A DNA stretch of 64,000 bases from Deferrisoma camini S3R1 (GTDB lineage: Bacteria; Desulfobacterota; Deferrisomatia; Deferrisomatales; Deferrisomataceae), in NCBI RefSeq assembly GCF_000526155.1, contig NZ_JAFN01000001.1, positions 1 to 64,000 on the forward strand, in the 5' to 3' direction. A program made the position numbers and the translations under genes. The notes beneath the pieces were generated by a model. That model had not been told where the DNA came from and did not search any database. It saw only the letters and a list, made by a program, of their open reading frames with translations. Positions 1-64,000 of the stretch are shown here, in pieces. Each line of letters starts with the position of its first letter. Within the stretch, counting starts at the first letter, position 1.

Positions 1-426
1 GTGGACCCGGCCGTGTTCATCGAGCGGCTGAGCCTGGACCCGCCGGTCGACGACGAGGACGAGGCCGACGCGGTCACCCTGATGACCCTGCACGGCGCCA
101 AGGGCCTGGAGTTCCCGGTGGTGTTCCTGGTGGGGATGGAGGAGGGGTTGCTGCCCCACCGACGGGATCCGGACGCGCCCCGGGCCGAGCTGGACGAGGA
201 GCGCCGGCTGTGCTACGTGGGCATGACCCGGGCCCGGGAGGTGCTCCACCTGTGCCACGCCAAGGCCCGACGGCGGCAGGGGGTGCTGCGGCCGGCCGTG
301 CCGAGCCGGTTCCTGGGAGAGATCCCGGCGAGCCTGACCGAGGGGCGCGAGCCCGAGCGGGACGAGGAGGAGGAGAAGGAGATGGCCAGGAGCTTCTTCT
401 CCGGGATCCGGGGGATGCTGGGATGA
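1..426 (+). CDS. uvrD: UvrD/PcrA-type DNA helicase, C-terminal part (5' truncated by window)
   Basis: This is the C-terminal 141 codons of a superfamily 1A 3'-5' DNA helicase, which unwinds DNA in repair or replication. Visible are motif V ([21 protein letters not shown], about residues 29-49) and motif VI ([10 protein letters not shown], about 74-83), whose arginine contacts ATP. The rest of the gene lies upstream of the window, so the first codon here is not necessarily the start. The tail after motif VI is short and acidic/basic, as in many UvrD/PcrA proteins. The stop overlaps the ATG of the next gene (ATGA), implying translational coupling. A Rep-like paralogue cannot be excluded from this fragment. 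Confidence 0.88.
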
Positions 427-1211
427 GACGGTGGAAGGCCGCCCTGGTGCAGATGGCGTTGGAGGAGGGCGCGGTGGACCGCAATCTCGACCACGCCCTG
501 GACCTGGCCGCCGGGGAGGGCGCCGACCTGGTGGTGTTCCCGGAGCTGTTCACCACGGGTTATGCCCTGGAGCGGGCGGTCGAGCTGGCCCGCCGGGGGC
601 CGGGCACCCTGGAGCGGCTCGGCCGGTGGGCCCGCTCAAGCGGGGTCCGGGTGGCCGGAACCCTGCTCCACCCCTGGGCCGGCGGCGTGGCCAACGCCGC
701 GTTCTTCGTGGAGGCCGACGGCCGGGTGCTCGACCTCTACCCCAAGGTCCACCGGTTCCGGCCCATGGACGAGCACCGATACCTGGAGGCGGGGACCTCG
801 CCCCGGGTGTGGGACACCTCCCTGGGCAGGCTGGCCGTGGCGGTCTGTTACGACCTGAGGTTTCCGGTGTTCTGCCACCGGCTGGCGTTGTCGGGAGCCG
901 TCGCCCTGGTGGTGCCGGCCGAGTGGCCCCGACCCCGCACCCGCCACTGGGAGGTTCTCCTGGAGGCCCGCGCGGTCGAGGGGGCCTGGTGGGTGCTGGG
1001 CGCGAACCGGGTGGGCCCGGGCCGGGACGCCCGGTTCGAGGGGGCGAGCCGGGTGCTGGACCCCTGGGGCCGGGTGGTGGCCTGCCTGGGAGACGAGGAG
1101 GGCACGGCCGCGGCCGAGGTGGATCCGGCCCTGTCGGCCGGGGCCCGCACCCGCATCCCGGTGTTCGAGGACCGGATCCCCGGCCTGGACGACCCCGCTC
1201 CCCTGCCTTGA
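423..1211 (+). CDS. Carbon-nitrogen hydrolase (nitrilase superfamily)
   Basis: A 262-residue cytoplasmic amidase-type enzyme. The Glu-Lys-Cys triad is visible: E41 in [10 protein letters not shown]108 in LYPKVHRF and C142 in VCYDLRFP. The length and the CYDLRFP box resemble omega-amidase/YafV-type members, which hydrolyse small amides such as 2-oxosuccinamate, but the substrate cannot be assigned. The ATG at 423 overlaps the helicase stop. It is probably co-transcribed with the helicase and separated from the tetR gene by a 144-bp spacer with its own promoter. Confidence 0.85.
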
Positions 1212-1289
1212 TCCCCCTTCCTGTCGGCGAGCCGCGCCGGCTTCCGCCCGGGTCCGGCTCCCTCCCCTCCACCGACCCACAGGTTCTTC

Positions 1290-1318
1290 TTGACACGCTG
1301 TTTGCGGTCCGTTAGCGT
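1290..1318 (+). promoter_or_regulatory. Candidate sigma-70 promoter of the tetR gene
   Basis: A perfect -35 TTGACA at 1290-1295 is followed after 17 bp by TAGCGT at 1313-1318. Transcription would start about 1325, inside the palindrome at 1323-1338. Confidence 0.55.
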
Positions 1319-1322
1319 TCTG

Positions 1323-1338
1323 CCGAACGGCCGTTCGG
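1323..1338. promoter_or_regulatory. Perfect 16-bp palindrome, likely TetR-family operator
   Basis: CCGAACGGCCGTTCGG is a perfect inverted repeat 5 bp downstream of the -10 element and 17 bp upstream of the tetR start codon. The size and symmetry fit a TetR-family dimer site, so binding here would block its own promoter. Autoregulation is inferred from position. Confidence 0.6.
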
Positions 1339-1355
1339 TTGAGAAAGGGGTGAAT

Positions 1356-1958
1356 ATGGCGGAGAGAAGGCGGTTGCGGCCCGATCTTCGGCGGCAGCAG
1401 ATCCTGGAGGCTGCCGTCCGGATCTTTTACGAACAGGGGTATGAAGCGGCGAGCCTGCGGGACCTGGCCGAGCGGGTGGGGATCAACAAGGCCACCGTGT
1501 ACCACTATTTCGAGAGCAAGGAGGACATCCTCTACCACATCGTGGACCGGGTGGGGGGGGAGCTGCTTGAGGGCGTGCGCGAGGCGTTCGAGGCAGGAGG
1601 ACCGCCCCTGGAGATGCTCGAGCGGATGATCCGGTTCCAGATCGGGTACATGGAGCACCACGTCGAGGAGATCAAGGTGCTGGTCGAGGAGAAGAAGAGC
1701 CTCCGGCCCGACCTCTACAAACACGTCCGCCGGACCGAGGCCGAGATCCTGCGGCTGTACAAGGAGGTGCTGGAACGGTGCGTGCGGGCCGGCCGGGTGA
1801 GGCCCGTGCACATCACCACGGCGGCCTTCGGCATCCTGGGGCAGATCAACTGGTTCTATCACTGGTACCGGCCCGACGGGCCCCTCACCATCGGTCAGCT
1901 GGCCGACGAGGTGGTGGGGCAGCTGTTCCACGGGCTGCTGCCCCGGCAGACGGGGTGA
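1356..1958 (+). CDS. TetR/AcrR family transcriptional regulator
   Basis: A 200-residue one-component repressor. The N-terminal tri-helical DNA-binding domain is clear (RRQQILEAAVRIFYEQGYEA, then LRDLAERVGINKATVYHYFESKEDIL, about residues 14-63). The C-terminal ligand-binding part contains a TetR_C-like stretch. The ATG at 1356 is chosen over upstream codons because AAAGGGG lies 6 bp before it and the palindromic operator lies upstream. The ligand is unknown. Family members near acyl-CoA or oxidoreductase genes often respond to small organic acids. The PanE-like gene 45 bp downstream may be co-regulated. Confidence 0.87.
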   Translation: MAERRRLRPDLRRQQILEAAVRIFYEQGYEAASLRDLAERVGINKATVYHYFESKEDILYHIVDRVGGELLEGVREAFEAGGPPLEMLERMIRFQIGYMEHHVEEIKVLVEEKKSLRPDLYKHVRRTEAEILRLYKEVLERCVRAGRVRPVHITTAAFGILGQINWFYHWYRPDGPLTIGQLADEVVGQLFHGLLPRQTG

Positions 1959-2003
1959 GCCCGGGCCGCAAGACGCTGTCGTGCTTGAGGGAGGAGATCG
2001 TCC

Positions 2004-2978
2004 ATGAGAGTCGGGATCGTGGGAGCCGGCGTGCTCGGCTCCATCTTCGGAAGCCTGCTGAGCCAGAAGGGGTTCGACGTCACCCTGGTGGAGGTGCTTG
2101 AGGAGCGGGTGCGGCTGATCGAGCGGGAGGGGCTGTGGCTCCAGATGCCGGACGGGAGCCGCGTGCACACCCGGGTGGCGATCACCTCGGACCCGGCACG
2201 GGTGGGGGTGCAGGACGTGGTCATGGTGTGCGTGAAGGGGTACCACACCGCGTCGGCGATCCGGGGCGCCCTGCCCATGGTCGGGCCTGACACGGTGGTG
2301 CTGTCGGTGCAGAACGGCCTGGGCAACCTGGAGACCATCGCCGGGGTGGTGGGGCCCGATCGGGTCGTGGGAGGGATCACCGCCCACTCGGGCATGCCCG
2401 TGGGCATGAACGAGGTGCGCTACGTGGGCGGGCTGGGCCCGCTGCTGGTGATCGGACCCTACGACGGCGTGCGCAGGCCCGGGTTCGAGCGGCTCGTCGA
2501 GGCCCTGCGGAAGGCCGGGCTCGACGTGCACGACGTGGACGACATCAACCCGGTCATCTGGAAGAAGCTGATCGCCAACGTGGCCACCAACTGCGTGGCC
2601 GCCCTGACCGGGCTGCGGGGCGGCGAGGCCGTCAAGCACGAGCCCACGGTGAACCTGATCCGCGCCCTGGCCGGGGAGCTGGCCCAGGTGGCCCGGGCCA
2701 AGGGGATCGACTTCCCCGAGCTGGAGAACCCTGGGGAGTTCGCCCTGAAGGCCTTCGCGGGCACCAAGGACAACAAGGTGTCCATGCTCCAGGACGTGGA
2801 GGCCGGCCGGCCCACCGAGATCGGTAACCTGAACGAGGTGATCGTGCGGGAGGGGCAGCGGCTCGGGATCCCCACTCCGTACAACCAGGCCGTGACCTGG
2901 CTGGTGCGGGGCGTGGAGGAGCGCAACCGCCTGCGGATGGAGCGCATGGAGACCGAGGGGGCGGCCCGGAAGGCGTGA
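2004..2978 (+). CDS. panE: 2-dehydropantoate 2-reductase family protein (ApbA/PanE)
   Basis: 324 residues. The N-terminal Rossmann fold binds NADPH (GIVGAGVLGSIFG, residues 4-16), followed by the QNGLGN box (103-108). The C-terminal helical domain carries the catalytic-lysine region INPVIWKKLIANVATN (181-196) and the acidic EAGRPTEIGNLN segment. The family reduces ketopantoate to pantoate in CoA biosynthesis. Many organisms have paralogues acting on other 2-oxoacids, and no other pantothenate gene is here, so the substrate is only a family-level guess. The GGGAGGAG ribosome site fits the ATG. Confidence 0.84.
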   Translation: MRVGIVGAGVLGSIFGSLLSQKGFDVTLVEVLEERVRLIEREGLWLQMPDGSRVHTRVAITSDPARVGVQDVVMVCVKGYHTASAIRGALPMVGPDTVVLSVQNGLGNLETIAGVVGPDRVVGGITAHSGMPVGMNEVRYVGGLGPLLVIGPYDGVRRPGFERLVEALRKAGLDVHDVDDINPVIWKKLIANVATNCVAALTGLRGGEAVKHEPTVNLIRALAGELAQVARAKGIDFPELENPGEFALKAFAGTKDNKVSMLQDVEAGRPTEIGNLNEVIVREGQRLGIPTPYNQAVTWLVRGVEERNRLRMERMETEGAARKA

Positions 2979-2982
2979 GGTC

Positions 2983-3228
2983 GTGGAGATCCAGGTCGAG
3001 TGTTACGCGGGGTACCGCGGAGAGGAGCGGCCGGTCCGGTTTCGGATCGGCCGCCGTCGCGTGGAGGTCCGGCAGATCCTGGACCGGTGGTGGGGCCCGG
3101 ACCACCGGTACTTCAAGGTTCGGGGAGAGGACGGGGCGGTGTACATCCTGCGCCTGGACCTGGAGACCGGCGGCTGGGAGCTGACGCTGTACGACCGCCG
3201 CGTTGACGGACCCGGAGGCCGGCGGTAG
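2983..3228 (+). CDS. Small hypothetical protein (81 aa)
   Basis: I do not recognise this family. The protein has no signal peptide or membrane segment and alternates short basic and aromatic stretches (RRVEVRQILDRWWG, HRYFKV, VYILRLDLETGGWELTLYD), suggesting a small beta-barrel or beta-sheet fold. It starts at a GTG 4 bp after the panE-like stop and is probably co-translated with it. The third-codon-position GC bias matches a real gene. Confidence 0.6.
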   Translation: MEIQVECYAGYRGEERPVRFRIGRRRVEVRQILDRWWGPDHRYFKVRGEDGAVYILRLDLETGGWELTLYDRRVDGPGGRR

Positions 3229-3299
3229 GGTGCCGGCGATGCCGAGTCGCGTTCCAACCGAGAGCCGTCCAGCCGCCCAGCCGGCCGAAGGCCCCAGGC

Positions 3300-3352
3300 C
3301 GACGACCAACGACCAACGACTGACGACCAACGACCGAAGTTACTGGGAAGGG
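3300..3352 (+). repeat. Intergenic leader module (GACCAACGACC...TTACTGGGAAGG)
   Basis: A run of GACCAACGAC-like words ends in CGACCGAAGTTACTGGGAAGG, whose last bases form the Shine-Dalgarno of the cyclase gene starting at 3359. Near-copies lie at 8616-8650 (- strand), 27266-27300 (- strand) and 55484-55502. Confidence 0.7.
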
Positions 3353-3358
3353 GGTGCC

Positions 3359-4402
3359 ATGGACCCGTGCGCTGAGGCCCGGATTCTCGACAGCCTGGGT
3401 TGGGGGGTGCTGGTGGTGGGGCGCTGGAGCCGGGTGATCCTGGCGTTCAACCGGCGCATGGAGGAGATCTCGGGCATCCCCAGGGCCGAGGCGGTGGGCC
3501 GGCCCGTGGCCGAGGTGTTCGGCCACCTGCGGGGGCTGGACCTGGAGTCCCTGGATGCCGAGATCCAGGCCACCGGCGGGTTCGAGGCCCGGTCGGTGCG
3601 CCTGGAGCGGCCCGGGGGCGAGGTGGTGTACCGGCACCTGCGGGGCGACGTGCTCGACGGGGGGCAGGCCGGGGAGCCCGCCGTGGTCGTGAGCGTGCAG
3701 GACGTGACCGAGCGGGAGTTCCTGCGGTGGTCCCTCACCCGGTACCTGTCCCGGGAGGTGGTGGACCTGGTCCTGGGCCGGGGGCGGGAGGGGCCGATCG
3801 AGGGCCGGGAGCTGGATGCGGCCGTGCTGGTGGCCGACATGAGGGGGTTCACGGGCACGGCCGAGGGGCTCACCCCGGGGGAGCTGTTCGAGACCCTGAA
3901 CGCCTACCTGGGCCCCATGGTGGAGGCCGTGACCCGGAACCGCGGCATGATCGACAAGTTCGTGGGCGACGGGTTCATGGCGGTGTTCGGGCTGGGCGCG
4001 GCCGTCGAGGGAGACGAGGCCACCCAGGCCCTTCGCGCCGCCCTGGAGCTGCGGAGCCGGGTGGACGAGGTGAGCCGTCGCCGGGGGGAGCAGGGGCTGC
4101 CCACGCTGGGGCTCGGGTTCGGGGTCCACTGGGGGCCGGCCCTGGCCGGAACGGTGGGCAGCGACCTGCGGATGGAGTACACCCTGGTCGGCGACACGGT
4201 GAACGTGGCCCACCGTATCCAGGCCCTGGCCGAGCCCGGCGAGATCCTGGTGACCCGGGCCGCCGCCCGGGCCGCGGCCTCGGGGTTCCGGTGGGGCGAG
4301 ACCCGGTGGGTGCGGGTACGGGGGCGCAAGGCCCCCGTGAAGGTCGCCGCCCTCCTCGGGGAGGAGGGCGGCGGGGCGGGAGGCCAATGTGGCGTTCCGT
4401 AA
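3359..4402 (+). CDS. PAS domain-containing class III adenylate/guanylate cyclase
   Basis: 347 residues with no membrane segment. An N-terminal PAS domain (about 8-120) precedes a class III nucleotide cyclase domain (about 150-330). Visible catalytic features are the metal-binding Asp in VADMRGFT (D160), the second Asp in FVGDGFMAVFG (D204), and YTLVGDTVNVAHR with the substrate-site Asp and the transition-state Asn/Arg (N282, R286). The Lys before FVGDG and the Asp of VGDT favour ATP, so cAMP is the likely product. The PAS domain is the presumed signal input. The ATG at 3359 follows GGGAAGGGGG supplied by a dispersed repeat. Confidence 0.87.
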   Translation: MDPCAEARILDSLGWGVLVVGRWSRVILAFNRRMEEISGIPRAEAVGRPVAEVFGHLRGLDLESLDAEIQATGGFEARSVRLERPGGEVVYRHLRGDVLDGGQAGEPAVVVSVQDVTEREFLRWSLTRYLSREVVDLVLGRGREGPIEGRELDAAVLVADMRGFTGTAEGLTPGELFETLNAYLGPMVEAVTRNRGMIDKFVGDGFMAVFGLGAAVEGDEATQALRAALELRSRVDEVSRRRGEQGLPTLGLGFGVHWGPALAGTVGSDLRMEYTLVGDTVNVAHRIQALAEPGEILVTRAAARAAASGFRWGETRWVRVRGRKAPVKVAALLGEEGGGAGGQCGVP

Positions 4403-4422
4403 GGCCGGATATCGCGTCAGGG

Positions 4423-4544
4423 GGTGAATCCGGGGCCTCCCCCTCCGCTGAACGCCCTCGCGGGGGCCGCCACGGTTCGGTCCGCTGCACCGGGCGGCCC
4501 CGGCTGCTCGGGCGTCGCGCTCCGGCGAAGGCCCCAGATTCACC
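4423..4544. repeat. Intergenic element bounded by 16-bp inverted repeats
   Basis: GGTGAATCCGGGGCCT (4423-4438) and its near-perfect reverse complement (4529-4544, one mismatch) enclose 90 bp of GC-rich DNA. It fills the gap between the convergent cyclase and cysK genes. It could be a small MITE-like element, or a large bidirectional terminator hairpin. Confidence 0.5.
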
Positions 4545-4581
4545 CGAGATGGGCGCTAAACCTTGTTGCGGAACACGGGGC

Positions 4582-5514
4582 CTAGATCTGGAACAGCGGG
4601 GTAGAGAGGTAGCGCTCGCCGCTGTCGGGCAGCACCACCACGACCAGCTTGCCCTCGTTCTCCGGCCGGCCGGCGACCTTCAGGGCCGCGGCCACGGCCG
4701 CCCCGCTGGAGATCCCGGAGATGATCCCCTCCTCCCGGGCCAGGCGCCGCGCGGTCTCGAACGCCTCGTCGTCCGTGACCTGGACCACCTCGTCCACCAC
4801 CGACATATCGAGCACGTCCGGCTTGAACCCGGCCCCGATGCCCTGGATCTTGTGCGGCCCCGGCACCCCGCCCGAGAGCACGGGGGAGGCCGCCGGCTCC
4901 ACGGCCACCGAATGGATGGCCTTGCCCTTCTCCTGCTTGATGTACCGGCTCACCCCGGTGATGGTGCCCCCGGTGCCCACCCCCGACACCAGGATGTCGA
5001 TCTTGCCCTCGGTGTCGTTCCAGATCTCCGGGCCGGTGGTCTTGAAGTGGATCTCCGGGTTGGCCGGGTTCTTGAACTGGTTGGGCATGAAGTAGCGGTT
5101 CGGGTCCGAGTCCACGATCTCCTGGGCCTTTCGGATCGCCCCTCCCATGCCCTCGCTGCCGGGGGTCAGCACGAGCTCGGCGCCGAACGCGGCGAGCATC
5201 TTGCGTCGCTCCATGCTCATGGTCTCGGGCATGGTCAGGATCAGCCGGTACCCCCGGGCGGCGCACACGTAGGAGAGGGCGATGCCGGTGTTCCCGCTGG
5301 TGGGCTCCACCACGGTCACGCCGGGTTTCACGAGCCCCTTCTGCTCGGCGTCCCAGATCATCGAGGCCCCGATCCGGCACTTGACCGAGTAGGCGGGGTT
5401 CCTTCCCTCCACCTTGGCCGCCACCGTGGCCTTCAGGCCCTGGGTCAGACGGTTCAACCGGATGAGGGGGGTGTTTCCGATGCTCAGGCTGTTGTCCTCG
5501 AAGATGCGGGCCAT
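4582..5514 (-). CDS. cysK: Cysteine synthase A (O-acetylserine sulfhydrylase)
   Basis: A 310-residue, full-length PLP enzyme that makes cysteine from O-acetylserine and sulfide. The PLP lysine is K45 in [15 protein letters not shown], the substrate loop is [10 protein letters not shown], and the phosphate-binding region [14 protein letters not shown] is present. The C-terminus ([14 protein letters not shown]) has the usual CysK ending. The ATG at 5514 has GGAGGAG 5 bp upstream. It is transcribed alone, with a promoter-like pair and a leader hairpin upstream. Confidence 0.95.
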
Positions 5515-5547
5515 GGGACTCCTCCGGGTAGAAGTTGGGTCGGCGTT

Positions 5548-5577
5548 GCGCCCGCGAGGGTAGCACCCCCCGGGCGC
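5548..5577 (-). promoter_or_regulatory. Leader hairpin upstream of cysK
   Basis: GCGCCCG and CGGGCGC form a 7-bp GC stem around a 16-nt loop between the candidate promoter and the cysK ribosome site. A role in cysK expression is only inferred. Confidence 0.3.
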
Positions 5578-5588
5578 GATGCAAGGGC

Positions 5589-5617
5589 AGCTTACACCAA
5601 CCCACTCAATCGATCAA
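5589..5617 (-). promoter_or_regulatory. Candidate cysK promoter
   Basis: On the minus strand, TTGATC (5617-5612), 17 bp, then TAAGCT (5594-5589). It is the only reasonable pair in the 118-bp spacer. Confidence 0.4.
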
Positions 5618-5632
5618 GAATATGGACATTGG

Positions 5633-7135
5633 CTAGAAGAAAGTTTCGAAAGAAAGAGGGTTTTCCCGGGTCACCCGGATTGCGGCGCGTCCGGGCAGGG
5701 GGCATTTGGTCTCGCAGATCCCGCACCCCACGCACCGTTTCTCCTCCACCCGGGGCAGCTTGAGCCCCGGTCGGGCCGGATCCGGGTCGAACACGATCGC
5801 CTTGGGCTGGGTGGGGCAGTGCTCCTCGCACACGAGGCAGTTGCGGCCGGACCGCCACGGCAGGCACCGGTTGCGGTCGAACACGGCCAGGCCGATGACC
5901 CACCGCTCCTTCTCCCCCTCGGCCAGGTACCCGATCGCGCCGGTGGGGCAGACCTGGCCGCACAGCCGGCAGTGGTACTCGCAGTACCCCAGACGGGGAA
6001 CGAGCCGGGGGGTCCACATCCCCCCCAGGCCGGCCTCCAGCAGGGCCGGGTGCAGGGCGTTGCGGGGGCACACCCGCATGCAGGCCCCGCACCGGATGCA
6101 TCGTTTCCGGAACTCGTCCTCGGCCTTGGCGCCGGGGGGCCGCAGGAAGTACGCCCCGGTCTCCGCCTCCGCGGCGCGGATCCGAGGGAAGAGCCCGGCT
6201 GCGAGCCCGAACCCGGCGGCCGCCACCACGGCCCGCCGGTGCCGGCGGGGCACCGGGGAGGAGGGCCGGACAGGCCCGGATCGGCGCGCGGCCCGGGGGC
6301 ACACCGAGGCGCAGGAGCCGCACTGGATGCACACCCCAGGCTCCGCCGGATCGGCGGCCGAGGCCCCGGTGGGGCAGGCGGTCCCGCAGGCGGAGCACGG
6401 CCCGCAGTCGGGGGCCCGCGACCGGCCGAACGGGCCGATCCGGGCCAGGAGGCCGAGGAGGGCCCCCAGGGGGCACAGGTGGGCGCACCAGAATCGGGGG
6501 GCCAAGAGCTCCAGCGCGAGCACGGCCCCGAACCCGACCGCGGTGAGCCCGGCCATCAGGAACCGGGGGCGTCCGAAGGCGAGGACCGGGTCGAGCCACC
6601 GGTACAGGAGATCGGCCGCGTCCGGAGAGGCCCGATCCGCGACCGCGACGAGCCCCTTCAGACCCGCGTCGAGCCAGGGGTGGAACGCGAGGGTCAGGGA
6701 ACGGAGCAGGAGGCTCAGGGGATCGAACAGGCCCAGCAGCGGCAGGCCCGCCGCGGCCGCGGCGACGAGCCCCACCAGCACGGCCGGGGCCAGGGCCGCA
6801 GGCGCCCGCCGGAGGCGCCGCCCAGGCCCGACGACCCGCCGCAGGCCGGCTCCGGCCCCGTCCAGCACCGTGCCCATGGGGCACATCCAGCCGCAGAAGA
6901 ACCGGCCCAGGAACACCGTGGCCGCGGCCAGCACCAGCGCCCCCAGCCACCGGGGATCGAGCGCCTCTCGACCCACGGCCAGAGCCTCGGCCACGAAGGC
7001 CAGGGGATCGAGCCGGAACACCAGATGCACCGGCCAATCCAGCAGATCTTGCCCCCGGTAGGCGGTCCGGGCGAACAGGGCCAGGAACCCCAGGAACAGC
7101 AGCAGCTGAACCGTGCGGCGCGGTCGAACCCTCAC
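5633..7135 (-). CDS. NapH/NapG-like polyferredoxin fusion, membrane-bound
   Basis: 500 residues. The N-terminal half is NapH/NosR-like, with several membrane helices and two CxxxCP loops (C81/C85 and C217/C221), then two 4Fe-4S clusters (C244-C254, C269-C279). A second basic/hydrophobic stretch (about 298-322, RRHRRAVVAAAGFG) resembles a signal anchor. It leads into a NapG-like ferredoxin with four further clusters (346-356, 385-396, 424-440, 468-478). In Nap/Nos systems the two are separate quinol-side electron carriers; here they are fused. No napA or nosZ is nearby, so the acceptor is unknown. The GTG start overlaps the DUF362 stop (GTGA). Confidence 0.82.
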   Translation of the reverse strand: MRVRPRRTVQLLLFLGFLALFARTAYRGQDLLDWPVHLVFRLDPLAFVAEALAVGREALDPRWLGALVLAAATVFLGRFFCGWMCPMGTVLDGAGAGLRRVVGPGRRLRRAPAALAPAVLVGLVAAAAAGLPLLGLFDPLSLLLRSLTLAFHPWLDAGLKGLVAVADRASPDAADLLYRWLDPVLAFGRPRFLMAGLTAVGFGAVLALELLAPRFWCAHLCPLGALLGLLARIGPFGRSRAPDCGPCSACGTACPTGASAADPAEPGVCIQCGSCASVCPRAARRSGPVRPSSPVPRRHRRAVVAAAGFGLAAGLFPRIRAAEAETGAYFLRPPGAKAEDEFRKRCIRCGACMRVCPRNALHPALLEAGLGGMWTPRLVPRLGYCEYHCRLCGQVCPTGAIGYLAEGEKERWVIGLAVFDRNRCLPWRSGRNCLVCEEHCPTQPKAIVFDPDPARPGLKLPRVEEKRCVGCGICETKCPLPGRAAIRVTRENPLSFETFF

Positions 7136-8040
7136 CGGACCGGAACCCTCCCCAGGTCGGCCACGCCCAGGCCCCGCTCGTGGGCCCGCCGGATGTAGCC
7201 CACCTCCATGGGGTCCACCCCGAACACCCGGGCGCCCCAGGCGTCGGCGGCCACCACGTCGGTCGTGGCGGCCAGCCGGTTCGCCACCCGCACCCCCTCG
7301 GTGCCCCCGCCCTGGGGTCCGTTGCGGGTGAGGATCCGGGTCGCGTCCACCACCACCAGGTGGGAGCGCACCGCAAGGTTCAGATCCACCAGGCTCTCGG
7401 CGATGTCCCAGTGGATCCGGCCCCGGTTGCCCCCCATGACGCCCATGAGGTTCTTCATGGCCAGGGTGACCCCGGTCAGGCCGTGGTGCTTCACCACCGG
7501 GCAGTTGATCAAGACGTCCGCCGTGAGGGCCGGCCGGTACAGGGGCCACCGGGTCAGTTTGCGCGCGCCGGCGATGGCCACCACCACGAACCGGTCGTCG
7601 CGCACGTACTCCAACCGGACCCGGTCGTCGCCCAGCGCCTCCACCGCCGCCCGGATGCCGCTGCGCTCGTAGGAGCGTCGGGCGTCGTTGCAGGTGCGGT
7701 CGAAAACCCGGACCGACCGGGCGCCGGCCCGGCGGGCCAGTCGGGCCAGCTCCGCCACCACGGCCGGGTGGGTGTTGGCCGCCTCCTCGGGGGTGCGGTC
7801 CCATCCGATGTTGGGCTTGACCACCACCCGGTCGCCGGGCCGCACGAACGCGGCCATGCCCCCCAGTTTCCCCACCGCCGTGCGCACCAGGGCCGCCGGG
7901 TCTTCGCCCCGGACCTCGGCCAGGGGCCGGGGCACGGGCGCGGCCCGGGCCGGGCGGGTCAGGGGCAGGGGGAGCCAGGGAGCCAGGGCTGCCGCCCGCA
8001 GCCCGAGCCCGAGGAACCGGCGGCGCGAGAGCGGGATCAT
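7132..8040 (-). CDS. DUF362 domain-containing protein, Tat-exported
   Basis: About 302 residues. The N-terminus carries a twin-arginine signal (SRRRFLGLGLRAAALAPWLP), so the protein should be exported folded. The body is DUF362 (GDRVVVKPNIGWDRTPEEAANTHP, INCPVVKHHGLTGVTLAMKNLMG, about residues 65-250). DUF362 proteins often accompany ferredoxins and cofactor-bearing enzymes, but their reaction is not established. It lies between a periplasmic binding protein (5 bp upstream) and the polyferredoxin (GTGA overlap), suggesting one periplasmic redox unit. Confidence 0.83.
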   Translation of the reverse strand: MIPLSRRRFLGLGLRAAALAPWLPLPLTRPARAAPVPRPLAEVRGEDPAALVRTAVGKLGGMAAFVRPGDRVVVKPNIGWDRTPEEAANTHPAVVAELARLARRAGARSVRVFDRTCNDARRSYERSGIRAAVEALGDDRVRLEYVRDDRFVVVAIAGARKLTRWPLYRPALTADVLINCPVVKHHGLTGVTLAMKNLMGVMGGNRGRIHWDIAESLVDLNLAVRSHLVVVDATRILTRNGPQGGGTEGVRVANRLAATTDVVAADAWGARVFGVDPMEVGYIRRAHERGLGVADLGRVPVR

Positions 8041-8045
8041 GGCGG

Positions 8046-8606
8046 TCAGATCAGCTTCCTGCGCCGCAGGAAGTCCCGGGCGGCCTTGCGGGGATCGCCC
8101 CGGTCCGTCAGCGTGGCCAGGACGTCGTCGGTCACCAGCCCGCGGGTCTTGGCGATCAGCCGCGGCAGGGCCGGGAACTTGCGCAGGATATCCTTGCGGG
8201 CCACCGGAGCGGCCGGCCCCTCGCCGGCTTCCCCATAACCCAGGGGCGGCAGCCACACCAGGTTGAACCGTTCCAGGTAGGCCTCCTTGACCAGATCGTA
8301 CCGGGCCTTGGGGTCGCCCGGGTCGGCGAGGTCCAGCCGCTCCAGGGCCCGGCCGGCCGCCTCCACCACGATGTCCACCTCGTGGCGCACCATGGCGTCG
8401 TGGGCCGCGTCCGGCCCGTCGAACTCCTGGATCTTCACGGTGGTGCCGGTGCGTTCGTTGATCAGCACGGCCAGGATCTGGGCCACCACCCGCCCTTCGG
8501 GCCGGGCCACCGCCCCCAGGATCAGGGTCTTGCCCACGCAGGCCAAGCCCGGCGTGGCGAACAGCACAAGCCCCACCACGGCGCACACGAATCTCTTAAG
8601 GGTCAA
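8046..8606 (-). CDS. Periplasmic substrate-binding-like protein (OpuAC/glycine betaine type, short)
   Basis: 186 residues with an N-terminal signal peptide (MTLKRFVCAVVGLVLFATPG). The body resembles the first lobe of QAT-type (glycine betaine/osmoprotectant) binding proteins: LILGAVARPEGRVVAQILAVLINERTG, TTVKIQEFDGPDAAHDAMVRHEVDIVVEAAG. Full-length family members are 270-300 residues, so the second lobe is reduced. No ABC permease or ATPase lies nearby. The TTG at 8606 is chosen because GGAGG lies 7 bp upstream, within a repeated leader module. Function with the DUF362/ferredoxin genes is unknown. Confidence 0.65.
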   Translation of the reverse strand: MTLKRFVCAVVGLVLFATPGLACVGKTLILGAVARPEGRVVAQILAVLINERTGTTVKIQEFDGPDAAHDAMVRHEVDIVVEAAGRALERLDLADPGDPKARYDLVKEAYLERFNLVWLPPLGYGEAGEGPAAPVARKDILRKFPALPRLIAKTRGLVTDDVLATLTDRGDPRKAARDFLRRRKLI

Positions 8607-8615
8607 CGCGGTACC

Positions 8616-8650
8616 TCCAAGTGATTTCGGTCGTTGGTCGTCGGTCGAAA
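8616..8650 (-). repeat. Intergenic leader module copy
   Basis: Read on the minus strand: CGACCGACGACCAACGACCG then AAATCACTTGGAGG, ending at the Shine-Dalgarno of the gene starting at 8606. It closely matches the module at 3300-3352. Confidence 0.65.
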
Positions 8651-8680
8651 GCTCGCCCCGACATCGGAGTCGATGGGCCC

Positions 8681-8710
8681 CGGACCAACGAACGTTACCC
8701 TTCCCGTTGT
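8681..8710 (+). repeat. Dispersed intergenic word (GTTACCCTTCCCGTTGT)
   Basis: CCCGGACCAACGAACGTTAC then CCTTCCCGTTGT here matches 20897-20930 with few differences. Both are followed by a GGCCCC or GGACCCC hairpin-like stretch and GGGGGCTTC. Confidence 0.55.
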
Positions 8711-8755
8711 GCGGCCCCGAAGGGGCCTAAGGGGGCTTCTCAGTAGCTTCGGTCG

Positions 8756-10546
8756 TTAGGGCGCCCGTACCTCCAGGCACAAGAGCCCCTGCTCCCTCGT
8801 CCCGACGAACACCGTGCTCCCCAGGGCGGCCGGGTCGGCCTGGGCCCCCTCGCCCACGAGCCAGGCGTCCCACTCCATACCGGTGGCCGGGTCGAGCAGG
8901 TACGCCCACCCCCCCAGGGTGGTCACGACCAGGGCCCGGTCGTCGAGAACGAGGGGGGCCGAGCGCACTCCCCCCTCGAGGGGCACCTGCCACAGCTGCC
9001 GGCCCGAGCCGGGATCCACGGCATGGAGCCGACCCCGGTCGTCGCCCAGGTAGAGGGCGTCCCGGTCCAGGCTGGGCCCGCCGTACCATATGGGGGCCCC
9101 CAGGTCACGGGTCCATCGCTCTCGGCCGGTAACCGGATCCAGGGCGTGGAGGACCCCGGACCGGTCTGCCACGAACACCCCCGGCCGCCCCGCGGCAGCC
9201 CTGGACAGGAGGGGGGCCCCGGCCCGATGGGACCAGCGAAGCGCTCCGGTGGCCGGGTCGAGGGCGTAGAGGGTACCGTCCTGGCAGGGAGCGAGCACCA
9301 GGCCCGGGGCCACGGTCAGCGGCGCCCGGAACGGACCCTTCCCCTCGAAGGTCCACAGGGGGGCCAGCCGGCCTTCTCGCGTTTCAAACGCCCGCACCCG
9401 GCCGTCCCACCCGGCCGCGAACAGGGTGGAGCCCGCGAAGGCGGGGGCCGACTGGCGATGGTCGTCGGCCGGCGAAGGGGTGCTCTCCGCCCGGTCCAGC
9501 ACCGTCAGGTCGGGACGGGAGAGGAGGTACAGGCCTCGATCCCACGACCAAACGGCCAGGGTCCCCGGGCCCAGGGCCGGGCCGGCGTCCACCACGTCGG
9601 GCAGGAGAGCCTCGGCCCGCACCCGGCCGTCCAGACCGCCCAGCCGGACCACCCGGCCGGCCCAGGAGGCGGCGTACACCCCCCCGTCCGCAGGCCGGGC
9701 CGGGGCGTCCACGAACCCTCCCAGATCGGCCGACCACCGGCCGTCCCACCCGGGCCAGCCCTCCGGGCCGGCCCAGGCGACCTCCCCGGGCTTCGCGTCG
9801 ATCCGTACCCCGGGATTCCCCTCGGGGGGGCGGGGCGGGGGGGCTCCCCAGTCGTTCCCCCGGGTTATCACGGTGCCGGTGAAAAAGTCCCCCGGCCGCA
9901 GGGGCACGTCGTTTTCCCGGAACCGGTTCCCCACGAACTCCGACCCGGCGTCCTCCTCGAACAGGAAGAGGGCGGTTCGGTTGTGGTGGAACCGGTTGGC
10001 CTCCACCCGGTTCCGGGACCGGTGGGCGTTGTAGGCCTTGCCCGGGTGGCCGTAGAACAGGTTCCGGGCGACCACCAGCTCGGAGTTGCCCAGGCGGGTT
10101 CCGTCCACGTTGCGCCGGAACACGCTGTCGGTGATCCGGCCCCGGGCGAAGTGGGCATGGATGCCCCGGGTGCTCCCCTCCAGCACGCACCGGCTCATCT
10201 CGATCCGGCCGAAGTCCACCCGCACCTCCCCCCACCGGCCGGGCCGGGCCGGGCCGTCGGCCGGCGCGAACACGATGGGCCGCTCCCGGGTCCCCCGGGC
10301 GGTCAGGTCCCCCTCGATCCGGATCGAGGCGTCGCCCCAGCCGTCGCCGTCGTCGTCGCGGAACGCGAACAGCACCCGGGTGCCGGGCTCGATCACCAGC
10401 CGGGTGCCCCGGGGCAGGACCACGTCCCGGGTGATCCGGACCTCTCCGGACCACCGGATCACCCGGTCCGGGGCCGGGCGCCCTGTCAGGGCGCACCCGG
10501 CCAGCGATACGGCGCCCAGTAGCAGAGCGGCGAGGCCGCGCCTCAT
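8756..10546 (-). CDS. Lipoprotein with NosD-like beta-helix and PQQ-type beta-propeller
   Basis: 596 residues with a lipobox (LAGC, about residues 15-18). The first half (about 30-260) looks like a right-handed parallel beta-helix of the NosD/pectate-lyase type (GTRLVIEPGTRVLF, GIHAHFARGRITDSVFRRN, NRVEANRFHHNRTALFLFE). The second half (about 270-590) is a PQQ/BamB-like propeller with repeated GTLYALDPATGALRW-type blades. It is probably anchored in the outer or inner membrane facing the periplasm. The ATG overlaps the upstream lipoprotein stop (ATGA). Enzymatic residues are not evident, and a binding or assembly role is more likely. Confidence 0.75.
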   Translation of the reverse strand: MRRGLAALLLGAVSLAGCALTGRPAPDRVIRWSGEVRITRDVVLPRGTRLVIEPGTRVLFAFRDDDGDGWGDASIRIEGDLTARGTRERPIVFAPADGPARPGRWGEVRVDFGRIEMSRCVLEGSTRGIHAHFARGRITDSVFRRNVDGTRLGNSELVVARNLFYGHPGKAYNAHRSRNRVEANRFHHNRTALFLFEEDAGSEFVGNRFRENDVPLRPGDFFTGTVITRGNDWGAPPPRPPEGNPGVRIDAKPGEVAWAGPEGWPGWDGRWSADLGGFVDAPARPADGGVYAASWAGRVVRLGGLDGRVRAEALLPDVVDAGPALGPGTLAVWSWDRGLYLLSRPDLTVLDRAESTPSPADDHRQSAPAFAGSTLFAAGWDGRVRAFETREGRLAPLWTFEGKGPFRAPLTVAPGLVLAPCQDGTLYALDPATGALRWSHRAGAPLLSRAAAGRPGVFVADRSGVLHALDPVTGRERWTRDLGAPIWYGGPSLDRDALYLGDDRGRLHAVDPGSGRQLWQVPLEGGVRSAPLVLDDRALVVTTLGGWAYLLDPATGMEWDAWLVGEGAQADPAALGSTVFVGTREQGLLCLEVRAP

Positions 10547-11583
10547 CGGGTCACCACCACCGTGAGACCGGTCAGGCGGGCCCCGGGCGCCAGATCGATC
10601 CGGGAGCCCCGGGGGCCCCGGTAGAAGCCCACCCGCTCATCGAGCCCCGGCGGGCCGCCCAGCCGCTCCCGGGCCCCCAGGTACACCACCCCCGCCAGGG
10701 GGGTCTCGATCCGAAACCGGCCGTCCTCGGCCGTGGGCTCGGAGAACGCGTCGGGTCGGTCGAGCATGTCGGGGTTGCGGTACAGGCACGCCCGCAGGCC
10801 CGGCAGGGGGTTGCCCCGGCCGTCCACGATCCGTCCCTCCACCACGGCGAAGGCGCCGCGGAACCGGGCCATCCGCTCGGCCGAGGGCAGCTGGACGGTC
10901 TCGATCGTGACCCGGACCCTCTCGCCCCGGGAGAGGCGCAGGGGCAGGTGGGGCAGCAGTCCGAACCGGTCCCCCGGGTGCAACCGGCCCCGCGACCCGG
11001 GCAGCCGGGCCCGGGCGGCCAGGTAGTAGGTGCCGGGCGGCAGGGGCAGGACGAACCGGCCCCGGCCGTCCGTGGGGTCGGACACCGCGTAGCCGGGGCC
11101 CCGCAGCCCCTTGCCGATCTGCAGGTAGGCGAACACCCGGGCCCCGGCCACCGGTTCGCCGTCGGCCACCACGGTTCCCTCCACCGCCTCCTTGCCCGGT
11201 TCGGTCCGCAGCCGCTCGGCGGGGTGGATCGGGACCAGCGGCAGGTTGAGGCCGGTGAGGCGGGTCAGCACGAGCACGGGGTTGCGGCCAAAAAATGCGT
11301 ACAGCCCGGGTGCCCGGGCCTCCACCAGGTACCTGCCGGGGGGGACCACGGCACGGAAGACGCCTTTGGATCCGGACGTCACCCGGGTCACGGGCTCGGG
11401 AAGATCCATGGGCTCGGTGGGGAGGGGCAGAAACCGGACCTCGGCCCCTTCGAACCCCTTCCCTTGGACCGACACCCGTCCCTCCACCGGAGCGCCGGCC
11501 GGCCGGGGGGGAGGCGCTCCCGCGCACGAGGCCAACAGGGCCGCCACGAGCGCCGCAGCGACCCGGTAGAGCCGCCCGCTCAC
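10543..11583 (-). CDS. Lipoprotein with carboxypeptidase-regulatory-like (Ig-like) repeats
   Basis: 346 residues. A signal peptide ends in a lipobox (LLASC, about 16-20). The mature part has at least three beta-sandwich repeats of the carboxypeptidase-regulatory-like type (VEGRVSVQGKGFEGAEVRF, VEGTVVADGEPVAGARVFAY with GRFVLPLPPGTYYLAARA, VEGRIVDGRGNPLPGLRACL with GRFRIETPLAGVVYLGA). Such domains bind or scaffold and are usually not catalytic. The GTG at 11583 is preferred over the ATG at 11601 because it overlaps the permease stop as GTGA. The gene is coupled to the beta-helix lipoprotein downstream. Confidence 0.72.
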   Translation of the reverse strand: MSGRLYRVAAALVAALLASCAGAPPPRPAGAPVEGRVSVQGKGFEGAEVRFLPLPTEPMDLPEPVTRVTSGSKGVFRAVVPPGRYLVEARAPGLYAFFGRNPVLVLTRLTGLNLPLVPIHPAERLRTEPGKEAVEGTVVADGEPVAGARVFAYLQIGKGLRGPGYAVSDPTDGRGRFVLPLPPGTYYLAARARLPGSRGRLHPGDRFGLLPHLPLRLSRGERVRVTIETVQLPSAERMARFRGAFAVVEGRIVDGRGNPLPGLRACLYRNPDMLDRPDAFSEPTAEDGRFRIETPLAGVVYLGARERLGGPPGLDERVGFYRGPRGSRIDLAPGARLTGLTVVVTR

Positions 11584-12545
11584 GGTGTTGCCAGGGCCCA
11601 TCGAGCCAGCCCCAGGGCGGCCGACCCGAGGAGGCCCAGCCCCAGGTACACCCCCAGCACCCGGGGCCGGAACATGGCCGCGAGGGTGGCCGAGGCGGGG
11701 ATGCTCGTGACCGGCCCGGCCATGAGGAACGCCAAGTCCGGGCCGGCCCCCAGCCCCTTGGCCTGGAGCCCTGCCAGCACCGGCACCACCGGCACCTGGT
11801 GCAGGGGCAGGGGCAGGGCCACGGCCGTGGCCACGAGCACCCCCAGGGGCCCCCCCTGGCCACCGAGCCACACCAGCCAGCGGGTGGGAACCAGCACCTG
11901 GATCACCGCCTCCAACAGGATGGCCACCCCCACCCACAGGAACACGAACGAGCCCACGTCCCAGAACCGGTCGAGGAAGAATCGCAGCCGGCTGTCCCGG
12001 GGCATCACGGTCATGGTTCGCACCCGGAACCCGTTGGCGCAGGCGATCTCGTACGCCGGGGCCAGCTCCCCCTCGGGGGTGTACACGGGCCTGAGCCGCA
12101 GCAGGTCGGGGCCCAGCACCCCGGCCCGCTCCAGGGCCAGGGTTCCGAACCCCGCCAGGAGCCCGAGGAACACGGCCCCCCCCAGCTTCCACCAAGCAAG
12201 GGCCGGACCCACCCCGCCCCAGGTCAGCGCGAACGAGGCCGGGTCCATCACCGGGCTCGTAACCAGCAACGCCATGAGGGGGGGCAGCGGAACCCCCGAC
12301 AGGGCCATGGGGATCACCACGGGAAGGATGCCGCACGAGCACAAGGGGCTCAGGGTACCCACGGCCGTGGCGATCAGGATCCCCCACGGTCCGGCCCGGC
12401 CCACGTACACCCGCACCTTGCGGTCCCACTGGTAGGTCTTGATCAGGGCCGCCACCCCCACCCCCAGCAGGGTGAACCATCCCATGCGCCAGGCCTCGCC
12501 CAGGGCGACCCGTCCGATCTCCCGCAACGCCTCCCACCCGGTCAC
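11580..12545 (-). CDS. Permease of the SO_0444/ArsP (DUF318) type
   Basis: About 321 residues with eight or so hydrophobic helices. The signature SPLCSCGILPVVIPMALSGVP (about residues 65-85) with a CxCG pair, and the second-half LPLPLHQVPVVPVLAGLQ and GPVTSIPASATLAAMF segments, identify the permease family of SO_0444 and ArsP, which exports metal(loid)s. A central soluble loop (about 155-205) separates the halves. The GTG start overlaps the FmdE-gene stop (GTGA). The cargo cannot be read from sequence. The Cys pair suggests soft metals. Confidence 0.78.
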   Translation of the reverse strand: MTGWEALREIGRVALGEAWRMGWFTLLGVGVAALIKTYQWDRKVRVYVGRAGPWGILIATAVGTLSPLCSCGILPVVIPMALSGVPLPPLMALLVTSPVMDPASFALTWGGVGPALAWWKLGGAVFLGLLAGFGTLALERAGVLGPDLLRLRPVYTPEGELAPAYEIACANGFRVRTMTVMPRDSRLRFFLDRFWDVGSFVFLWVGVAILLEAVIQVLVPTRWLVWLGGQGGPLGVLVATAVALPLPLHQVPVVPVLAGLQAKGLGAGPDLAFLMAGPVTSIPASATLAAMFRPRVLGVYLGLGLLGSAALGLARWALATP

Positions 12546-13012
12546 GGCAATCCCTCCACCCGCAAGAGCCGGGCGGCCTCGGCAGTGGCCAGCTCGGCCA
12601 GGATCTCTTCGGCCAGGGCCTCCCTCCGGGCCCGTTCCTCCGACCCCTCGGGAAGCTCGAGGGCGGCACGGCGGTGCTCGCTCCACCTGCGGCCCCGATC
12701 CAGGGCCCCGGGCAGCAGCTCGGAAGCCACCCGAAACGGCCCCTCCTCGACCCCCAGCTCGAGCCGATGGCGTCCGCCGGGCACCACCTCGAGGTTGCGG
12801 TTGCCCGGGGTGCAGCCGGTGGCCACCTGGACGCCGTCCAGGGCGCAGGTGTGGTGGTGGTACCGGGCCCGGAGCTTCACGCCGGGCTCCGGTGCCAGGG
12901 CCCGGCGGGCCGCGAGCCCGAGCCGCGCGCCCAGGATCGACATGGGGCACCGGTGGCCATGGAGCCGGGCCAGAAACCGCAACAGGTCTTCGGTGGCGGC
13001 GTCAGAAGGCAT
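12542..13012 (-). CDS. FmdE-domain protein
   Basis: 156 residues. The FmdE-like domain is evident: HGHRCPMSILGARLGLAARR (about 18-37, with H18, H20, C22) and CALDGVQVATGCTPGNRNLEV (about 71-91, two cysteines). FmdE domains, named from formylmethanofuran dehydrogenase, occur alone in bacteria and probably bind a metal through the His/Cys set. No formylmethanofuran enzyme is present. The ATG lies inside the last codons of the AAA gene (11-bp overlap) and the 3' end overlaps the permease, so a shared metal-handling role is inferred. Confidence 0.78.
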   Translation of the reverse strand: MPSDAATEDLLRFLARLHGHRCPMSILGARLGLAARRALAPEPGVKLRARYHHHTCALDGVQVATGCTPGNRNLEVVPGGRHRLELGVEEGPFRVASELLPGALDRGRRWSEHRRAALELPEGSEERARREALAEEILAELATAEAARLLRVEGLP

Positions 13013-13883
13013 AGTGGTGCGGGCAGTCCTTGCGGAACAGGTCCCAGTAGGTCTCGACCATGTCGGGGGTGAGCCAGGGCGTGATCCTCTCGAGCGCCCG
13101 CTCGAAGTCCTCGGGGACCACCTCGTCCCGGCCCGCCTTGGCGGCCTCAAGGGCGGCGCGCTTGCACAGGCTCTCGATGTCCCAGCCCACGTACCCCTCG
13201 GTGCGGCGGGCCAGGTCGTCCGCATCCACCTCGGGGGACAGCCGGGGAATCCGGGCCAGGTAGATGTCCAGCATGGCCCGCCGGTCCGCCTGCCGGGGGG
13301 GCGGCACGAACACCTTGCGGTTGAACCGGCGCTTCTCCTTGATCAGGGCCTGGTCCACCGTGTCGATCCGGTAGCACGAGCCCACCAAGGCCACGCCCGG
13401 CACCCCCTGGATCCGGTCCACCTCCTCGATGAACCGCCGGGTGAGGTCCGGGTCGGCGAACGTGGGGGGGATGCCCCGGAGGTTCCCCGGCCCCCACTCG
13501 TAGGAACATCCGGCCCGGGGGGCGAGCCACTCGCAGTCGCTCACGAACAGCACGCAGGGAGCCTCGTGGGCGGCGTCGTCGAAGGCCCGGTGGATCTCGT
13601 CGGGCTTGCCGAGCATCTCCTGGCCCGACACGTACACGAACCCCGCCCCGGCGGCCCGGGCCGCGGCCTCGGCCAGCATGGTGATCCCCACCCCCAGCGG
13701 CCCCCACAGCATCACCCCCGCCGGGGGGGTGAGGCCGAGCCGTTCCAGACGGTCGGGGTGGCGCAGGGGCAGGCAGATCATCTCGTCCAGGGTCTGCTTT
13801 ACCTCGGGAAACCCGCCGATGTCGTCCCAGGTGAGGCGGGGTTCCCGCACTTCGTAGAACACGCGCTCGAGTTTTCGGTGCAT
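13002..13883 (-). CDS. Degenerate AAA-family ATPase (Cdc48/FtsH-type module)
   Basis: 293 residues with clear AAA architecture: TWDDIGGFPEVKQTLDEMIC (18-37), PLRHPDRLERLGLTPPAGVMLWG, the C-terminal lid, and a retained Arg-rich finger region (KRRFNRKVFVPPP, about 184-196). The key residues are altered. Walker A is GPLGVGIT (61-68), with Ile in place of the essential Lys. Walker B reads VLFVSDC (D116 kept, Glu replaced by Cys117), and the sensor-1 Asn is Tyr171. It therefore may bind nucleotide poorly or act as a structural pseudo-ATPase. It is the first gene of the coupled five-gene set. Confidence 0.8.
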   Translation of the reverse strand: MHRKLERVFYEVREPRLTWDDIGGFPEVKQTLDEMICLPLRHPDRLERLGLTPPAGVMLWGPLGVGITMLAEAAARAAGAGFVYVSGQEMLGKPDEIHRAFDDAAHEAPCVLFVSDCEWLAPRAGCSYEWGPGNLRGIPPTFADPDLTRRFIEEVDRIQGVPGVALVGSCYRIDTVDQALIKEKRRFNRKVFVPPPRQADRRAMLDIYLARIPRLSPEVDADDLARRTEGYVGWDIESLCKRAALEAAKAGRDEVVPEDFERALERITPWLTPDMVETYWDLFRKDCPHHYAF

Positions 13884-13894
13884 CAGCGTTCGCC

Positions 13895-13923
13895 TTGACA
13901 GGGGTGGGGGTGTGCCGTAGGGT
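13895..13923 (+). promoter_or_regulatory. Candidate promoter of the hsp20 gene
   Basis: TTGACA (13895-13900), 17 bp, TAGGGT (13918-13923), about 36 bp upstream of the ATG at 13959. The preceding CCTTGACA also partly resembles a heat-shock -35. Confidence 0.45.
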
Positions 13924-13958
13924 TCCGGGGCGGTTTCCACCGGCCGGAGGCGTTGCCC

Positions 13959-14396
13959 ATGGGTAGTGGTTCGGACGATGTCTTCACGCGGTTGGTCGGC
14001 CTGGCCGACGGGCTGCTCCGCCTGTTCGAAGACGGGCCGGCCCGGTCGTGTGCGCAGGCTGGGGCGACCCATTGGTCCCCACCCGTGGACGTGTACGACA
14101 CGGGCGAGGCGTTCGTCATGGTGGCCGAGGTGCCGGGGCTGGATCAAGAGGCCATCCGGGCCGAGATCCAGGGAGACACCCTGGTCCTCCAGGGCGAGCG
14201 GCCCCTGGTACGGCCGACGGAGGGGCGAAGTTACCACCGCATCGAGCGGCCGGGGGGAACGTTCCGCCGGGTGTTTCGGCTGCCCGAGGACGTGGACCCC
14301 GACGCCGTGAGGGCCGTGTACCGCAACGGGGTGCTCGAAGTCACGATTCCCCGGAAGCGTCGAGGGACGCCGGTTCGGGTGTCGGTGGAGGGGTGA
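13959..14396 (+). CDS. Small heat-shock protein (Hsp20/alpha-crystallin family)
   Basis: 145 residues. The alpha-crystallin domain spans about 44-140: WSPPVDVYDTGEAFVMVAEVPG, GDTLVLQGERP, SYHRIERPGGTFRRVFRLPEDVD, ANG-like YRNGVLEVTIPR. It binds unfolding proteins as an ATP-independent chaperone in the cytoplasm. The ATG at 13959 is preferred over the TTG two codons upstream because GGAGG at 13946-13950 is 8 bp away. Its 3' end overlaps the convergent response-regulator gene by 56 bp. Confidence 0.9.
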   Translation: MGSGSDDVFTRLVGLADGLLRLFEDGPARSCAQAGATHWSPPVDVYDTGEAFVMVAEVPGLDQEAIRAEIQGDTLVLQGERPLVRPTEGRSYHRIERPGGTFRRVFRLPEDVDPDAVRAVYRNGVLEVTIPRKRRGTPVRVSVEG

Positions 14397-15000
14397 GGGA
14401 CCGGCCGGGGACGAACCGCTGCAGGAACTGGGTTCGGTTGGCCACGCCCAGCTTCCGGAACGCCGAGCGCAGGTGCGACTTGATCGTGTGGGGGCTCACA
14501 CACAGATACTCGGCCAGGGCGCGGTTGCCCAGGCCGGTACGGTAGAGGGCCTCGAGCACCTCCCGCTCCCGGTCGGTCAGCCCGTGGCGCCGGGCCAGCT
14601 CGTCCCACGGCGGGGGGGCCGAGGGCAGCGGCTTGGCCAGGGCCTCCTCCAGCCGCTCCAGGAACGTCTCCACCTCGAAGGGTTTCGGCAGAAAGTCCAC
14701 CGCCCCCTTGCGTAGGCAGTCGATGGCCGCCTGCAGGGTGGCGTACCCCGTGATCACCACCACCCGGGTCCGCACCCCCCGCCGCGTGATCCGGTCCATG
14801 AGATCCCTGCCCCCCATCCCCGGCATGCGCAGGTCGGTCACCACAACGTCGTAGGCGTTCGTGTCCAACCGCTGCCAGGCCTCCGCTCCGGAGGACGCCG
14901 TGTCGACCCGGTATCCCATGAGGCGCGAGGCACGGGCCAGCGTGTCCAGCAGGCTCTCCTCGTCGTCCACGATCAGGATGCGGGGCGGGTGTCGCGGCAC
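14341..15000 (-). CDS. Two-component response regulator, REC-LuxR type
   Basis: 219 residues. The receiver domain (about 6-120) has the acidic pocket DDEE, phospho-acceptor D56 in VVVTDLRMPG, the Thr/Ser of VITGYA and the Lys of LPKPFE. The C-terminal LuxR/GerE helix-turn-helix is at about 137-200 (HGLTDREREVLEALYRTGLGNRALAEYLCVSPHTIKSHLRSAF). No histidine kinase is adjacent. The GTG at 15000 is the first plausible codon. A 48-bp gap separates it from the diheme lipoprotein gene on the same strand, so the two may share a transcript. Confidence 0.87.
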   Translation of the reverse strand: MPRHPPRILIVDDEESLLDTLARASRLMGYRVDTASSGAEAWQRLDTNAYDVVVTDLRMPGMGGRDLMDRITRRGVRTRVVVITGYATLQAAIDCLRKGAVDFLPKPFEVETFLERLEEALAKPLPSAPPPWDELARRHGLTDREREVLEALYRTGLGNRALAEYLCVSPHTIKSHLRSAFRKLGVANRTQFLQRFVPGRSLTPPPTPEPASLDASGES

Positions 15001-15048
15001 GTCGTTTCCTCGTCTGGATCGCCCGGCCCGGAGGTCATGCCGCGGGGG

Positions 15049-15444
15049 TCACTCCCCGGGCGACACCCACGGGTGGCGGAAGCGGGCCCGCACCTTCTCG
15101 TGGGGAGGGCCGGGGGATTTGTGGCACACGAAGCACTGGATCCCGGTCTCCGCATCTCCCACCTTCTCGGGGGGGGCCTGGGCCGCGAACACGGCCAGCC
15201 GTTTGGCCGGCACCTTGGCGTGGTAGGGGAGCTGCCGAACCTCTCGGAACACCACGTCACGGTCCTCGGGGATCCCCCCCTCCTCGCCCAGCTGGACGGG
15301 GGCCAGGGCCAGCTCCCAGTCGCTGGAGATCCGGGCGCGGTGGCACTGGTCGCAGCCCCCGGGCGGGGGGATGTCCTTCCTCAGATGGCCGATCACGCAC
15401 CCGGCCAGCAGCACGGCGGTCCACACCACCCAGCGTGTTCCCAT
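15049..15444 (-). CDS. Diheme c-type cytochrome lipoprotein
   Basis: 131 residues. The signal peptide ends in a lipobox (LLAGC, about 12-16). Two CxxCH motifs follow: CDQCH near residue 31 and CFVCH near residue 103. It should be a membrane-anchored periplasmic electron carrier. GAGGAG precedes the ATG at 15444. It is transcribed away from the HAMP/11-heme cytochrome genes across a 363-bp divergent spacer, so the two sides may be co-regulated. Confidence 0.83.
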   Translation of the reverse strand: MGTRWVVWTAVLLAGCVIGHLRKDIPPPGGCDQCHRARISSDWELALAPVQLGEEGGIPEDRDVVFREVRQLPYHAKVPAKRLAVFAAQAPPEKVGDAETGIQCFVCHKSPGPPHEKVRARFRHPWVSPGE

Positions 15445-15505
15445 GCGGTCGATCTCCTCTACTGGTCCGGCCAGAAAATGGACGCTCTCACGCCCCTGAT
15501 CGGGG

Positions 15506-15541
15506 GGCAAGGGACCTGCCGCAGTGCCGGGCGCCGTCCCT
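15506..15541 (-). repeat. R1 repeat fragment
   Basis: GGGCAAGGGACCT...GCCGGGCGC matches the terminal part of the R1 element (compare 38250-38282 in reverse complement). On the minus strand one frame reads GRSLAP-like residues, as in the R1 reading frame. It sits in the 363-bp divergent spacer 15445-15807, which otherwise holds the hairpin at 15708-15746 and no gene. Confidence 0.5.
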
Positions 15542-15707
15542 TCCCCTTGGGGAGTGCGGGGGGGATGGTGGCGCGCCGCGCCCGGCGATCCCCGTCCGCG
15601 AGCCGAAACCGGTCCGTCCGATTTTCCCCGGTGCCCAGGGTACTTCGGGGAGCCTCGGGTGTCAAAACGGCGGTGGGTTAAAGGCCCCCCCGTGCCGGGC
15701 CGATCAA

Positions 15708-15746
15708 GGGAAGGACCGGCCGCCTGCGGTGGGGCCGGTCCTTCCC
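15708..15746. other. Perfect 14-bp stem-loop
   Basis: GGGAAGGACCGGCC (15708-15721) and its exact complement (15733-15746) enclose an 11-nt loop. It lies 61 bp upstream of the HAMP gene in a divergent spacer, so it is not a normal terminator. A regulatory or repeat-element role is possible. Confidence 0.55.
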
Positions 15747-15807
15747 CGATCCGTTTCCACCGGGCGGCGGCGGAACCCCCGCGGCAGCCCGGTCGAAGGA
15801 GGTGCCC

Positions 15808-16413
15808 ATGGGCGAGACCCCAGCGTCGGCAGCCAGGCCCCGCCGCCGCATCCTTCTGATCGAGCGGGCGTTCCAGGTGCGGTTCATCGCCAAGATGACC
15901 GCGGTGGTCGTTCTCGGAACGGTGCTGACCGGCGGCATCCTGTACGTGCTGGCCAACCAGGAGTTCGGCCGGGCGTTCTACAGCGCCCACTACCAGGCCC
16001 GGTCGAGCTGGGAGCTCCTGCTCCCGGCCGTGCTGGTGTCGTCGTTCGTGTCCATGACCCTCGTGGCGGCCGCGGCCACGGTGCTCACCCTGTATTCGAG
16101 CCACAAGATCGGAGGGCCGCTGTACCGGTTTCGGGCCAACCTGCGGGCGATCGGCGACGGGGACCTGACCCTGGTCACCCGCCTGCGGGAGGGGGACGAA
16201 CTGCAGGGGTTCACCGAGGCCATGAACGACATGACCCGCCGACTGCGCGAGAGGGTGCGGGAGGCCCGGGACGCGGCCGAGGATCTGCGGGTCGCCCTGG
16301 CCGAGGCCAAAGGGGTGGTCGAGGCCGGGGGGCGTTTGACCGCGGAAGGGCTGCAGGGCGTGGAGGAGGCCTCCGAACGCCTGCGCCGGGCGCTGGGGGG
16401 GTTCCGGGTGTGA
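15808..16413 (+). CDS. HAMP-domain membrane protein without output domain
   Basis: 201 residues: two transmembrane helices (about 28-49 and 71-97) with a short periplasmic loop between them, then a HAMP linker (about 95-150, SHKIGGPLYRFRANLRAIGDGDLTLVTRLREGDELQGF) and a C-terminal coiled coil. No kinase, GGDEF or MCP output follows, so it may act as a signal-relay subunit or scaffold. AAGGAGG precedes the ATG. Its stop overlaps the GTG of the 11-heme cytochrome gene, tying it to that electron-transfer system. Confidence 0.82.
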   Translation: MGETPASAARPRRRILLIERAFQVRFIAKMTAVVVLGTVLTGGILYVLANQEFGRAFYSAHYQARSSWELLLPAVLVSSFVSMTLVAAAATVLTLYSSHKIGGPLYRFRANLRAIGDGDLTLVTRLREGDELQGFTEAMNDMTRRLRERVREARDAAEDLRVALAEAKGVVEAGGRLTAEGLQGVEEASERLRRALGGFRV

Positions 16414-17936
16414 GGCCGGCTCGATCGCCCTGGGTGCGGGTGGGGGCGCTGGCGGTCGTCCTGGGCTGGGCCGGAACGGCCGCGGCCGCGGGGCCCCACG
16501 CGGCCCTGGCCGACCCGGAGAGGTGCGGCCGGTGCCACGTGGAGGTGCCCGGACCCGACACCCCCCGGCCGTACCGGTTTCGGCGGGACATCGTGAGCCT
16601 GTGCCTGGAGTGCCACCGGGACAAGGACCTGTCGTCCCTCCATCCGGTGGACATCCGGCCGGGCACGAGGATTCCCCCGGACCTGCCCCTGGACGAACAG
16701 GGCACCATGACCTGCGCCACCTGCCACGACCCCCACTCCCCGGCCGAGGCGGACGAGCCCTACGTGGCCGAGCCGATCGCCCGGCGTCTCCTGTCGATGC
16801 TGGGAAGAGGCCGACGGCACCGGACCTATTTCCTCCGCCGCCGCAACGACCAGGGGCAGCTGTGCCTCGGATGCCACGACCGGTCCCGCCTGGCGACCCA
16901 GGCCTTCCACGTCCGGGAGGGGGGCGGTGCGGCCGCGTACGCCGGGTCGGGGGCGTGCAAGGAATGTCATCCGAGGATCTACGCGGCGTGGAGGCTCACC
17001 CCCCACGCCCGCATGACCCGAGACGCCCGCAAGGATCCCGGAGCGGTCCTGGGGGACTTCGATGCGGATCCGCCGTTCCTCCGGCAAGAGGTCCTCTACA
17101 CCCTGGGGTCCCACTGGACCCAGCGGTACGTGGTGGAGAAGAAGGGAAGGCTCTACGTGAAGGCGGCCATCTGGTCGATCACCCAGAAGGCCTGGGACCG
17201 GTCCTACTGGATCGACAAGCCATGGATCCCGTACTGCGCGGGCTGCCACACCACCGGGTTCGAGCCGGGGGAGCCGCCGCGGTGGGCCGAGTTGGGCATC
17301 GGGTGCGAGGCATGCCACGGTCCGGGCCGGGCCCACGTCGAGTCCGGGGGGGAGGGGCCCGTGGTGAATCCGGCGAAGCTGGCCCCCGTGCGGCGGCAGA
17401 TGATCTGTGAGTCGTGCCACACCACCGGCCACGACCGCACGGGGCAGTTCCGGTTTCCCGTGGGGTATCTGCCGGGGCGGGATCTGACGCGCTATTTCAA
17501 GGGGCTCTTGCCCAAGCCGGGGCAGGACAACACCACCTTCGCCGGGGACGAGTCCTACGAGGACCGGCACCGCCAGTGGCTGTTTTGGGTGGACCATTTC
17601 ATGGACGCCCGGGGCCTCACCTGCGACATCTGCAAGAACTTCCGGAGCCAGCTGCAGGAGACCGACAAACCCCGTCTGACCCCGACGGAGTTCTGCCTCA
17701 CCTGCCACCGGGACACGCTGCCCGCCACCCCGGTTCACGAGCGCCACATGGCGGGGGGGGTGGACTGCCGCCGGTGCCATGACCCCCTGCGCACGGCCGA
17801 CGGCACCGGATACAGCATCCACGACCACAAGTTCCTGTTCCAGGCCCCCCCGGGGCCCCCGGTGGGGCCGCCGGACCGGGCGTGCCGCACCTGCCACGCC
17901 GGAGGGGCCGAGGCCAAGAGACGCGGCGGACCGTGA
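16410..17936 (+). CDS. Multiheme c-type cytochrome, 11 CxxCH plus one CxxCK
   Basis: 508 residues with a signal peptide (residues 1-27). Eleven CxxCH motifs are visible (from CGRCH at 39 through CRTCH near the C-terminus), plus CDICK at 405-409 where family members would carry CxxCH. Lys-ligated CxxCK is the hallmark of the catalytic heme of nitrite reductase NrfA, so an active-site heme is possible. The middle (about 175-345, YAGSGACKECH, YCAGCHTTGF, GIGCEACHGPG, CESCHTTG) resembles the cytochrome c554 family. It is probably a periplasmic oxidoreductase or electron conduit. The GTG overlaps the HAMP stop, and no nrfH-like partner is seen. Confidence 0.88.
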   Translation: MRPARSPWVRVGALAVVLGWAGTAAAAGPHAALADPERCGRCHVEVPGPDTPRPYRFRRDIVSLCLECHRDKDLSSLHPVDIRPGTRIPPDLPLDEQGTMTCATCHDPHSPAEADEPYVAEPIARRLLSMLGRGRRHRTYFLRRRNDQGQLCLGCHDRSRLATQAFHVREGGGAAAYAGSGACKECHPRIYAAWRLTPHARMTRDARKDPGAVLGDFDADPPFLRQEVLYTLGSHWTQRYVVEKKGRLYVKAAIWSITQKAWDRSYWIDKPWIPYCAGCHTTGFEPGEPPRWAELGIGCEACHGPGRAHVESGGEGPVVNPAKLAPVRRQMICESCHTTGHDRTGQFRFPVGYLPGRDLTRYFKGLLPKPGQDNTTFAGDESYEDRHRQWLFWVDHFMDARGLTCDICKNFRSQLQETDKPRLTPTEFCLTCHRDTLPATPVHERHMAGGVDCRRCHDPLRTADGTGYSIHDHKFLFQAPPGPPVGPPDRACRTCHAGGAEAKRRGGP

Positions 17937-17942
17937 GGGCCC

Positions 17943-17971
17943 TTGCACGCCGGTCCGGCCCGCCGTAGAGT
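17943..17971 (+). promoter_or_regulatory. Candidate promoter of the thioredoxin pair
   Basis: TTGCAC (17943-17948), 17 bp, TAGAGT (17966-17971), 43 bp upstream of the ATG at 18014. Confidence 0.45.
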
Positions 17972-18013
17972 CGCCGACCGAGATCGTTTCCACTGCTGCC
18001 GGGAGGAACCGAC

Positions 18014-18535
18014 ATGAAGAGACTGGTTGCCGCGCTTTGTCTGGGATTCCTGCTGGTCGCCGGGGTGCCGGCGGCGTGGTCCTTGTGCCTCGAAAAGGGC
18101 CAGATCGCGCCCGACTTCACCATCGAGGACATCAACGGCAACCCCGTGAGCCTGTCGTCGTTTCGGGGCAAGGTGGTGATGCTGGCGTTCTGGGCCTCGT
18201 GGTGCCCTCGCTGCATGGAGGAGCTGGCGTTCCTCCAGGGCCTGTACACCGGCCACGAGGACGAGATCGTAGTGCTGGCGGTGAACCAGGAGACCCAGAA
18301 CCTCTCCGCCAAGCACGTGGCCAAGCTCAAGGAGGAGATCGACACCCTGGGCATCTCGTTCCCGATCCTGCTCGACAAGGACCTGGACGTGTGGAAGAGC
18401 TACTGCATCAACGCCCTGCCCACGAGCGTGATCCTGGACCGGGAGGGCAAGGTACGGTTCGCCGAGCCCAACTACTACTGGGCCAGCCAGAAGAAGATCC
18501 GCAAGGTGCTCGGGGAACTGGGGGTCGGCAAGTGA
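18014..18535 (+). CDS. TlpA/ResA-type thiol-disulfide oxidoreductase
   Basis: 173 residues, exported by an N-terminal signal peptide (1-23). Thioredoxin fold of the AhpC/TSA-Redoxin type: IAPDFTIEDINGNPVSLSSFRGKVVMLAFWASWCPRC, with active-site CPRC (C64, C67). The cis-Pro loop is NALPTSVILD. Such proteins keep CxxCH cysteines reduced for heme attachment, which fits the neighbouring cytochrome. The ATG has GGGAGGA upstream. The stop overlaps the next gene (GTGA). Confidence 0.87.
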   Translation: MKRLVAALCLGFLLVAGVPAAWSLCLEKGQIAPDFTIEDINGNPVSLSSFRGKVVMLAFWASWCPRCMEELAFLQGLYTGHEDEIVVLAVNQETQNLSAKHVAKLKEEIDTLGISFPILLDKDLDVWKSYCINALPTSVILDREGKVRFAEPNYYWASQKKIRKVLGELGVGK

Positions 18536-19050
18536 GGCCCGTGCTGACGGCTGTGCTGGCGGCCGTCGCCCTGGTGGGCACGGCGGCCGCCGAGCCCCTG
18601 TTCCGGCTGCTCGATCCCGGGGAGCAGGTGGCCCCGTTCGAGCTGCGGGACCCGCAAGGGGCGTCCCACCGGTTGGCCCGGGCCGAGGGCACCCCGGAGT
18701 TGCTGTTCTTCTGGAGCGTGTACTGCCCCAACTGCAAGGAGGCCATGCCCGGGCTGGTGGAGCTGTCCCGGCGGTGGCAGGGCCGCGGGGTTCGGGTCTG
18801 GGCCGTCAACGTGGACGGCGAGCGGTTCTCCAACGCCGTGCGGTCCTACGTGAGGGCCATGGAACTTCCGTTCCCGGTGGTGTACGATCGCCTCGAAGGC
18901 GAGACCCTGGTGGCCGCCGACCCCCTGGGGGTGACGAAGACCCCCACCCTGTACCTGCTGGACGGCAAGGGGAGGGTGGTGACCCGCCAGGTCGTCGAGG
19001 TGGACTACGCCCAACTGGAACGGGATCTTGAACGACTCCTCTCTCCCTGA
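18532..19050 (+). CDS. TlpA-like periplasmic thioredoxin
   Basis: 172 residues with a signal peptide (1-20). The redoxin fold has active site CPNC (C65, C68) in LLFFWSVYCPNCKEAMPGL and the cis-Pro loop VTKTPTLYLLDGKG. It is a divergent paralogue of the gene just upstream. The two may act as an oxidant/reductant or relay pair in cytochrome c maturation (inference). The GTG overlaps the upstream stop. The 3' end overlaps the TTG start of the dus gene by 23 bp. Confidence 0.83.
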   Translation: MRPVLTAVLAAVALVGTAAAEPLFRLLDPGEQVAPFELRDPQGASHRLARAEGTPELLFFWSVYCPNCKEAMPGLVELSRRWQGRGVRVWAVNVDGERFSNAVRSYVRAMELPFPVVYDRLEGETLVAADPLGVTKTPTLYLLDGKGRVVTRQVVEVDYAQLERDLERLLSP

Positions 19051-20023
19051 GCCCCTCCACCGGACCCGGTTCTGGATGGCCCCCATGGCGGGGGTCACCG
19101 ACCCCGCGTTTCGCGAGCGGCTGCGCCGGAACGGTTGCCGTTACCTATTCACCGAGATGGTGTCCGCCGCGGCCGTGGCCCGGGGGAACCGCCGGACCGT
19201 GGCGTACCTCGAGGCCCCGGACCGCGGCCCAGACCTGGCCCTGCAGGTGTTCGGCAGCCGGCCGGACGAGCTGGCCGCGGCCGCCGACAAGGCCGCCGAG
19301 GCCGGGTTCGTCCACCTGGACCTCAACATGGGGTGCCCGGTGCGTAAGGTGGTTCGGTCCGGGGCGGGGGCGGCCCTGATGAACGACCCCGCCCTTGCCC
19401 GGGCGTGCGTGGCAGCCCTGCGCCGGGGGTTCTCCGGGGTGCTCTCGGTGAAGATCCGGGCCGGGTGGGACGCCACGAGCCGGAACGCCCCGGAGATCGC
19501 GGCCCTGGCCGAAGGCGAGGGGGCCGACCTGATCGTGGTGCACCCCCGCACCCGCTCCCAGGGGTATGCGGGCCGGGCCGACTGGTCGGTGGTGGCCGCG
19601 GTGGCGGAGCGGGTGTCGGTGCCGGTGGTCGGCAACGGGGACATCGCCGACGCCCGCTCGGCCGTGGACCGGCTGCGGGAGAGCGGTTGCGCCGCGGTGA
19701 TGATCGGGCGGGGGGCCCTGGGAGCGCCGTGGGTGTTCGGCCAGGCCGAGGCCCTGCTGCGGGGAGACGAGATGCCCCCGGCGCCCGCGCCCGCCCGGAT
19801 CGGTCGGGATCTGCTCGAGCAGTTCCGCGACCTGGTCCGGTGGAAGGGGGAGCGGGTGGCCGTGGCGGAGATGCGCAAGTTTGCGGCCTGGGCCGCCCGG
19901 GGCATGCCCGGGGCCACGGCGTTCCGGCGGCGGATTCAGAGCCTGCCGACCCGGGCCGAGGCCGAGGAAGAGATCCGGAGGTTCTTCCAAGTGGAGACTG
20001 CGGGGGAGAGGGAGGCGGCATGA
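19028..20023 (+). CDS. dusB: tRNA-dihydrouridine synthase
   Basis: 331 residues. FMN-dependent enzyme that reduces uridines in tRNA D-loops. Seen: FWMAPMAGVTDPAFR (16-30), FTEMVSA, the catalytic-Cys box LDLNMGCPVRKVVRSGAGAALM, KIRAGWD, HPRTRSQGYAGRADW, the FMN phosphate loop NGDIADA and IGRGALGAPW. The helical C-terminal domain follows. The TTG start at 19028 overlaps the upstream gene. A later start would remove the first strand. It is followed with an ATGA overlap by a Fis-like regulator, like the dusB-fis pair of enterobacteria. Confidence 0.9.
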   Translation: MNDSSLPEPLHRTRFWMAPMAGVTDPAFRERLRRNGCRYLFTEMVSAAAVARGNRRTVAYLEAPDRGPDLALQVFGSRPDELAAAADKAAEAGFVHLDLNMGCPVRKVVRSGAGAALMNDPALARACVAALRRGFSGVLSVKIRAGWDATSRNAPEIAALAEGEGADLIVVHPRTRSQGYAGRADWSVVAAVAERVSVPVVGNGDIADARSAVDRLRESGCAAVMIGRGALGAPWVFGQAEALLRGDEMPPAPAPARIGRDLLEQFRDLVRWKGERVAVAEMRKFAAWAARGMPGATAFRRRIQSLPTRAEAEEEIRRFFQVETAGEREAA

Positions 20024-20640
20024 TGGCGGAACCGGGTGCGGTTTTGGTGGTGAGCCCGTCGGACTGGCTGGCGCTGAGGGTGGGGCGGTCCCTCGGCTCG
20101 CCGGAGGCCGTGGTCCGGGTTCCCGACCCCCAGGCCTTGGCCCGGTACCGCCGCCAGCGGCCGTTCACGATCTGCTTCGTCGACGCCCGGCACACGGCGG
20201 GGTGTGAGGAGTGGCCGGCCCGGTGCCGGAAGGCGCGCCCCCTGGAACGGTTCGTGTGGGTGGTGGATCCCTGGCAGCCGGCCAACGGGGGCGGGGAGGC
20301 GTACGGCTACCTGAGGGAGCCCTTCGGCCCGGCCGAGGTCCGGGCGTGGCTCACCCGGGCGCGGGAGGAGGAGAGGCTGGCCAAGGGAGACCGGTCCCTG
20401 GAGGATCACCTCTACGACCGGTTCCAGGAGTTCCTGAGAGACCTGGGGGCGAGCCCCGGGGTGCGGCTCCACGACCTAGTGTGGGAGCAACTGGAGCGGC
20501 CGCTGATCGCCTCGGTCCTGGAGTGGACCGGCGGCAACCAGACCCGGGCCGCCCGGATCCTGGGCATCCACCGCAACACCCTGCGCAACAAGATCCGGAA
20601 GTTCGGGATCGCCCCACCCCCCGGCCGGGGCCGGGCCTGA
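20020..20640 (+). CDS. Fis-type DNA-binding regulator with degenerate receiver-like N-terminus
   Basis: 206 residues. The C-terminal 45 residues are a Fis/NtrC-type helix-turn-helix (PLIASVLEWTGGNQTRAARILGIHRNTLRNKIRKFGI). The first ~115 residues are predicted alpha/beta like a receiver, but the expected phospho-acceptor Asp neighbourhood is not preserved (ICFVDARHTAGCEEW), so phosphorylation is doubtful. There is no sigma-54 AAA+ domain. The middle (EDHLYDRFQEFLRDLGA) matches the helical dimerisation part of Fis. Translationally coupled to the dus gene, recalling dusB-fis. Confidence 0.78.
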   Translation: MMAEPGAVLVVSPSDWLALRVGRSLGSPEAVVRVPDPQALARYRRQRPFTICFVDARHTAGCEEWPARCRKARPLERFVWVVDPWQPANGGGEAYGYLREPFGPAEVRAWLTRAREEERLAKGDRSLEDHLYDRFQEFLRDLGASPGVRLHDLVWEQLERPLIASVLEWTGGNQTRAARILGIHRNTLRNKIRKFGIAPPPGRGRA

Positions 20641-20741
20641 GAGTTCGGGCCTTCAGCCCGCTAGAAGGCTGGAAACCCTCCCGGGTTCCCGCACGTTCTA
20701 GGAACCTTCATGTCTTTTCGCCTTCACATCACGGTCCGAGG
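20641..20741. repeat. Intergenic spacer start: CTAG-rich hairpin word
   Basis: The 326-bp gap 20641-20966 contains no gene. It begins with CGGGCCTTCAGCCCGCTAG (from 20647), a hairpin followed by AAGGCTGGAAA. Related copies occur at 27229 and 57156. The rest of the gap holds an R1 fragment, an R2 inverted repeat and the GTTACCCTTCC word. Confidence 0.5.
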
Positions 20742-20775
20742 GGCAAGGGGCCTGGTGGAGAGCCGGGCGCGGCCG
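20742..20775 (-). repeat. R1 repeat fragment
   Basis: GGGCAAGGGGCCTGGTGGAG then AGCCGGGCGCGGCC is the reverse complement of the end of R1 at 38250-38282 with few mismatches. Read on the minus strand in the R1 frame it gives GRARLSTRPLAPRTVM and a stop, matching the C-terminal tail of the R1 peptide. Confidence 0.6.
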
Positions 20776-20870
20776 TATCAGGGGCGAGAGTTCAGAAGGC
20801 AGTAAACAGGAGAACTGCAGGAGCGGTTCCCCCTGTCTTCTGTCCACCGACTCCTGATTCCTGAAATGCA
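20775..20870. repeat. R2 inverted-repeat element (degenerate copy)
   Basis: The left arm TATCAGGGGCGAGAGTTCAG and the right arm (ending CTGATTCCTGAAATGCA) are imperfect inverted repeats. The left arm matches the left arm of the element at 55229-55378 at about 30 of 38 positions. Confidence 0.55.
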
Positions 20871-20896
20871 GGCCCCTTGCCCCCCGGCGGCAACGT

Positions 20897-20930
20897 CCCG
20901 GACCAGGGAGAAGTTACCCTTCCCCGTTGT
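20897..20930 (+). repeat. Dispersed intergenic word, second copy
   Basis: CCCGGACCAGGGAGAAGTTAC then CCTTCCCCGTTGT corresponds to 8681-8710. It lies 37 bp past the stop of the 17-heme cytochrome gene (minus strand). Confidence 0.55.
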
Positions 20931-20966
20931 AGGACCCCGCAGGGGGCTTCCTTGCCTTCCGGTATC

Positions 20967-22475
20967 CTACCTGCGCTTCGCCGTGATCCCCTTGCGCAGG
21001 AAGTGGGGCTCGTCCGAGGCGTGGGGGTCGTGGCACGAGGAGCAGGGCTTTGCCTCGGGCGCGTGGGGCTCGATCTCGTGGCACTCGGTGCACAGCTCGG
21101 ACTGGGGGGCGGCCAGCACCCCCGGGAAGAACCCCACGTGGGGATCGTGGCAGGCAAAGCAGCCCTCCTCCAGGGCCGGATGGATCTCCTTGCCGTTCTC
21201 CCGGGGGTCGTCGTGGCAGTCCAGGCAGAGGTCGGGCGGCCCCTGGGCCAGCAGCTTCTCCTGGGCCCCGCCGTGGGGACCGTGGCAACCGGTGCAGCCG
21301 TCTTCCAGGGCCGGGTGCAGGGCCCGGTCCCCGGAGGCCTCGGGCACCTCGTGGCAGTCGGCGCACAGCTCGGGCTGATCGGCCTTGAGGCGTTTGTCCC
21401 GGGGGGTGTGGGGGTCGTGGCAGGTGGGACACCCCTCGTCCAGGGCGTCGTGGCGCACGGGTTCCGTGCCCACGTCGTCGTGGCACTCCGCGCACTGTTG
21501 CGAGAAGTCGCCCCGGGCCAGGGTCTGCTCCACGTCGCCGTGGGGATCGTGGCACTGGGTGCACTCGGCCAGATCCTCCCCGTGCCCCTTGGCCACCTGG
21601 TCCGCGTGGCACTTGGCGCACAGCTTCGGAAGGGGGGCCCGCAGCAGCGAGTTGCCTCCGGCGTGGGGATCGTGGCAGGTGGCGCAGGCGCGGCCCTCGG
21701 CCACCGGCGGGTGCACCTGGTCGGCGGGGACGTCGGTCCCCTCGTCGTGGCACTCGGCGCAGACCTGGGGCACGGTGCCCTTCAGCTGGTTCGGATACCC
21801 GGAGAAGTGGGGGTCGTGGCAGGCGGCGCAGCTGCCCTCCTCGAAGGCCGGGTGGATGCCCTCCATCGTGCCCCGGTCTCCGTGGCAGCGGGCACACAGT
21901 TTCTGGGTGTCGGCCAGGAGCAGGTTGGGGTTGCCGGAGGCGTGGGGGTCGTGGCACTTGCCGCAGCGAACCCCGGCCGAGCGGAAGTGGCGGTCGGCCA
22001 GGGGGTCGTCCCGGAACGCGGGGTTCTGGCTCTCGATGGTGTGGCACGTCAGGCACACGTCGGGGTAGCCGCCGCCCTTGATGGCGAAGTCCGACAGGTG
22101 GCAGTTGGAGCACCGGAGCAGGGAGCCCGCGTGGACCTCCAGGGGGCGGAAGCCCTCCGGGGGGCTCTCACCCTCGGCGAGGCGGTAGACCTCGCGGGTC
22201 TTGCCGGCCACGGTGATCCGGTTGCGGCCCGGCGCCAGGGCGATGGCCGCGAAGAAGCGGCCCCCGGGGAGCTTGTCGGCCTCGGCGGCCCGGGTCTTGC
22301 CCCCGGCCTCCACCTGGATCATGACCTTGGACCCCGGCCGGTCGCTCCCGAACACCAGGACGTGATTGTCGCGCACCGCCACCCGGTTCGGGGGCTGGAT
22401 CAGCTCCGTGGCCCCGGCGGCCGACGCCGACACCAGGGCCGCGGCCAACACCACACGCAAGAGCCTTTTCGCCAT
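20967..22475 (-). CDS. 17-heme c-type cytochrome (doubled CxxCH family)
   Basis: 502 residues with a signal peptide (1-22). An Ig-like/PEGA-like beta domain (about 30-110) precedes seventeen CxxCH motifs spread over about residues 122-490. Many sit in alternating pairs with CHDPH, the hallmark of doubled-CxxCH cytochromes. Paired hemes at regular ~25-30 residue spacing suggest an extended periplasmic or outer-surface wire. The ATG at 22475 follows GAACGGA. A sigma-54 activator gene lies 181 bp upstream on the same strand and may control it, but I see no convincing -24/-12 site in the gap. Confidence 0.9.
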   Translation of the reverse strand: MAKRLLRVVLAAALVSASAAGATELIQPPNRVAVRDNHVLVFGSDRPGSKVMIQVEAGGKTRAAEADKLPGGRFFAAIALAPGRNRITVAGKTREVYRLAEGESPPEGFRPLEVHAGSLLRCSNCHLSDFAIKGGGYPDVCLTCHTIESQNPAFRDDPLADRHFRSAGVRCGKCHDPHASGNPNLLLADTQKLCARCHGDRGTMEGIHPAFEEGSCAACHDPHFSGYPNQLKGTVPQVCAECHDEGTDVPADQVHPPVAEGRACATCHDPHAGGNSLLRAPLPKLCAKCHADQVAKGHGEDLAECTQCHDPHGDVEQTLARGDFSQQCAECHDDVGTEPVRHDALDEGCPTCHDPHTPRDKRLKADQPELCADCHEVPEASGDRALHPALEDGCTGCHGPHGGAQEKLLAQGPPDLCLDCHDDPRENGKEIHPALEEGCFACHDPHVGFFPGVLAAPQSELCTECHEIEPHAPEAKPCSSCHDPHASDEPHFLRKGITAKRR

Positions 22476-22613
22476 TTCCGTTCACCGTCCTAGTCTAGAG
22501 TGGTCTCGCCCGTCGCGGCGGGGTCTCCCATCGGCCCGGCGCCCGGGGGGCTTGAGGCCCGGCGGGGGGGCAAGGGCTCTGCGGCCGCACCGGGCTCTTC
22601 GGCAGGTTCTTTC

Positions 22614-22631
22614 CCCCTGGGCTCAGGGGGC
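22614..22631 (-). terminator. GC hairpin after the sigma-54 activator gene
   Basis: CCCCCTG and CAGGGGG flank a 4-nt loop, 26 bp past the activator stop. No T-tract follows on the minus strand, so intrinsic termination would be weak. Confidence 0.3.
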
Positions 22632-22656
22632 CAATGGCTTTGCATGCAACTCGGTA

Positions 22657-24327
22657 TCAGTGGGCCGGGGGCTTGCGGCGGGAGTCGCGGATGCCCAGGT
22701 CGCGCATCCGGCGCCACAGGGTGGTGCGGCTCCAGCCCAGGCGCTTCGCGGCCTCGCCCTTGTTCCAGCCGGTGGCCTCCAGGGCGGCGTAGATCTGGTC
22801 TCGCTCCTCGGCGTAGGGGTCGGGCTCGCCGAACGGGTCCTCCCCCCGCAAGATGTGGTCGGGCAGCGCCTGGGGCTGGATCACGTCGCCGGCCGAGCAC
22901 ACGTAGGCGTGGGCCAGGGCGTTCTCCAGCTCCCGCACGTTGCCGGGCCAGGAGTAGCGCTGCAGGATCGGGTAGGCCGCGGCCGCGAGCACCTTGCGCC
23001 GCCCCTCCCGCAGGGCGAGGCGCTTCAGGAAGTGGTCCACCAGCAGGGGGATGTCCTCCCTGCGGTCGCGCAGGGGCGGAAGCTCGATCGGCACCACGCA
23101 CAGGCGGAAGAACAGGTCCTCCCGGAACCGGCCCTCGGCCACCTCCCGGCGCAGGTCCTTGTTCGTGGCGGCCACGATCCGCACGTCCGAGCGGCGCGGC
23201 ACCGACTCGCCCACCCGCTCGTACTCCCCCTCCTGGAGCACCCGCAGCAGCTTGACCTGCAGGGAAGGGGAGGTCTCTCCGATCTCGTCCAGGAACAGGG
23301 TGCCCCCGTGGGCCGCCTCGAACCGGCCGGGCCGGTCCTTCACGGCCCCTGTGAACGCCCCCCGGACGTGGCCGAACAGCTCGCTTTCCAGCAGCCCCTC
23401 GGCCAGGGCCGCGCAGTTGACCTTCACGAACGGCTTGCCGCTGCGGAGGCTCAGGTCGTGGATGGCCCGGGCCACCAGCTCCTTGCCCGTGCCCGACTCG
23501 CCGCTGACCAGCACGGACACCTCGCTGGGCGCCACGGCCTCGATCTTCTCGATCACCCGCAGGATGGAGGGGTGGCTGCCCACGATGCCGATGCGGCCGC
23601 CTTCGCCCGCCAGCTCCGACCGGAGCCGGTCGATCTCGGAGAGGTCCCGCAGCACCACCACCGCGCCCTCGAGCTTGCCGTCGGGGGCCCGCAGGGGCGT
23701 GGCGTTCACCGAGACGTGGAGCGGCCGGCCTCCCTTGCCCCGGAGCACCATCTCCCGGTGATGGAAGCCCTGGCCGGAGCGGATCATGGCCTGGAACGGG
23801 CACTCGGACCCGGGGGGGGTCTGGAACACGTCCCGGCAGACCTGGCCCAGGACCTCGGCCTCGGCAAAGCCGGTCAGCCGCTCGGCCGAGCGGCTCAGGG
23901 CGATGATCCGCTCCTGGGAGTCGATGGCGAGCACGCCCTCGTTCAGGCTGTCGAACACGGCCTCGAGGATGGCCGTCCGCTCCTGCAGGGCCTCGATCCC
24001 CTCGGCCGACGCCGCGGTGGCGAGCACCACCACGGCGTCCCCGTCCGGCCGGGCCGCCAGCCGGAGCCGCAGGGGCTGGATCCCCCGGGCCGTGTGGAGC
24101 CGGCGCACCAGGGAGCGGGAGCGGCGCAGGGCCTCCCACAGGGGATCCCCGTCCCGGGGGGATCGGGCCTCCCACTCCTCCATGCTCTGGGGGGCGGGCT
24201 GGTCCCCGAACAGCGAGCGGAACGCCGGGTTCCCCCAGAGGATCCGGCCCGACCGGTCCACCAGGGCCGCCGGCTGGGTGAACGCGCTCAGCACGTCCGT
24301 GAGGGCGGGGGGGGCCGACACGCTCAC
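22657..24327 (-). CDS. Sigma-54-dependent transcriptional activator with PAS sensor domains
   Basis: 556 residues. Two N-terminal PAS-like regions (about 10-75 and 118-225) are followed by the sigma-54 interaction AAA+ domain (about 245-470). This has Walker A GESGTGKE, the sigma-54 contact loop GAFTGA, Walker B GTLFLDEIGE and sensor WPGNVREL. A Fis-type helix-turn-helix ends the protein (AALEATGWNKGEAAKRLGWSRTTLWRRMRDLG). No receiver domain is present, so signals probably enter through PAS. The GTG start overlaps the nusB stop (GTGA), although regulator and nusB are functionally unrelated. The likely target is the 17-heme cytochrome gene downstream. Confidence 0.9.
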   Translation of the reverse strand: MSVSAPPALTDVLSAFTQPAALVDRSGRILWGNPAFRSLFGDQPAPQSMEEWEARSPRDGDPLWEALRRSRSLVRRLHTARGIQPLRLRLAARPDGDAVVVLATAASAEGIEALQERTAILEAVFDSLNEGVLAIDSQERIIALSRSAERLTGFAEAEVLGQVCRDVFQTPPGSECPFQAMIRSGQGFHHREMVLRGKGGRPLHVSVNATPLRAPDGKLEGAVVVLRDLSEIDRLRSELAGEGGRIGIVGSHPSILRVIEKIEAVAPSEVSVLVSGESGTGKELVARAIHDLSLRSGKPFVKVNCAALAEGLLESELFGHVRGAFTGAVKDRPGRFEAAHGGTLFLDEIGETSPSLQVKLLRVLQEGEYERVGESVPRRSDVRIVAATNKDLRREVAEGRFREDLFFRLCVVPIELPPLRDRREDIPLLVDHFLKRLALREGRRKVLAAAAYPILQRYSWPGNVRELENALAHAYVCSAGDVIQPQALPDHILRGEDPFGEPDPYAEERDQIYAALEATGWNKGEAAKRLGWSRTTLWRRMRDLGIRDSRRKPPAH

Positions 24328-24758
24328 GGCGTCCTCCGGCTGCGGCTCTCCCGGGGGCGCAGGTCCCGGGCGATCCGGTCCAGAAGGCCGTTCACGAACC
24401 GCGGGGAGTCCTCGGAGCCGAACTCCCGGGCCAGCTCCACGGCCTCGTCCAGGACCACCGGCACCGGCACGTCGTCGGAAACCGACAGCTCGTAGGTGGC
24501 CAGGCGCAGGAGGCTCCGGTCCACCCGGTCCATGCGCTCGATCTTCCACCGGCGGCTGGCGGACCGGATGCGGGCGTCCAGGTCGTCGCGCTCGGCCCAG
24601 GCGCCCAGGGCCAGCGTGCGGGCATACTCCGGGTCGGCCGGGCCGTCGTGCTCGGCCAGGACCGCCTGGAGCGCGGCGGCCGGGGGTTGATCCGGGTTCA
24701 GGTCGAGGGCGTAGAGGACCTGCAGGGCCACCCGGCGGGCTCCCCTTCGGGCTCCCAT
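24324..24758 (-). CDS. nusB: Transcription antitermination factor NusB
   Basis: 144 residues, full length, all-helical. Typical features: RRGARRVALQVLYALD at the N-terminus, IERMDRVDRSLLRLATYEL, and the C-terminal PVPVVLDEAVELAREFGSEDSPRFVNGLLDRI. It works with NusE (S10) on boxA in rRNA transcription. It lies 7 bp after ribH, a conserved rib-nusB arrangement. Confidence 0.95.
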   Translation of the reverse strand: MGARRGARRVALQVLYALDLNPDQPPAAALQAVLAEHDGPADPEYARTLALGAWAERDDLDARIRSASRRWKIERMDRVDRSLLRLATYELSVSDDVPVPVVLDEAVELAREFGSEDSPRFVNGLLDRIARDLRPRESRSRRTP

Positions 24759-24765
24759 GGTGGGC

Positions 24766-25233
<468 letters not shown>

Positions 25234-25242
25234 GTCGTCTCC

Positions 25243-26487
<1,245 letters not shown>

Positions 26488-26571
26488 GAGCGCTCCTCGC
26501 AGCTGCGCCGTTCCCCCGAACCGAACCCATCGGCCCGCCCGAACCCGGGGGGCATCCTCAAACGAGCTATG

Positions 26572-27216
26572 TTACTTCAAGAACCCTGCCTGAGCCAAAA
26601 GGTCCCAGGTCACCCCGTCCCCTTGGGGGCGGCCCTCCAGGAGCCGTTCCACGTACTTGGCGAGCACGTCCGCCTCCAGGTTCACCCGGTCGCCCGGCCG
26701 CCGGTCTGCCAGGGCCGTGGCCTCCCAGGTGTGGGGGATGACCGCCACGGAAAAGGCCGAGGCGGCGCACTCGTACACCGTGAGGCTGACCCCGTCCACC
26801 GCCACGGAGCCCTTCTCCACCAGGTAGCGGGCCACCTCGGGCGGGGCCTCGAACCGGACCGTGCGGAACGCCCCCTCGGACCGGACCTCCAGCAGCCGGC
26901 CGGTGGCGTCCACGTGGCCGAGAACGATGTGCCCCCCCAGCCGATCCACCGGCCGCAGGGCGCGCTCCAGGTTGACCCGGTGCCCCGGCCGCAGCCCCCC
27001 CAGGTTCGACCGCTCCAGGGTCTCGGGCGAGGCGTCGGCCGAGAACCACGACGGGCCGATCCCGGTCACGGTCAGGCACACGCCGTTGACCGCCACGGAC
27101 TCCCCCATCTGAAACCCGGAGGTGTCCAGGCGGGTGGCGATGCGCAGCCGTTTCCCCCCCGGCATGGGGGCCACCGCCTCGATCTCGCCCACGTCCTGCA
27201 CGATACCGGTGAACAT
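26572..27216 (-). CDS. ribE: Riboflavin synthase, alpha chain
   Basis: 214 residues made of two lumazine-binding repeats: [12 protein letters not shown]...[15 protein letters not shown] (1-95) and [30 protein letters not shown] (about 110-200). It dismutates lumazine to riboflavin. The ATG at 27216, giving the canonical MFTGIV start, is chosen over an upstream in-frame codon at 27273 that lies inside a repeat. The 5' spacer is repeat DNA, so it may rely on read-through from ribD. Confidence 0.94.
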
Positions 27217-27228
27217 GGCTTCTTCTTT

Positions 27229-27300
27229 GGGCCCTCGGCCCGCTGGGAGGCTGGAAAGCAGGGAGGCTTCCAAGTAACTTCGGTCGTCGGTCGTCGGCCC
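27229..27300 (-). repeat. CTAG hairpin word plus leader module
   Basis: GGGCCCTCGGCCCGCTGGGAG GCTGGAAAG is followed by TTCCAAGTAACTTCGGTCG and TCGGTCGTCGG. On the minus strand the latter reads GACCGAAGTTACTTGGAAG, the module also found before the genes at 3359, 8606 and 55509. The whole gap 27217-27554 (338 bp) is repeat DNA. Confidence 0.6.
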
Positions 27301-27344
27301 GCTAGGCAGCTAGGCGGCCGGGCGGCTCTTGAACTGCGCCAAAG

Positions 27345-27452
27345 CTAGGGGGCATGGGGTCTGCTGGAGAGCCGCGCGCGGCGCCTTGGCTCGCCGCGCA
27401 GCGCCTCCAACGTTCGCACCGTGAATTCGTTCGTGCCCCGCCGAACGGTCAT
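27345..27452 (-). CDS. R1-encoded small ORF, copy A (35 aa, hypothetical)
   Basis: ATG-initiated frame inside the R1 repeat: MTVRRGTNEFTVRTLEALRG then EPRRRARLSSRPHAP. It aligns with the 40-residue frame in R1 copy B (38178-38300), sharing MTxR, NxFxVR, EALRGE and RARLSxR. No ribosome site is evident, so it may be untranslated. The shared frame could be a relic of a coding ancestor. Confidence 0.3.
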   Translation of the reverse strand: MTVRRGTNEFTVRTLEALRGEPRRRARLSSRPHAP

Positions 27453-27572
27453 GAAGCCACCGCCGGTGCCCCGTGCCTGCGCGGCGAATCTCAATGCCCG
27501 GCTTCGCGCGCGGCCGGAGGCAGGCCCCATGCCCCTCCCTCCGAGGTGACGCGCCTATTTTGTCGCCGGGTG
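27351..27572 (-). repeat. R1 dispersed repeat, copy A (~222 bp)
   Basis: On the minus strand it matches 38053-38282 over nearly its whole length. Shared blocks include CCTGCCTCCGGCCG, GCGCGAAGCCGGG, ATTGAGAT, CGCCGCGCAGGCAC, TTCATGAC, GAGGCGCTGCGCGGCGAGC and CGGCTCTCC. Its upstream end provides the last codons and stop of ribD. Confidence 0.8.
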
Positions 27573-28736
27573 AATAGCCTCTAGTTTCCGGCCCGCCGGT
27601 TCCCGACTCCGTTCGCAAGACTTGCCGTCTTCCGGGCGGATCCTGCCCGTCACGTAAAGGTCCGGGCCGACCCGTTCAAGCTCGAGTTCCGTGACCTGCC
27701 TGGCCTGGGCGATGCGGTCGGGGCTCGGGCCGCCCACCATGGGCACCGCGTCCCGGCCGCCCAGGAGCTTGGGGGCGTAGAACAGGTGGAGCCGGTCCAC
27801 GAGCCCCGCGTCCAGGAACCTCCGGGCGGTCTCGGCCCCCCCCTCCACCAGCACCTCCATGTGGCCCATGTCGTAGAGGCGGGTCAGGAGGCCTCCCAGG
27901 TCCAGGCCGCCGGCTTCCTCCCGGACCTCCAGGACCCGGGCCCCCCGCGCCTCCAGGGCCCGCCGGCGGGAAGGCTCGGCCCGGGGGCCGCACACCACCA
28001 GGGTGGACGGGGCCTCGGCCGGCTCGAGCATGGACAGGCCCATGGGAATGCGGGCCCGTGGATCCAGCACCACGCGCAGGCACCGACGCTCCGGTCGGCC
28101 CGGCAGGCGAACGCTGAGCCGAGGGTTGTCGGCCTCGGCCGTGCCCACCCCCACCAGCACCACCCCGCACCGGTCCCGCAGCCGGTGGACCCTCTCGCGG
28201 CTTTGGGCGGAGGTGATCCAACGGCTGTCCCCCGAGGCGGTGGCGGTCTTGCCGTCCAGGGTGGCGGCCAGCTTCAGGTGCACGAAGGCCCGGCGCCGAA
28301 CCACCGAGAGGCAGAACGCCTCGTTCAAACGCCGGGCCTCGGTCTCGGCCACCCCCACCCGGACCTCCACCCCGGCCCGGCGCAGCCGCGCCAGGCCCCG
28401 GCCGGCCACGGCCGGGTTGGGATCCGCCATGGCCGCCACCACGCGGCGCACGCCGGCCTCGATGATCCGGTCGGCGCAGGGGGGAGTGCGACCGTGGTGG
28501 GAGCACGGCTCCAGGGTCACGTACAGATGGGCGCCCCGGGCCGCCGGGCCGGCCTGCTCCAAGGCGAACACCTCCGCGTGGGGCTCGCCGGCCCGGGGGT
28601 GGAACCCCCGGCCCACGATCCGGCCGTCCCGCACCACCACGCAGCCCACGGCCGGGTTGGGGCTGGTCCGGCCCAACCCCTCCCGGGCGAGGGCCAGGGC
28701 CACCTCCATGTAGAACCGGTCGGCCGCTTCCGTCAC
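27555..28736 (-). CDS. ribD: Bifunctional diaminohydroxyphosphoribosylaminopyrimidine deaminase / reductase
   Basis: 393 residues. The N-terminal deaminase domain (about 5-145) has the zinc ligands HAEVFAL and [16 protein letters not shown]. The C-terminal reductase (about 150-365) has [21 protein letters not shown] and the [19 protein letters not shown] box. It catalyses the second and third steps of riboflavin synthesis. The GTG overlaps the nrdR stop (GTGA). The last ~25 residues exceed the usual RibD end, and the final [11 protein letters not shown] is encoded by the R1 repeat. Confidence 0.93.
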
Positions 28737-29197
28737 CCTTCCTTCTGCCCCTCCAGGAACTCCCGGAGCGCGTCCACGAACTCGTCCACGCCCCGGAACT
28801 CCCGGTACACCGAGGCGAACCGCACGTAGGCCACCGCGTCCAGGGCCTGGAGCTCCGCCATCACGGCCTCGCCGATCTCCCGGCTGGGAACCTCCTTGGG
28901 GCCCTCCTCCTGGAACCGGGCCTCGATGCGGTCCACGATCCGTTCCAGGGTGTCGGCCGACACCGGCCGTTTCTCGCAGGCCTTCTTGAGCCCGGCCAGG
29001 ATCTTGAGGCGGTCGAACGACTCCCTCCGGCCGTCCTTCTTCACCACGAGGGGCAGCATGTCCTCCACCCGCTCGTAGGTGGTGAACCGGCGGCCGCAGG
29101 CCACGCACTCGCGCCGGCGGCGGATCACCTCGCCCTCCCGGCTGACCCGGGAGTCGATCACCCGGTCCTCCTGTTCCCCGCAGAACGGACAGCGCAC
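28733..29197 (-). CDS. nrdR: Transcriptional repressor NrdR
   Basis: 154 residues. An N-terminal zinc ribbon ([17 protein letters not shown] with [15 protein letters not shown]) is followed by an ATP-cone (about 49-139, [28 protein letters not shown]). It represses ribonucleotide reductase genes according to ATP/dATP. Starts at GTG, 3 bp after the dCMP deaminase stop. The glyA-nrdR-ribD order is common in bacteria. Confidence 0.96.
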
Positions 29198-29200
29198 GCC

Positions 29201-29656
29201 TCACGCCTCCTCGTCGTCGCCCAGGGGCACGAGGTCGATGGCCGCGCTTCTGAGCAGGTCGCGGCTCAGGGGGTCGGCGTAGCCCTCCAGGTAGTACACC
29301 CGCCGGATCCCGGCGTTGATGATCATTTTGGTGCAGATCACGCAGGGCAGGTTCGTGCAGTAGATGTCCGACCCCTCGATGCGCACCCCGTGCTGGGCGG
29401 CCTGGAGGATCGCGTTCTGCTCCGCGTGCAGGCCCCGGCACAGCTCGTGCCGCTCCCCCGAGGGGATGCCCATCTCCTCGCGCAAGCAGCCCACGTCGAG
29501 GCAGTGGGCCACGCCCGAGGGGGCGCCGTTGTAGCCGGTGGCCAGGATGCGCTTGTTCTTGACCAGGATCGCTCCCACCTTCCGGCGGGTGCACGTGGAC
29601 CGGGTGGCCACCAGACGGGTGATCTCGGTGAAGTACTCCTGCCAGGAAGGACGCAT
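29201..29656 (-). CDS. dCMP deaminase (ComEB-like)
   Basis: 151 residues of the cytidine/deoxycytidylate deaminase family. Zinc site: [11 protein letters not shown] with the catalytic Glu, and [11 protein letters not shown] for the two Cys ligands. An extra His/Cys-containing insertion ([14 protein letters not shown]) is typical of dCMP deaminases with a second zinc. It supplies dUMP for dTMP, which suits its place beside glyA, the source of methylene-THF for thymidylate synthase. Confidence 0.92.
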
Positions 29657-29699
29657 GGGACCCCCTTCGGGCCGCGAGCCTCGGGCGGGGCGGTTCGGG

Positions 29700-31394
29700 T
29701 CAGCCGGCCGCCTCCCGCAGGTGTTGGTAGAACGGGAACCGGGCGCACAGCTCCCGGATCTGGTCCCGGATCTGGGTCTCGACGGCCGGGTCGCCGCACC
29801 GTTCCAGGACCCGGGCGATGGCCTCCGCGATGACCTTCATCTCGGCCGCCCCCATGCCCCGGGTCGTGACGATGGGGGTGCCGATCCGGATGCCGCTCGT
29901 GACGAACGGGCTGCGGGTCTCGTAGGGAATCGCGTTCTTGTTCAGGGTGATGCCGGCCCGGTCGAGGCTCTGCTCGGCGTCCAGGCCGGTGAGGTCCTGG
30001 GGCGTCAGGTCCACGAGGAACAGGTGGTTGTCGGTGCCGCCCGACACGATGCGGTAGCCCCGGCGGGCCAGGGCCTCGGCCATGGCCCGGGCGTTCGCCA
30101 CCACCTGGTGGGCGTAGTCCCGAAACGCCGCGGTTGCGGCCTCCCGGAACGCCACCGCCTTGGCCGCCACCTGGTGCATCAGGGGGCCGCCCTGGAGGCC
30201 CGGGAACACGGCCTTGTCCACGGCCTCGGCGTGCTCGGCCCGGCATAGCACCAGCCCCCCCCGGGGGCCCCGAAGGGTCTTGTGGGTGGTGCTGGTCACG
30301 ATGTCGGCGTAGGGCACGGGGTTGGGGTGGGCGCCGCCGGCCACCAGGCCGGCGATGTGGGCCATGTCCACCACCAGGTAGGCGCCCACCTCGTCCGCGA
30401 TCTCCCGAAAGGCCGCAAAGTCCAGCACCCGGGAGTAGGAGCTGGCGCCGGCAACGATCACGGCCGGCCGCTCCCGGCGGGCGACGTCGCGGACCTGGTC
30501 GTAGTCGATGGTGCCGGTGTCCCGGCGCACCCCGTAGGTCACGGCCCGGTACTGGCGGCCCGAGAAGCTCACGGACGCCCCGTGGGTCAGGTGCCCCCCG
30601 TGGGCCAGGGCCATGCCCAGGATCGTGTCGCCGGGCTGGCACAGGGCGTAGTACGCGGCCATGTTGGCGGACGACCCCGACAGGGGCTGGACGTTGGCGT
30701 GGTCCGCGCCGAACAAGGCCTTGGCCCGCTCGATGGCCAGCTCCTCCACCTCGTCCACGAACCGACACCCGCCGTAGTACCGCCGGCCCGGGTAGCCCTC
30801 GGCGTACTTGTTGGTGAGCACCGACCCCTGGGCCTCGAGCACGGCCTCGGAGGCGTAGTTCTCCGAGGCGATGAGGACCACCCCGTCCTCCTCGCGCCGG
30901 ATCTCGCCCTGCACGGCCCTCCACACGTCCGGGTCCGCCTCGGCAAGCGCCGAGGGGCGCTGGCGCTCCACCTCCCGGATCTTGGCGATCCGGCGGGCGT
31001 GGCGGCCTCCCTCGAACCGGGCCTCGAGCCAGGCCCGGACCATCTCCCGGGCCCGTGCCGGGTCGGTCGTGCGGCCCCCGATCACCAGCACGTTCGCATC
31101 GTTGTGCTCCCGGGCCATCCGCGCGGTGTAGGGGTCGTGGACCAGGGCCGCCCGCACCCCCGGCACCTTGTTGGCCACGATGCTCATGCCGATCCCGGTG
31201 CCGCAAAGCAACACGCCCCTCTCGGCCTCGCCCCGGGCGATCCGTCGGGCCACCTCGACCCCGAACTCGGGGTAGTCCACGGGGTCGCCGTTGTCCGGCC
31301 CCAGGTCGCGGACCTCGTGGCCCAGTTCCCGCAGGTAGGCCTTGAGGTCCTCCTTGAGAGCGTAGCCCCCGTGGTCGCTCGAGATCAGGATCAT
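29700..31394 (-). CDS. glyA: Fused ribose-5-phosphate isomerase B / serine hydroxymethyltransferase
   Basis: 564 residues in a single frame. Residues 1-145 are a full RpiB ([40 protein letters not shown] with active-site Cys, [14 protein letters not shown]). Residues about 155-564 are a full SHMT ([53 protein letters not shown] lysine in [14 protein letters not shown]). The junction [20 protein letters not shown] has no stop. rpiB and glyA are usually separate neighbours, so this is a fusion, or an unnoticed internal GTG start may yield free SHMT as well. It lies 7 bp after fabF. Confidence 0.93.
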
Positions 31395-31401
31395 GTTGCG
31401 G

Positions 31402-32646
31402 TCATCCTTCGAAACGGCGGAACAGGAGGGAGGCGTTCGTGCCCCCGAACCCGAACGAGTTGGACAGGGCGGTGCGGATCCGGCCCTGCCGGGCCTCGTT
31501 GGGCACGTAGTCCAGGTCGCAGTCGGGGTCGGGGGTGTCGTAGTTGATGGTGGGCGGCGCCACCTGGTCCCGCAGGGCCAGCACCGAGAACGCCGCCTCC
31601 ACGCTCCCGGCCGCGCCCAGGAGGTGGCCGGTCATGCTCTTGGTGGACGACACCCACAGCCGTTTGGCGTGGTCGCCGAACACCCGCTTGATGGCCAGGG
31701 TCTCGTAGTAGTCGTTGAAGGGGGTGCTGGTGCCGTGGGCGTTGATGTAGTCGAGCTCGTCCGGGGCCAGGGACGCGGAGCGCAGGGCCGCCTCCATGCA
31801 CCGGGCCGCCCCGTCGCCCTGGGGATCGGGGGCCGTGATGTGGTAGGCGTCGCAGGTGGCTCCGTAGCCCACCAGCTCGGCGTAGATCTCGGCCCCCCGG
31901 GCCCGGGCCCGCTCCAGCTCCTCGAGGATCAGCACGGCGCCCCCCTCGCCCATGACGAACCCGTCCCGGTCCTTGTCGAAGGGCCGGCTCGCCCTCTCGG
32001 GCTCGTCGTTGCGGGTGGACAGGGCCCGCATGGCGTTGAAGCCCGCCACCGCCAGGGGGGTGATGGTGGACTCGACCCCTCCCGCCAGCATGACGTCGGC
32101 ATCGCCCCGCCGGATGGCGTGCCAGGCCTCGCCGATGGAGTGGGACCCGGTGGCGCAGGCGGTCACGATGGAGAGGTTGGGGCCCTTGGCCCCGGTCTGG
32201 ATGGCCACGTACCCGGGCGCCAGGTTGGCGATCACCATGGGGATGAAGAACGGGCTGACCCGGCGCGGCCCGGACTCCAGGAGCACCTTGTGCTGGGCCT
32301 CGATCCCGGGCAGGCCGCCCAGCCCGGCCCCGATCGACACTCCCACCCGCTCGGCCTCGGCCTCGCCGATCTCCAGGCCCGCGTCGGCCACGGCCATGCG
32401 GGCCGCCGCCACCGCGTACTGGATGAAGGTGTCCATCTTCTTGACCTCGCGGCGGTCCATGTACTCGGACGGGTCGAACCCCTTCACCTCGGCCGCGATC
32501 TGGGTCTTCAGCCCTGCGGCGTCGAACTTGGTGATGGGGCCCACCCCGGACCGGCCGGCGAGGCAGTTCTTCCACGACGCTTCCACACCGATGCCCAGGG
32601 GGGTGACGCACCCCAGGCCGGTGACCACGACTCTTCGTGCCGCCAC
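31402..32646 (-). CDS. fabF: Beta-ketoacyl-ACP synthase II
   Basis: 414 residues, full length. Condensing enzyme of fatty acid elongation. The Cys-His-His triad is present: [14 protein letters not shown] (Cys about 164), [15 protein letters not shown] and [28 protein letters not shown] closes the fold. It starts at ATG 32646 after AGGAG. The 207-bp gap from acpP is unusually long for this pair and contains two strong hairpins. Confidence 0.96.
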
Positions 32647-32658
32647 GTTGCTCCTCCT

Positions 32659-32678
32659 GAACCCGCCTGGGCGGGTTC
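32659..32678. other. Hairpin just upstream of the fabF ribosome site
   Basis: GAACCCGCC, TG, GGCGGGTTC: a perfect 9-bp palindrome, 4 bp upstream of the fabF Shine-Dalgarno on the minus strand. Confidence 0.55.
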
Positions 32679-32680
32679 AT

Positions 32681-32722
32681 TAGGGAAGGGAGCCAGGCCC
32701 GACGGCCTGGCTCCCTTCCCTA
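32681..32722. terminator. Perfect 19-bp stem-loop between acpP and fabF
   Basis: TAGGGAAGGGAGCCAGGCC and its exact complement enclose the 4-nt loop CGAC. No T-run follows. It could attenuate or process the acpP-fabF transcript, uncoupling abundant acpP mRNA from fabF. Confidence 0.5.
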
Positions 32723-32850
32723 ACCGCCGAACGCTCTGCTAGGCCGGATCCCTCCATGGGGGTTCGCTGCGACGCCGTCGGCGGTCCGCCGGGCCCCGAG
32801 GCGCGGCGCAGGCGAGGGCATTCGCAGAGAGGTCCCATGGTCCCTCCGGG

Positions 32851-33093
32851 CTAGGCCGCGAGCTTCTCCTTGATGTAGTCGATGGCGTCCTGGACCGTGC
32901 GGATCTTCTCCGCGTCCTCATCCGGAATCTCCTGGTCGAACTCCTCCTCCAGGGCCATCACCAGCTCCACCGTGTCGAGGCTGTCGGCGCCCAGGTCCTC
33001 GATGAACCGGGCCTCGGGCACGATCTTGTCCTCGTCCACCCCCAACTGCTCGGCGATGATCTTCTTGACGGTCTCTTCGATGTTCGCGCTCAT
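32851..33093 (-). CDS. acpP: Acyl carrier protein
   Basis: 80 residues, acidic and helical. The phosphopantetheine serine is in [19 protein letters not shown] (about residues 36-54). It carries the growing acyl chain in fatty acid synthesis. It lies between fabG and fabF as in E. coli. The 129-bp remainder of the downstream gap (32723-32850) is GC-rich with no recognisable gene. Confidence 0.97.
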
Positions 33094-33122
33094 GCTTCCC
33101 TCTCTTGGTTGCGGGTTGTGGG

Positions 33123-33860
33123 TTACCCCATGTACATGCCCCCGTTGACGTGGAGCACCTGGCCGGTGATGTACGCCGCCCGGTCCGAGGCGAGGAACGC
33201 CACCGCCTCGGCCACATCCTCGGGACGCCCCAGCCGCGCCAGGGGGACCTGCGCCAGCAGGTTCTCCCGCACGTTCTCGGGCAGCTCGGCGGTCATGTCC
33301 GTGGCGATGTAGCCGGGGGCCACGGCGTTGACGCGGACCCCCCGGTTGGCGTACTCCCGGGCCAGGCTCCGGGTGAGCCCCTCGAGCCCTGCCTTGGCCG
33401 CGCAGTAGTTGGCCTGGCCGGCGTTGCCCAGGGCCCCCACCACGCTGGAGATGTTGATGATGGCCCCCGTGCGGGCCCGGATCATGGGCCGCAGGCAGGC
33501 CTTGGCGCACAGGAAGGCACCGGTCAGGTTCGTGTCGAGCACCGCCTGCCAGTCCGCCGGCTTGAGCCGAAGGGTCAGGTTGTCCCGGGTAATGCCGGCG
33601 TTGTTGACCAGGATGTCGATCCGGCCCCAGGCGTCCAGGGTCTGGGCCACCGTCGCCGCCACGCTGTCGGGGTCGGCCACGTCCAGGCCCAGGCCCAGGG
33701 CCTCGCCCGGCAGGGCCTCGGCCACCCGGGCCGCGGCCTCGGCGCTGCGGCCGGTCACCACCACCCGGGCGCCGTCCCGGCCCAGGCGCTCTGCCACGGC
33801 CCTGCCGATACCCCGGGTCGAGCCGGTTACCAGGGCCACCTTGCCTTCGAACTCTGCCAT
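33123..33860 (-). CDS. fabG: 3-oxoacyl-ACP reductase
   Basis: 245 residues. Short-chain dehydrogenase with NADPH-binding [10 protein letters not shown] (13-22), NNAG, and the Ser-Tyr-Lys set in [24 protein letters not shown]. The C-terminal NGGMYMG is typical of FabG. It reduces beta-ketoacyl-ACP. It lies 23 bp downstream of fabD, within the fab operon. Confidence 0.96.
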
Positions 33861-33883
33861 GTCCGCTCCTCGGGTCTCTTGGC

Positions 33884-34810
33884 CTACGCGAGGAACGCGG
33901 CCAGGGTGTCCGGGTCCTCCACCCGGGCCACCTGGGCCTTGCGGTCGATCCGGCGCATCAGGCCCGAAAGGACCTTGCCCGGCCCCACCTCCACGAACCG
34001 CTCCACCCCCATGGCCCGAAGGGCCCGGACGCACTCCTGCCAGCGCACCCGCTGGCTCACCTGGGCAACGAGCCGGGGCGCCACCTCTTCGGGCGAGCGG
34101 TACGGCTCGGCATCCACGTTGGCCACCACGGGAAGCCGGGGGGCCGCGAACCGCAGGCGGCCCAGCTCCTCGGCCAGGCGCCGGCCGGCCGGCTCCATGA
34201 GGGAGCAGTGGAACGGCGCGCTCACCGCCAGGCCCACGGCCCGCTTGGCCCCGGCCTGGCGGGCCGCGGCGCAGGCCTCCTCCACGGCGGCGGTGTGGCC
34301 CGAGATCACGGCCTGTCCGGGGCAGTTGTCGTTGGCCACCTCCACCACGTGGTCCGGCCGGTGGATGGCCGCGCAGATCTCCTCGACCCGCGGCAGGTCG
34401 AGGCCCAGCACGGCGGCCATGGTCCCCTGACCCACGGGCACGGCCTCCTGCATGAACCGGCCGCGTTTCTCGACCACCCTCACGGCCTCGGCGAACCCGA
34501 TCACGCCGGCGGCCACCAGGGCCGCGTACTCGCCCAGGCTGTGGCCGGCCGCGGCCCGAGGGGGAGGCGCCCCGGCCTCCTCCAAAGCCCTGAGGCATGC
34601 CACGCTCACCGTGAGGATGGCCGGCTGGGTGTTCTCGGTGAGCCGGAGCTCGTCCTCCGGCCCCTCGAAGATCAATCGGGACAGGGGCCTTCCCAGGGCC
34701 TGGTCGGCCTCCTCGAACGCCGTGCGGGCCGCGGCCGAGGCCTCGGCCAGTGCCCGGCCCATGCCCACGTACTGGGACCCTTGCCCCGGAAACAGGTACG
34801 CCGTCGTCAT
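33884..34810 (-). CDS. fabD: Malonyl-CoA:ACP transacylase
   Basis: 308 residues. [15 protein letters not shown] at the N-terminus, nucleophile [14 protein letters not shown] (Ser about 91), Arg region KRGRFMQEA, and the catalytic His in [10 protein letters not shown]. It loads malonate onto ACP. A promoter-like pair in the 94-bp gap from fabH may give a separate fabD-fabG-acpP transcript. Confidence 0.96.
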
Positions 34811-34866
34811 CGCGGGAGTCTCCCGGTGGCGGGAACCGTGTCGGTTTCGGAGAGAAGGTTCGCGAG

Positions 34867-34896
34867 ACTATACGTAAGGAAAGCGGGGCGGTGCAA
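34867..34896 (-). promoter_or_regulatory. Internal promoter before fabD
   Basis: Minus strand: TTGCAC (34896-34891), 18 bp, TATAGT (34872-34867). The start would fall near 34860, leaving a ~50-nt leader before the fabD ATG. Confidence 0.5.
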
Positions 34897-34904
34897 CCCC
34901 CGGT

Positions 34905-35906
34905 CTACCAACGGATCAGGGCGGCGCCGAAGGTGAACCCGGCGCCGAACGCATCGAGCAGGACCCGGTGGCCCGGCCGGATCTTTCCGCCCCGCACCAT
35001 CTCGTCGAGGGCGATCGGCACCGAGGCGGCCGAGGTGTTGCCGTACCGGTGCACGTTCACGTACACCCGCTCCGCGGGGACCTTGAGGCGCAGTCGCACG
35101 GCGTCGATGATCCGGCGGTTGGCCTGGTGGGGGACGAACCAGTCCACCTGGTCCCCGCTCACTCCGGCGGCCTCGAGGACCTCCTCGGCCACCTGGTGGA
35201 GGGTGCGCACCGCCACCTTGAATACCTCGTTGCCCTGCATCTTCACGTAGTGGAGACCCTGGGCCAGGCTCTCGGCGCTGGCCGGGTGCCGGGAGCCGCC
35301 CCCGGGCATGTGGAGCAGGGGCCAGTAGGATCCGTCTGCGGCCATGCGCGTGGCCAGCACGCCCCGCTCGGGGTCCTGGGTGGGGCCGAACACCGCCGCG
35401 CCGGCCCCGTCCCCGAACAGCACGCACGTGGAGCGGTCGTCCCAGTCCACGATGCGGCTCAGGGTCTCGGCCCCCACGGCCAGCACGTACCGGGCGTTGC
35501 CGGAACGGATGAAGCTGTCGGCCACCGAAAGGGCGTAGAGGAACCCGGTGCAGCCGGCGCTCAGGTCGAAGGCCATCTGACCCCGGGTTCCTAGCCGCTC
35601 CTGCAGCAGGCACGCGGTGGCCGGGAACCCGAGGGCCGGGGTGACCGTGCCCACCAGGATGAGATCGAGGTCGTCGGGGCGGAGGTCCGCGGCCTCCAGG
35701 GCCTGACGGGCCGCTTCCTCGCACAGGTCGCAGGTGTCGATGGAGGGGGGGGCGATCCGGCGCTCCCGGATGCCGGTCCGGGTGCGGATCCACTCGTCGC
35801 TGGTGTCGACCCGGGCCTCGAGATCCGCATTGGTCACCACCGTGTCCGGAAGACAGCGGCCGGTGCCCAGGATCCGGGCCCGCGGCGGATGCCTGCGTTC
35901 CGTCAC
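34905..35906 (-). CDS. fabH: Beta-ketoacyl-ACP synthase III
   Basis: 333 residues. Initiates fatty acid synthesis from acetyl-CoA or branched acyl-CoA and malonyl-ACP. Catalytic residues: Cys in [17 protein letters not shown], His in [14 protein letters not shown], Asn in [31 protein letters not shown] is conserved. The GTG start overlaps the plsX stop (GTGA). Confidence 0.97.
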
Positions 35907-37003
35907 TTCGTCGGTTCCTCGCTCTCGTCGGGCTCCCGGGCCTCACGCCGCGGGTGCACGAGCTTGTCCTTCAGGCTGGCCCAGAACCGTCCCTTGGCCC
36001 CGGCCCCCAGGTCGTGGCTGCGTTCGAGCATCTGCATCAGATGGCGGTTGACCCGCCGCTCGGCAAAGTCCCGGGCCACCCGGATGGCGTTGCGGATGGC
36101 ACGGGCGTCCGAGGATCCGTGGGCCACGATGCCCACGCCGTTGACGCCCAGCAGCGGGGCCCCGCCCACCTCGGCGTAGTCCATGCGCTCCCGAAGCCTC
36201 TGGAACGCCCGGCGGGCGAGCACGTACCCAAGCCGGGAACCCAGGCCCCGGCCGAGCTCCTCCCGGAGCATCTGGCCCACGGCCTTGGCGAGCCCCTCCG
36301 AGCTCTTGAGCACGGCGTTGCCGGTGAACCCGTCGCACACCACCACGTCGGCCCCGCCGTTGAACACCTCGCGGCCCTCCACGTACCCCAGGTAGTTGAA
36401 CTTGGCGTGCTTGAGGGCCTGGTGGGCCGCGCGGGTGGCGTCGGTGCCCTTGGTCTCCTCCTCCCCGTTGGACAGCAGCCCCACCCGGGGCTGCTCGATC
36501 CCGAGCACCAGGCGCGCAAACACCTCCCCCATGAGGGCGAACTGGACCAGGTGGACCGGCTTGCAGGCCACGTTGGCCCCCACGTCCAGGAGCACGGTGG
36601 CCCCGGCCAGGGAGGGCAGCACGGCGGCGATGGCCGGCCGGTCCACGCCGGGAAGGCGGCGCAGCACCAGCATGGCCAGGGCCATGGCCGCCCCGGAGTT
36701 ACCGGCACTCACCACCGCACGGGCCTCGCCCGCCTTCACGAGCTCGAACGCAACCCGCAGCGACGAGTCCTTCTTGCGGCGCACGGCCACCGACGGGCTC
36801 TCGTGCATGCCCACGGCCTCGGAGGCGTGCTTGATGGACAGGGGGAGGCCCTCGGTCTTGTGGCGCTCCAGGTGCTGGAGAACGATCTCCCGGTCGCCGA
36901 CCAGGATCACGTGGATGCCCAGATCCCGGGCGGCCCACACGGCCCCTTCGATCACCGCCTCGGGGGCGTGGTCGCCCCCCATGGCGTCAACGGCGATGCG
37001 CAT
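35903..37003 (-). CDS. plsX: Phosphate acyltransferase PlsX
   Basis: 366 residues. Makes acyl-phosphate from acyl-ACP for phospholipid synthesis. [21 protein letters not shown] at the N-terminus, [41 protein letters not shown] and [18 protein letters not shown] are characteristic. Peripheral membrane enzyme. Preceded by rpmF as in most bacteria. Confidence 0.96.
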
Positions 37004-37072
37004 GGGGCGCCGTCAGTTCGGAGGATTCATGCGCGTTTGCCGGTGCGGCAAAGGGCATCATGAACCATCCGG

Positions 37073-37261
37073 CTAGAACTCCTCTTCTTCCTGGGGCAGG
37101 ACCTCTCGGCCCTTGTAGGTGCCGCAGGCCAGGCACGCCCGGTGGGGGGGCTTGGGCTCGAGGCACCGGGGGCAGGTGTCCAGGTTGGGGGCGCCCAGCG
37201 CCAGGTGGGACCGGCGCTTGCGCTTCCGGGCCAGGGAGTGACGTTTCCGAGGTACGGCCAT
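37073..37261 (-). CDS. rpmF: 50S ribosomal protein L32
   Basis: 62 residues. MAVPRKRHSLARKRKRRSHL then a CxxC...CxxC zinc ribbon (CPRCLEPKPPHRACLACGTYKG). Zinc-type L32. It lies between DUF177 and plsX in the canonical order, 50 bp after the DUF177 stop. Confidence 0.96.
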   Translation of the reverse strand: MAVPRKRHSLARKRKRRSHLALGAPNLDTCPRCLEPKPPHRACLACGTYKGREVLPQEEEEF

Positions 37262-37311
37262 GGCTGGATTCTCCTGTGTCGGTACGGCGGATCGTCTTGA
37301 CGGATCGGAAA

Positions 37312-37863
37312 TCAGCTGGCCCGGGAGGACTTCCACCGGGCCAGCGCCGCGAATCGGGGGTCGGGGGCCTGGGCGCGGCAGTCGCACGGGGTGCGGTTGC
37401 GGTCGGTGCCGCACACCGGACACAGCCCCCGGCAGTCGGGGTGGCAGACCGGGTGGTCCGGCAGGGCCAGGAGCACCTGCTCCACGGCGATGTCGGCCAC
37501 GTCCACGGTGTCGCCGGGCAACGCCTCGACCTCCATGTCCTCGGGACGGAGCTCATGTTCCCCGGGCTCGGCGTCGATATCCGTGACGTAGGTGAGGTGG
37601 AACGCCTCGGTCACGGCGCGATCGTGCCGCTCCAGACACCGCACGCAGGTGCACCGCACCACGGCCCGCACCTCGCCGGTGACAAAGACGTCCCGCCCCG
37701 ACCGCAGCACGCGGGCGCTTCCCTCCGGCCCGGAGACCCACTCGACCCGGGTCCACCCGCGCTCTCGGGCGATGGCGCCGGCCTGCTCCGAGCGCAGGTC
37801 GATGTGGACCGACCACCCCTCGGATGGGATCCGGTCGACGGCGATGACGAACTTGGGGACCAC
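37312..37863 (-). CDS. DUF177 (YceD-like) protein
   Basis: 183 residues. DUF177 proteins precede rpmF widely and are linked to 23S rRNA/ribosome accumulation. Visible are the CxxC pairs CTCVRC (about 72-77), HPDCRGLCPVCGTDRN and CDC (C-terminal), plus the acidic ELRPEDMEVEALPGDTVDVADIAVEQVLLALP segment. The GTG at 37863 is preferred over the GTG at 37881 because AGGAGG sits 6 bp before it. Confidence 0.9.
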   Translation of the reverse strand: MVPKFVIAVDRIPSEGWSVHIDLRSEQAGAIARERGWTRVEWVSGPEGSARVLRSGRDVFVTGEVRAVVRCTCVRCLERHDRAVTEAFHLTYVTDIDAEPGEHELRPEDMEVEALPGDTVDVADIAVEQVLLALPDHPVCHPDCRGLCPVCGTDRNRTPCDCRAQAPDPRFAALARWKSSRAS

Positions 37864-37893
37864 TCGCAACCTCCTGGGCACAATAAGCGGCCC

Positions 37894-37921
37894 ATTATAG
37901 CGGCGAAGGGGCTCGGGTCAA
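37894..37921 (-). promoter_or_regulatory. Promoter of the DUF177-rpmF-plsX-fab operon
   Basis: Minus strand: TTGACC (37921-37916), 16 bp, TATAAT (37899-37894), the best -10 in the window. It sits about 30 bp upstream of the DUF177 start and probably drives the long housekeeping operon. Confidence 0.65.
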
Positions 37922-38052
37922 GGTTCTTTTGGTGGCGGCGAGACCCCTGGCCGGGGGGAGCCGCTTGTCCGCGGCAGGGCGAGCCCCTATACTTCGCCGG
38001 GTGTCTGCGGGGGCGGCGGCTCGTTTCGCGGGATATTCGGACGATCGCCGCG

Positions 38053-38282
38053 TTATTGAGCCGGCGACAAGACGGACGCGCCACCACGGAGGGCGGGGCA
38101 AGCGACCTGCCTCCGGCCGGGCGCGAAGCCGGGTATTGAGATCCGCCGCGCAGGCACAGGACCGAAGAGCTGATTTCATGACAACTCGGTGGAATCCAAA
38201 CCGTTTCGCGGTCCGAGCGTCAGAGGCGCTGCGCGGCGAGCAAAGGGGCCGCGCCCGGCTCTCCGAGAGGTCCCTTGCCCTT
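38053..38282 (+). repeat. R1 dispersed repeat, copy B (~230 bp)
   Basis: Plus-strand counterpart of 27351-27572 (see shared blocks there). It fills most of the 498-bp divergent gap 37864-38361 between the DUF177 promoter and the repeat-rich protein gene. The remaining ~80 bp on the right has no clear promoter. Confidence 0.8.
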
Positions 38283-38300
38283 CCGAGCAGGGAGCGATAG
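38178..38300 (+). CDS. R1-encoded small ORF, copy B (40 aa, hypothetical)
   Basis: ATG frame MTTRWNPNRFAVRASEALRG then EQRGRARLSERSLALPSRER. It shares about half its residues with the 35-aa frame of copy A, and its tail with the fragment at 20742-20775. There is no strong ribosome site. Whether it is expressed is unknown. Confidence 0.35.
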   Translation: MTTRWNPNRFAVRASEALRGEQRGRARLSERSLALPSRER

Positions 38301-38361
38301 CGTCTGTTTATCCGCCGGGTTAATGCCGTTCGGGTTCCCGGGCCATGTGGAGAGGGTTGCC

Positions 38362-39750
38362 ATGCGGTGGTGGGTTGCGGTTGCGTTCGCGTGTGTGCTC
38401 AGCGGGGGGGTCGGGGCGGCCCAGCCCCCCCCGGATGCGGTGCTCCGCAAGGAGGCCGGCAACTACTACCTGAAACAGCGCGCCTACGAGAAGGCCCGGG
38501 ACGAGTACCTGGCGTCGTTGAAGGTGGCCCCGGACTACGCCGACGCCCACTACAACCTGGGGGTGGTGTACTTTTTCCGGCTCCGTGACTATCCCAGGGC
38601 GTTGTACCACTTCGTGCGCTACGCCCAGTTGCGACCCGACGCCTCGGACCTGGATCAGGTGAGGGAGCTGGTGCTCCAGGCGCTCGAGCGCATCGAGGAG
38701 GCGGAGCGCCAGGCGTACCTTCGGGCGTTGGACAAGGGCACGGCCGAGGCGATCGAGACCTTCCTCGAGGACCACCCGGACACCGTCTACCGGGCCGACG
38801 CGGAGCGCAAGCTGGAGATCCTGCGCCGGTACGAGGAGGAGCGTGATCGGTGGCAGGGGGAGGTGGGTGCCGCGTACCAACAGGCCCTGGCCCGGGGAAC
38901 GCCCGAGGCCATGGACGCGTTCCTGAGCCGGTACCCCGACGCCCCCCAGGCGCGGGAGGCGCGGCGGCTCCGGAACCTGTGGGCGAAGGAGCAGGCGGCC
39001 GAGTCCGAGGCCTTCGAGAGGGCCGTGGCCGAGGGGACCCCGGCCGCCCTGGAGCGGTTTCTGAAGGCCCACCCCCAGGGTCGATACGCCCTGCAGGCCC
39101 AGCGCCGTCTCGACCACCTGGCGGCCGCCGAAAAGGCGTTCCGGATCGCCAAACAGTCGCGGTCGATCCCGGGGCTGGAGGCGTTCCTGGAGACCTACGG
39201 CGACACGCCCCACCAAGCCGAGGCCCGGCAGCTGTTGGAGGAGCTCCGGGCCGAGGAGAAACGGGCCCAGGAAGCCGCGGCCGCGCCCGCCCCGGCGGCC
39301 GAGGAGCCCGCGGCCGACGCCGAGGAGGCGGCCCGCCGGGCCCGGGAGGAGGTGCTCCGGGCCCAGGCCGACCAGGCGTGGGCCGAGGCCGCGGCCGCGG
39401 ACACGGCCGAGGCCTACGAGGCGTTCCGGGCCGCCTACCCGGACCACCCCATGGCCGAGGAGGCCCGCCGCCGCGCGGCGGTGCTTCGGGAGAACGCCGG
39501 AGCGGAGGCAGGGACGGCCCAGGAACCCCCTCGAGCGTCGGTGGAGGAGGACTGGAGCAGGACCCAGCAGGAGGACACGGTCGAGGCCTACCGGGCGTTC
39601 CTCAAGGCCCACCCCGAGGGCGAAGAGGCCGAGGCGGCCCGCAAACGGCTCGAGGAACTGGAGACCCGCATCCAGGAGGCCGAGAAGAGTTTGCCCCGCG
39701 AGAAGCGCGAGGCCCTGGAGCGGTACCGGAAGATGCTCCAGGGGCAGTGA
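38362..39750 (+). CDS. Periplasmic TPR-like repeat protein
   Basis: 462 residues with a signal peptide (1-19). A TPR pair (about 30-95, AGNYYLKQRAYEKARDEYLASLKVAPDYADAHYNLGVVY) is followed by six degenerate repeats spaced 40-80 residues apart with the pattern GTxEAxxxFLxxHPxxxxAxEARxxLxxL (for example GTPEAMDAFLSRYPDAPQAR, DTVEAYRAFLKAHPEGEEAE). An Ala/Pro/Glu-rich linker (about 308-335) sits between repeats. It is probably a scaffold or peptidoglycan/outer-membrane-associated protein. GGAGAGG precedes the ATG. Confidence 0.75.
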   Translation: MRWWVAVAFACVLSGGVGAAQPPPDAVLRKEAGNYYLKQRAYEKARDEYLASLKVAPDYADAHYNLGVVYFFRLRDYPRALYHFVRYAQLRPDASDLDQVRELVLQALERIEEAERQAYLRALDKGTAEAIETFLEDHPDTVYRADAERKLEILRRYEEERDRWQGEVGAAYQQALARGTPEAMDAFLSRYPDAPQAREARRLRNLWAKEQAAESEAFERAVAEGTPAALERFLKAHPQGRYALQAQRRLDHLAAAEKAFRIAKQSRSIPGLEAFLETYGDTPHQAEARQLLEELRAEEKRAQEAAAAPAPAAEEPAADAEEAARRAREEVLRAQADQAWAEAAAADTAEAYEAFRAAYPDHPMAEEARRRAAVLRENAGAEAGTAQEPPRASVEEDWSRTQQEDTVEAYRAFLKAHPEGEEAEAARKRLEELETRIQEAEKSLPREKREALERYRKMLQGQ

Positions 39751-39822
39751 GGAGGGGCTCCGGCACTTCTGGCAGGCTCCCTTGCCCACCGGGGCGTTGG
39801 CGGCTGCTCTGGAGCTGCCCCG

Positions 39823-39837
39823 CGGGCCGAAGGCCCG
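39823..39837. terminator. Hairpin between convergent genes
   Basis: CGGGCC, GAA, GGCCCG lies 5 bp past the prfB stop (minus strand) and between it and the convergent gene ending at 39750. The same GGGCCTTCGGCCC word recurs in other spacers. Confidence 0.4.
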
Positions 39838-39842
39838 AAGTT

Positions 39843-40971
39843 CTACGGGGAGGCGGCCCCGTTCGCCGCCGGTTCGGCCGCCCCCGCGGCTCGAAGCAGG
39901 TAGGCCTCCATGAACGGGTCCAGGTCACCGTCCAGCACCCGGTCCACGTCCCCCTCCTCCAGGCCGGTGCGGTGGTCCTTGATCTTGCGGTAGGGCTGGA
40001 GGATGTACGAGCGGATCTGGCTGCCCCAGGCGATCTCGCGCTTCTCGCTCATCTGGGCCTCCAGCTCCTCCTCGCGCTTGCGGCGCTCCAGGTCGAGCAG
40101 GCGGGCCTTCAGGACGCGCATCGCGTTGGACCGGTTCTTGTGCTGGCTGCGTTCGCTCTGGCAGGTGACCACGATGCCGGTGGGCAGGTGGGTGATCCGA
40201 ACGGCCGACTCGGTCCGGTTCACGTGCTGGCCGCCGGCCCCGCTCGCCCGGAACACGTCCACCCGTAGGTCCTTCTCGTCGATCTCCACCGCCACGTCCT
40301 CCTCGGCCTCGGGGTAGACGCTCACCGAGGCGAACGAGGTGTGACGGCGGGCCTGGGCGTCGAAGGGGCTGATCCGGACGAGGCGGTGCACCCCCTCCTC
40401 GGCCTTGAGGTACCCGTAGGCGTACGGGCCCGACACCGTGAACGTGACGTTCTTGACGCCGGCCTCCTCCCCGGGCAGCTCGTCCACGATCTCCACCTCG
40501 AACCCGTGCTTCTCCGCCCACCGCAGGTACATGCGCAGGAGCATCTGGGCCCAGTCCTGGGCCTCGGTGCCGCCGGCTCCGGCGTTGATGGCCACGATGG
40601 CGTCGCCGGGGTCGTGGGGGCCGCCGAGCATGGTGCGCAGCTCCATCTCGCGCACCCCCCGGGCCACGGCCTCGAGCTGCTCCTGGGCCTCCCGAACGAG
40701 CTCCTCGTCGCCTTCCTCCTCCCCCAGCTCCCAGGCGACCCGGCAGTCCTCCAGCTGGGCCTCGAGGCGCTTCCAGGCCTCCACCTCCGCGGTCAGTCGC
40801 TCGCGTTCCTTGCCCAGCCGGGCGGCCGCTTCCGGGTCGTCCCAGAAGTCGGGCCGGGCCATCAGGGCATCGAGCTCGGCGATGCGTTTCTCCTTGGCCG
40901 CGAGGTCAAAGATGCCTCCATAGTTCGGTGAGGCGGCGGTGCAGCTCGTCGAGGCGTTCCGAATCGGCCAT
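39843..40971 (-). CDS. prfB: Peptide chain release factor 2 (programmed +1 frameshift)
   Basis: Translation starts at the ATG at 40971 (MADSERLDELHRRLTELWRHL), meets an in-frame TGA at 40908-40906 and continues in the +1 frame as LDLAAKEKRIAELDALMARP, giving about 375 residues. RF2 recognises UGA/UAA. The anticodon-like SPF motif is in VRISPFDAQ and the catalytic GGQ in SGAGGQHVNRTESAVR. The annotation must join 40971-40909 with 40907-39843. It follows lnt by 46 bp. Confidence 0.95.
40902..40920 (-). promoter_or_regulatory. prfB autoregulatory frameshift site
   Basis: Minus strand TGGAGGCATCTTTGACCTC: an internal Shine-Dalgarno GGAGG, 3 nt, then CTT TGA C. This is the classic RF2 slippery site, where low RF2 leads to +1 slippage at CTT. 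Confidence 0.95.
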
Positions 40972-41017
40972 CGAACAGTTCCTCCGTCGGGAAGAGGCGC
41001 GTGGACGCGGCGGGCCC

Positions 41018-42559
41018 TCAGGTCCGGGGGTGCCGCCGGGGGCCGCGAAGGATAGCAAAAACGGTCAGACCGGCCAAGGCGAGGCTGGTCGGCGAGATCC
41101 AGGGCCGCACGGCGGCCTGGGGCGTGGGGCCGGGCGGCGGCAGCTCCACCTCGGCCACGAACGCGTCCCGGGCGCCCAGAACCGTGGTCGTCAGGGGCCG
41201 CCCCCGCCGATCGAACACCGCGCTCACCCCCGTGTTGGCGGCCCGCACGAGGGGCAGCCCGGTCTCGGCGGCCCGGAGGGCCGCAAAGGCCAGGTGCTGG
41301 TAGGGCGCGGGGGTTCGCCCGAACCAGGCGTCGTTGGTGACCACCACGAGCAGGCGGGCTCCCTGCTCGGCGTGCCGGGCAGCGAGCCCCGGGAAGATGC
41401 CCTCGAAGCAGATCAGGGGGCCCAGCGTGGGAAGGCCCGGACCCGACAGGGGCCTCACCCCCGGGCCGGGGGAGAAGTCGCCCGCGCCCTCCACCATCTT
41501 CTTCAGGAAGGGGAGGTAACGCCCGAAGGGCACGTACTCGCCGAAGGGCACCAGATGGACCTTGTCGTAGCGGCCGGCCCAGGTGCCCTCGGGGGTGACG
41601 AGGAACACGCTGTTGCGGTACTCCACGCGGCCGTCCACCCGTTCATACCCGGGGGCCCCGAACAGGAGCCAGACGCCCGCCCTCCGGGCCAGGGCCAGGA
41701 GCCGGGAGGTCTCGGGGCCGCCGTCCTGCACGCTCAGGGGCACGGCGGTCTCGGGCCACACCACCAGCTGCGGCCGCCGGGGCACCAGGTCCAGGGTGAG
41801 GCGCTCGTAGATGTCGAGGGTGACCCGGCGGTAGGCCCGATCCCACTTCTGGGCCTGGTCGATGTTCCCCTGGACCACCCCCACCCGCAGGGTGGCGTCG
41901 GCCGGCGGCAGGGGGGAGGGGGCCAGGGCGAGTCCGGCCCAGGTCAGCGCAGCCACCGTCGGCACCGCGAGCGCCCGGGTGGACACGGCCCCCCGGGCCA
42001 GGAGCCAGGCGGGCGCCACGGCCAGGCCCACCCCGACCAGCCGGATCCCGTCGGCCCCCACCCACGGCGCCAGGCGCAGGGCCAGGGGTTGGTTCCACAG
42101 GGCCTGGGCCACGTCCCCCCACGGGAAGCCGGTCAGGGCCCACCCTCGAACGCCTTCGAGCCCGGTCCACACGAAGGGGGCCAGGGCCAAGGCCAGGCCG
42201 GGACGCCTCCGCCCCACGGCCGCGCAGGCCCATCCGCACGCCCCGGGGTACAGGGCCAGGTAGGCGGCCAGGAGGGCCACGCATCCCACGGCGGCCGGCC
42301 ACGGCAGGCCGCCGTACCGGGCCACCGTGGGGGCGATCCACCACAGGAGAGCCCCGAAGAACCCGAGCCCCTGGATCCACCCCAGCAGGAACCCCCGGCG
42401 CGGCTCGCACCGGACGGCCAGGGCCCACAAGGGGGCCGGCAAGGCCAGGGCCAGGGGCCCGAGGGACGCGGGGGGGAACGCGGTCACCGCCACCAGGGCG
42501 CCCCAGGCCGCCAGGGCCCAGGGGCCGGGATCAAGCCACCTCGACCCGGTTGCGGCCAT
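41018..42559 (-). CDS. lnt: Apolipoprotein N-acyltransferase
   Basis: 513 residues, inner membrane. About six or seven N-terminal helices (1-200) are followed by a periplasmic nitrilase-fold domain (about 215-480) with the Glu-Lys-Cys triad: WPETAVP, YDKVHLVPFGEYVPFGRYLPF and ICFEGIFPGL. A final helix lies near 490. It transfers the third acyl chain to lipoproteins, relevant to the several lipoproteins in this window. Its start overlaps the GGDEF gene by 29 bp. Confidence 0.94.
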   Translation of the reverse strand: MAATGSRWLDPGPWALAAWGALVAVTAFPPASLGPLALALPAPLWALAVRCEPRRGFLLGWIQGLGFFGALLWWIAPTVARYGGLPWPAAVGCVALLAAYLALYPGACGWACAAVGRRRPGLALALAPFVWTGLEGVRGWALTGFPWGDVAQALWNQPLALRLAPWVGADGIRLVGVGLAVAPAWLLARGAVSTRALAVPTVAALTWAGLALAPSPLPPADATLRVGVVQGNIDQAQKWDRAYRRVTLDIYERLTLDLVPRRPQLVVWPETAVPLSVQDGGPETSRLLALARRAGVWLLFGAPGYERVDGRVEYRNSVFLVTPEGTWAGRYDKVHLVPFGEYVPFGRYLPFLKKMVEGAGDFSPGPGVRPLSGPGLPTLGPLICFEGIFPGLAARHAEQGARLLVVVTNDAWFGRTPAPYQHLAFAALRAAETGLPLVRAANTGVSAVFDRRGRPLTTTVLGARDAFVAEVELPPPGPTPQAAVRPWISPTSLALAGLTVFAILRGPRRHPRT

Positions 42560-43514
42560 TGGCCTTGGCGCGGTAGAGGGCCTCGTCCGCGGCCCGCAGC
42601 AGTTCGTCCGGGGAGCGCTCCTGCTCGCCGGGGAGGTAGTCGGCCACCCCCATGCTCACGGTGACGTGGATCCGGCGGTCCCGCCCGATGGGCACGGGCT
42701 CGCCGGCGATCCGGTTGCGCAGCCGTTCGGCGATGGTGCGGGCGAGGCCTGCGTCGGTCTTGGGGAGGAGGAGCACGAACTCCTCCCCTCCGTACCGGGC
42801 CACCAGGTCTTCGCTGCGCACGGCGTCCTTGAGGATCTCCACGAGCCGCACCAGCACCCGGTCCCCGGCGGGATGGCCGTAGGTGTCGTTGATCCGCTTG
42901 AACCGGTCCAGGTCGATCATGACGCAGGCCAGGGGCTCTCCGTGACGCGCCGCCCGGGCGTACTCGGCCTTGAGGCGCTCTTGGAAATGCCGGTGGTTGT
43001 ACGCCTTGGTCAGGCCGTCGGTCACCGACAGGAGCTTCAGCTCCTGGTTGGCCGCATCCAGCTGCCGGGTGAGGGCCTGGAGTTGCTGGTTCTTGGCCTC
43101 GAGCTCCAGGTTCTGCTGGGACAGCCGTTTCTGCAGGGCCCGGATCCGAAGCAGGCTCCGAACCCGCGCCACCAGCTCCACGTTGTCGAAGGGCTTGGAG
43201 ATGTAGTCGTCGGCCCCCGCGTCCAGGCCCCGGGCCAGATCCTCCACGTCGCCCTTGGCCGTGAGCATGAGGATCGGAATGTAGTCGTCGGCCTCCTCCC
43301 GCCGCCGCAGCTCCCGGCACACCTCGTACCCGTCCATCTCGGGCATCATCACGTCGAGCAGAACCAGGTCCGGGGGGGACTCCTGGACCCGTTCCAGGGC
43401 CTCCCTTCCGTTCTGGGCCTCCCGGATGCGGTACCCCTGGGCCCGGAGCACGTCCGACACCATGGCCCGGACGATCCGGCTGTCGTCCACCACGAGGAGC
43501 TCAGGCGCTTCCAT
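42531..43514 (-). CDS. Response regulator with GGDEF domain (diguanylate cyclase)
   Basis: 327 residues: REC (about 4-120, phospho-acceptor D54 in VLLDVMMPEMDG, KPF Lys), a coiled-coil linker (about 122-165) and GGDEF (about 168-325). The active site is GGEEF. An inhibitory I-site RSED precedes it by five residues, so product feedback is expected. PleD/WspR-like architecture; makes c-di-GMP. Its ATG overlaps the cheB end by 14 bp, placing it under the same chemosensory operon. Confidence 0.94.
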   Translation of the reverse strand: MEAPELLVVDDSRIVRAMVSDVLRAQGYRIREAQNGREALERVQESPPDLVLLDVMMPEMDGYEVCRELRRREEADDYIPILMLTAKGDVEDLARGLDAGADDYISKPFDNVELVARVRSLLRIRALQKRLSQQNLELEAKNQQLQALTRQLDAANQELKLLSVTDGLTKAYNHRHFQERLKAEYARAARHGEPLACVMIDLDRFKRINDTYGHPAGDRVLVRLVEILKDAVRSEDLVARYGGEEFVLLLPKTDAGLARTIAERLRNRIAGEPVPIGRDRRIHVTVSMGVADYLPGEQERSPDELLRAADEALYRAKANGRNRVEVA

Positions 43515-44571
43515 CGGTCACCCCCGGGGGCTTGGGGTCGCGGTCCAGGGCCTCCAGGATCTCCCGGGCCATGTCGCCCAGGCCCACCACGCGGGTGGCC
43601 GCCCCAGCGTCGATGGCCGCCTTGGGCATGCCGTAGATCACCGACGACTCCTCGTCCTGCACCAGCACCTTGGCCCCGGCCCGGCGCAGGGCCAGGGCTC
43701 CCCGGGCGCCGTCCCGGCCCATTCCGGTGAGCACCACCCCCACGGCCCGGGGCCCGTACTCCCGGGCCACCGACTCGAACAGGACGTCGGCCGACGGCCG
43801 GCACGCGTTCACCGGTGGGCCCTCCCGGGGCACGGCCCGGCCGGCCCGCACCCCCAGGTGGGTTCCGTCGTCGGCCAGGTACACCGTGCCCGGCTCCATG
43901 TGGACCGGCCCCTCCACCACCCGGATGGGGTGGCCGGTCTCACGCTCGAGCCACCCCGCAAACCCCCGGGTGAACCCAAGGCTGATATGCTGCACCAAAA
44001 CCACCGGGCAGGGAAAGGGGCGGGGCAGGTCGTGGAACAGCCGTTGGATCGTGCGGGGCCCCCCCGTGCTGGCGGCCAGGGCCAGCAGCCGGTCCGGCCG
44101 GGCCGAGATCCGGGCCCTGGCGACCGGTCGGCGCTCGGCGGGGATGCCGCTGGCCCAGCCCCGCCGTCGGGCCACCCGGGCGTAGAGCTTGATCCGGGAG
44201 CGCAGGTCCTCGGCCACCGAGGCGTACGTGTCGGGGCCTGCCGAGGCGTCGGGCTTGGGCAGGGCCTCGAACGCGCCGGCCCGCACCGCCCGGAACGCGC
44301 TCTGGACCTCGCCGGGGTTCACGGTGGCGCTCAGGATGATCACGGGCGTGGGGCACCGCGCCATGATCCGCTCCACCGCTTCCAGCCCGCCCATGACCGG
44401 CATCTGCACGTCCATGATCACCACGTCGGGCCGCAGGGCCTCGCACCGCTCCACGGCCTCGAGGCCGTTCTCCGCCTCGGCCACCACCTCGAGCTCCGGG
44501 TCGGCCTCCAGCAGGTCCCGGAGCACCGTGCGCACCAGGCGGGAGTCGTCCACCAGTAACAGCCGGATCAA
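43501..44571 (-). CDS. cheB: Chemotaxis response regulator protein-glutamate methylesterase
   Basis: 356 residues. Receiver domain (1-120) with D54 in VVIMDVQMPVMGG and the methylesterase domain (about 160-350) with the Ser of ALAASTGGPRTIQ, His of VLVQHISLGF and Asp of LTGMGRDGARGALAL. It removes methyl groups from MCPs. The TTG start overlaps the cheA stop (TTGA) and has GAAAGGGG upstream. The frame stays open far upstream because of GC bias, but that part is not real. Confidence 0.95.
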   Translation of the reverse strand: MIRLLLVDDSRLVRTVLRDLLEADPELEVVAEAENGLEAVERCEALRPDVVIMDVQMPVMGGLEAVERIMARCPTPVIILSATVNPGEVQSAFRAVRAGAFEALPKPDASAGPDTYASVAEDLRSRIKLYARVARRRGWASGIPAERRPVARARISARPDRLLALAASTGGPRTIQRLFHDLPRPFPCPVVLVQHISLGFTRGFAGWLERETGHPIRVVEGPVHMEPGTVYLADDGTHLGVRAGRAVPREGPPVNACRPSADVLFESVAREYGPRAVGVVLTGMGRDGARGALALRRAGAKVLVQDEESSVIYGMPKAAIDAGAATRVVGLGDMAREILEALDRDPKPPGVTDGSA

Positions 44572-46637
44572 CGTTCCACCCCTTTCCGTCGTTTGCGGAC
44601 CAGGTCCTCCAACAGCGTCGTGAACTCCTTTTGGCGGAATTGATCCTTGGAGACGAACGCATCCGCCCCGGCCTCGGCCACCCGGTCGGCCTCCCCGGAC
44701 CGGTTCGACACCACGACCACCGGCAGTCCCGCCAGAGCGGGGGTGTTCCGCACCCGTTGGAGAAGGCCGTAACCGTCCATCTCGGGCATGTCCAGGTCGG
44801 TGACCACCACGGCCACGGGCTCGCGCTGGAGCAGCCGCCACGCCTCGGCTCCGGAGGCCGCGGGCAGAACCTCGTACCCCTGGGTGCGCAGCAGGTGCTC
44901 GATCAGATGCCGGCTCGTCACGGAGTCGTCGGCCACCAGGATCCGGGGCGGCTGCTCGGGCGCGCGGGCGGGCCGCCGGTGGGCCGCCTCCAGCTCGTGC
45001 CATCGGGCGTACAGGTCGATCACGTTGAGCACCGGCAGGGCCTCGCCCGTGGGCAGGAACGACACCCCCACGACCAGGGGGGCCCCGGCCAGGTGGGGGC
45101 CCAGGGGCTTGATCACCAGTTCCCGCTCGCCCTCCACCGCGTCCACCTCCACCAACATGACCCGGTTGCGAAACCGCAGGCGCACCACCCCCACCCGGGA
45201 GGCAGGTTGGGGCCGTTCGATCCCCAGCACCCCGGCCAGATCCACCACCGGCGCCAACCGGCCGCCGGCGTCCCAAAGCCCCTCCCGGGCCTGGAGCGAG
45301 GCCACCGGAACCGAGTCGCACCGGTCCACGAACAGCGAGGGCAGGGCGTAGGGCTCCCCCCCCACCCGCACCACCAACCCCGGCAGGGTGGTCAGGGACA
45401 GGGGCAGCAGCAGCCGAAACCGGGACCAGCGGCCGGGCTCGGTCTGGATCACCAGGGATCCGTTGAGCTTCTCGACCCGCAGCTTCACCACGTCGAGCCC
45501 CACCCCCCGGCCGGACACCTCGCTGACCCGCTCCCGGGTGGAGAAGCCGGGCCGGCATAGGAGGTAGAGGGCCTCCTCGTCCGACAGCGCGCGGGCGGCC
45601 GCGTCGTCGAGGAGGCCCCGCTCCACGGCCTTGCGCCGGACGTGGGCTGGATCGAGGCCCCGGCCGTCGTCCTCCACCTCGATGGCCACCGCATTGGACC
45701 GGTGGTACGCCCGGAGGATCAGTCGGCCGCGGCGGGACTTTCCGGCCCGCTCCCTCTCGTCGGGCGGCTCGATCCCGTGGTCCACGGCGTTGCGCACCAG
45801 ATGGGCCAGGGGAGCCTGGATCGCCCCGAGCAGCGAGCGATCCACCTCGGTGAGCCGGCCCTCCACCACCACCTCGACCTCTTTGCCGAGCTCCCGGGCC
45901 AGGTCCCGGGCGGTGCGCCGGAATCCCTCGAGCAGGTCGCCCAGGGGCACCATCCGCAGGGTCAACACCCGGTCCTGGAGCTCGGAGACCAGGTGGTCGA
46001 GCTGCCCGAGCTCGTCCAGGAACTGGCTGAAGCCCCGGCCCGCGATCATCCGGGCCATGGCCCGCAGGGCGTCGATCTCGGCCGGCTCCAGAGGGCGGTC
46101 CGGGTCCTGCCATCGCAGCAGCCCCAGGCGGCGGAATCCCCGGCGGAACCGCTCCATCCGGGCCAGGATCGCCGCCCGATGGGTGGCCAGGTCGTCCACC
46201 AGGTTCTGGAGGCCCTCCAGCCGCTCGGTGGGCACCCGCAGCCGCAGGGGTTCGGGCTCGACCGGCGAGCACGGCCGGCAAGGGGCGCCCGGGCCGGGGG
46301 GCGGGGGGGGCGCCGGCGGGGCGGGTGCCCCGGTCTGGCCCAGCTCTCCTCGGAGGCGGTCCACGCCCTGGAGCAGCCGGCTCACCGTGTCGGGGCCGAA
46401 CCCCCCGGCCTCCGCCTCCCGGAGCTGGTTTTCGAGCTCGTGGGCCTGGCGGCTGACCTCTGCCAGGCCCACCATGCGGGCGCTCCCCTTCACGGTGTGG
46501 GCCAGGCGCATGGCGCTTCGGTGGGCCTCCCGGTCGGAGGGGTCCTGCTCCAGCTGCAGGAGCCTCTGCCCCAGCCGCTCCAGGAGCTCCTCGGCTTCCT
46601 CGAGAAAGATCTTGACGTACTTCTCGTCCACCGGCAT
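44568..46637 (-). CDS. cheA: Hybrid chemotaxis histidine kinase CheA with C-terminal receiver
   Basis: 689 residues. HPt domain (1-110, phospho-His H47 in AMRLAHTVKGSARMVG), a Pro-rich linker, dimerisation and ATPase domains (about 140-400, LAHLVRNAVDHGIEPP, VEDDGRGLDP, GRGVGLDVVK), a CheW-like domain (about 405-540) and a receiver (about 560-685, Asp in VVVTDLDMPEMDG). CheA-REC hybrids are typical of alternative, non-flagellar pathways such as type IV pilus or Wsp-like systems. It lies 6 bp after the MCP gene. Confidence 0.95.
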   Translation of the reverse strand: MPVDEKYVKIFLEEAEELLERLGQRLLQLEQDPSDREAHRSAMRLAHTVKGSARMVGLAEVSRQAHELENQLREAEAGGFGPDTVSRLLQGVDRLRGELGQTGAPAPPAPPPPPGPGAPCRPCSPVEPEPLRLRVPTERLEGLQNLVDDLATHRAAILARMERFRRGFRRLGLLRWQDPDRPLEPAEIDALRAMARMIAGRGFSQFLDELGQLDHLVSELQDRVLTLRMVPLGDLLEGFRRTARDLARELGKEVEVVVEGRLTEVDRSLLGAIQAPLAHLVRNAVDHGIEPPDERERAGKSRRGRLILRAYHRSNAVAIEVEDDGRGLDPAHVRRKAVERGLLDDAAARALSDEEALYLLCRPGFSTRERVSEVSGRGVGLDVVKLRVEKLNGSLVIQTEPGRWSRFRLLLPLSLTTLPGLVVRVGGEPYALPSLFVDRCDSVPVASLQAREGLWDAGGRLAPVVDLAGVLGIERPQPASRVGVVRLRFRNRVMLVEVDAVEGERELVIKPLGPHLAGAPLVVGVSFLPTGEALPVLNVIDLYARWHELEAAHRRPARAPEQPPRILVADDSVTSRHLIEHLLRTQGYEVLPAASGAEAWRLLQREPVAVVVTDLDMPEMDGYGLLQRVRNTPALAGLPVVVVSNRSGEADRVAEAGADAFVSKDQFRQKEFTTLLEDLVRKRRKGVER

Positions 46638-46643
46638 GGGGGA

Positions 46644-48281
46644 TCAGACCGTGAACCCCTGCGCCCCCAGGTTCTCCTGGGCCAGGTGCTTCAGCCGGCG
46701 GGCCAGCTCCTTGAGGCTGATCACCGCCTTCTCCACCTGCTCGGCCGACCGGTTCACCTGCACGGCCACGTCGTTGATGTCGGTGATGGTCAGGACCAGC
46801 TGCTCCCCCGCGGTCGCCTGCTGCTGGGTGGCCACGGTGATCTCCTTGGCCGACTCCTTGGTCTGGCGCACCAGCTCCAGGATCGTCTCCAGGCTCTCGC
46901 CGATCTGGTCCACCCGCTCGGCCCCCGCTCGGACGGTGGTCGTGCCCTTCTCGGTGGTGAGCAGGGTGGTGTTCACCGAGTTCTGGATCTCCTCGACCAG
47001 GGCCTTGATCTGGCCGGTGGCCTCCACCGTGCGTTGGGCCAGGCGACGGACCTCGCCGGCCACCACCCCGAACCGCTTGCCGTGTTCCCCCGCGCCGGCC
47101 GCCTCGATGGCGGCGTTGACCGCCAGCAGGTGGGTCTGCTCGCTGATCTCGTCGATGATGTCCACGATGCCGCCGATCTTCTGGGACTTCTTCCCCAGGT
47201 CCATCATGGAGGCCGCGATCGCGCCCACCTGTCCCTTGACCTCCTTCATGCCGGCCACGGCCTCCCGCACCGCGTCTCGACCCCGCACGCAGGCGTTGAA
47301 CGTCTCCTCCGCCACCTGCTCCACACTCTCCACGTTGGCCGAGATCTCGTTGGAGGTGGCCGCGATCTCCTCGGCCGTGGTGGTGGCCTCCTGCACGGCC
47401 GAGGCCTGCTCGGCCGCCCCGCTCGACTGCTCCATGGCGATGGTCACGAGGTTCTCGCTGGACCGGTGCAGGTCCTCCACCGCCTCGGCCAGGGCCGCGG
47501 CCACCGAGGACGACCGTTGGAGGCTCTCCCTCAGGTGGGATCGCAGGGTGTTGAGGTGTCCCCCCAGCCGGGCCATCTCGTCCTCGCCCCGGATCGTCAG
47601 CTCGCGGGTGAGGTCGCCGTCGGCCATGCGCCGGGCCGCCTCCTCCAGGCGGTACACCGGCCTGAGCACCAGGAGCCGCAGGCTCCCCACCACCACGGCC
47701 ACCACCACCACCAGGGTCAGGGAGAACAGCACGAGCAGGCGGTTGCGGATACCGACGAGCTGCTCGTCGAAGTCGGAGAAGTCGAATCCGATCAGGATCG
47801 CCCCCAGGTAGGGGCCGTCGGAGGTGTGGCAAGTGCTGCAGACGCCCTGGTTGTGCAGGGGCACGGCGTTCGTCACGTGGCCGGAGCGCCGGATCTCCAG
47901 CAGCCCCGTGGCGCTTGCCCCGGCCTGGACGAGCCGGGCCATCTCGGGGTCTTCGAGCTTCTTGCCGATCTCGCCCGGCCTGCCGCTGTAGCGCACCGTT
48001 CCGTCGGGCTGCACCACCCGCAGGGCCTCGATGCCCGCCGTGGACACCGCGTTCTCGAGAATCTTCTGGAGCTCCTCCATCTTGCCCTCCACCATCGAGA
48101 ACAACAGCGTGTTGTACACGAAGGTGGCGAACCCCTGGTTGGTGCGTTCCTGAAGCCCGATCACGGTCCGTCGCTGCACCCAGGCGGTGTAGGTGCTGGC
48201 CAGCCCGAGCAGGATCGCCATGACCACGGCCGTGGAGACCGCGATCTTCGTGGACAAGCTCTTACGGAACGAGCCGATCAT
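46644..48281 (-). CDS. Methyl-accepting chemotaxis protein with periplasmic heme-c-type motif
   Basis: 545 residues. TM helices about 13-34 and 173-198 flank a periplasmic sensor domain containing CSTCH (148-152), a covalent heme-attachment motif. HAMP (about 200-255) and a signalling domain follow, whose tip reads EISEQTHLLAVNAAIEAAGAGEHGKRFGVVAGEVRRLAQRT. Heme-c sensor domains in chemoreceptors are known from Geobacter and suggest redox or gas sensing. The ATG at 48281 is chosen over an upstream TTG because AAGGAG lies 8 bp before it. Confidence 0.92.
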   Translation of the reverse strand: MIGSFRKSLSTKIAVSTAVVMAILLGLASTYTAWVQRRTVIGLQERTNQGFATFVYNTLLFSMVEGKMEELQKILENAVSTAGIEALRVVQPDGTVRYSGRPGEIGKKLEDPEMARLVQAGASATGLLEIRRSGHVTNAVPLHNQGVCSTCHTSDGPYLGAILIGFDFSDFDEQLVGIRNRLLVLFSLTLVVVVAVVVGSLRLLVLRPVYRLEEAARRMADGDLTRELTIRGEDEMARLGGHLNTLRSHLRESLQRSSSVAAALAEAVEDLHRSSENLVTIAMEQSSGAAEQASAVQEATTTAEEIAATSNEISANVESVEQVAEETFNACVRGRDAVREAVAGMKEVKGQVGAIAASMMDLGKKSQKIGGIVDIIDEISEQTHLLAVNAAIEAAGAGEHGKRFGVVAGEVRRLAQRTVEATGQIKALVEEIQNSVNTTLLTTEKGTTTVRAGAERVDQIGESLETILELVRQTKESAKEITVATQQQATAGEQLVLTITDINDVAVQVNRSAEQVEKAVISLKELARRLKHLAQENLGAQGFTV

Positions 48282-48504
48282 GGATCTCTCCTTCGCCAAT
48301 CGTCAGGGTTCCGAAGACAGCCCTGGTAGGTCACGAGCGCAGCTACACCGGGGGCCGATGACCGTCGACCGGAGACCGAGGTGATTTGGGAGCGAGCAGG
48401 ATACCCGAGGGTGCGGTTTGTCCCTGTTTTCTTTCCGCTGATTACCGACCCCTGAACCGCAGGTCCCCCCTCCGGATGCGTATCCGAGGGATGGCGACTT
48501 GGTA
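48282..48504. repeat. Intergenic spacer with R2-like repeat remnants
   Basis: This 223-bp gap between cheW and the MCP gene has no gene. TGTCCCTGTTTTCTTTCCGC then TGATTACCGACCCCTGAACC resembles the right arm of the R2 element at 55229-55378. GGTATCAGGAGCC at its cheW end resembles the left arm at 20775. Confidence 0.4.
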
Positions 48505-49056
48505 TCAGGAGCCGCCCGGTTGCCGCCGGTCATCGGGCACGGCCGAGCCTCGCACGAGCCCATCGGGGTCGAGCACGGTCACCGGTTCCTCTTCCTCCGC
48601 CTTCCACTGGCCCTTCACGGTGTTCTCGGGCGCACCGGCCCAGGGCGCCTCGATCGGCTGGACCTCCTCGGGGGGCACCGGCACCACGTCCACGATCCGG
48701 TCCACGGTGAACGCGGCCCGCAGGTCCCCGCTCGCCACCAGGACCAGGTAGCCCCCCGGGCCGCCGGGGGCTTCGGGGATGGCGAGAAACCGGTTCGTGT
48801 CCACCACCGACACCACTTCGCCCCGCACCCCGGCCACCCCCAGGATGTACTCCGGCAGGCCGGGCAGGCGGGTGATCCGGGGCCGCCGCACCACGCCGCG
48901 GCCCGCTTCGGCAGGCAGCGCGAACCGGCGGCCGCCGGCCTCGAACACCAGGTGGGGCCGACCCCCCGTCGGGTCCTGGGCCTGGTGCTGATGGTCCCAG
49001 TACTCGGCCCGCAGGGCCTCGAGCCAGGCGGTCAGATCCGCGTGCGCAGACCTCAC
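48505..49056 (-). CDS. cheW: CheW-domain protein
   Basis: 183 residues. The CheW-like fold spans about 32-160 (HLVFEAGGRRFALPAEAGRGVVRRP, YILGVAGVRGEVVSVVDTNRFL). Couples MCPs to CheA. It has an N-terminal extension and a short acidic C-terminal tail. Because the cheA gene here already has its own CheW domain, this one may act as a coupler or scaffold. The GTG overlaps the cheR stop (GTGA). Confidence 0.88.
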   Translation of the reverse strand: MRSAHADLTAWLEALRAEYWDHQHQAQDPTGGRPHLVFEAGGRRFALPAEAGRGVVRRPRITRLPGLPEYILGVAGVRGEVVSVVDTNRFLAIPEAPGGPGGYLVLVASGDLRAAFTVDRIVDVVPVPPEEVQPIEAPWAGAPENTVKGQWKAEEEEPVTVLDPDGLVRGSAVPDDRRQPGGS

Positions 49057-50849
49057 GGCTCATCCCTCCTTTCCGGGAGTTGCAGACTGGACTCGAGGAT
49101 CTCGGCCACGGCCCGTGCCTCCATGCCGCCGGTCATCCACCGGGGCACCCGCAGGCCCGACCGCAGGGCCTGCAGGGCTCGGCCCGCCTCGGCGGCCGCG
49201 GCGGCCCGATCCCCCCGCCGCAGCAGGATCCACGCCCGGTTCACCCGGGCCATGACGAGGCCCGGGTCCCTGAGGAGGGCCTCGTCGTAGCGCACGAGGG
49301 CCCCGGCGTCGTCGCCGGAGCGTTCTTGCAGAAGCCCGCACAGGTAGCACGCCTCGGCCGGAGCCGACGGCGATGCCGCGGCCTGGCGAGCCGCCACGAG
49401 GGCCTCCTGCTCCCGCCCCTCGTTGGCGAGGAGCAGGGCCTGGCCCACCATGCCCCGGGGATCGGTGGGGTCGGCTTCCAGCAGGCTCTGGAACCGTTGC
49501 TGGGCCCTCTCGAACTCCTCGACGTCCAGCAGGGCCAGGCCGGCCCGGTAGACGGCCTCCGCATCGTCCGCCGGGCCCGCCCGCACCCGGCCGGCCGCGG
49601 CAGGGGTGGGGCGGGGCCGCGGGGTGGCGGCCACGCGGCGGTAATAGAAGCATCCGGCGCTTCGGACCGGCTCCAGTTCGGGTCTGCGGGGCCAGATCGT
49701 CTCGGAGGGGCCCAGGAAGAGGGCCCCGTCGGAGTCCAGGGAGGTCGAGAGCAGGTCCACGGTCTCGGCCACGGCCTCGGGGCGGAAATAGATGAGGGTG
49801 TTGCGGCAGAACACGGCGGCGAACGGGCCGCTGCGCCGCACCCACTCCCGGGTGTCGGGGGCGAGCAGGTCCCGGCGCTCGAACCGGACCATCCGCCGGA
49901 GGTGAGGCGGCACCTCCCAACCGTCCCCCCGGGGGCGGAGGTGGCGGCGCAGCATCTCGGGGGGGATGTTGCGCACGGCCCGCTGCCCGTAGCGCCCCCG
50001 GCGTGCCCGGGCGAGGCTCGGCGCGTGGTTGTCGGTGGCCACGATCTCCACCGGAGCTTCGGGCCCGAGCACCTCGACGCAGGCGATGGCCAGGGAGTAG
50101 GGCTCCTCTCCCGAGGCGCAGCCGGCCGACCAGATTTTCGCGGGCCGGCCCCGCAGCCGGGGGAGCACCTCGGTCATCAGGGCTGTGAACTGGCCGGCGT
50201 GTCGCCAGAAGTGGGTCTCGTTCACGGCCAGCAGCAGGGTCAGGGCGTCGAGCTCCTGGGCACGGAACCGGGCCGAGGCAAGGCGGCGCAGGTAGGCCTG
50301 GGCCGTGGGCACCAGCCGGGCCACCAACCGGACCCCCACGGCCTCCGCCAGGGCCCGGCGCCGGTCGGCCCGGATGGCGAGGCCCCGGTGCTGCTCCACC
50401 AACGCGGCCACCTGCGCCAGTTCCCGCTGGCCGGGGCCGGCCGCCGCCAACGGCCAGGCCCGCGCGAAGGCCGGCCACTCCCGGCCGGCCGCCAGCACGG
50501 CCGAGGCTAGGGCGCGAGGGGGCGCGTCTTCCGGGAAGGCCTGGTAGACCCGGGGCTCCAGGTCCGAGGCGGAAGGGGTGGGGCACACCAGGATCACGGC
50601 CGGCGGGGCAGCGGCCCGGCTCCGGGCCCATTCCAGGGCCCCCCGCAGCCGAGGGGGGGCTGCCGTGCACACCACGGCCACGGGCAGGTCCCCGGCCAGG
50701 GCCTGATCCAGGGCGTCGGCGGCCGTGGCCCGCACCCCGATCCGGCTCAGGGCCTCGGCCGTGGCCCGGGCCTCGGCCGGCCGGTCGGCGGCCACCCACG
50801 CCAACGGGGTGGGGGGGGGGTCAGGGAGAGTCGGTGCGGCCAGGTTCAC
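49053..50849 (-). CDS. cheR: CheR-type methyltransferase with N-terminal receiver-like domain and TPR tail
   Basis: 598 residues. An N-terminal ~125-residue alpha/beta domain resembles a receiver but lacks an obvious phospho-acceptor pocket. The CheR SAM methyltransferase follows (about 140-410, NETHFWRHAGQFTALMTEVLP, SAGCASGEEPYSLAIA, FRNTLIYF-like CRNTLIYFRPE). The C-terminus has TPR repeats (about 430-560, AVYRAGLALLDVEEFERAQQRFQSLLEADP). It methylates MCP glutamates. TPR-bearing CheR proteins are known from Wsp/Frz-like systems. The GTG start overlaps the CorC-like gene by 29 bp. Confidence 0.9.
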   Translation of the reverse strand: MNLAAPTLPDPPPTPLAWVAADRPAEARATAEALSRIGVRATAADALDQALAGDLPVAVVCTAAPPRLRGALEWARSRAAAPPAVILVCPTPSASDLEPRVYQAFPEDAPPRALASAVLAAGREWPAFARAWPLAAAGPGQRELAQVAALVEQHRGLAIRADRRRALAEAVGVRLVARLVPTAQAYLRRLASARFRAQELDALTLLLAVNETHFWRHAGQFTALMTEVLPRLRGRPAKIWSAGCASGEEPYSLAIACVEVLGPEAPVEIVATDNHAPSLARARRGRYGQRAVRNIPPEMLRRHLRPRGDGWEVPPHLRRMVRFERRDLLAPDTREWVRRSGPFAAVFCRNTLIYFRPEAVAETVDLLSTSLDSDGALFLGPSETIWPRRPELEPVRSAGCFYYRRVAATPRPRPTPAAAGRVRAGPADDAEAVYRAGLALLDVEEFERAQQRFQSLLEADPTDPRGMVGQALLLANEGREQEALVAARQAAASPSAPAEACYLCGLLQERSGDDAGALVRYDEALLRDPGLVMARVNRAWILLRRGDRAAAAAEAGRALQALRSGLRVPRWMTGGMEARAVAEILESSLQLPERRDEP

Positions 50850-51690
50850 CTGCGGACGCTTCCTCGCTGGGGGGGCGACGGATCAGGACCTCTTTGACCC
50901 GCCTCTTATCGGCGTCGCGCACGGTGAACTCAAGTCCGCGGTACTGGAAGGTCTCTCCGGGGCGGGGAATCCTGCCCAACACGTGGAACACCAGGCCACC
51001 GACCGTCTCGAACTCCTGGGTGTCCAGCTCCAGGCCCAGGAGGTCCTCGAGCTTCTCCATGTCGACCCGGCCCGAGACCCGAAGGCCCTCCCGGGTCTCC
51101 CGGACTTCGCCATCCAGGTCGGGTTCGTCCTCGATCTCTCCCACGATCTCCTCGACCACGTCCGAGGGGGTCACCAGGCCGGAGACCCCCCCATACTCGT
51201 CCACGGCCAGGATCAGGGGGACCCGGTTGCGTTTGAACTCCTCGAGCAGGGCCTCCAGGGTCAGGGTCTCGGGCACGAACACGGCGGGCCGGCACAGGGG
51301 CTCCAGAGGGGGGGACGGGGGGGGCGCGCCCCAGTACCGGAGCACGTCCCGGGCCGTCACGAAACCGATCACCTGGTCCAGGGTGTCCCGGTACACCGGG
51401 ATCCGGGAGTGCCCCTCCTCCACCATCCGCCGGACCAGCTCCGGGAGCGGCTCGTCCCGGTCCACGGCCACGATCTCGGTGCGGGGCACCATGATCTCGC
51501 GGACCCGGGTGCGGCGCAGGGCAAGGACCGAGAGGAGCATCTCCTCCTCCTCGGGCTGGAGCACGCCCTCGGCCGTGCCCTCCTCGATCAGGTCCTCCAT
51601 CTGCCGCACCAGGTCCCGGCGGGGCCGAAGCCGGCGCCGGATCCACTCGACGAGGATTCCCAAGGCGGTGGGCCGGGACTCGGCCTTCAC
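50821..51690 (-). CDS. CorC/HlyC-family CBS-domain protein
   Basis: 289 residues, cytoplasmic. Two CBS domains (about 60-185, REIMVPRTEIVAVDRDEPLPELVRRMVEEGHSRIPVY and the second pair ending VDEYGGVSGLVTPSDVVEEIVGEI) and a C-terminal CorC/HlyC transporter-associated domain (about 205-280). The family is tied to Mg/Co homeostasis and is a standard neighbour of ybeY. The GTG overlaps the dgkA-PAP2 stop (GTGA). Confidence 0.9.
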   Translation of the reverse strand: MKAESRPTALGILVEWIRRRLRPRRDLVRQMEDLIEEGTAEGVLQPEEEEMLLSVLALRRTRVREIMVPRTEIVAVDRDEPLPELVRRMVEEGHSRIPVYRDTLDQVIGFVTARDVLRYWGAPPPSPPLEPLCRPAVFVPETLTLEALLEEFKRNRVPLILAVDEYGGVSGLVTPSDVVEEIVGEIEDEPDLDGEVRETREGLRVSGRVDMEKLEDLLGLELDTQEFETVGGLVFHVLGRIPRPGETFQYRGLEFTVRDADKRRVKEVLIRRPPSEEASAGEPGRTDSP

Positions 51691-52394
51691 GGCATTCCCC
51701 CGGGCAGCACCAGGTAGTGGAGCGCCAGGGCCAGCCCGGCACCCAGGGCCCCCCCGGCCAAGACCTCGCCGCGGGAGTGGATCCGCAGCAGGAGCCGGCT
51801 GTGGCTCACCATGAGGGCCAGCAGCCCCGCCAGGGCGGCCACCAGCCAGTCCCGGGTGTGCAGGGCGAGAAGGGTGGCCACGGCGAACGAGACCGCGGCG
51901 TGGCCCGAGGGAAAGCCGCCGTGGAGCGGCGCGCCCCGGCCCAGGAGGGCCTTCAGCAGCACCACGGTCACGATCACGGTCAGGAGGATCGCGGCCGTGG
52001 CCATGGGGCCGGCCGGCCCGGTGGGAAGGGCCGCACCGAACCGCGACAGGCGCGGCCCGAGCACCACCCACCCGACGGCGGCCGCGCCGAACGAGGCCAC
52101 GAGCACGGCTCCGGCGGCCACGTCCTTGGCCGACCGGGCCAGGGGGTCGTATCGGGGGCAGGCCAGATCCACCAGGGACTCGAAGGCGGTGTTGATGAGC
52201 TCGGCCACGAGCACCAGTCCGGCCGCCAGGCACAGCAGCGCGAACTCCCCCGGCGTGACCCCCAGCCGGGGGGCGAGCACCAGAACGGCCAGGGCGGCCA
52301 GGGAGTGCCACCGCATGTGCCGCTGGGTGCGCACCGCCTCGAGCACCCCCTCCACGGCGCAGTTGAGGGTTTCCAGCCAGGTCTCAGGTTTCAC
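51687..52394 (-). CDS. DgkA-PAP2 fusion: diacylglycerol/undecaprenol kinase with phosphatase domain
   Basis: 235 residues, polytopic. Residues 1-115 are DgkA-like (HMRWHSLAALAVLVLA, VLVAELINTAFESLVDLACP with the catalytic Glu, RSAKDVAAGAVLVAS). Residues 125-232 are PAP2-like (GRGAPLHGGFPSGHAAVSFAV, SHSRLLLRIHSRGEVLAGG), matching motifs PSGH and SRxxxxxH in modified form. It would phosphorylate and dephosphorylate lipid carriers such as undecaprenol. The ybeY-dgkA order is conserved. An 11-bp overlap with ybeY implies coupling. Confidence 0.87.
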   Translation of the reverse strand: MKPETWLETLNCAVEGVLEAVRTQRHMRWHSLAALAVLVLAPRLGVTPGEFALLCLAAGLVLVAELINTAFESLVDLACPRYDPLARSAKDVAAGAVLVASFGAAAVGWVVLGPRLSRFGAALPTGPAGPMATAAILLTVIVTVVLLKALLGRGAPLHGGFPSGHAAVSFAVATLLALHTRDWLVAALAGLLALMVSHSRLLLRIHSRGEVLAGGALGAGLALALHYLVLPGGMP

Positions 52395-52830
52395 GGCGGA
52401 TCCGTTGGAACAGCTCCTCCTGCCGGGCCTCCATCTCGGCCGCCCGGTGGGCCTGGGCCCCCTCGTGGTCGTACCCCAACAGATGCAGGAGGCCGTGCAG
52501 GCACAGGTAGAACACCATGTCCTCCAGGGGCCAGCCGGCCTCCTCGGCCTCGCGGGCCGCGGTGTCCAGGCTGACCACCACGTCCCCCAGCACGGCCGGG
52601 TCCATCGCCCCGGCCTCGCCCTCGCGCTGGGAGAAACTGATCACGTTCGTGGGCGAGTCAAGGCCGAAGTAGGTGCGGTGCAGCTCCTGGATGTCCGCGT
52701 CGGAGCACAGCCACACCGAGAGCTCGGTGGACGGCTCACAGCCCGAGGCGCTTAAGGCGCTCCCCAGACGCCTGCGGAGCCGCTCCTCGTCGATCCGTTC
52801 CGGCCGGTCGTTTCGGATCCAGATTTCCAT
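52384..52830 (-). CDS. ybeY: Endoribonuclease YbeY
   Basis: 148 residues. Zinc-binding HGLLHLLGYDHEG (H3 type, about residues 113-125) and TNVISFSQREGE are diagnostic. It matures 16S rRNA and takes part in ribosome quality control. Its first 95 bp overlap the 3' end of pgpH in another frame. Confidence 0.94.
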   Translation of the reverse strand: MEIWIRNDRPERIDEERLRRRLGSALSASGCEPSTELSVWLCSDADIQELHRTYFGLDSPTNVISFSQREGEAGAMDPAVLGDVVVSLDTAAREAEEAGWPLEDMVFYLCLHGLLHLLGYDHEGAQAHRAAEMEARQEELFQRIRRET

Positions 52831-55033
52831 CGCTGCGGCGTTCCTTGTGGGCCAGGAGCGGATAGTCGATCCGCTGGTGATGGATGCCGGTGAGGATGCG
52901 GGCGAACGCGCCCGCGATCCGGTGCAGGTCCCTCAGGGTGAGGTCACACTCGTCGAGCTGGCCGTCGGCAAAGGTGCGGTTGACGATGTTCTGAACCATG
53001 CCCTGGATCCGGGCCGGCCGCAGATCGGGCAGGGTGCGCGACGCCGCCTCCACCGCGTCGGCCAGCAGCACCAGGCCGGCCTCCCGGGTCTGGGGCTTGG
53101 GGCCGGGGTATCGGTAGTCGGTCTCGTGAACCTGGTCGTCCCTCTGGCGGGCGGCCTTGTCGTGGAAGTAACGGATCAGCCCCGTGCCGTGGTGCTGCTG
53201 GAGGATCGCCTCGATCTCCCGGCCCAGGCGGTGGCGGCGGGCCAGCTCGACCCCCTCCTTCACGTGGGAGGTTAGGATCAGGCTCGAAAGCCTCGGGGCC
53301 AGACGGTCGTGGGGGTTTCGGCCGTGGGGCTGGTTCTCGATGAAGTAGGCCGGTTTGGAGAGCTTGCCCACGTCGTGGTAGTACGAGGCCACCGTGGCCA
53401 ACAGGGCCCGGGCCCCGATGGCCTCGGCCCCGGCCTTGGCCAGGGTGCCGGTGACCAGGGAGTGGTGGTAGGTGCCCGGCGCCCGAAGCATCAGGTCCCG
53501 GAGCAGCGGGTGGTCGAGGCTGGCCAGCTCCGTGAGGCGCAGATCCGTGGTGTAGCCCAGGACCAGCTCGGCCAGGAACACCAGCAGCAGGGAGAGCGCG
53601 CCCGCGGCCAGCCCCCCGCCCAGGGCCCACAGGGCGTCCCACCCGATCTGGCCCGGCAGCGCGTCGGCCGCGAGGCCGAATCCGGCCGCCACGGCCGCCT
53701 GGGCCACCCCGGCCCACAGCCCGGCCCGCAGGTAGGCGGCCCGCCGGGCCGCCCTGCCCACGCCGTGGGCGCCCACGAGCCCCCCGGCCAGGAACACGCC
53801 CGCGGCCTCCAGCGGCACGGGGGTGCCCAGGCCGCCCAGCACCGACAGGGGAACGGCCAGCAGCAACGCGGTCTCGGAGTTCAGGACCGCCCGCACGGTC
53901 AGCACGCCCGCGGCCATCGGCACCCCCAGGACCGCGGCCCCCAGGCCACCGGGCACCGAGGCCGCCGTTGCCAGGGCGAGCCAGGCCCGTTCCAACGCCG
54001 CCAGCACGAGGAGGGTCGCGCCCAGCAGGATCCGGTCGCGGGGAGCGCTCCGAAACTTCTTGACGTTGCGGCGGCCGAACTCGAAGGGGATCCAGATTCC
54101 CAGGCACCACAGGGCCACGAGACCGATCCCCCGGCGCCAGGCGTTTCCGGTGTCGGCCAGGCGGGCGTGGGCACGCAGGCGCCGGGCCTGTTCCGGGCTG
54201 ACCCGGTCCCCCTCCCGAACGATCATTTCGCCTTGCCGGATCAGGTACCGGACCGGGGCCACCCGGTCCCGGGCCTCCCTGCGGCGGCGGGCGGTCTCCT
54301 CCCCGTTGCGGGCCACGTTGGGCCGTAGCACCTTCCGGGCCAGGGCCCGTGCCAGGCGCTCGGGTCCGGCGGCCCCCTCCGGGGCGAGCCCGTCGCGGGC
54401 CTCGTCCAGCCCGAGCGGCATCGAAGCCGGTGTGAGGGGGGTCTCGGCGCGGGTGCGCAGGTCCCGGAGGACCCTCGGCCGGTCCCGGAGGAAGGGGGTG
54501 GGGTCGGCCACGACGCCCCGGTCGAACAGGGGCTCCAGCAGACGCCGAACCCGGCCCAGGAGGCCGGCGCGCGCGGCCGGGTCCGTGAGGCCGCGGACCT
54601 GCTCGGCCGAGACCGGAACCCCCAGGCGGGCCGCCGCCTCGGCTGCCAAGGCCTCCCAGTCCGGAGGCTTCGGCCCGTCCGGACTCACGGCCGAGGGCAG
54701 GGGAATCCGGTCCACCAGGGCCGCCGCCTCGTCCAGGGCCTCGGCCAGCAGGTCGGGGTCCCGATCGAACACCTCGGGCGCCCGCTCGGCGGCCTGGGCC
54801 CTGCGGGCCTCGGTGGCGGCCTCGTCCGGCAGGGCGAAGTCCCGCTGCGCCTTGACGTTCTCCCGGGCGACCTCGCCGGGCGCGTACAGGGGGACCCGCT
54901 TGGCGAAGGGAAGACCGGTCACCACCGCGGCCAGGGACGCCAGCCCCAGGAGCAGCAGCGTCGACACGGCGCGTCGCCGGGCGGGAGAACCGGTTGGGAC
55001 GCCGGACCGGCGGGTGGGTCGGGATGGGAACAT
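52736..55033 (-). CDS. pgpH: Membrane HD-family cyclic dinucleotide phosphodiesterase (PgpH-like, 7TMR-HDED)
   Basis: 765 residues. One N-terminal helix (about 22-44), a large extracytoplasmic 7TM-HDED domain (about 45-290), about seven helices (295-500), and a cytoplasmic HD domain with HHSLVTGTLAKAGAEAIGAR, YYHDVGKLSKP (His-Asp), LTSHVKEGVELA and QQHHGTGLIRYFH. PgpH hydrolyses c-di-AMP in Firmicutes. The ~30-residue C-terminal extension runs into ybeY. phoH, usually upstream, is absent here. ATG with GGAGG. Confidence 0.93.
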   Translation of the reverse strand: MFPSRPTRRSGVPTGSPARRRAVSTLLLLGLASLAAVVTGLPFAKRVPLYAPGEVARENVKAQRDFALPDEAATEARRAQAAERAPEVFDRDPDLLAEALDEAAALVDRIPLPSAVSPDGPKPPDWEALAAEAAARLGVPVSAEQVRGLTDPAARAGLLGRVRRLLEPLFDRGVVADPTPFLRDRPRVLRDLRTRAETPLTPASMPLGLDEARDGLAPEGAAGPERLARALARKVLRPNVARNGEETARRRREARDRVAPVRYLIRQGEMIVREGDRVSPEQARRLRAHARLADTGNAWRRGIGLVALWCLGIWIPFEFGRRNVKKFRSAPRDRILLGATLLVLAALERAWLALATAASVPGGLGAAVLGVPMAAGVLTVRAVLNSETALLLAVPLSVLGGLGTPVPLEAAGVFLAGGLVGAHGVGRAARRAAYLRAGLWAGVAQAAVAAGFGLAADALPGQIGWDALWALGGGLAAGALSLLLVFLAELVLGYTTDLRLTELASLDHPLLRDLMLRAPGTYHHSLVTGTLAKAGAEAIGARALLATVASYYHDVGKLSKPAYFIENQPHGRNPHDRLAPRLSSLILTSHVKEGVELARRHRLGREIEAILQQHHGTGLIRYFHDKAARQRDDQVHETDYRYPGPKPQTREAGLVLLADAVEAASRTLPDLRPARIQGMVQNIVNRTFADGQLDECDLTLRDLHRIAGAFARILTGIHHQRIDYPLLAHKERRSDGNLDPKRPAGTDRRGAAPQASGERLKRLGL

Positions 55034-55052
55034 GAAGCCTCCGAGTCAGGGC

Positions 55053-55081
55053 ATGCTAAGGCACGGTCGGGGGGGAGTCAA
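55053..55081 (-). promoter_or_regulatory. Promoter of the pgpH-ybeY operon
   Basis: Minus strand: TTGACT (55081-55076), 17 bp, TAGCAT (55058-55053), giving a leader of about 13 nt. Confidence 0.55.
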
Positions 55082-55228
55082 GATCCGCGGAATCCATCGG
55101 AAACAGCGGTTGTTTCGGTCGGATCCCTGTGGTACGGTTCGGCAAACTCTCTAAATGAGAAGTCCCTTTAGGCTCCCTGCGGAGCCGGACAACAGGCAAT
55201 GCCGTGACGGGTGACGAGTGACGGCGGC

Positions 55229-55378
55229 GGGCATGGGTTTCAGGGGCCAGAATTCAGAAGTCGGTGGACAGGGAGAAGGCTCTTCGGTCCCCCGAGAGGA
55301 TCCCCCCGGGAACCCGAGCTGCTTTTCGGGATTTCCTGTCTCCTGTCCGCTGAATTCTGGTTCCTGAAACCCATGCCC
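55229..55378. repeat. R2 MITE-like inverted-repeat element
   Basis: GGGCATGGGTTTCAGGGGCC then AGAATTCAG at the left and the near-complement (ending CTGAATTCTGGTTCCTGAAA, CCCATGCCC) at the right form ~45-bp terminal inverted repeats around ~60 bp. It is the best-preserved R2 copy. It lies in the 475-bp gap 55034-55508, which otherwise holds the pgpH promoter, a GTGACGGGTGACGAGTGACGG stretch and CTAG-rich words, and no gene. Confidence 0.7.
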
Positions 55379-55440
55379 CCGGACCATGAGGTGCAGGCGA
55401 AGAGGCATGGTAATGCTTAGAGCGTGTGGGAATCGGGGAG

Positions 55441-55502
55441 GTTTTCAAGCCTCCCAGCGTCCCAGCCTCCTAGCGTCCTAGCGGAAGTCACTTGGAAGGA
55501 GG
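55441..55502 (+). repeat. CTAG words plus leader module
   Basis: CTCCCAGCGTCCCAGCCTCC and TAGCGTCCTAGCGGAAG are followed by TCACTTGGAAGGAGG, which contains the Shine-Dalgarno of the gene starting at 55509. Confidence 0.6.
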
Positions 55503-55508
55503 TTGTCC

Positions 55509-55742
55509 GTGGCACCGGGTTCCGGGCTTCGAGAGGAACTGGAAGAGATCAACCGGGAACTGCGCAAGACGTTCCTGAAGCTCCAGTCGCTTCTGGAAAA
55601 GAAGCAGCGGGCGCTCCGAGAGGCCGAGATCCTGGAGGACGAGCAGGAACAGGAGCGGTTGTCCGAGGTTGTCCTCCAGATCGAGAAGAAGCTCCGCGAG
55701 ATCCGTCAGATCGGCATCCTTCCCCCTTCCACGACCCCGTGA
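55509..55742 (+). CDS. Small coiled-coil protein (77 aa, hypothetical)
   Basis: Almost entirely helical and charged (LREELEEINRELRKTFLKLQ, SLLEKKQRALREAEILEDEQ, LSEVVLQIEKKLREIRQIG), predicted to form a coiled coil. No signal peptide. The GTG at 55509 is set by AAGGAGG 6 bp upstream. Its stop touches the ATG of the GAF-GGDEF gene, so it may be that protein's partner. Size recalls ZapA-like or other small structural factors, but no family motif is recognised. Confidence 0.65.
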   Translation: MAPGSGLREELEEINRELRKTFLKLQSLLEKKQRALREAEILEDEQEQERLSEVVLQIEKKLREIRQIGILPPSTTP

Positions 55743-57154
55743 TGGCTCCCCTGCGAAGACTTCTGGTGATCGCTCCAGACGGGCCCTGGGTCCCGGCCCG
55801 GGAGGCCGGGGTGGGGGCGTTTCGTCTCGAGGTCAGCCGCGTGGATTCGCCGGAGCTCGCCCCGCCGGGGCCGTGGGACGTGGTGGCCTTCCGCACCGAC
55901 GCGTTCGGGAAGGCCGGCCCCGAGGAGATCCTGGCGTGGCTTCGGCGGGCGGCGCCCGAGGCCACGGTCCTGCCGGTGGCCGTGCGGCCCGACCCACGTC
56001 AGGCCTTGATCTACCTGAAGAACGGCGCCTACGAGTACCTGGAGGAGCCGCTCGATCCCCCCGAGTTCCTGCGGGCCCTGGCCGAGGCCGTGGAGAACCG
56101 GGAGGCGTTCCGCGAGATCCTGGAGATGAACCGGACCCTGGAGGCCCAGGCCAGCCAGCTGCGCCGGGAGAAGGAGGAGCTGGAGCGGCGCAACCGGGAG
56201 CTGCAGGCAGTGAGCCGGCTGGCCCAGGACCTGGCCGCCTCGTTGGAGCCCCAAGAGGTGGTGGACCGGTTGGGGGCGCGGCTTCGTGAGGTGTTCGGGG
56301 ACCGCTCGGTGCGCATCGGCCTGTGGGGCCGGGTCCCTGGCGGGCTGGCCTTGGTGGGCGGAGCCTCGGGCCCCGGCGTGGAGGACGCGCCCGGGCCGTG
56401 GGCCACCAGGGTCCTCCGGGGCGAGGAGGTGCGTCAGCCGGCCCGGGACGGGGGGGCGGAGCTGGTGGTCGTGCCGATGAGGGCCCGGGACCGGGTGGTG
56501 GGGTTCCTGGCGTTGGAAGGGAACTCGCAGCCGGTGCCCGAACACGAGATGGAGATCCTGCGAATCTTCGCCGACACCGCGGCCATCGCCCTGGAGAACG
56601 CCCGGCTGTACCAGGCCATGCGGGACCTGTCGGTGCGCGACGAGCTCACGGGCCTGTTCAACCGGCGGTACTTCCAGGAGCGGCTCCGGGCCGAGTGGAA
56701 CCACGCCACCCGCCACGAGATCCCCCTGGCCCTCCTGATCATCGACATCGACCACTTCAAGCGGCTGAACGACGGCAACGACCACCTGACCGGTGACGCG
56801 GCCCTGCGCAAGCTGGCCGAGCTCCTCACCCGCAACACCCGGGGCATCGATACGGTGGCCCGGTACGGCGGAGAGGAGTTCGTCGTGATCCTGCCCCGCA
56901 CCGGCCGGGAGGGGGCCCTGGCCGCGGCCGAGAAGCTCCGGCGGGCGGTGGCCCGGACCCGCTTCCCCGGCGAGGACGCGGTGCCGGGGGGCAAGCTGAC
57001 CGTGAGCATCGGCGCGGCGTGGTACCCGGGGGCGTCCGGTTCGGCGGAGGAGCTGCTGGCCCGGGCCGACCACGCCCTGTACGAGGCCAAGGAGTCGGGC
57101 CGAAACCGAACCCGCCTGTGGGGCGCCCCCGACGAGTCCCGGGCCAGCGCCTGA
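55742..57154 (+). CDS. GAF-GGDEF diguanylate cyclase with receiver-like N-terminus
   Basis: 470 residues. The first ~115 form a receiver-like domain lacking a clear acceptor Asp (VVAFRTDAFGK). A coiled coil (about 120-155) links to GAF (about 160-290, FADTAAIALENARLYQAM) and GGDEF (about 300-460). The active site is GGEEF and an RxxD I-site (RGID) lies five residues before it. Produces c-di-GMP. One-base overlap with the upstream coiled-coil gene. The tail ends in WGAPDESRASA. Confidence 0.88.
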   Translation: MAPLRRLLVIAPDGPWVPAREAGVGAFRLEVSRVDSPELAPPGPWDVVAFRTDAFGKAGPEEILAWLRRAAPEATVLPVAVRPDPRQALIYLKNGAYEYLEEPLDPPEFLRALAEAVENREAFREILEMNRTLEAQASQLRREKEELERRNRELQAVSRLAQDLAASLEPQEVVDRLGARLREVFGDRSVRIGLWGRVPGGLALVGGASGPGVEDAPGPWATRVLRGEEVRQPARDGGAELVVVPMRARDRVVGFLALEGNSQPVPEHEMEILRIFADTAAIALENARLYQAMRDLSVRDELTGLFNRRYFQERLRAEWNHATRHEIPLALLIIDIDHFKRLNDGNDHLTGDAALRKLAELLTRNTRGIDTVARYGGEEFVVILPRTGREGALAAAEKLRRAVARTRFPGEDAVPGGKLTVSIGAAWYPGASGSAEELLARADHALYEAKESGRNRTRLWGAPDESRASA

Positions 57155-57155
57155 T

Positions 57156-57240
57156 CGGGGCCTTCGGCCCGCTGGGCGGCCGGGCTAAGCAGCTAGGCGC
57201 CGGAGCCGTCACCGTCACCGGTCACCCATCACGCTCCTTC
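57156..57240. repeat. Intergenic repeat mosaic
   Basis: GGGGCCTTCGGCCCGCTGGG, CTAAGCAGCTAGGCGCC and GTCACCGTCACCGGTCACCC. These words recur at 20647, 27229 and 59053. The rest of the 228-bp gap to 57382 shows no gene. Confidence 0.5.
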
Positions 57241-57382
57241 CCCTTGCCCGGCCCCCCGGGGGCCGAGGGGACGCTCCGTTCCACGGAGCCGCTCCCCTGC
57301 CGCGTAAGGCGGCGCCTGCCTCCCCGACCCATCGTCGTCTCGAACGACCGGCACCAAACAAAACGATGAGGCGGCGCCAATC

Positions 57383-57823
57383 ATGGGACATTCCGGTGTG
57401 GGAACGGCGAGCGTGCTCGTGCTCGCGGCGTGGGTGGGGACGGGCGTGGCGGGGGGCGGCGGCGCAGCAGGGGAGACGGTGCGGGTCTACTCGGTGGCGC
57501 GGGGCGGGTTCGCGGAGGTCGAGCCGCTGGAACTTACGGACGCCGAGTGGCAGAGGCGGCTCACGCCCGAACAGTACCGGGTGCTTCGGCGGCAGGGCAC
57601 CGAGCGGGCGTTCTCGGGGGCCCACTGGGACCGCCACGACAAAGGCCTGTACCGGTGCGCCGGGTGCGGCACGGACCTGTTCCTGTCGGAGCACAAGTTC
57701 GACTCCGGCACGGGGTGGCCGAGCTTCTGGCGGCCCGTGGCCGAGGCCGTGGACGCCCTGGGCCTGCCGGCCCCGGTGCGGCGGGTGGCCCTCGAGGCCC
57801 TGGGGCTGCCTCCTCTGGGCTGA
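57383..57823 (+). CDS. Truncated, exported MsrB-like protein
   Basis: 146 residues with a signal-like N-terminus ([17 protein letters not shown]). Residues about 50-115 match the first half of methionine-R-sulfoxide reductase B ([52 protein letters not shown]) including the first zinc CxxC. The second CxxC and the catalytic Cys region (RYCINSAAL in typical MsrB) are missing. The C-terminus is an unrelated 28-residue tail. Probably inactive, or repurposed. No remnant of the missing half is visible in other frames downstream. Confidence 0.72.
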
Positions 57824-57870
57824 GCCCCGGAGCCCCACGGGCCGACAGAAAAGAAGGGGAGAGGGGGGCC

Positions 57871-57899
57871 TTGTCATCCTCCGGGGGGCCGGGTAAGTT
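57871..57899 (+). promoter_or_regulatory. Candidate promoter of the hendecad-repeat gene
   Basis: TTGTCA (57871-57876), 17 bp, TAAGTT (57894-57899), 29 bp before the ATG at 57928. Confidence 0.45.
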
Positions 57900-57927
57900 G
57901 ATCCGGCAGGGTCCTGGGAGGTGCGGC

Positions 57928-58755
57928 ATGAGCGTGGAAGAAGTGATCAAGAAGGCGATGCAGGAGTGGGTGGTCCCCCAGTTCGAGGCCCTTCAGCGAA
58001 GCGTGGCCGAGGTGAAGGGGGCGCTGGATGTCACGAACCAGCGGTTGGGCGACATGCAGGCTCAGCTCACGGACATGAGCCGCCGCATCGACGGCACCAA
58101 CAAGCGGATCGATGACACCAACAAGCGGATCGACGAGGTCCGTACGGATCTCTCGGCGCGGATCGAGAACGTCCGCGCGGAGCTTACGGAACGGATCGAG
58201 AACGTCCGCACGGAGCTTACCGCGCGGATCGAGAACGTGTGTGCGGAACTGTCGGGGCGAATCGAGGGCGTCAGCACGGAGCTCACGGAACGGATCGAGA
58301 ATGTCCGTACGGAGCTCACGGAACGGATCGAGAACGTGCGTACGGAACTGTCGGGGCGAATCGAGGGCGTCAGCACGGAGCTCACGGAACGGATCGAGAA
58401 TGTCCGTACGGAGCTCACGGAACGGATCGAGAACGTGCGTACGGAACTGTCGGGGCGAATCGAGGGCGTCGGCACGGAGCTCACGGACAGGATCGAGAAC
58501 GTCCGTACGGAGCTCACGGACCGGATCGACGAAACAAACCGTCGGATCGACGAGGTCCGAACAGAACTCGCGGAGCGGATCGAAAACGTCCGTTCCGATT
58601 TCATCGATCGGTACGACCGGTTGGGGATGCGCATGGACGAACTGGGCCGGGCCATCGTGCGCCGCGACGAGTACGACCGGGTGCTCCGGCAGATGGAGCA
58701 CCGGATCACCTCCATCGAAGGAAGCGTCGAAGAGCTCAAACGCCGCGTGGCCTGA
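57928..58755 (+). CDS. Hendecad-repeat coiled-coil protein
   Basis: 275 residues, no signal peptide. Almost the whole protein is tandem 11-residue repeats of the type TELTERIENVR, TELSGRIEGVS and DETNRRIDEVR (about residues 55-215), expected to form a right-handed coiled coil. The N-terminus (VIKKAMQEWVVPQFEALQRSVAEVKGAL) and C-terminus (RRDEYDRVLRQMEHRITSIEGSVEELKRRV) are heptad-like. No catalytic domain. It may be a structural or phage-tail-like rod, or a partner of a DUF1640-type protein. The promoter lies just upstream. Confidence 0.72.
   Translation: MSVEEVIKKAMQEWVVPQFEALQRSVAEVKGALDVTNQRLGDMQAQLTDMSRRIDGTNKRIDDTNKRIDEVRTDLSARIENVRAELTERIENVRTELTARIENVCAELSGRIEGVSTELTERIENVRTELTERIENVRTELSGRIEGVSTELTERIENVRTELTERIENVRTELSGRIEGVGTELTDRIENVRTELTDRIDETNRRIDEVRTELAERIENVRSDFIDRYDRLGMRMDELGRAIVRRDEYDRVLRQMEHRITSIEGSVEELKRRVA
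58246..58542 (+). repeat. Tandem 99-bp repeats (three 33-bp units each)
   Basis: A 99-bp block starting GAACTGTCGGGGCGAATCGA is present almost unchanged at 58246 and 58345 and with small changes at 58444. Each block encodes three 11-residue units. Near-identity at the DNA level indicates recent duplication and possible copy-number variation. Confidence 0.8.
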
Positions 58756-59110
58756 CCCCTTCACCCCTCACCCCGCGTCACGGAAGCCAGCCACAGATTC
58801 ACACGGATGGGCACAGAATCCACGCTCCCAACAGGGAATCCGTGTCGATCTGTGTTCATCGTGTGACCAAAAAGCCACCCGCCACGGGAATACCGCCGCT
58901 GGTCGTTCGTTGTTGGTCGTTGGAAACTTCCGTGAATCGTTGGAATGCTAGCCCGCCTCGCAGGCCGCAGGAAAGCTAGAAAACCGGTCTAGAAAGCCTT
59001 CTGGCCTCCTAGCGTTCCGGCCTTCCAGCCGACGCGAAGCGTCAAACCCGTCGCTTGTCACTCGTCACCGGCCACCCCTCACGGAGGTCGCCCCCGCGTC
59101 TTTTCACCCA
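58756..59110. repeat. Intergenic spacer of dispersed repeats
   Basis: Part of a 547-bp gap (58756-59302) without genes. CACAGATTCACACGGAT (from 58791) pairs with ATCCGTGTCGATCTGTG (ends 58845), an inverted repeat of a kind common between genes in many bacteria. Next come GTCGTTGGTCGTTGG-like words (58900-58945), CTAG-rich words (58950-59040) and GTCACTCGTCACCGGCCACC (59053-59072). Confidence 0.5.
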
Positions 59111-59131
59111 TCATGTGAGCGAAAACACATG

Positions 59132-59160
59132 TTGTCGGACTGGGGCCTTGAGCGTATCAT
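59132..59160 (+). promoter_or_regulatory. Candidate promoter of the ankyrin/cytochrome locus
   Basis: TTGTCG (59132-59137), 17 bp, TATCAT (59155-59160). A ~135-nt leader precedes the GTG at 59303, room for regulation, though no known riboswitch is recognised. Confidence 0.45.
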
Positions 59161-59302
59161 CGTGCGGTCGATACGGTGGGGAGATTCCACCCTCGTGGCC
59201 TGGCGTGGAGAGCAGTGGTGGCGGTAGGGGAGGCGGTGAGGCAGGGAGCAGGAATCAACTGGGCAGCAGCGTCCCCCTCCTCCCCCCCATTGGAGGTATG
59301 AC

Positions 59303-59908
59303 GTGAACCGAAAGTTTTTGGGAGTGGTGTGGTTTGTTGCGCGGATCGGTCTAGCCCTGACCTGCTGCCTGGTGCCGGTGCCAGGTGGGGCAGGGACGCA
59401 CGGTGCCTATGACGTGAGGCCGAGATCCCCGTTGCTTGATGCTTCGGCCTCGGGGGCGCTTGGTGAGGTGGCGCGGCTTTTGGGGGAGGGGATTTCCGCA
59501 GACACGCGGGGGTGGAACGGTGAAACGCCCTTAATGCTCGCGTCGCGATCGGGGGCAATCGACGTGGTTCGGGTTTTGTTGGCCGCCGGTGCGGACCCCA
59601 ATGCCAGAGATTCCGGCGGACGGACTCCACTCATGTATGCGGCCTTCGCGGGGCACGAAGGCGCAGCCGCCCTGTTGCTCGATGCGGGCGCTGACGTGGA
59701 CGTCACCGACTCCCTGGGAATGACCGCCTTGATGAAGGCTGCGTTCGGTGGGCACCCTGCGGTTGTCCAGTTGCTACTTAAAAAGGGGGCTGATGCGAAC
59801 GCCAGAGACGACGACGGATTGAGTGCTCGCGAGCATGCGGCGCTCTCGCCCGATCGGGCGGCTGGGAAGGAGGTGATCCGGGTGTTGGACGCGCTGGCCG
59901 GGCCATGA
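59303..59908 (+). CDS. Exported ankyrin-repeat protein
   Basis: 201 residues with a signal peptide (about 1-30). Four ankyrin repeats span about 42-175 (SPLLDASASGALGEVARLLGEG, TPLMLASRSGAIDVVRVLLAAGADPNARD, TPLMYAAFAGHEGAAALLLDAGADVDVTD, TALMKAAFGGHPAVVQLLLKKGADANARD). A protein-binding scaffold in the periplasm. GGAGG lies 6 bp before the GTG at 59303. Base composition is less GC-rich than upstream genes. It precedes the propeller and cytochrome genes. Confidence 0.85.
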   Translation: MNRKFLGVVWFVARIGLALTCCLVPVPGGAGTHGAYDVRPRSPLLDASASGALGEVARLLGEGISADTRGWNGETPLMLASRSGAIDVVRVLLAAGADPNARDSGGRTPLMYAAFAGHEGAAALLLDAGADVDVTDSLGMTALMKAAFGGHPAVVQLLLKKGADANARDDDGLSAREHAALSPDRAAGKEVIRVLDALAGP

Positions 59909-60162
59909 GTGTAATGCCGCTGCGCTGAGGCAAAGCACACACCTTCCGGCGCGATGGCGGTCGTGCCGGTGGGAGGTCGCGTGGCATTGTGGGCAGAGGC
60001 ACAACGGGTTTCGGGAGGCGAGGCAAAGGAGACGAGATGATGGCACAGTTTCTGCAGAAACCACCGTGTGGGGGCCTGGGGCGTGTGGCGGCCTGCTGGC
60101 GTCGGGGGGTGACGGACAGTGTGATGCGGGGTGAGAGGCCAATGACGGGAGGAAGCAAAGGC
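59909..60162. other. 254-bp spacer, no gene recognised
   Basis: The spacer holds an in-frame extension of the next gene with no good ribosome site, and two GAGGCAAAG boxes (near 59926 and 60019). These recall part of c-di-GMP riboswitches, but the surrounding conserved blocks are not found. Confidence 0.3.
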
Positions 60163-61659
60163 ATGCTGAGAAGATTTTTTTTGGGGTTCGGTGTGTTTCT
60201 TTTGGCGATGTCGGTTGCGTGGGCAGGGTTGCCGGCACCGACTTTGATGCCGGGATTCCCGATGGTGGTCGGCCCCAACGTTATGGTGATGTGGCAGCCG
60301 GTGCCAGGAGCCGTGAAGTACAACGTGTACGTCAATGGCAAGAAGGTCGGTGAGACCCCGGCGGTGAACCACATGATCCCGGCGCCTCAGGACGGCGGCA
60401 CCTACACGATCGAGGTGGAGCCGGTTGACGCCACCGGGGCTGCAGGAGAGAGGGCATCGGGCAAGGTGGTGATCGTGAAACTGGAGCCACCGGAGGGGTT
60501 GGTGGCACGCCCGACAACGACCCGGGTGACCCTGCGTTGGGACGTGGCAAAGGGAGCCATACTCTACAACGTGTATCGGGCCGACTCCCCGGATGCCCCC
60601 CCAAACCTGCTCGGGTCGGTGCAGAATACGAAGTATGTGGACGGCAAGGTGGAGCCTGGCAAGACGTACTACTATCGGGTGACAGCCCGCGATGCGTCGG
60701 GAGTGGAGTCGAAGCCAGGGGACGTTGTGGAAGTGAAGGTGCCCGAGAAGCAGGCCGAGGGCCTTGCGGGGGAGGTCGAAGAAATTTTCCTGCCCGTGTC
60801 CGAGTACAAGTGCAACGACCAGGGCTTCGGGTTTCCGGGCGACATGGCTCTTAGCCCCGACGGCGATACGCTCTACGTCGTGGACGAACGGATGGCCAAG
60901 GTACATCTGATCGATCCGGACACGCTGGAGGTCCGCGCCACGTGGCCGCCCGAGGGCGCGCCGTACCGGCTGAACGGCGTGCTGGGCTTGGGCGTGGATC
61001 CGTCGGGAGACCCGATCTACCTGAGTGCGGGGAACCGGTTGCTGGCAGTGAGCCCCTCGGGGGCCCTGGTGTGGGAGCGCGACCTCCTGCCGATGGCGGA
61101 CGCCGCGGCCAAAGCGGGCATCCTGCCGCGTCCGATGAAGGCCGGCGCCTCCGACATCGCCGTGGACCCCGAAACCGGGGAGCTCTATCTCGCCAACTCG
61201 GCCGCGAAGATGATCGTAATCACCTCCCCTGACGCCACGGAGGTGCTGCGCGGGATCGACCTGTCCGACCGCATGGGCGTGGTGGCGTCGGTGTCGTTCA
61301 CCCCGAAGGGCACGCTGGTGTGCACCGATTCCCTGGCGGCGAAGGTCTTCGAGTTGGACAAGAAAGGCAACACGGTGGCCTCGTTCGGAAAGTTCGGGGT
61401 GATTCCTGGCAGCATCGGCCGGGCCAATGGGGTGGTGATGTACGCGCCGGACAAGGTCGTCGTGACCGACACCATGGCGACCAAACTCCACGTTTTTCAG
61501 ATGGACGGCACCTACCTGGGCAACTTCGCCAAAGACGGCAAGCCCGTGCCGAACATCTCGTCGTATTACGTGGCATTCGATCCGTCGGGGCAAAGATTCT
61601 TCTGGTCCGGCAAGCTGCAGCATGAGGTGTGCGTGGTCCGGGTGGAAACTCTCCCCTGA
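60163..61659 (+). CDS. Secreted protein with two fibronectin type III domains and an NHL-like propeller
   Basis: 498 residues. Signal peptide MLRRFFLGFGVFLLAMSVAWA. Two FN3-like domains (about 25-110 VMWQPVPGAVKYNVYVNGKK; about 112-195 VTLRWDVAKGAILYNVYRAD) are followed by a six-bladed NHL/SMP30-like propeller (about 205-495, PGDMALSPDGDTLYVVDERM, GASDIAVDPETGELYLANSA). Proteins of this layout occur beside outer-surface cytochrome genes of metal reducers. The ATG at 60163 fits GGGAGG 10 bp upstream and the signal peptide. Confidence 0.8.
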   Translation: MLRRFFLGFGVFLLAMSVAWAGLPAPTLMPGFPMVVGPNVMVMWQPVPGAVKYNVYVNGKKVGETPAVNHMIPAPQDGGTYTIEVEPVDATGAAGERASGKVVIVKLEPPEGLVARPTTTRVTLRWDVAKGAILYNVYRADSPDAPPNLLGSVQNTKYVDGKVEPGKTYYYRVTARDASGVESKPGDVVEVKVPEKQAEGLAGEVEEIFLPVSEYKCNDQGFGFPGDMALSPDGDTLYVVDERMAKVHLIDPDTLEVRATWPPEGAPYRLNGVLGLGVDPSGDPIYLSAGNRLLAVSPSGALVWERDLLPMADAAAKAGILPRPMKAGASDIAVDPETGELYLANSAAKMIVITSPDATEVLRGIDLSDRMGVVASVSFTPKGTLVCTDSLAAKVFELDKKGNTVASFGKFGVIPGSIGRANGVVMYAPDKVVVTDTMATKLHVFQMDGTYLGNFAKDGKPVPNISSYYVAFDPSGQRFFWSGKLQHEVCVVRVETLP

Positions 61660-61790
61660 GATGTGCGGGCGCGCGAAAGGAGGTGAGGAAACGTAGGTAG
61701 GCGCCCCGCTCGGGCTGACCGGCCGGGCCGGCACACCGAGCCCAACCACAAACTTTCGTGGAGAAGCTTCACCGTGAGAGGAGGAAAGCC

Positions 61791-64000
61791 ATGAGAGGCA
61801 GGATCGTAATGGCCCTTGCGGCCTCGCTGGCCTTCGCGGCCGGCGCCTGGGCCGGCGTAACCGGGTCCAAGCACGACATGGACGCCCTCGGTCTGTCGCC
61901 CGCTGGCGTCACGGGCCGGGGGGTGTGCTCCTATTGCCACGTGCCCCACGGGGCGAAAGGCGATCGGCTGTGGGCCGGGGCGCCCTCGAGCGGGTACGGC
62001 GTGGTCGCGAACCTGTGCGGCACGTGCCACCTGGACTCGACCCTCATGCAGGGTCGAAACTCGGGGACCAAGATGTTCAACCAGGTCGGTCTCGATGACA
62101 ACCTTGCCGACACCACCCACATGTACACCGAGAGCTCGCTCGACACGGGCCGGTTTGCGGACGGGAACAACCTGAGCGGTAGTGGCATGGACTACGCGGG
62201 GGACGGCGGCGACATCGAGTGCACGTCGTGCCACAACCCCCACAACAACGCCGACGGAGAGCGGCCGTTTCTGGCCTCGGGCAACACGATTTTTACCCTC
62301 TGCAGCAAGTGCCACAGCGGCCGGGTGAACCAGAGCCTGAGCGGGAGCGGCACCGGCCTCATGTGGGACAACTCGAACGGGGATGGTGGCTCGACCCACC
62401 CCGTGAACATCGCGGCGGACTCCGGGAGCGCGGATCGCCCGGTCACGTTGCCGGCGGTGCTCAGCTTCGTGTACGACGACACCGCGACGAACTCGGGGTC
62501 GTTGGCTACCGCTCCTTCCTGGGTGCTTGGTGGGCACGTGGACGGTTCGAACAACATCAGCTGCGTCACCTGCCACGTGGTGCACGGCTGGGATCCGGAT
62601 GCGAACCAGATCACGCCGACCGGACTGGCGGATTCCGTTCCCGCGACCGACGCCCTCGCCGACGAGGTGATCGACACCGACAACGCCGGGCTTTTGGGAG
62701 TGACGGGGGCGGTTGACCTTTGCACCGCGTGTCATTCCATGAACCCCGGGGGCACCGACCCGAGCCACCCGGTGTACACCGACGCCACCTATCGGGGCAG
62801 CGTCACCGGCAACGATCTCGAGATCGACTCGGCCAGCTGGCTGAACAACGAAACCACCGGGACGACGTCCGCGGTGTACGGTGCCGGCGCGAGCGGGAAC
62901 GTTGTGGGATGTGCGTCCTGCCACGACACCCACTACGGCCAAGAGGGAACCCCGATCCTGGCCCAGACCGACGCGGCCAATGCGGGGATGGACTCCGGGT
63001 TCTGCCAGGGCTGCCACACCGGCACCATCCTTACGAACCGGGTCCACCACCCGGCGGATCCCACGAGCACGAACGCCAATAACTACGACACGACCTCGTG
63101 GTCTAACTACGCCACGGCCACGGACAACATGCCCACCGCCATCCAGTGCTACACCTGCCACAAGGCGCACAACGCGGTAGACCAGGGGATCACCCTCCTG
63201 GACGGCGCCGTGGACACGACGGGTGGCGGCTCGCCCTACGACTTCATCCTGCGGGCCTTGAACTGGGATAGCGCGAACGCGAACGAGCCCACGTCCGGCA
63301 TGTGCGTGGCGTGCCACAGCGCCAACCCGGCGTCGTACAAGTTCGCTCTCGCGAGCGACACCGGCCTCGGTTCCCACTGGGTGAGCCAGGCGGCGAGCTT
63401 GGCCTCCCCCAGCACGGACGCGACGGTGGATCTTGCCAACATGGACACCACGTCCGTGCCCGGGATCCAGACGAACGGGCCCGGAACGAACGGCGTGCCG
63501 ATCCGAGCCGCTGAATGGCCCACGGACACCGGTGATTATGCGGGGTCGAATCGTATCGAGTCGTTCTCGAAGGTGGGCGGCCAGGTGTTCGAGTTCGCGA
63601 ACGGGCCGGCCAGCACCGACGGCGGCGTGCTCTGCGAAAGCTGCCACTCCGTCACGAACCCCCGCGACGAGGACTATCTGCTCCTGGGCGAGTTCGACGA
63701 TACCATGGCGCGGGTGCAGACCGACCGCGGGACCGCTGACACCACCAGCACCTCGGACCCGAACGACTACGTGGCTGGAAGCTCTACCACGGCTGCCGGG
63801 GGTGACGGCCTGTGCCTCGGCTGCCACGGCATCCCGGTGGGTACCCACCCGACCACCGGGGCGACGGTGTCGCGTACGGGCGCGGCGCTCGACACGGACA
63901 CCTCGGCATACGCCGTTGCTGATCCCGGGACGGTGGCCGGTACGAAGACAGAAGCCGTGTATCAGGGTACGGACGACATGACCTGCGGCGCCTGCCACGA
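61791..64000 (+). CDS. Large secreted multiheme c-type cytochrome (3' end beyond window)
   Basis: At least 736 residues. Signal peptide MRGRIVMALAASLAFAAGAW AG. Thirteen CxxCH motifs are visible so far: CSYCH at 46, then CGTCH, CTSCH, CSKCH, CVTCH, CTACH, CASCH, CQGCH, CYTCH, CVACH, CESCH, CLGCH and CGACH at the window edge. They are spaced by long Ser/Thr/Gly/Asp-rich stretches, unlike the compact 17-heme protein, which fits an extracellular or outer-surface cytochrome such as OmcS/OmcZ-like proteins. GAGGAGGAAAG precedes the ATG. The gene continues past 64000. Confidence 0.88.
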   Translation, partial: MRGRIVMALAASLAFAAGAWAGVTGSKHDMDALGLSPAGVTGRGVCSYCHVPHGAKGDRLWAGAPSSGYGVVANLCGTCHLDSTLMQGRNSGTKMFNQVGLDDNLADTTHMYTESSLDTGRFADGNNLSGSGMDYAGDGGDIECTSCHNPHNNADGERPFLASGNTIFTLCSKCHSGRVNQSLSGSGTGLMWDNSNGDGGSTHPVNIAADSGSADRPVTLPAVLSFVYDDTATNSGSLATAPSWVLGGHVDGSNNISCVTCHVVHGWDPDANQITPTGLADSVPATDALADEVIDTDNAGLLGVTGAVDLCTACHSMNPGGTDPSHPVYTDATYRGSVTGNDLEIDSASWLNNETTGTTSAVYGAGASGNVVGCASCHDTHYGQEGTPILAQTDAANAGMDSGFCQGCHTGTILTNRVHHPADPTSTNANNYDTTSWSNYATATDNMPTAIQCYTCHKAHNAVDQGITLLDGAVDTTGGGSPYDFILRALNWDSANANEPTSGMCVACHSANPASYKFALASDTGLGSHWVSQAASLASPSTDATVDLANMDTTSVPGIQTNGPGTNGVPIRAAEWPTDTGDYAGSNRIESFSKVGGQVFEFANGPASTDGGVLCESCHSVTNPRDEDYLLLGEFDDTMARVQTDRGTADTTSTSDPNDYVAGSSTTAAGGDGLCLGCHGIPVGTHPTTGATVSRTGAALDTDTSAYAVADPGTVAGTKTEAVYQGTDDMTCGACH

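Follow-up and report, generated by a model that had tools for sequence, protein, structure and literature searches.

A conserved gene cluster with a degenerate p97-like AAA protein in Deferrisoma camini S3R1 is linked to a GeoRSP-like radical SAM/PqqD peptide locus

Introduction

The first 64,000 nucleotides of contig NZ_JAFN01000001.1 of Deferrisoma camini S3R1 (hereafter the window) carry a combination of genes that raises the question of what a degenerate AAA protein, an FmdE-family protein, a permease, and two lipoproteins do together. The initial annotation, made from the window alone, considered a metal or metallocofactor export-and-deposition apparatus and knew of no described system with this set; a literature search likewise found no paper on this multi-gene system. 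The cluster was compared with its counterparts in other genomes.

Results and discussion

Extent and conservation of the gene cluster

The five colinear, coupled genes originally delimited at 8756-13883 were all open on the minus strand with overlaps of 11, 4, 4, and 4 bp (Table 1). The gene content of that interval was upheld and its extent was too short, as the conserved unit reaches 5633 and includes the OpuAC-like, DUF362, and NapGH genes, which follow with gaps of 149 and 5 bp and then a 4-bp overlap, and is often extended by cysK. Pfam assigned CarboxypepD_reg (69 bits) to the Ig-like lipoprotein and a PQQ_2 propeller plus a right-handed beta-helix/NosD to the second lipoprotein, in which the NosD resemblance was weak (12.8 vs 300 bits, NCBIfam). 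The predicted structure of the OpuAC-like protein (pLDDT 92) resembled OpuAC/EgtUC but lacked a large part of the fold.

Table 1. Features of the conserved unit and its neighbors in the window.
Feature	Coordinates	Strand	Characteristics
Pseudo-AAA	13002..13883	-	Single CDC48/p97-D2-like domain, without Walker-A Lys, C-terminal DCPHHYAF
FmdE-family protein	12542..13012	-	Zn/Ni site ligands H18, H20, C22, C56 (M at 13012 = residue 1)
ArsP_1 permease	11580..12545	-	Single CSC motif (C69, C71); second repeat without Cys
Carboxypeptidase-regulatory (Ig-like) repeat lipoprotein	10543..11583	-	Lipobox LLASC; GTG start
Right-handed beta-helix + PQQ-type beta-propeller lipoprotein	8756..10546	-	Lipobox SLAGC
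Half-size OpuAC-like periplasmic protein	8046..8606	-	Conserved Cys-Val-Gly after signal peptide; C-terminal FLxxxKLI
DUF362 protein, Tat-like signal	7132..8040	-	170 bits
NapH-NapG-type fusion (NapGH)	5633..7135	-	Four 4Fe-4S motifs
Cysteine synthase CysK	4582..5514	-	Adjoins cluster in eight Deferrisomatales-type loci; membership of system uncertain
Deferrisomatales conserved neighbor block	14341..19050		Response regulator, cytochromes with 2 and 11 CXXCH motifs, pair of TlpA-like thioredoxins; no more than possible partners

The pseudo-AAA gene was identified at 58 GTDB loci in several phyla, mostly followed by the FmdE, permease, and lipoprotein genes, and the gene set was kept across 51-98% AAA identity and several phyla, far beyond chance. 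As the cluster was present in Deferrisomatales, Desulfuromonadales, Nitrospirae, and others, the lack of conservation in other genomes that had been named as the ground for refuting the initial proposal does not apply. The FmdE and permease genes were absent beside the pseudo-AAA gene in Nitrospirae and G037-like clusters and are thus not obligatory there. Neighboring thi genes were restricted to Desulfuromonadales and were taken as plain neighbors rather than system members.

A true pseudo-AAA family

The AAA protein had been called degenerate, which was borne out by GPLGVGIT in place of GPxGxGKT, Ser for the Walker-B Asp, and Tyr for the sensor-1 Asn. It nevertheless scored above cut-off for the AAA (PF00004, 54 bits) and AAA_lid_3 (PF17862, 52 bits) domains that together define an AAA+ fold, here that of p97 D2, and its predicted structure (pLDDT 94) matched p97/PAN in Foldseek. 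Among 41 homologs, the Walker-A Lys was absent from all (I or M instead), Ser or Thr replaced the Walker-B Asp, the sensor-1 Asn was again absent from all, and a C-terminal DCPHHYxF was present in 41/41. The fold and lid domain are common to the CDC48/p97 D2 and PAN AAA ATPases, whereas the pseudo-AAA differs from them by its single domain, its invariant tail, and the loss of all three residues, including the Walker-A Lys and Walker-B acid expected of an active AAA+ ATPase. Judged by its sequence, the protein represents a true pseudo-AAA family.

Metal-type components

The FmdE-family protein (Pfam FmdE, 75 bits) carries the FHGHxC motif and downstream Cys of PF02663 with Leu instead of Phe at the first motif position of the window copy, and its His/His/Cys/Cys ligands were invariant in 38/38 homologs. 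Compared to the PF02663 metal site defined in PMC2954224, all four ligands are present in the window protein, which differs from the reference in comprising only the core domain and in having no adjoining formylmethanofuran dehydrogenase. The permease belongs to ArsP_1 (PF03773, 119.5 bits vs a gathering score of 32.3) with the CxC (CSC) motif kept in 41/41. It shares this family and the PLCSCG motif with SaoE and SO_0444, but lies far under the NCBIfam cut-offs for both efflux families (60 bits against 325 for SaoE, 82 against 300 for SO_0444), and its second repeat, with N/H-Q, lacks Cys. With the FmdE ligands and permease motif intact, metal handling by the cluster is plausible from these motifs.

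Of the proposed export-and-deposition apparatus, the metal-type parts stand, while export or deposition of metal is unsupported and the strongest evidence points to a radical-SAM/PqqD peptide system and giant multiheme cytochromes. These loci lie outside the window, which is why the earlier reading lacked the link. A soft metal(loid)/chalcogen efflux or detoxification operon close to that first idea, in which FmdE would deliver to the ArsP_1 permease and the lipoproteins sequester outside, is unlikely: the invariant FmdE and permease residues, the weak permease scores for SO_0444 (Cu/Zn) and SaoE, a second FmdE plus ArsP_1 permease pair in an ars operon of the same genome, and a YedE-type transporter in the partner locus are consistent with it, but the same scores fall well short of the named efflux families, no metal regulator was seen among the cluster genes, and the radical SAM, peptide, and multiheme linkage would be left unexplained. 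A selenium trait was also discarded as an explanation, as selD in 54/59 relatives makes it non-discriminating.

Linkage to a GeoRSP-like radical SAM/PqqD locus

The partner locus, a type-2 GeoRSP-like locus, encodes a small OpuAC-like protein with N-terminal ACFG, a PhnD-like SBP, TPR, a YedE-type permease, a beta-helix protein, PqqD, and a radical SAM/SPASM protein. GeoRSP (NCBIfam TIGR04302/04303/04304) likewise groups PqqD and radical SAM/SPASM next to a SPASM partner, under model names that give neither function nor peptide. The D. camini version differs in being split over two loci, in adding the pseudo-AAA and NapGH/DUF362, and in scoring just below cut-off, with 394.7 bits for the radical SAM (TIGR04303, cut-off 400) and 73 bits for PqqD (TIGR04302, cut-off 100); the YedE partner was above the TIGR04112 cut-off. 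A type-1 GeoRSP locus (G035) also contains FmdE, ArsP_1 permease, YedE-like permease, PhnD-like SBP, OpuAC-like, beta-helix, and Ig-like proteins.

Among 59 relatives, a GeoRSP-like radical SAM was found in 12/13 pseudo-AAA genomes vs 2/46 without pseudo-AAA. TIGR04303 matches were identified in 34/40 pseudo-AAA genomes (over 400 bits in 27/40) and 0/14 controls. In 194 genomes of one class, the pseudo-AAA occurred in 33/37 type-2, 0/24 type-1, and 1/133 GeoRSP-less genomes, such that 33 of the 34 pseudo-AAA genomes had a GeoRSP-like system, always type 2, and four type-2 genomes had no pseudo-AAA. Genome G003 has the radical SAM and gave no pseudo-AAA, OpuAC-like protein, or peptide match. 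The idea that GeoRSP_SPASM is confined to type 1 and that the pseudo-AAA takes its place was rejected, as weak SPASM partners also lie beside the radical SAM in type-2 genomes.

Co-occurrence within one class partly reflects shared ancestry. That the loci are merely co-inherited in metal-reducing lineages without working together fits the class-level co-occurrence being mostly in related families, and types 1 and 2 may be mere clades; this reading is highly improbable, with pseudo-AAA and GeoRSP-like genes in a single cluster in three genomes (G037, G095, and G097), the peptide gene described below inside the pseudo-AAA operon in two cases (G137 and L071), and recurrence of the association in Deferrisomatales, Desulfuromonadales, and Nitrospirae. 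There is good support for the linkage, and the window cluster very probably belongs to the same system as the GeoRSP-like locus; its chemistry is what we infer.

A short peptide behind multiheme cytochrome genes

Beside the radical SAM gene lies a previously unannotated gene for a 17-20-residue peptide ending in VHPC (HPC peptide), consistent with the conserved short precursor gene adjoining PqqD/rSAM that characterizes radical-SAM RiPP systems. It was found in 34/34 pseudo-AAA genomes, often as several dispersed copies, compared to 0 matches for a backward control pattern in the whole-genome search. SD-like sites preceded 90/123 peptide genes vs an 18% background, and we infer that the peptide is translated and modified. 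The D. camini genome has two copies, both outside the window, within which none was found. A search directly behind the radical SAM alone missed the peptide in about 15 loci, in several of which whole-genome patterns located copies elsewhere, and NCBIfam and Pfam, which score sequences this short poorly, hold no model for it. The remaining short-ORF clusters resembled shadow ORFs.

Directly behind a multiheme cytochrome gene were 42 of the 78 assessable peptide copies (baseline 3/442 genes), and a further 13/78 were behind FG-GAP proteins, one of them inside a pseudo-AAA operon. A functional tie of the system to multiheme cytochromes is hence highly likely. Elsewhere, peptide/FG-GAP or peptide/permease loci also have a TlpA pair at their flank.

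Maturation, secretion, and anchoring of giant surface cytochromes is an open question (PMC12307469). The OmcS nanowire block GSU2500-GSU2493, proposed for multiheme cytochrome maturation and secretion (cited in PMC12977616), is by its description similarly a gene block linked to multiheme cytochromes, although the text of PMC12977616 mentions neither a radical SAM nor PqqD. A dedicated cytochrome c maturation/secretion route for giant multihemes, with the HPC peptide as a chaperone or temporary heme/thiol ligand rather than a lasting cofactor, would agree with the peptide genes behind multiheme genes, NapGH/DUF362, TlpA-like thioredoxins next to both the window cluster and peptide loci, and ResB in L015/L071/L075-like and type-1 clusters. 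It is rather unlikely given the 13 copies behind FG-GAP proteins instead of cytochromes and the absence of ResB from the cluster genes of the window.

A PQQ- or mycofactocin-like pathway, which would consume the peptide to yield a small-molecule redox cofactor for use by the beta-propeller lipoprotein, is suggested by PqqD with a SPASM radical SAM, by mycofactocin, AhbD, and NirJ2 as the next-best NCBIfam matches of the latter, and by the PQQ-type propellers. This pathway is quite unlikely, as PQQ_2 repeats are generic, no peptidase was identified, and several peptide copies are tied to individual surface genes, which suggests a stoichiometric partner.

Proposed model

Since the cluster travels with the radical SAM and a VHPC peptide usually encoded behind giant multiheme cytochromes, it is read, at slightly better than even chances, as the envelope half of a GeoRSP-like peptide system that is divided between two loci (or, in some cases, united in one), is tied to cell-surface electron transfer, and serves surface cytochromes. 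A role of the window genes in export and installation is possible, if a little short of an even bet, and the order of the following steps is improbable in its details. In the cytoplasm, the HPC peptide would undergo modification by PqqD and the radical SAM. The pseudo-AAA, as a putative non-hydrolyzing p97-like scaffold, may then act with the metal-binding FmdE and the ArsP_1 permease to pass the product, or alternatively a soft metal/chalcogen carried by it, across the inner membrane, where the OpuAC-like protein with its N-terminal Cys, together with the Ig-like and beta-helix/propeller lipoproteins, would receive and place it. Electrons for this would flow from quinol by way of NapGH and DUF362, and the end users may be surface multiheme cytochromes and FG-GAP proteins. 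Most speculatively, and on balance doubtful, the peptide would constitute a new class of radical-SAM-modified mini-peptide that serves extracellular electron-transfer complexes as a stoichiometric component or cofactor, exported and installed by the window cluster with its catalytically dead p97-like AAA.

Conclusion

We describe a pseudo-AAA family that is widespread and whose Cys-Pro-His-His tail is invariant. The function-unknown GeoRSP families gain candidates for both precursor and client as well as an envelope arm, and giant surface cytochromes, in metal-reducing lineages and beyond, are linked to a defined gene set and one small peptide.

A conserved gene set around a degenerate AAA protein

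Comparative analysis confirmed the five window genes as coding for a pseudo-AAA protein (lacking the Walker-A Lys), FmdE, an ArsP_1 permease, a carboxypeptidase-regulatory lipoprotein, and a beta-helix/PQQ-propeller lipoprotein, overlapping in order by 11, 4, 4, and 4 bp. The unit continued into a half-size OpuAC-like protein and then a Tat-type DUF362 protein; last came a NapG/NapH-like fusion, which has four 4Fe-4S motifs and was often followed by cysK. The usual order elsewhere was AAA, FmdE, permease, [FG-GAP/UnbV protein], Ig-like lipoprotein, beta-helix/propeller, [spermidine-synthase-like membrane protein], OpuAC-like, [DUF362, NapGH]; no FmdE or permease adjoined the pseudo-AAA in the Nitrospirae and genomes like G037. 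Full-length pseudo-AAA relatives were identified in 13 of 59 related genomes (own genome counted), every one with the OpuAC-like protein. GTDB yielded 58 loci with such relatives, assigned to Deferrisomatales, Desulfuromonadales (Geothermobacter hydrogeniphilus and a Malonomonas rubra MAG among them), Nitrospirae, Desantisbacteria, and further groups. A lack of conservation in other genomes, which would have refuted the initial annotation's reading, was therefore not found. The OpuAC-like protein carries a conserved Cys immediately after its signal peptide and models as a cut-down OpuAC/EgtUC fold. Upstream of the pseudo-AAA in Desulfuromonadales loci L032-L058 lie thiamine-synthesis-type genes and a conserved small protein (c5, ~107 aa) with no Pfam match.

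Compared with p97/CDC48 D2, GPxGxGKT reads GPLGVGIT in the window protein, with Ser replacing the Walker-B Asp and Tyr the sensor-1 Asn. Among 41 aligned sequences (the window copy and 40 others 51-78% identical to it), the Walker-A Lys position held Ile in 39 and Met in two, and the C-terminal DCPHHYxF was invariant. The relatives were fetched with the patterns ITMLAEAA and IKEK[RK]RFN; only the former touches the Lys site, so the latter left room for recovering a Lys form. The structure model (pLDDT 94) matched p97 D2 and PAN, and by its residues the AAA is predicted to be catalytically dead.

Coordinates of the gene clusters and neighboring features
Feature	Location	Strand	Content
Pseudo-AAA cluster	window 8756-13883, unit running on to 5633	minus	see text
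Cluster neighbors	window 14341-19050		response regulator, 2- and 11-CXXCH cytochromes, two TlpA-like thioredoxins; place beside cluster kept in Deferrisomatales
ars operon (L105)	own genome C1:2628000-2643000		FmdE and ArsP_1 permease pair; ArsR-, ArsC-, ACR3-, ArsD-, and ArsA-like genes (read by eye); thioredoxin-like small protein, CcdA-like protein
Second peptide locus (L266)	own genome C1:2278000-2290000		in row: giant MtrC/GSu-type cytochrome (34 CXXCH within part read), 1064-aa bacterial-Ig-domain protein, peptide MKRTTYVKPKIVGTSSVHPC, spermidine-synthase-like protein
L196	G119:C1:1082700-1090700		1869-codon reading frame with 75 CXXCH immediately before HPC peptide gene
L015	6878-8620		ResB-like protein running on into right-handed beta-helix (Pfam)
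L075	2387-4234		ResB-like/beta-helix protein clustering with L015 copy (Pfam run on L015 copy)

Association with a GeoRSP-like radical SAM system

In G037 and the AAA-less G035, the same parts adjoin PqqD and radical SAM genes named GeoRSP by NCBIfam (TIGR04302/04303/04304); the system is termed GeoRSP-like here, and not counted as a strict member, because the own-genome radical SAM and PqqD fall just below curated cut-offs. The radical SAM was present (E<1e-100) in 14 of the 59 relatives, 12 of them with the pseudo-AAA, and the sole pseudo-AAA genome without it was 81% complete. TIGR04303 matched 34/40 genomes fetched for the pseudo-AAA (27 over cut-off) versus 0/14 controls. Within 194 genomes sampled evenly across the class that contains Geothermobacter, matches fell into type 1 (24 genomes, 513-690 bits) and type 2 (37 genomes, <=467 bits, four truncated genes included), and the pseudo-AAA occurred in 33/37 type-2, 0/24 type-1, and 1/133 other genomes (Fisher p ~1e-31, ignoring phylogeny, such co-occurrence tests being inflated by shared ancestry). 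Pseudo-AAA and radical SAM shared one neighborhood on the same contigs, matched by their identical lengths, in G095 and G097, and both lay within 12.5 kb in G037. The type-2 locus encodes a small ACFG protein, PhnD-like SBP, TPR protein, YedE-type permease (which at 335 bits exceeds the cut-off of TIGR04112, 'putative selenium transporter'), beta-helix protein, PqqD, and radical SAM, with a SPASM partner and cysteine desulfurase-like gene also carried in Desulfuromonadales.

The HPC peptide family and its neighbors

Screening the surroundings of the radical SAM gene for conserved short ORFs yielded a family of 17-20-residue peptides ending VHPC, such as MKKIPYVKPRIAGTSSVHPC (own genome) and MKKYMKPRVVGSSNVHPC (Desulfuromonadales), with no Pfam or NCBIfam match and up to five copies a genome. 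The peptide was first found in pseudo-AAA genomes and then counted in the wider class sample, where a strict DNA pattern occurred in 51/194 genomes (backward control 0), comprising 34/34 with the pseudo-AAA and 50/61 with GeoRSP; the single GeoRSP-negative hit, G084, carries the pseudo-AAA. The gene lies within the pseudo-AAA operon of G137 (AAA-FmdE-permease-FG-GAP-peptide-propeller) and within a compact pseudo-AAA cluster at L071. A Shine-Dalgarno-like site preceded 90 of 123 distinct peptide genes versus 18% at random positions. The peptide is presumably translated and modified. The radical SAM proteins of L098 and L114-L163 share a C-terminal PDPHCW motif reminiscent of the HPC end.

Of 85 peptide copies examined, the upstream ORF could be assessed for 78: 42 directly followed a gene with 5-75 CXXCH motifs, compared to a baseline of 3/442 genes with >=4 CXXCH in loci picked for other reasons. 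The remainder followed FG-GAP (13), radical SAM (6), Ig-like (1), or other (16) ORFs, several of the last being distant or spurious. TlpA pairs like the one beside the window cluster border the peptide loci in L270, L271, and L275 as well.

A metal or metallocofactor export-and-deposition apparatus had been guessed for the cluster. All four ligands of the solved FmdE-family Zn/Ni site (PMC2954224) were retained in 38/38 homologues and the permease CxC in 41/41, and FmdE and ArsP_1 are also paired in the own-genome ars operon, making soft-metal or chalcogen handling plausible. The soft metal or chalcogen would perhaps be part of what is loaded onto the peptide or transported alongside it. A role for the window genes in exporting or installing the peptide product is inferred, and the multiheme cytochromes may use it.
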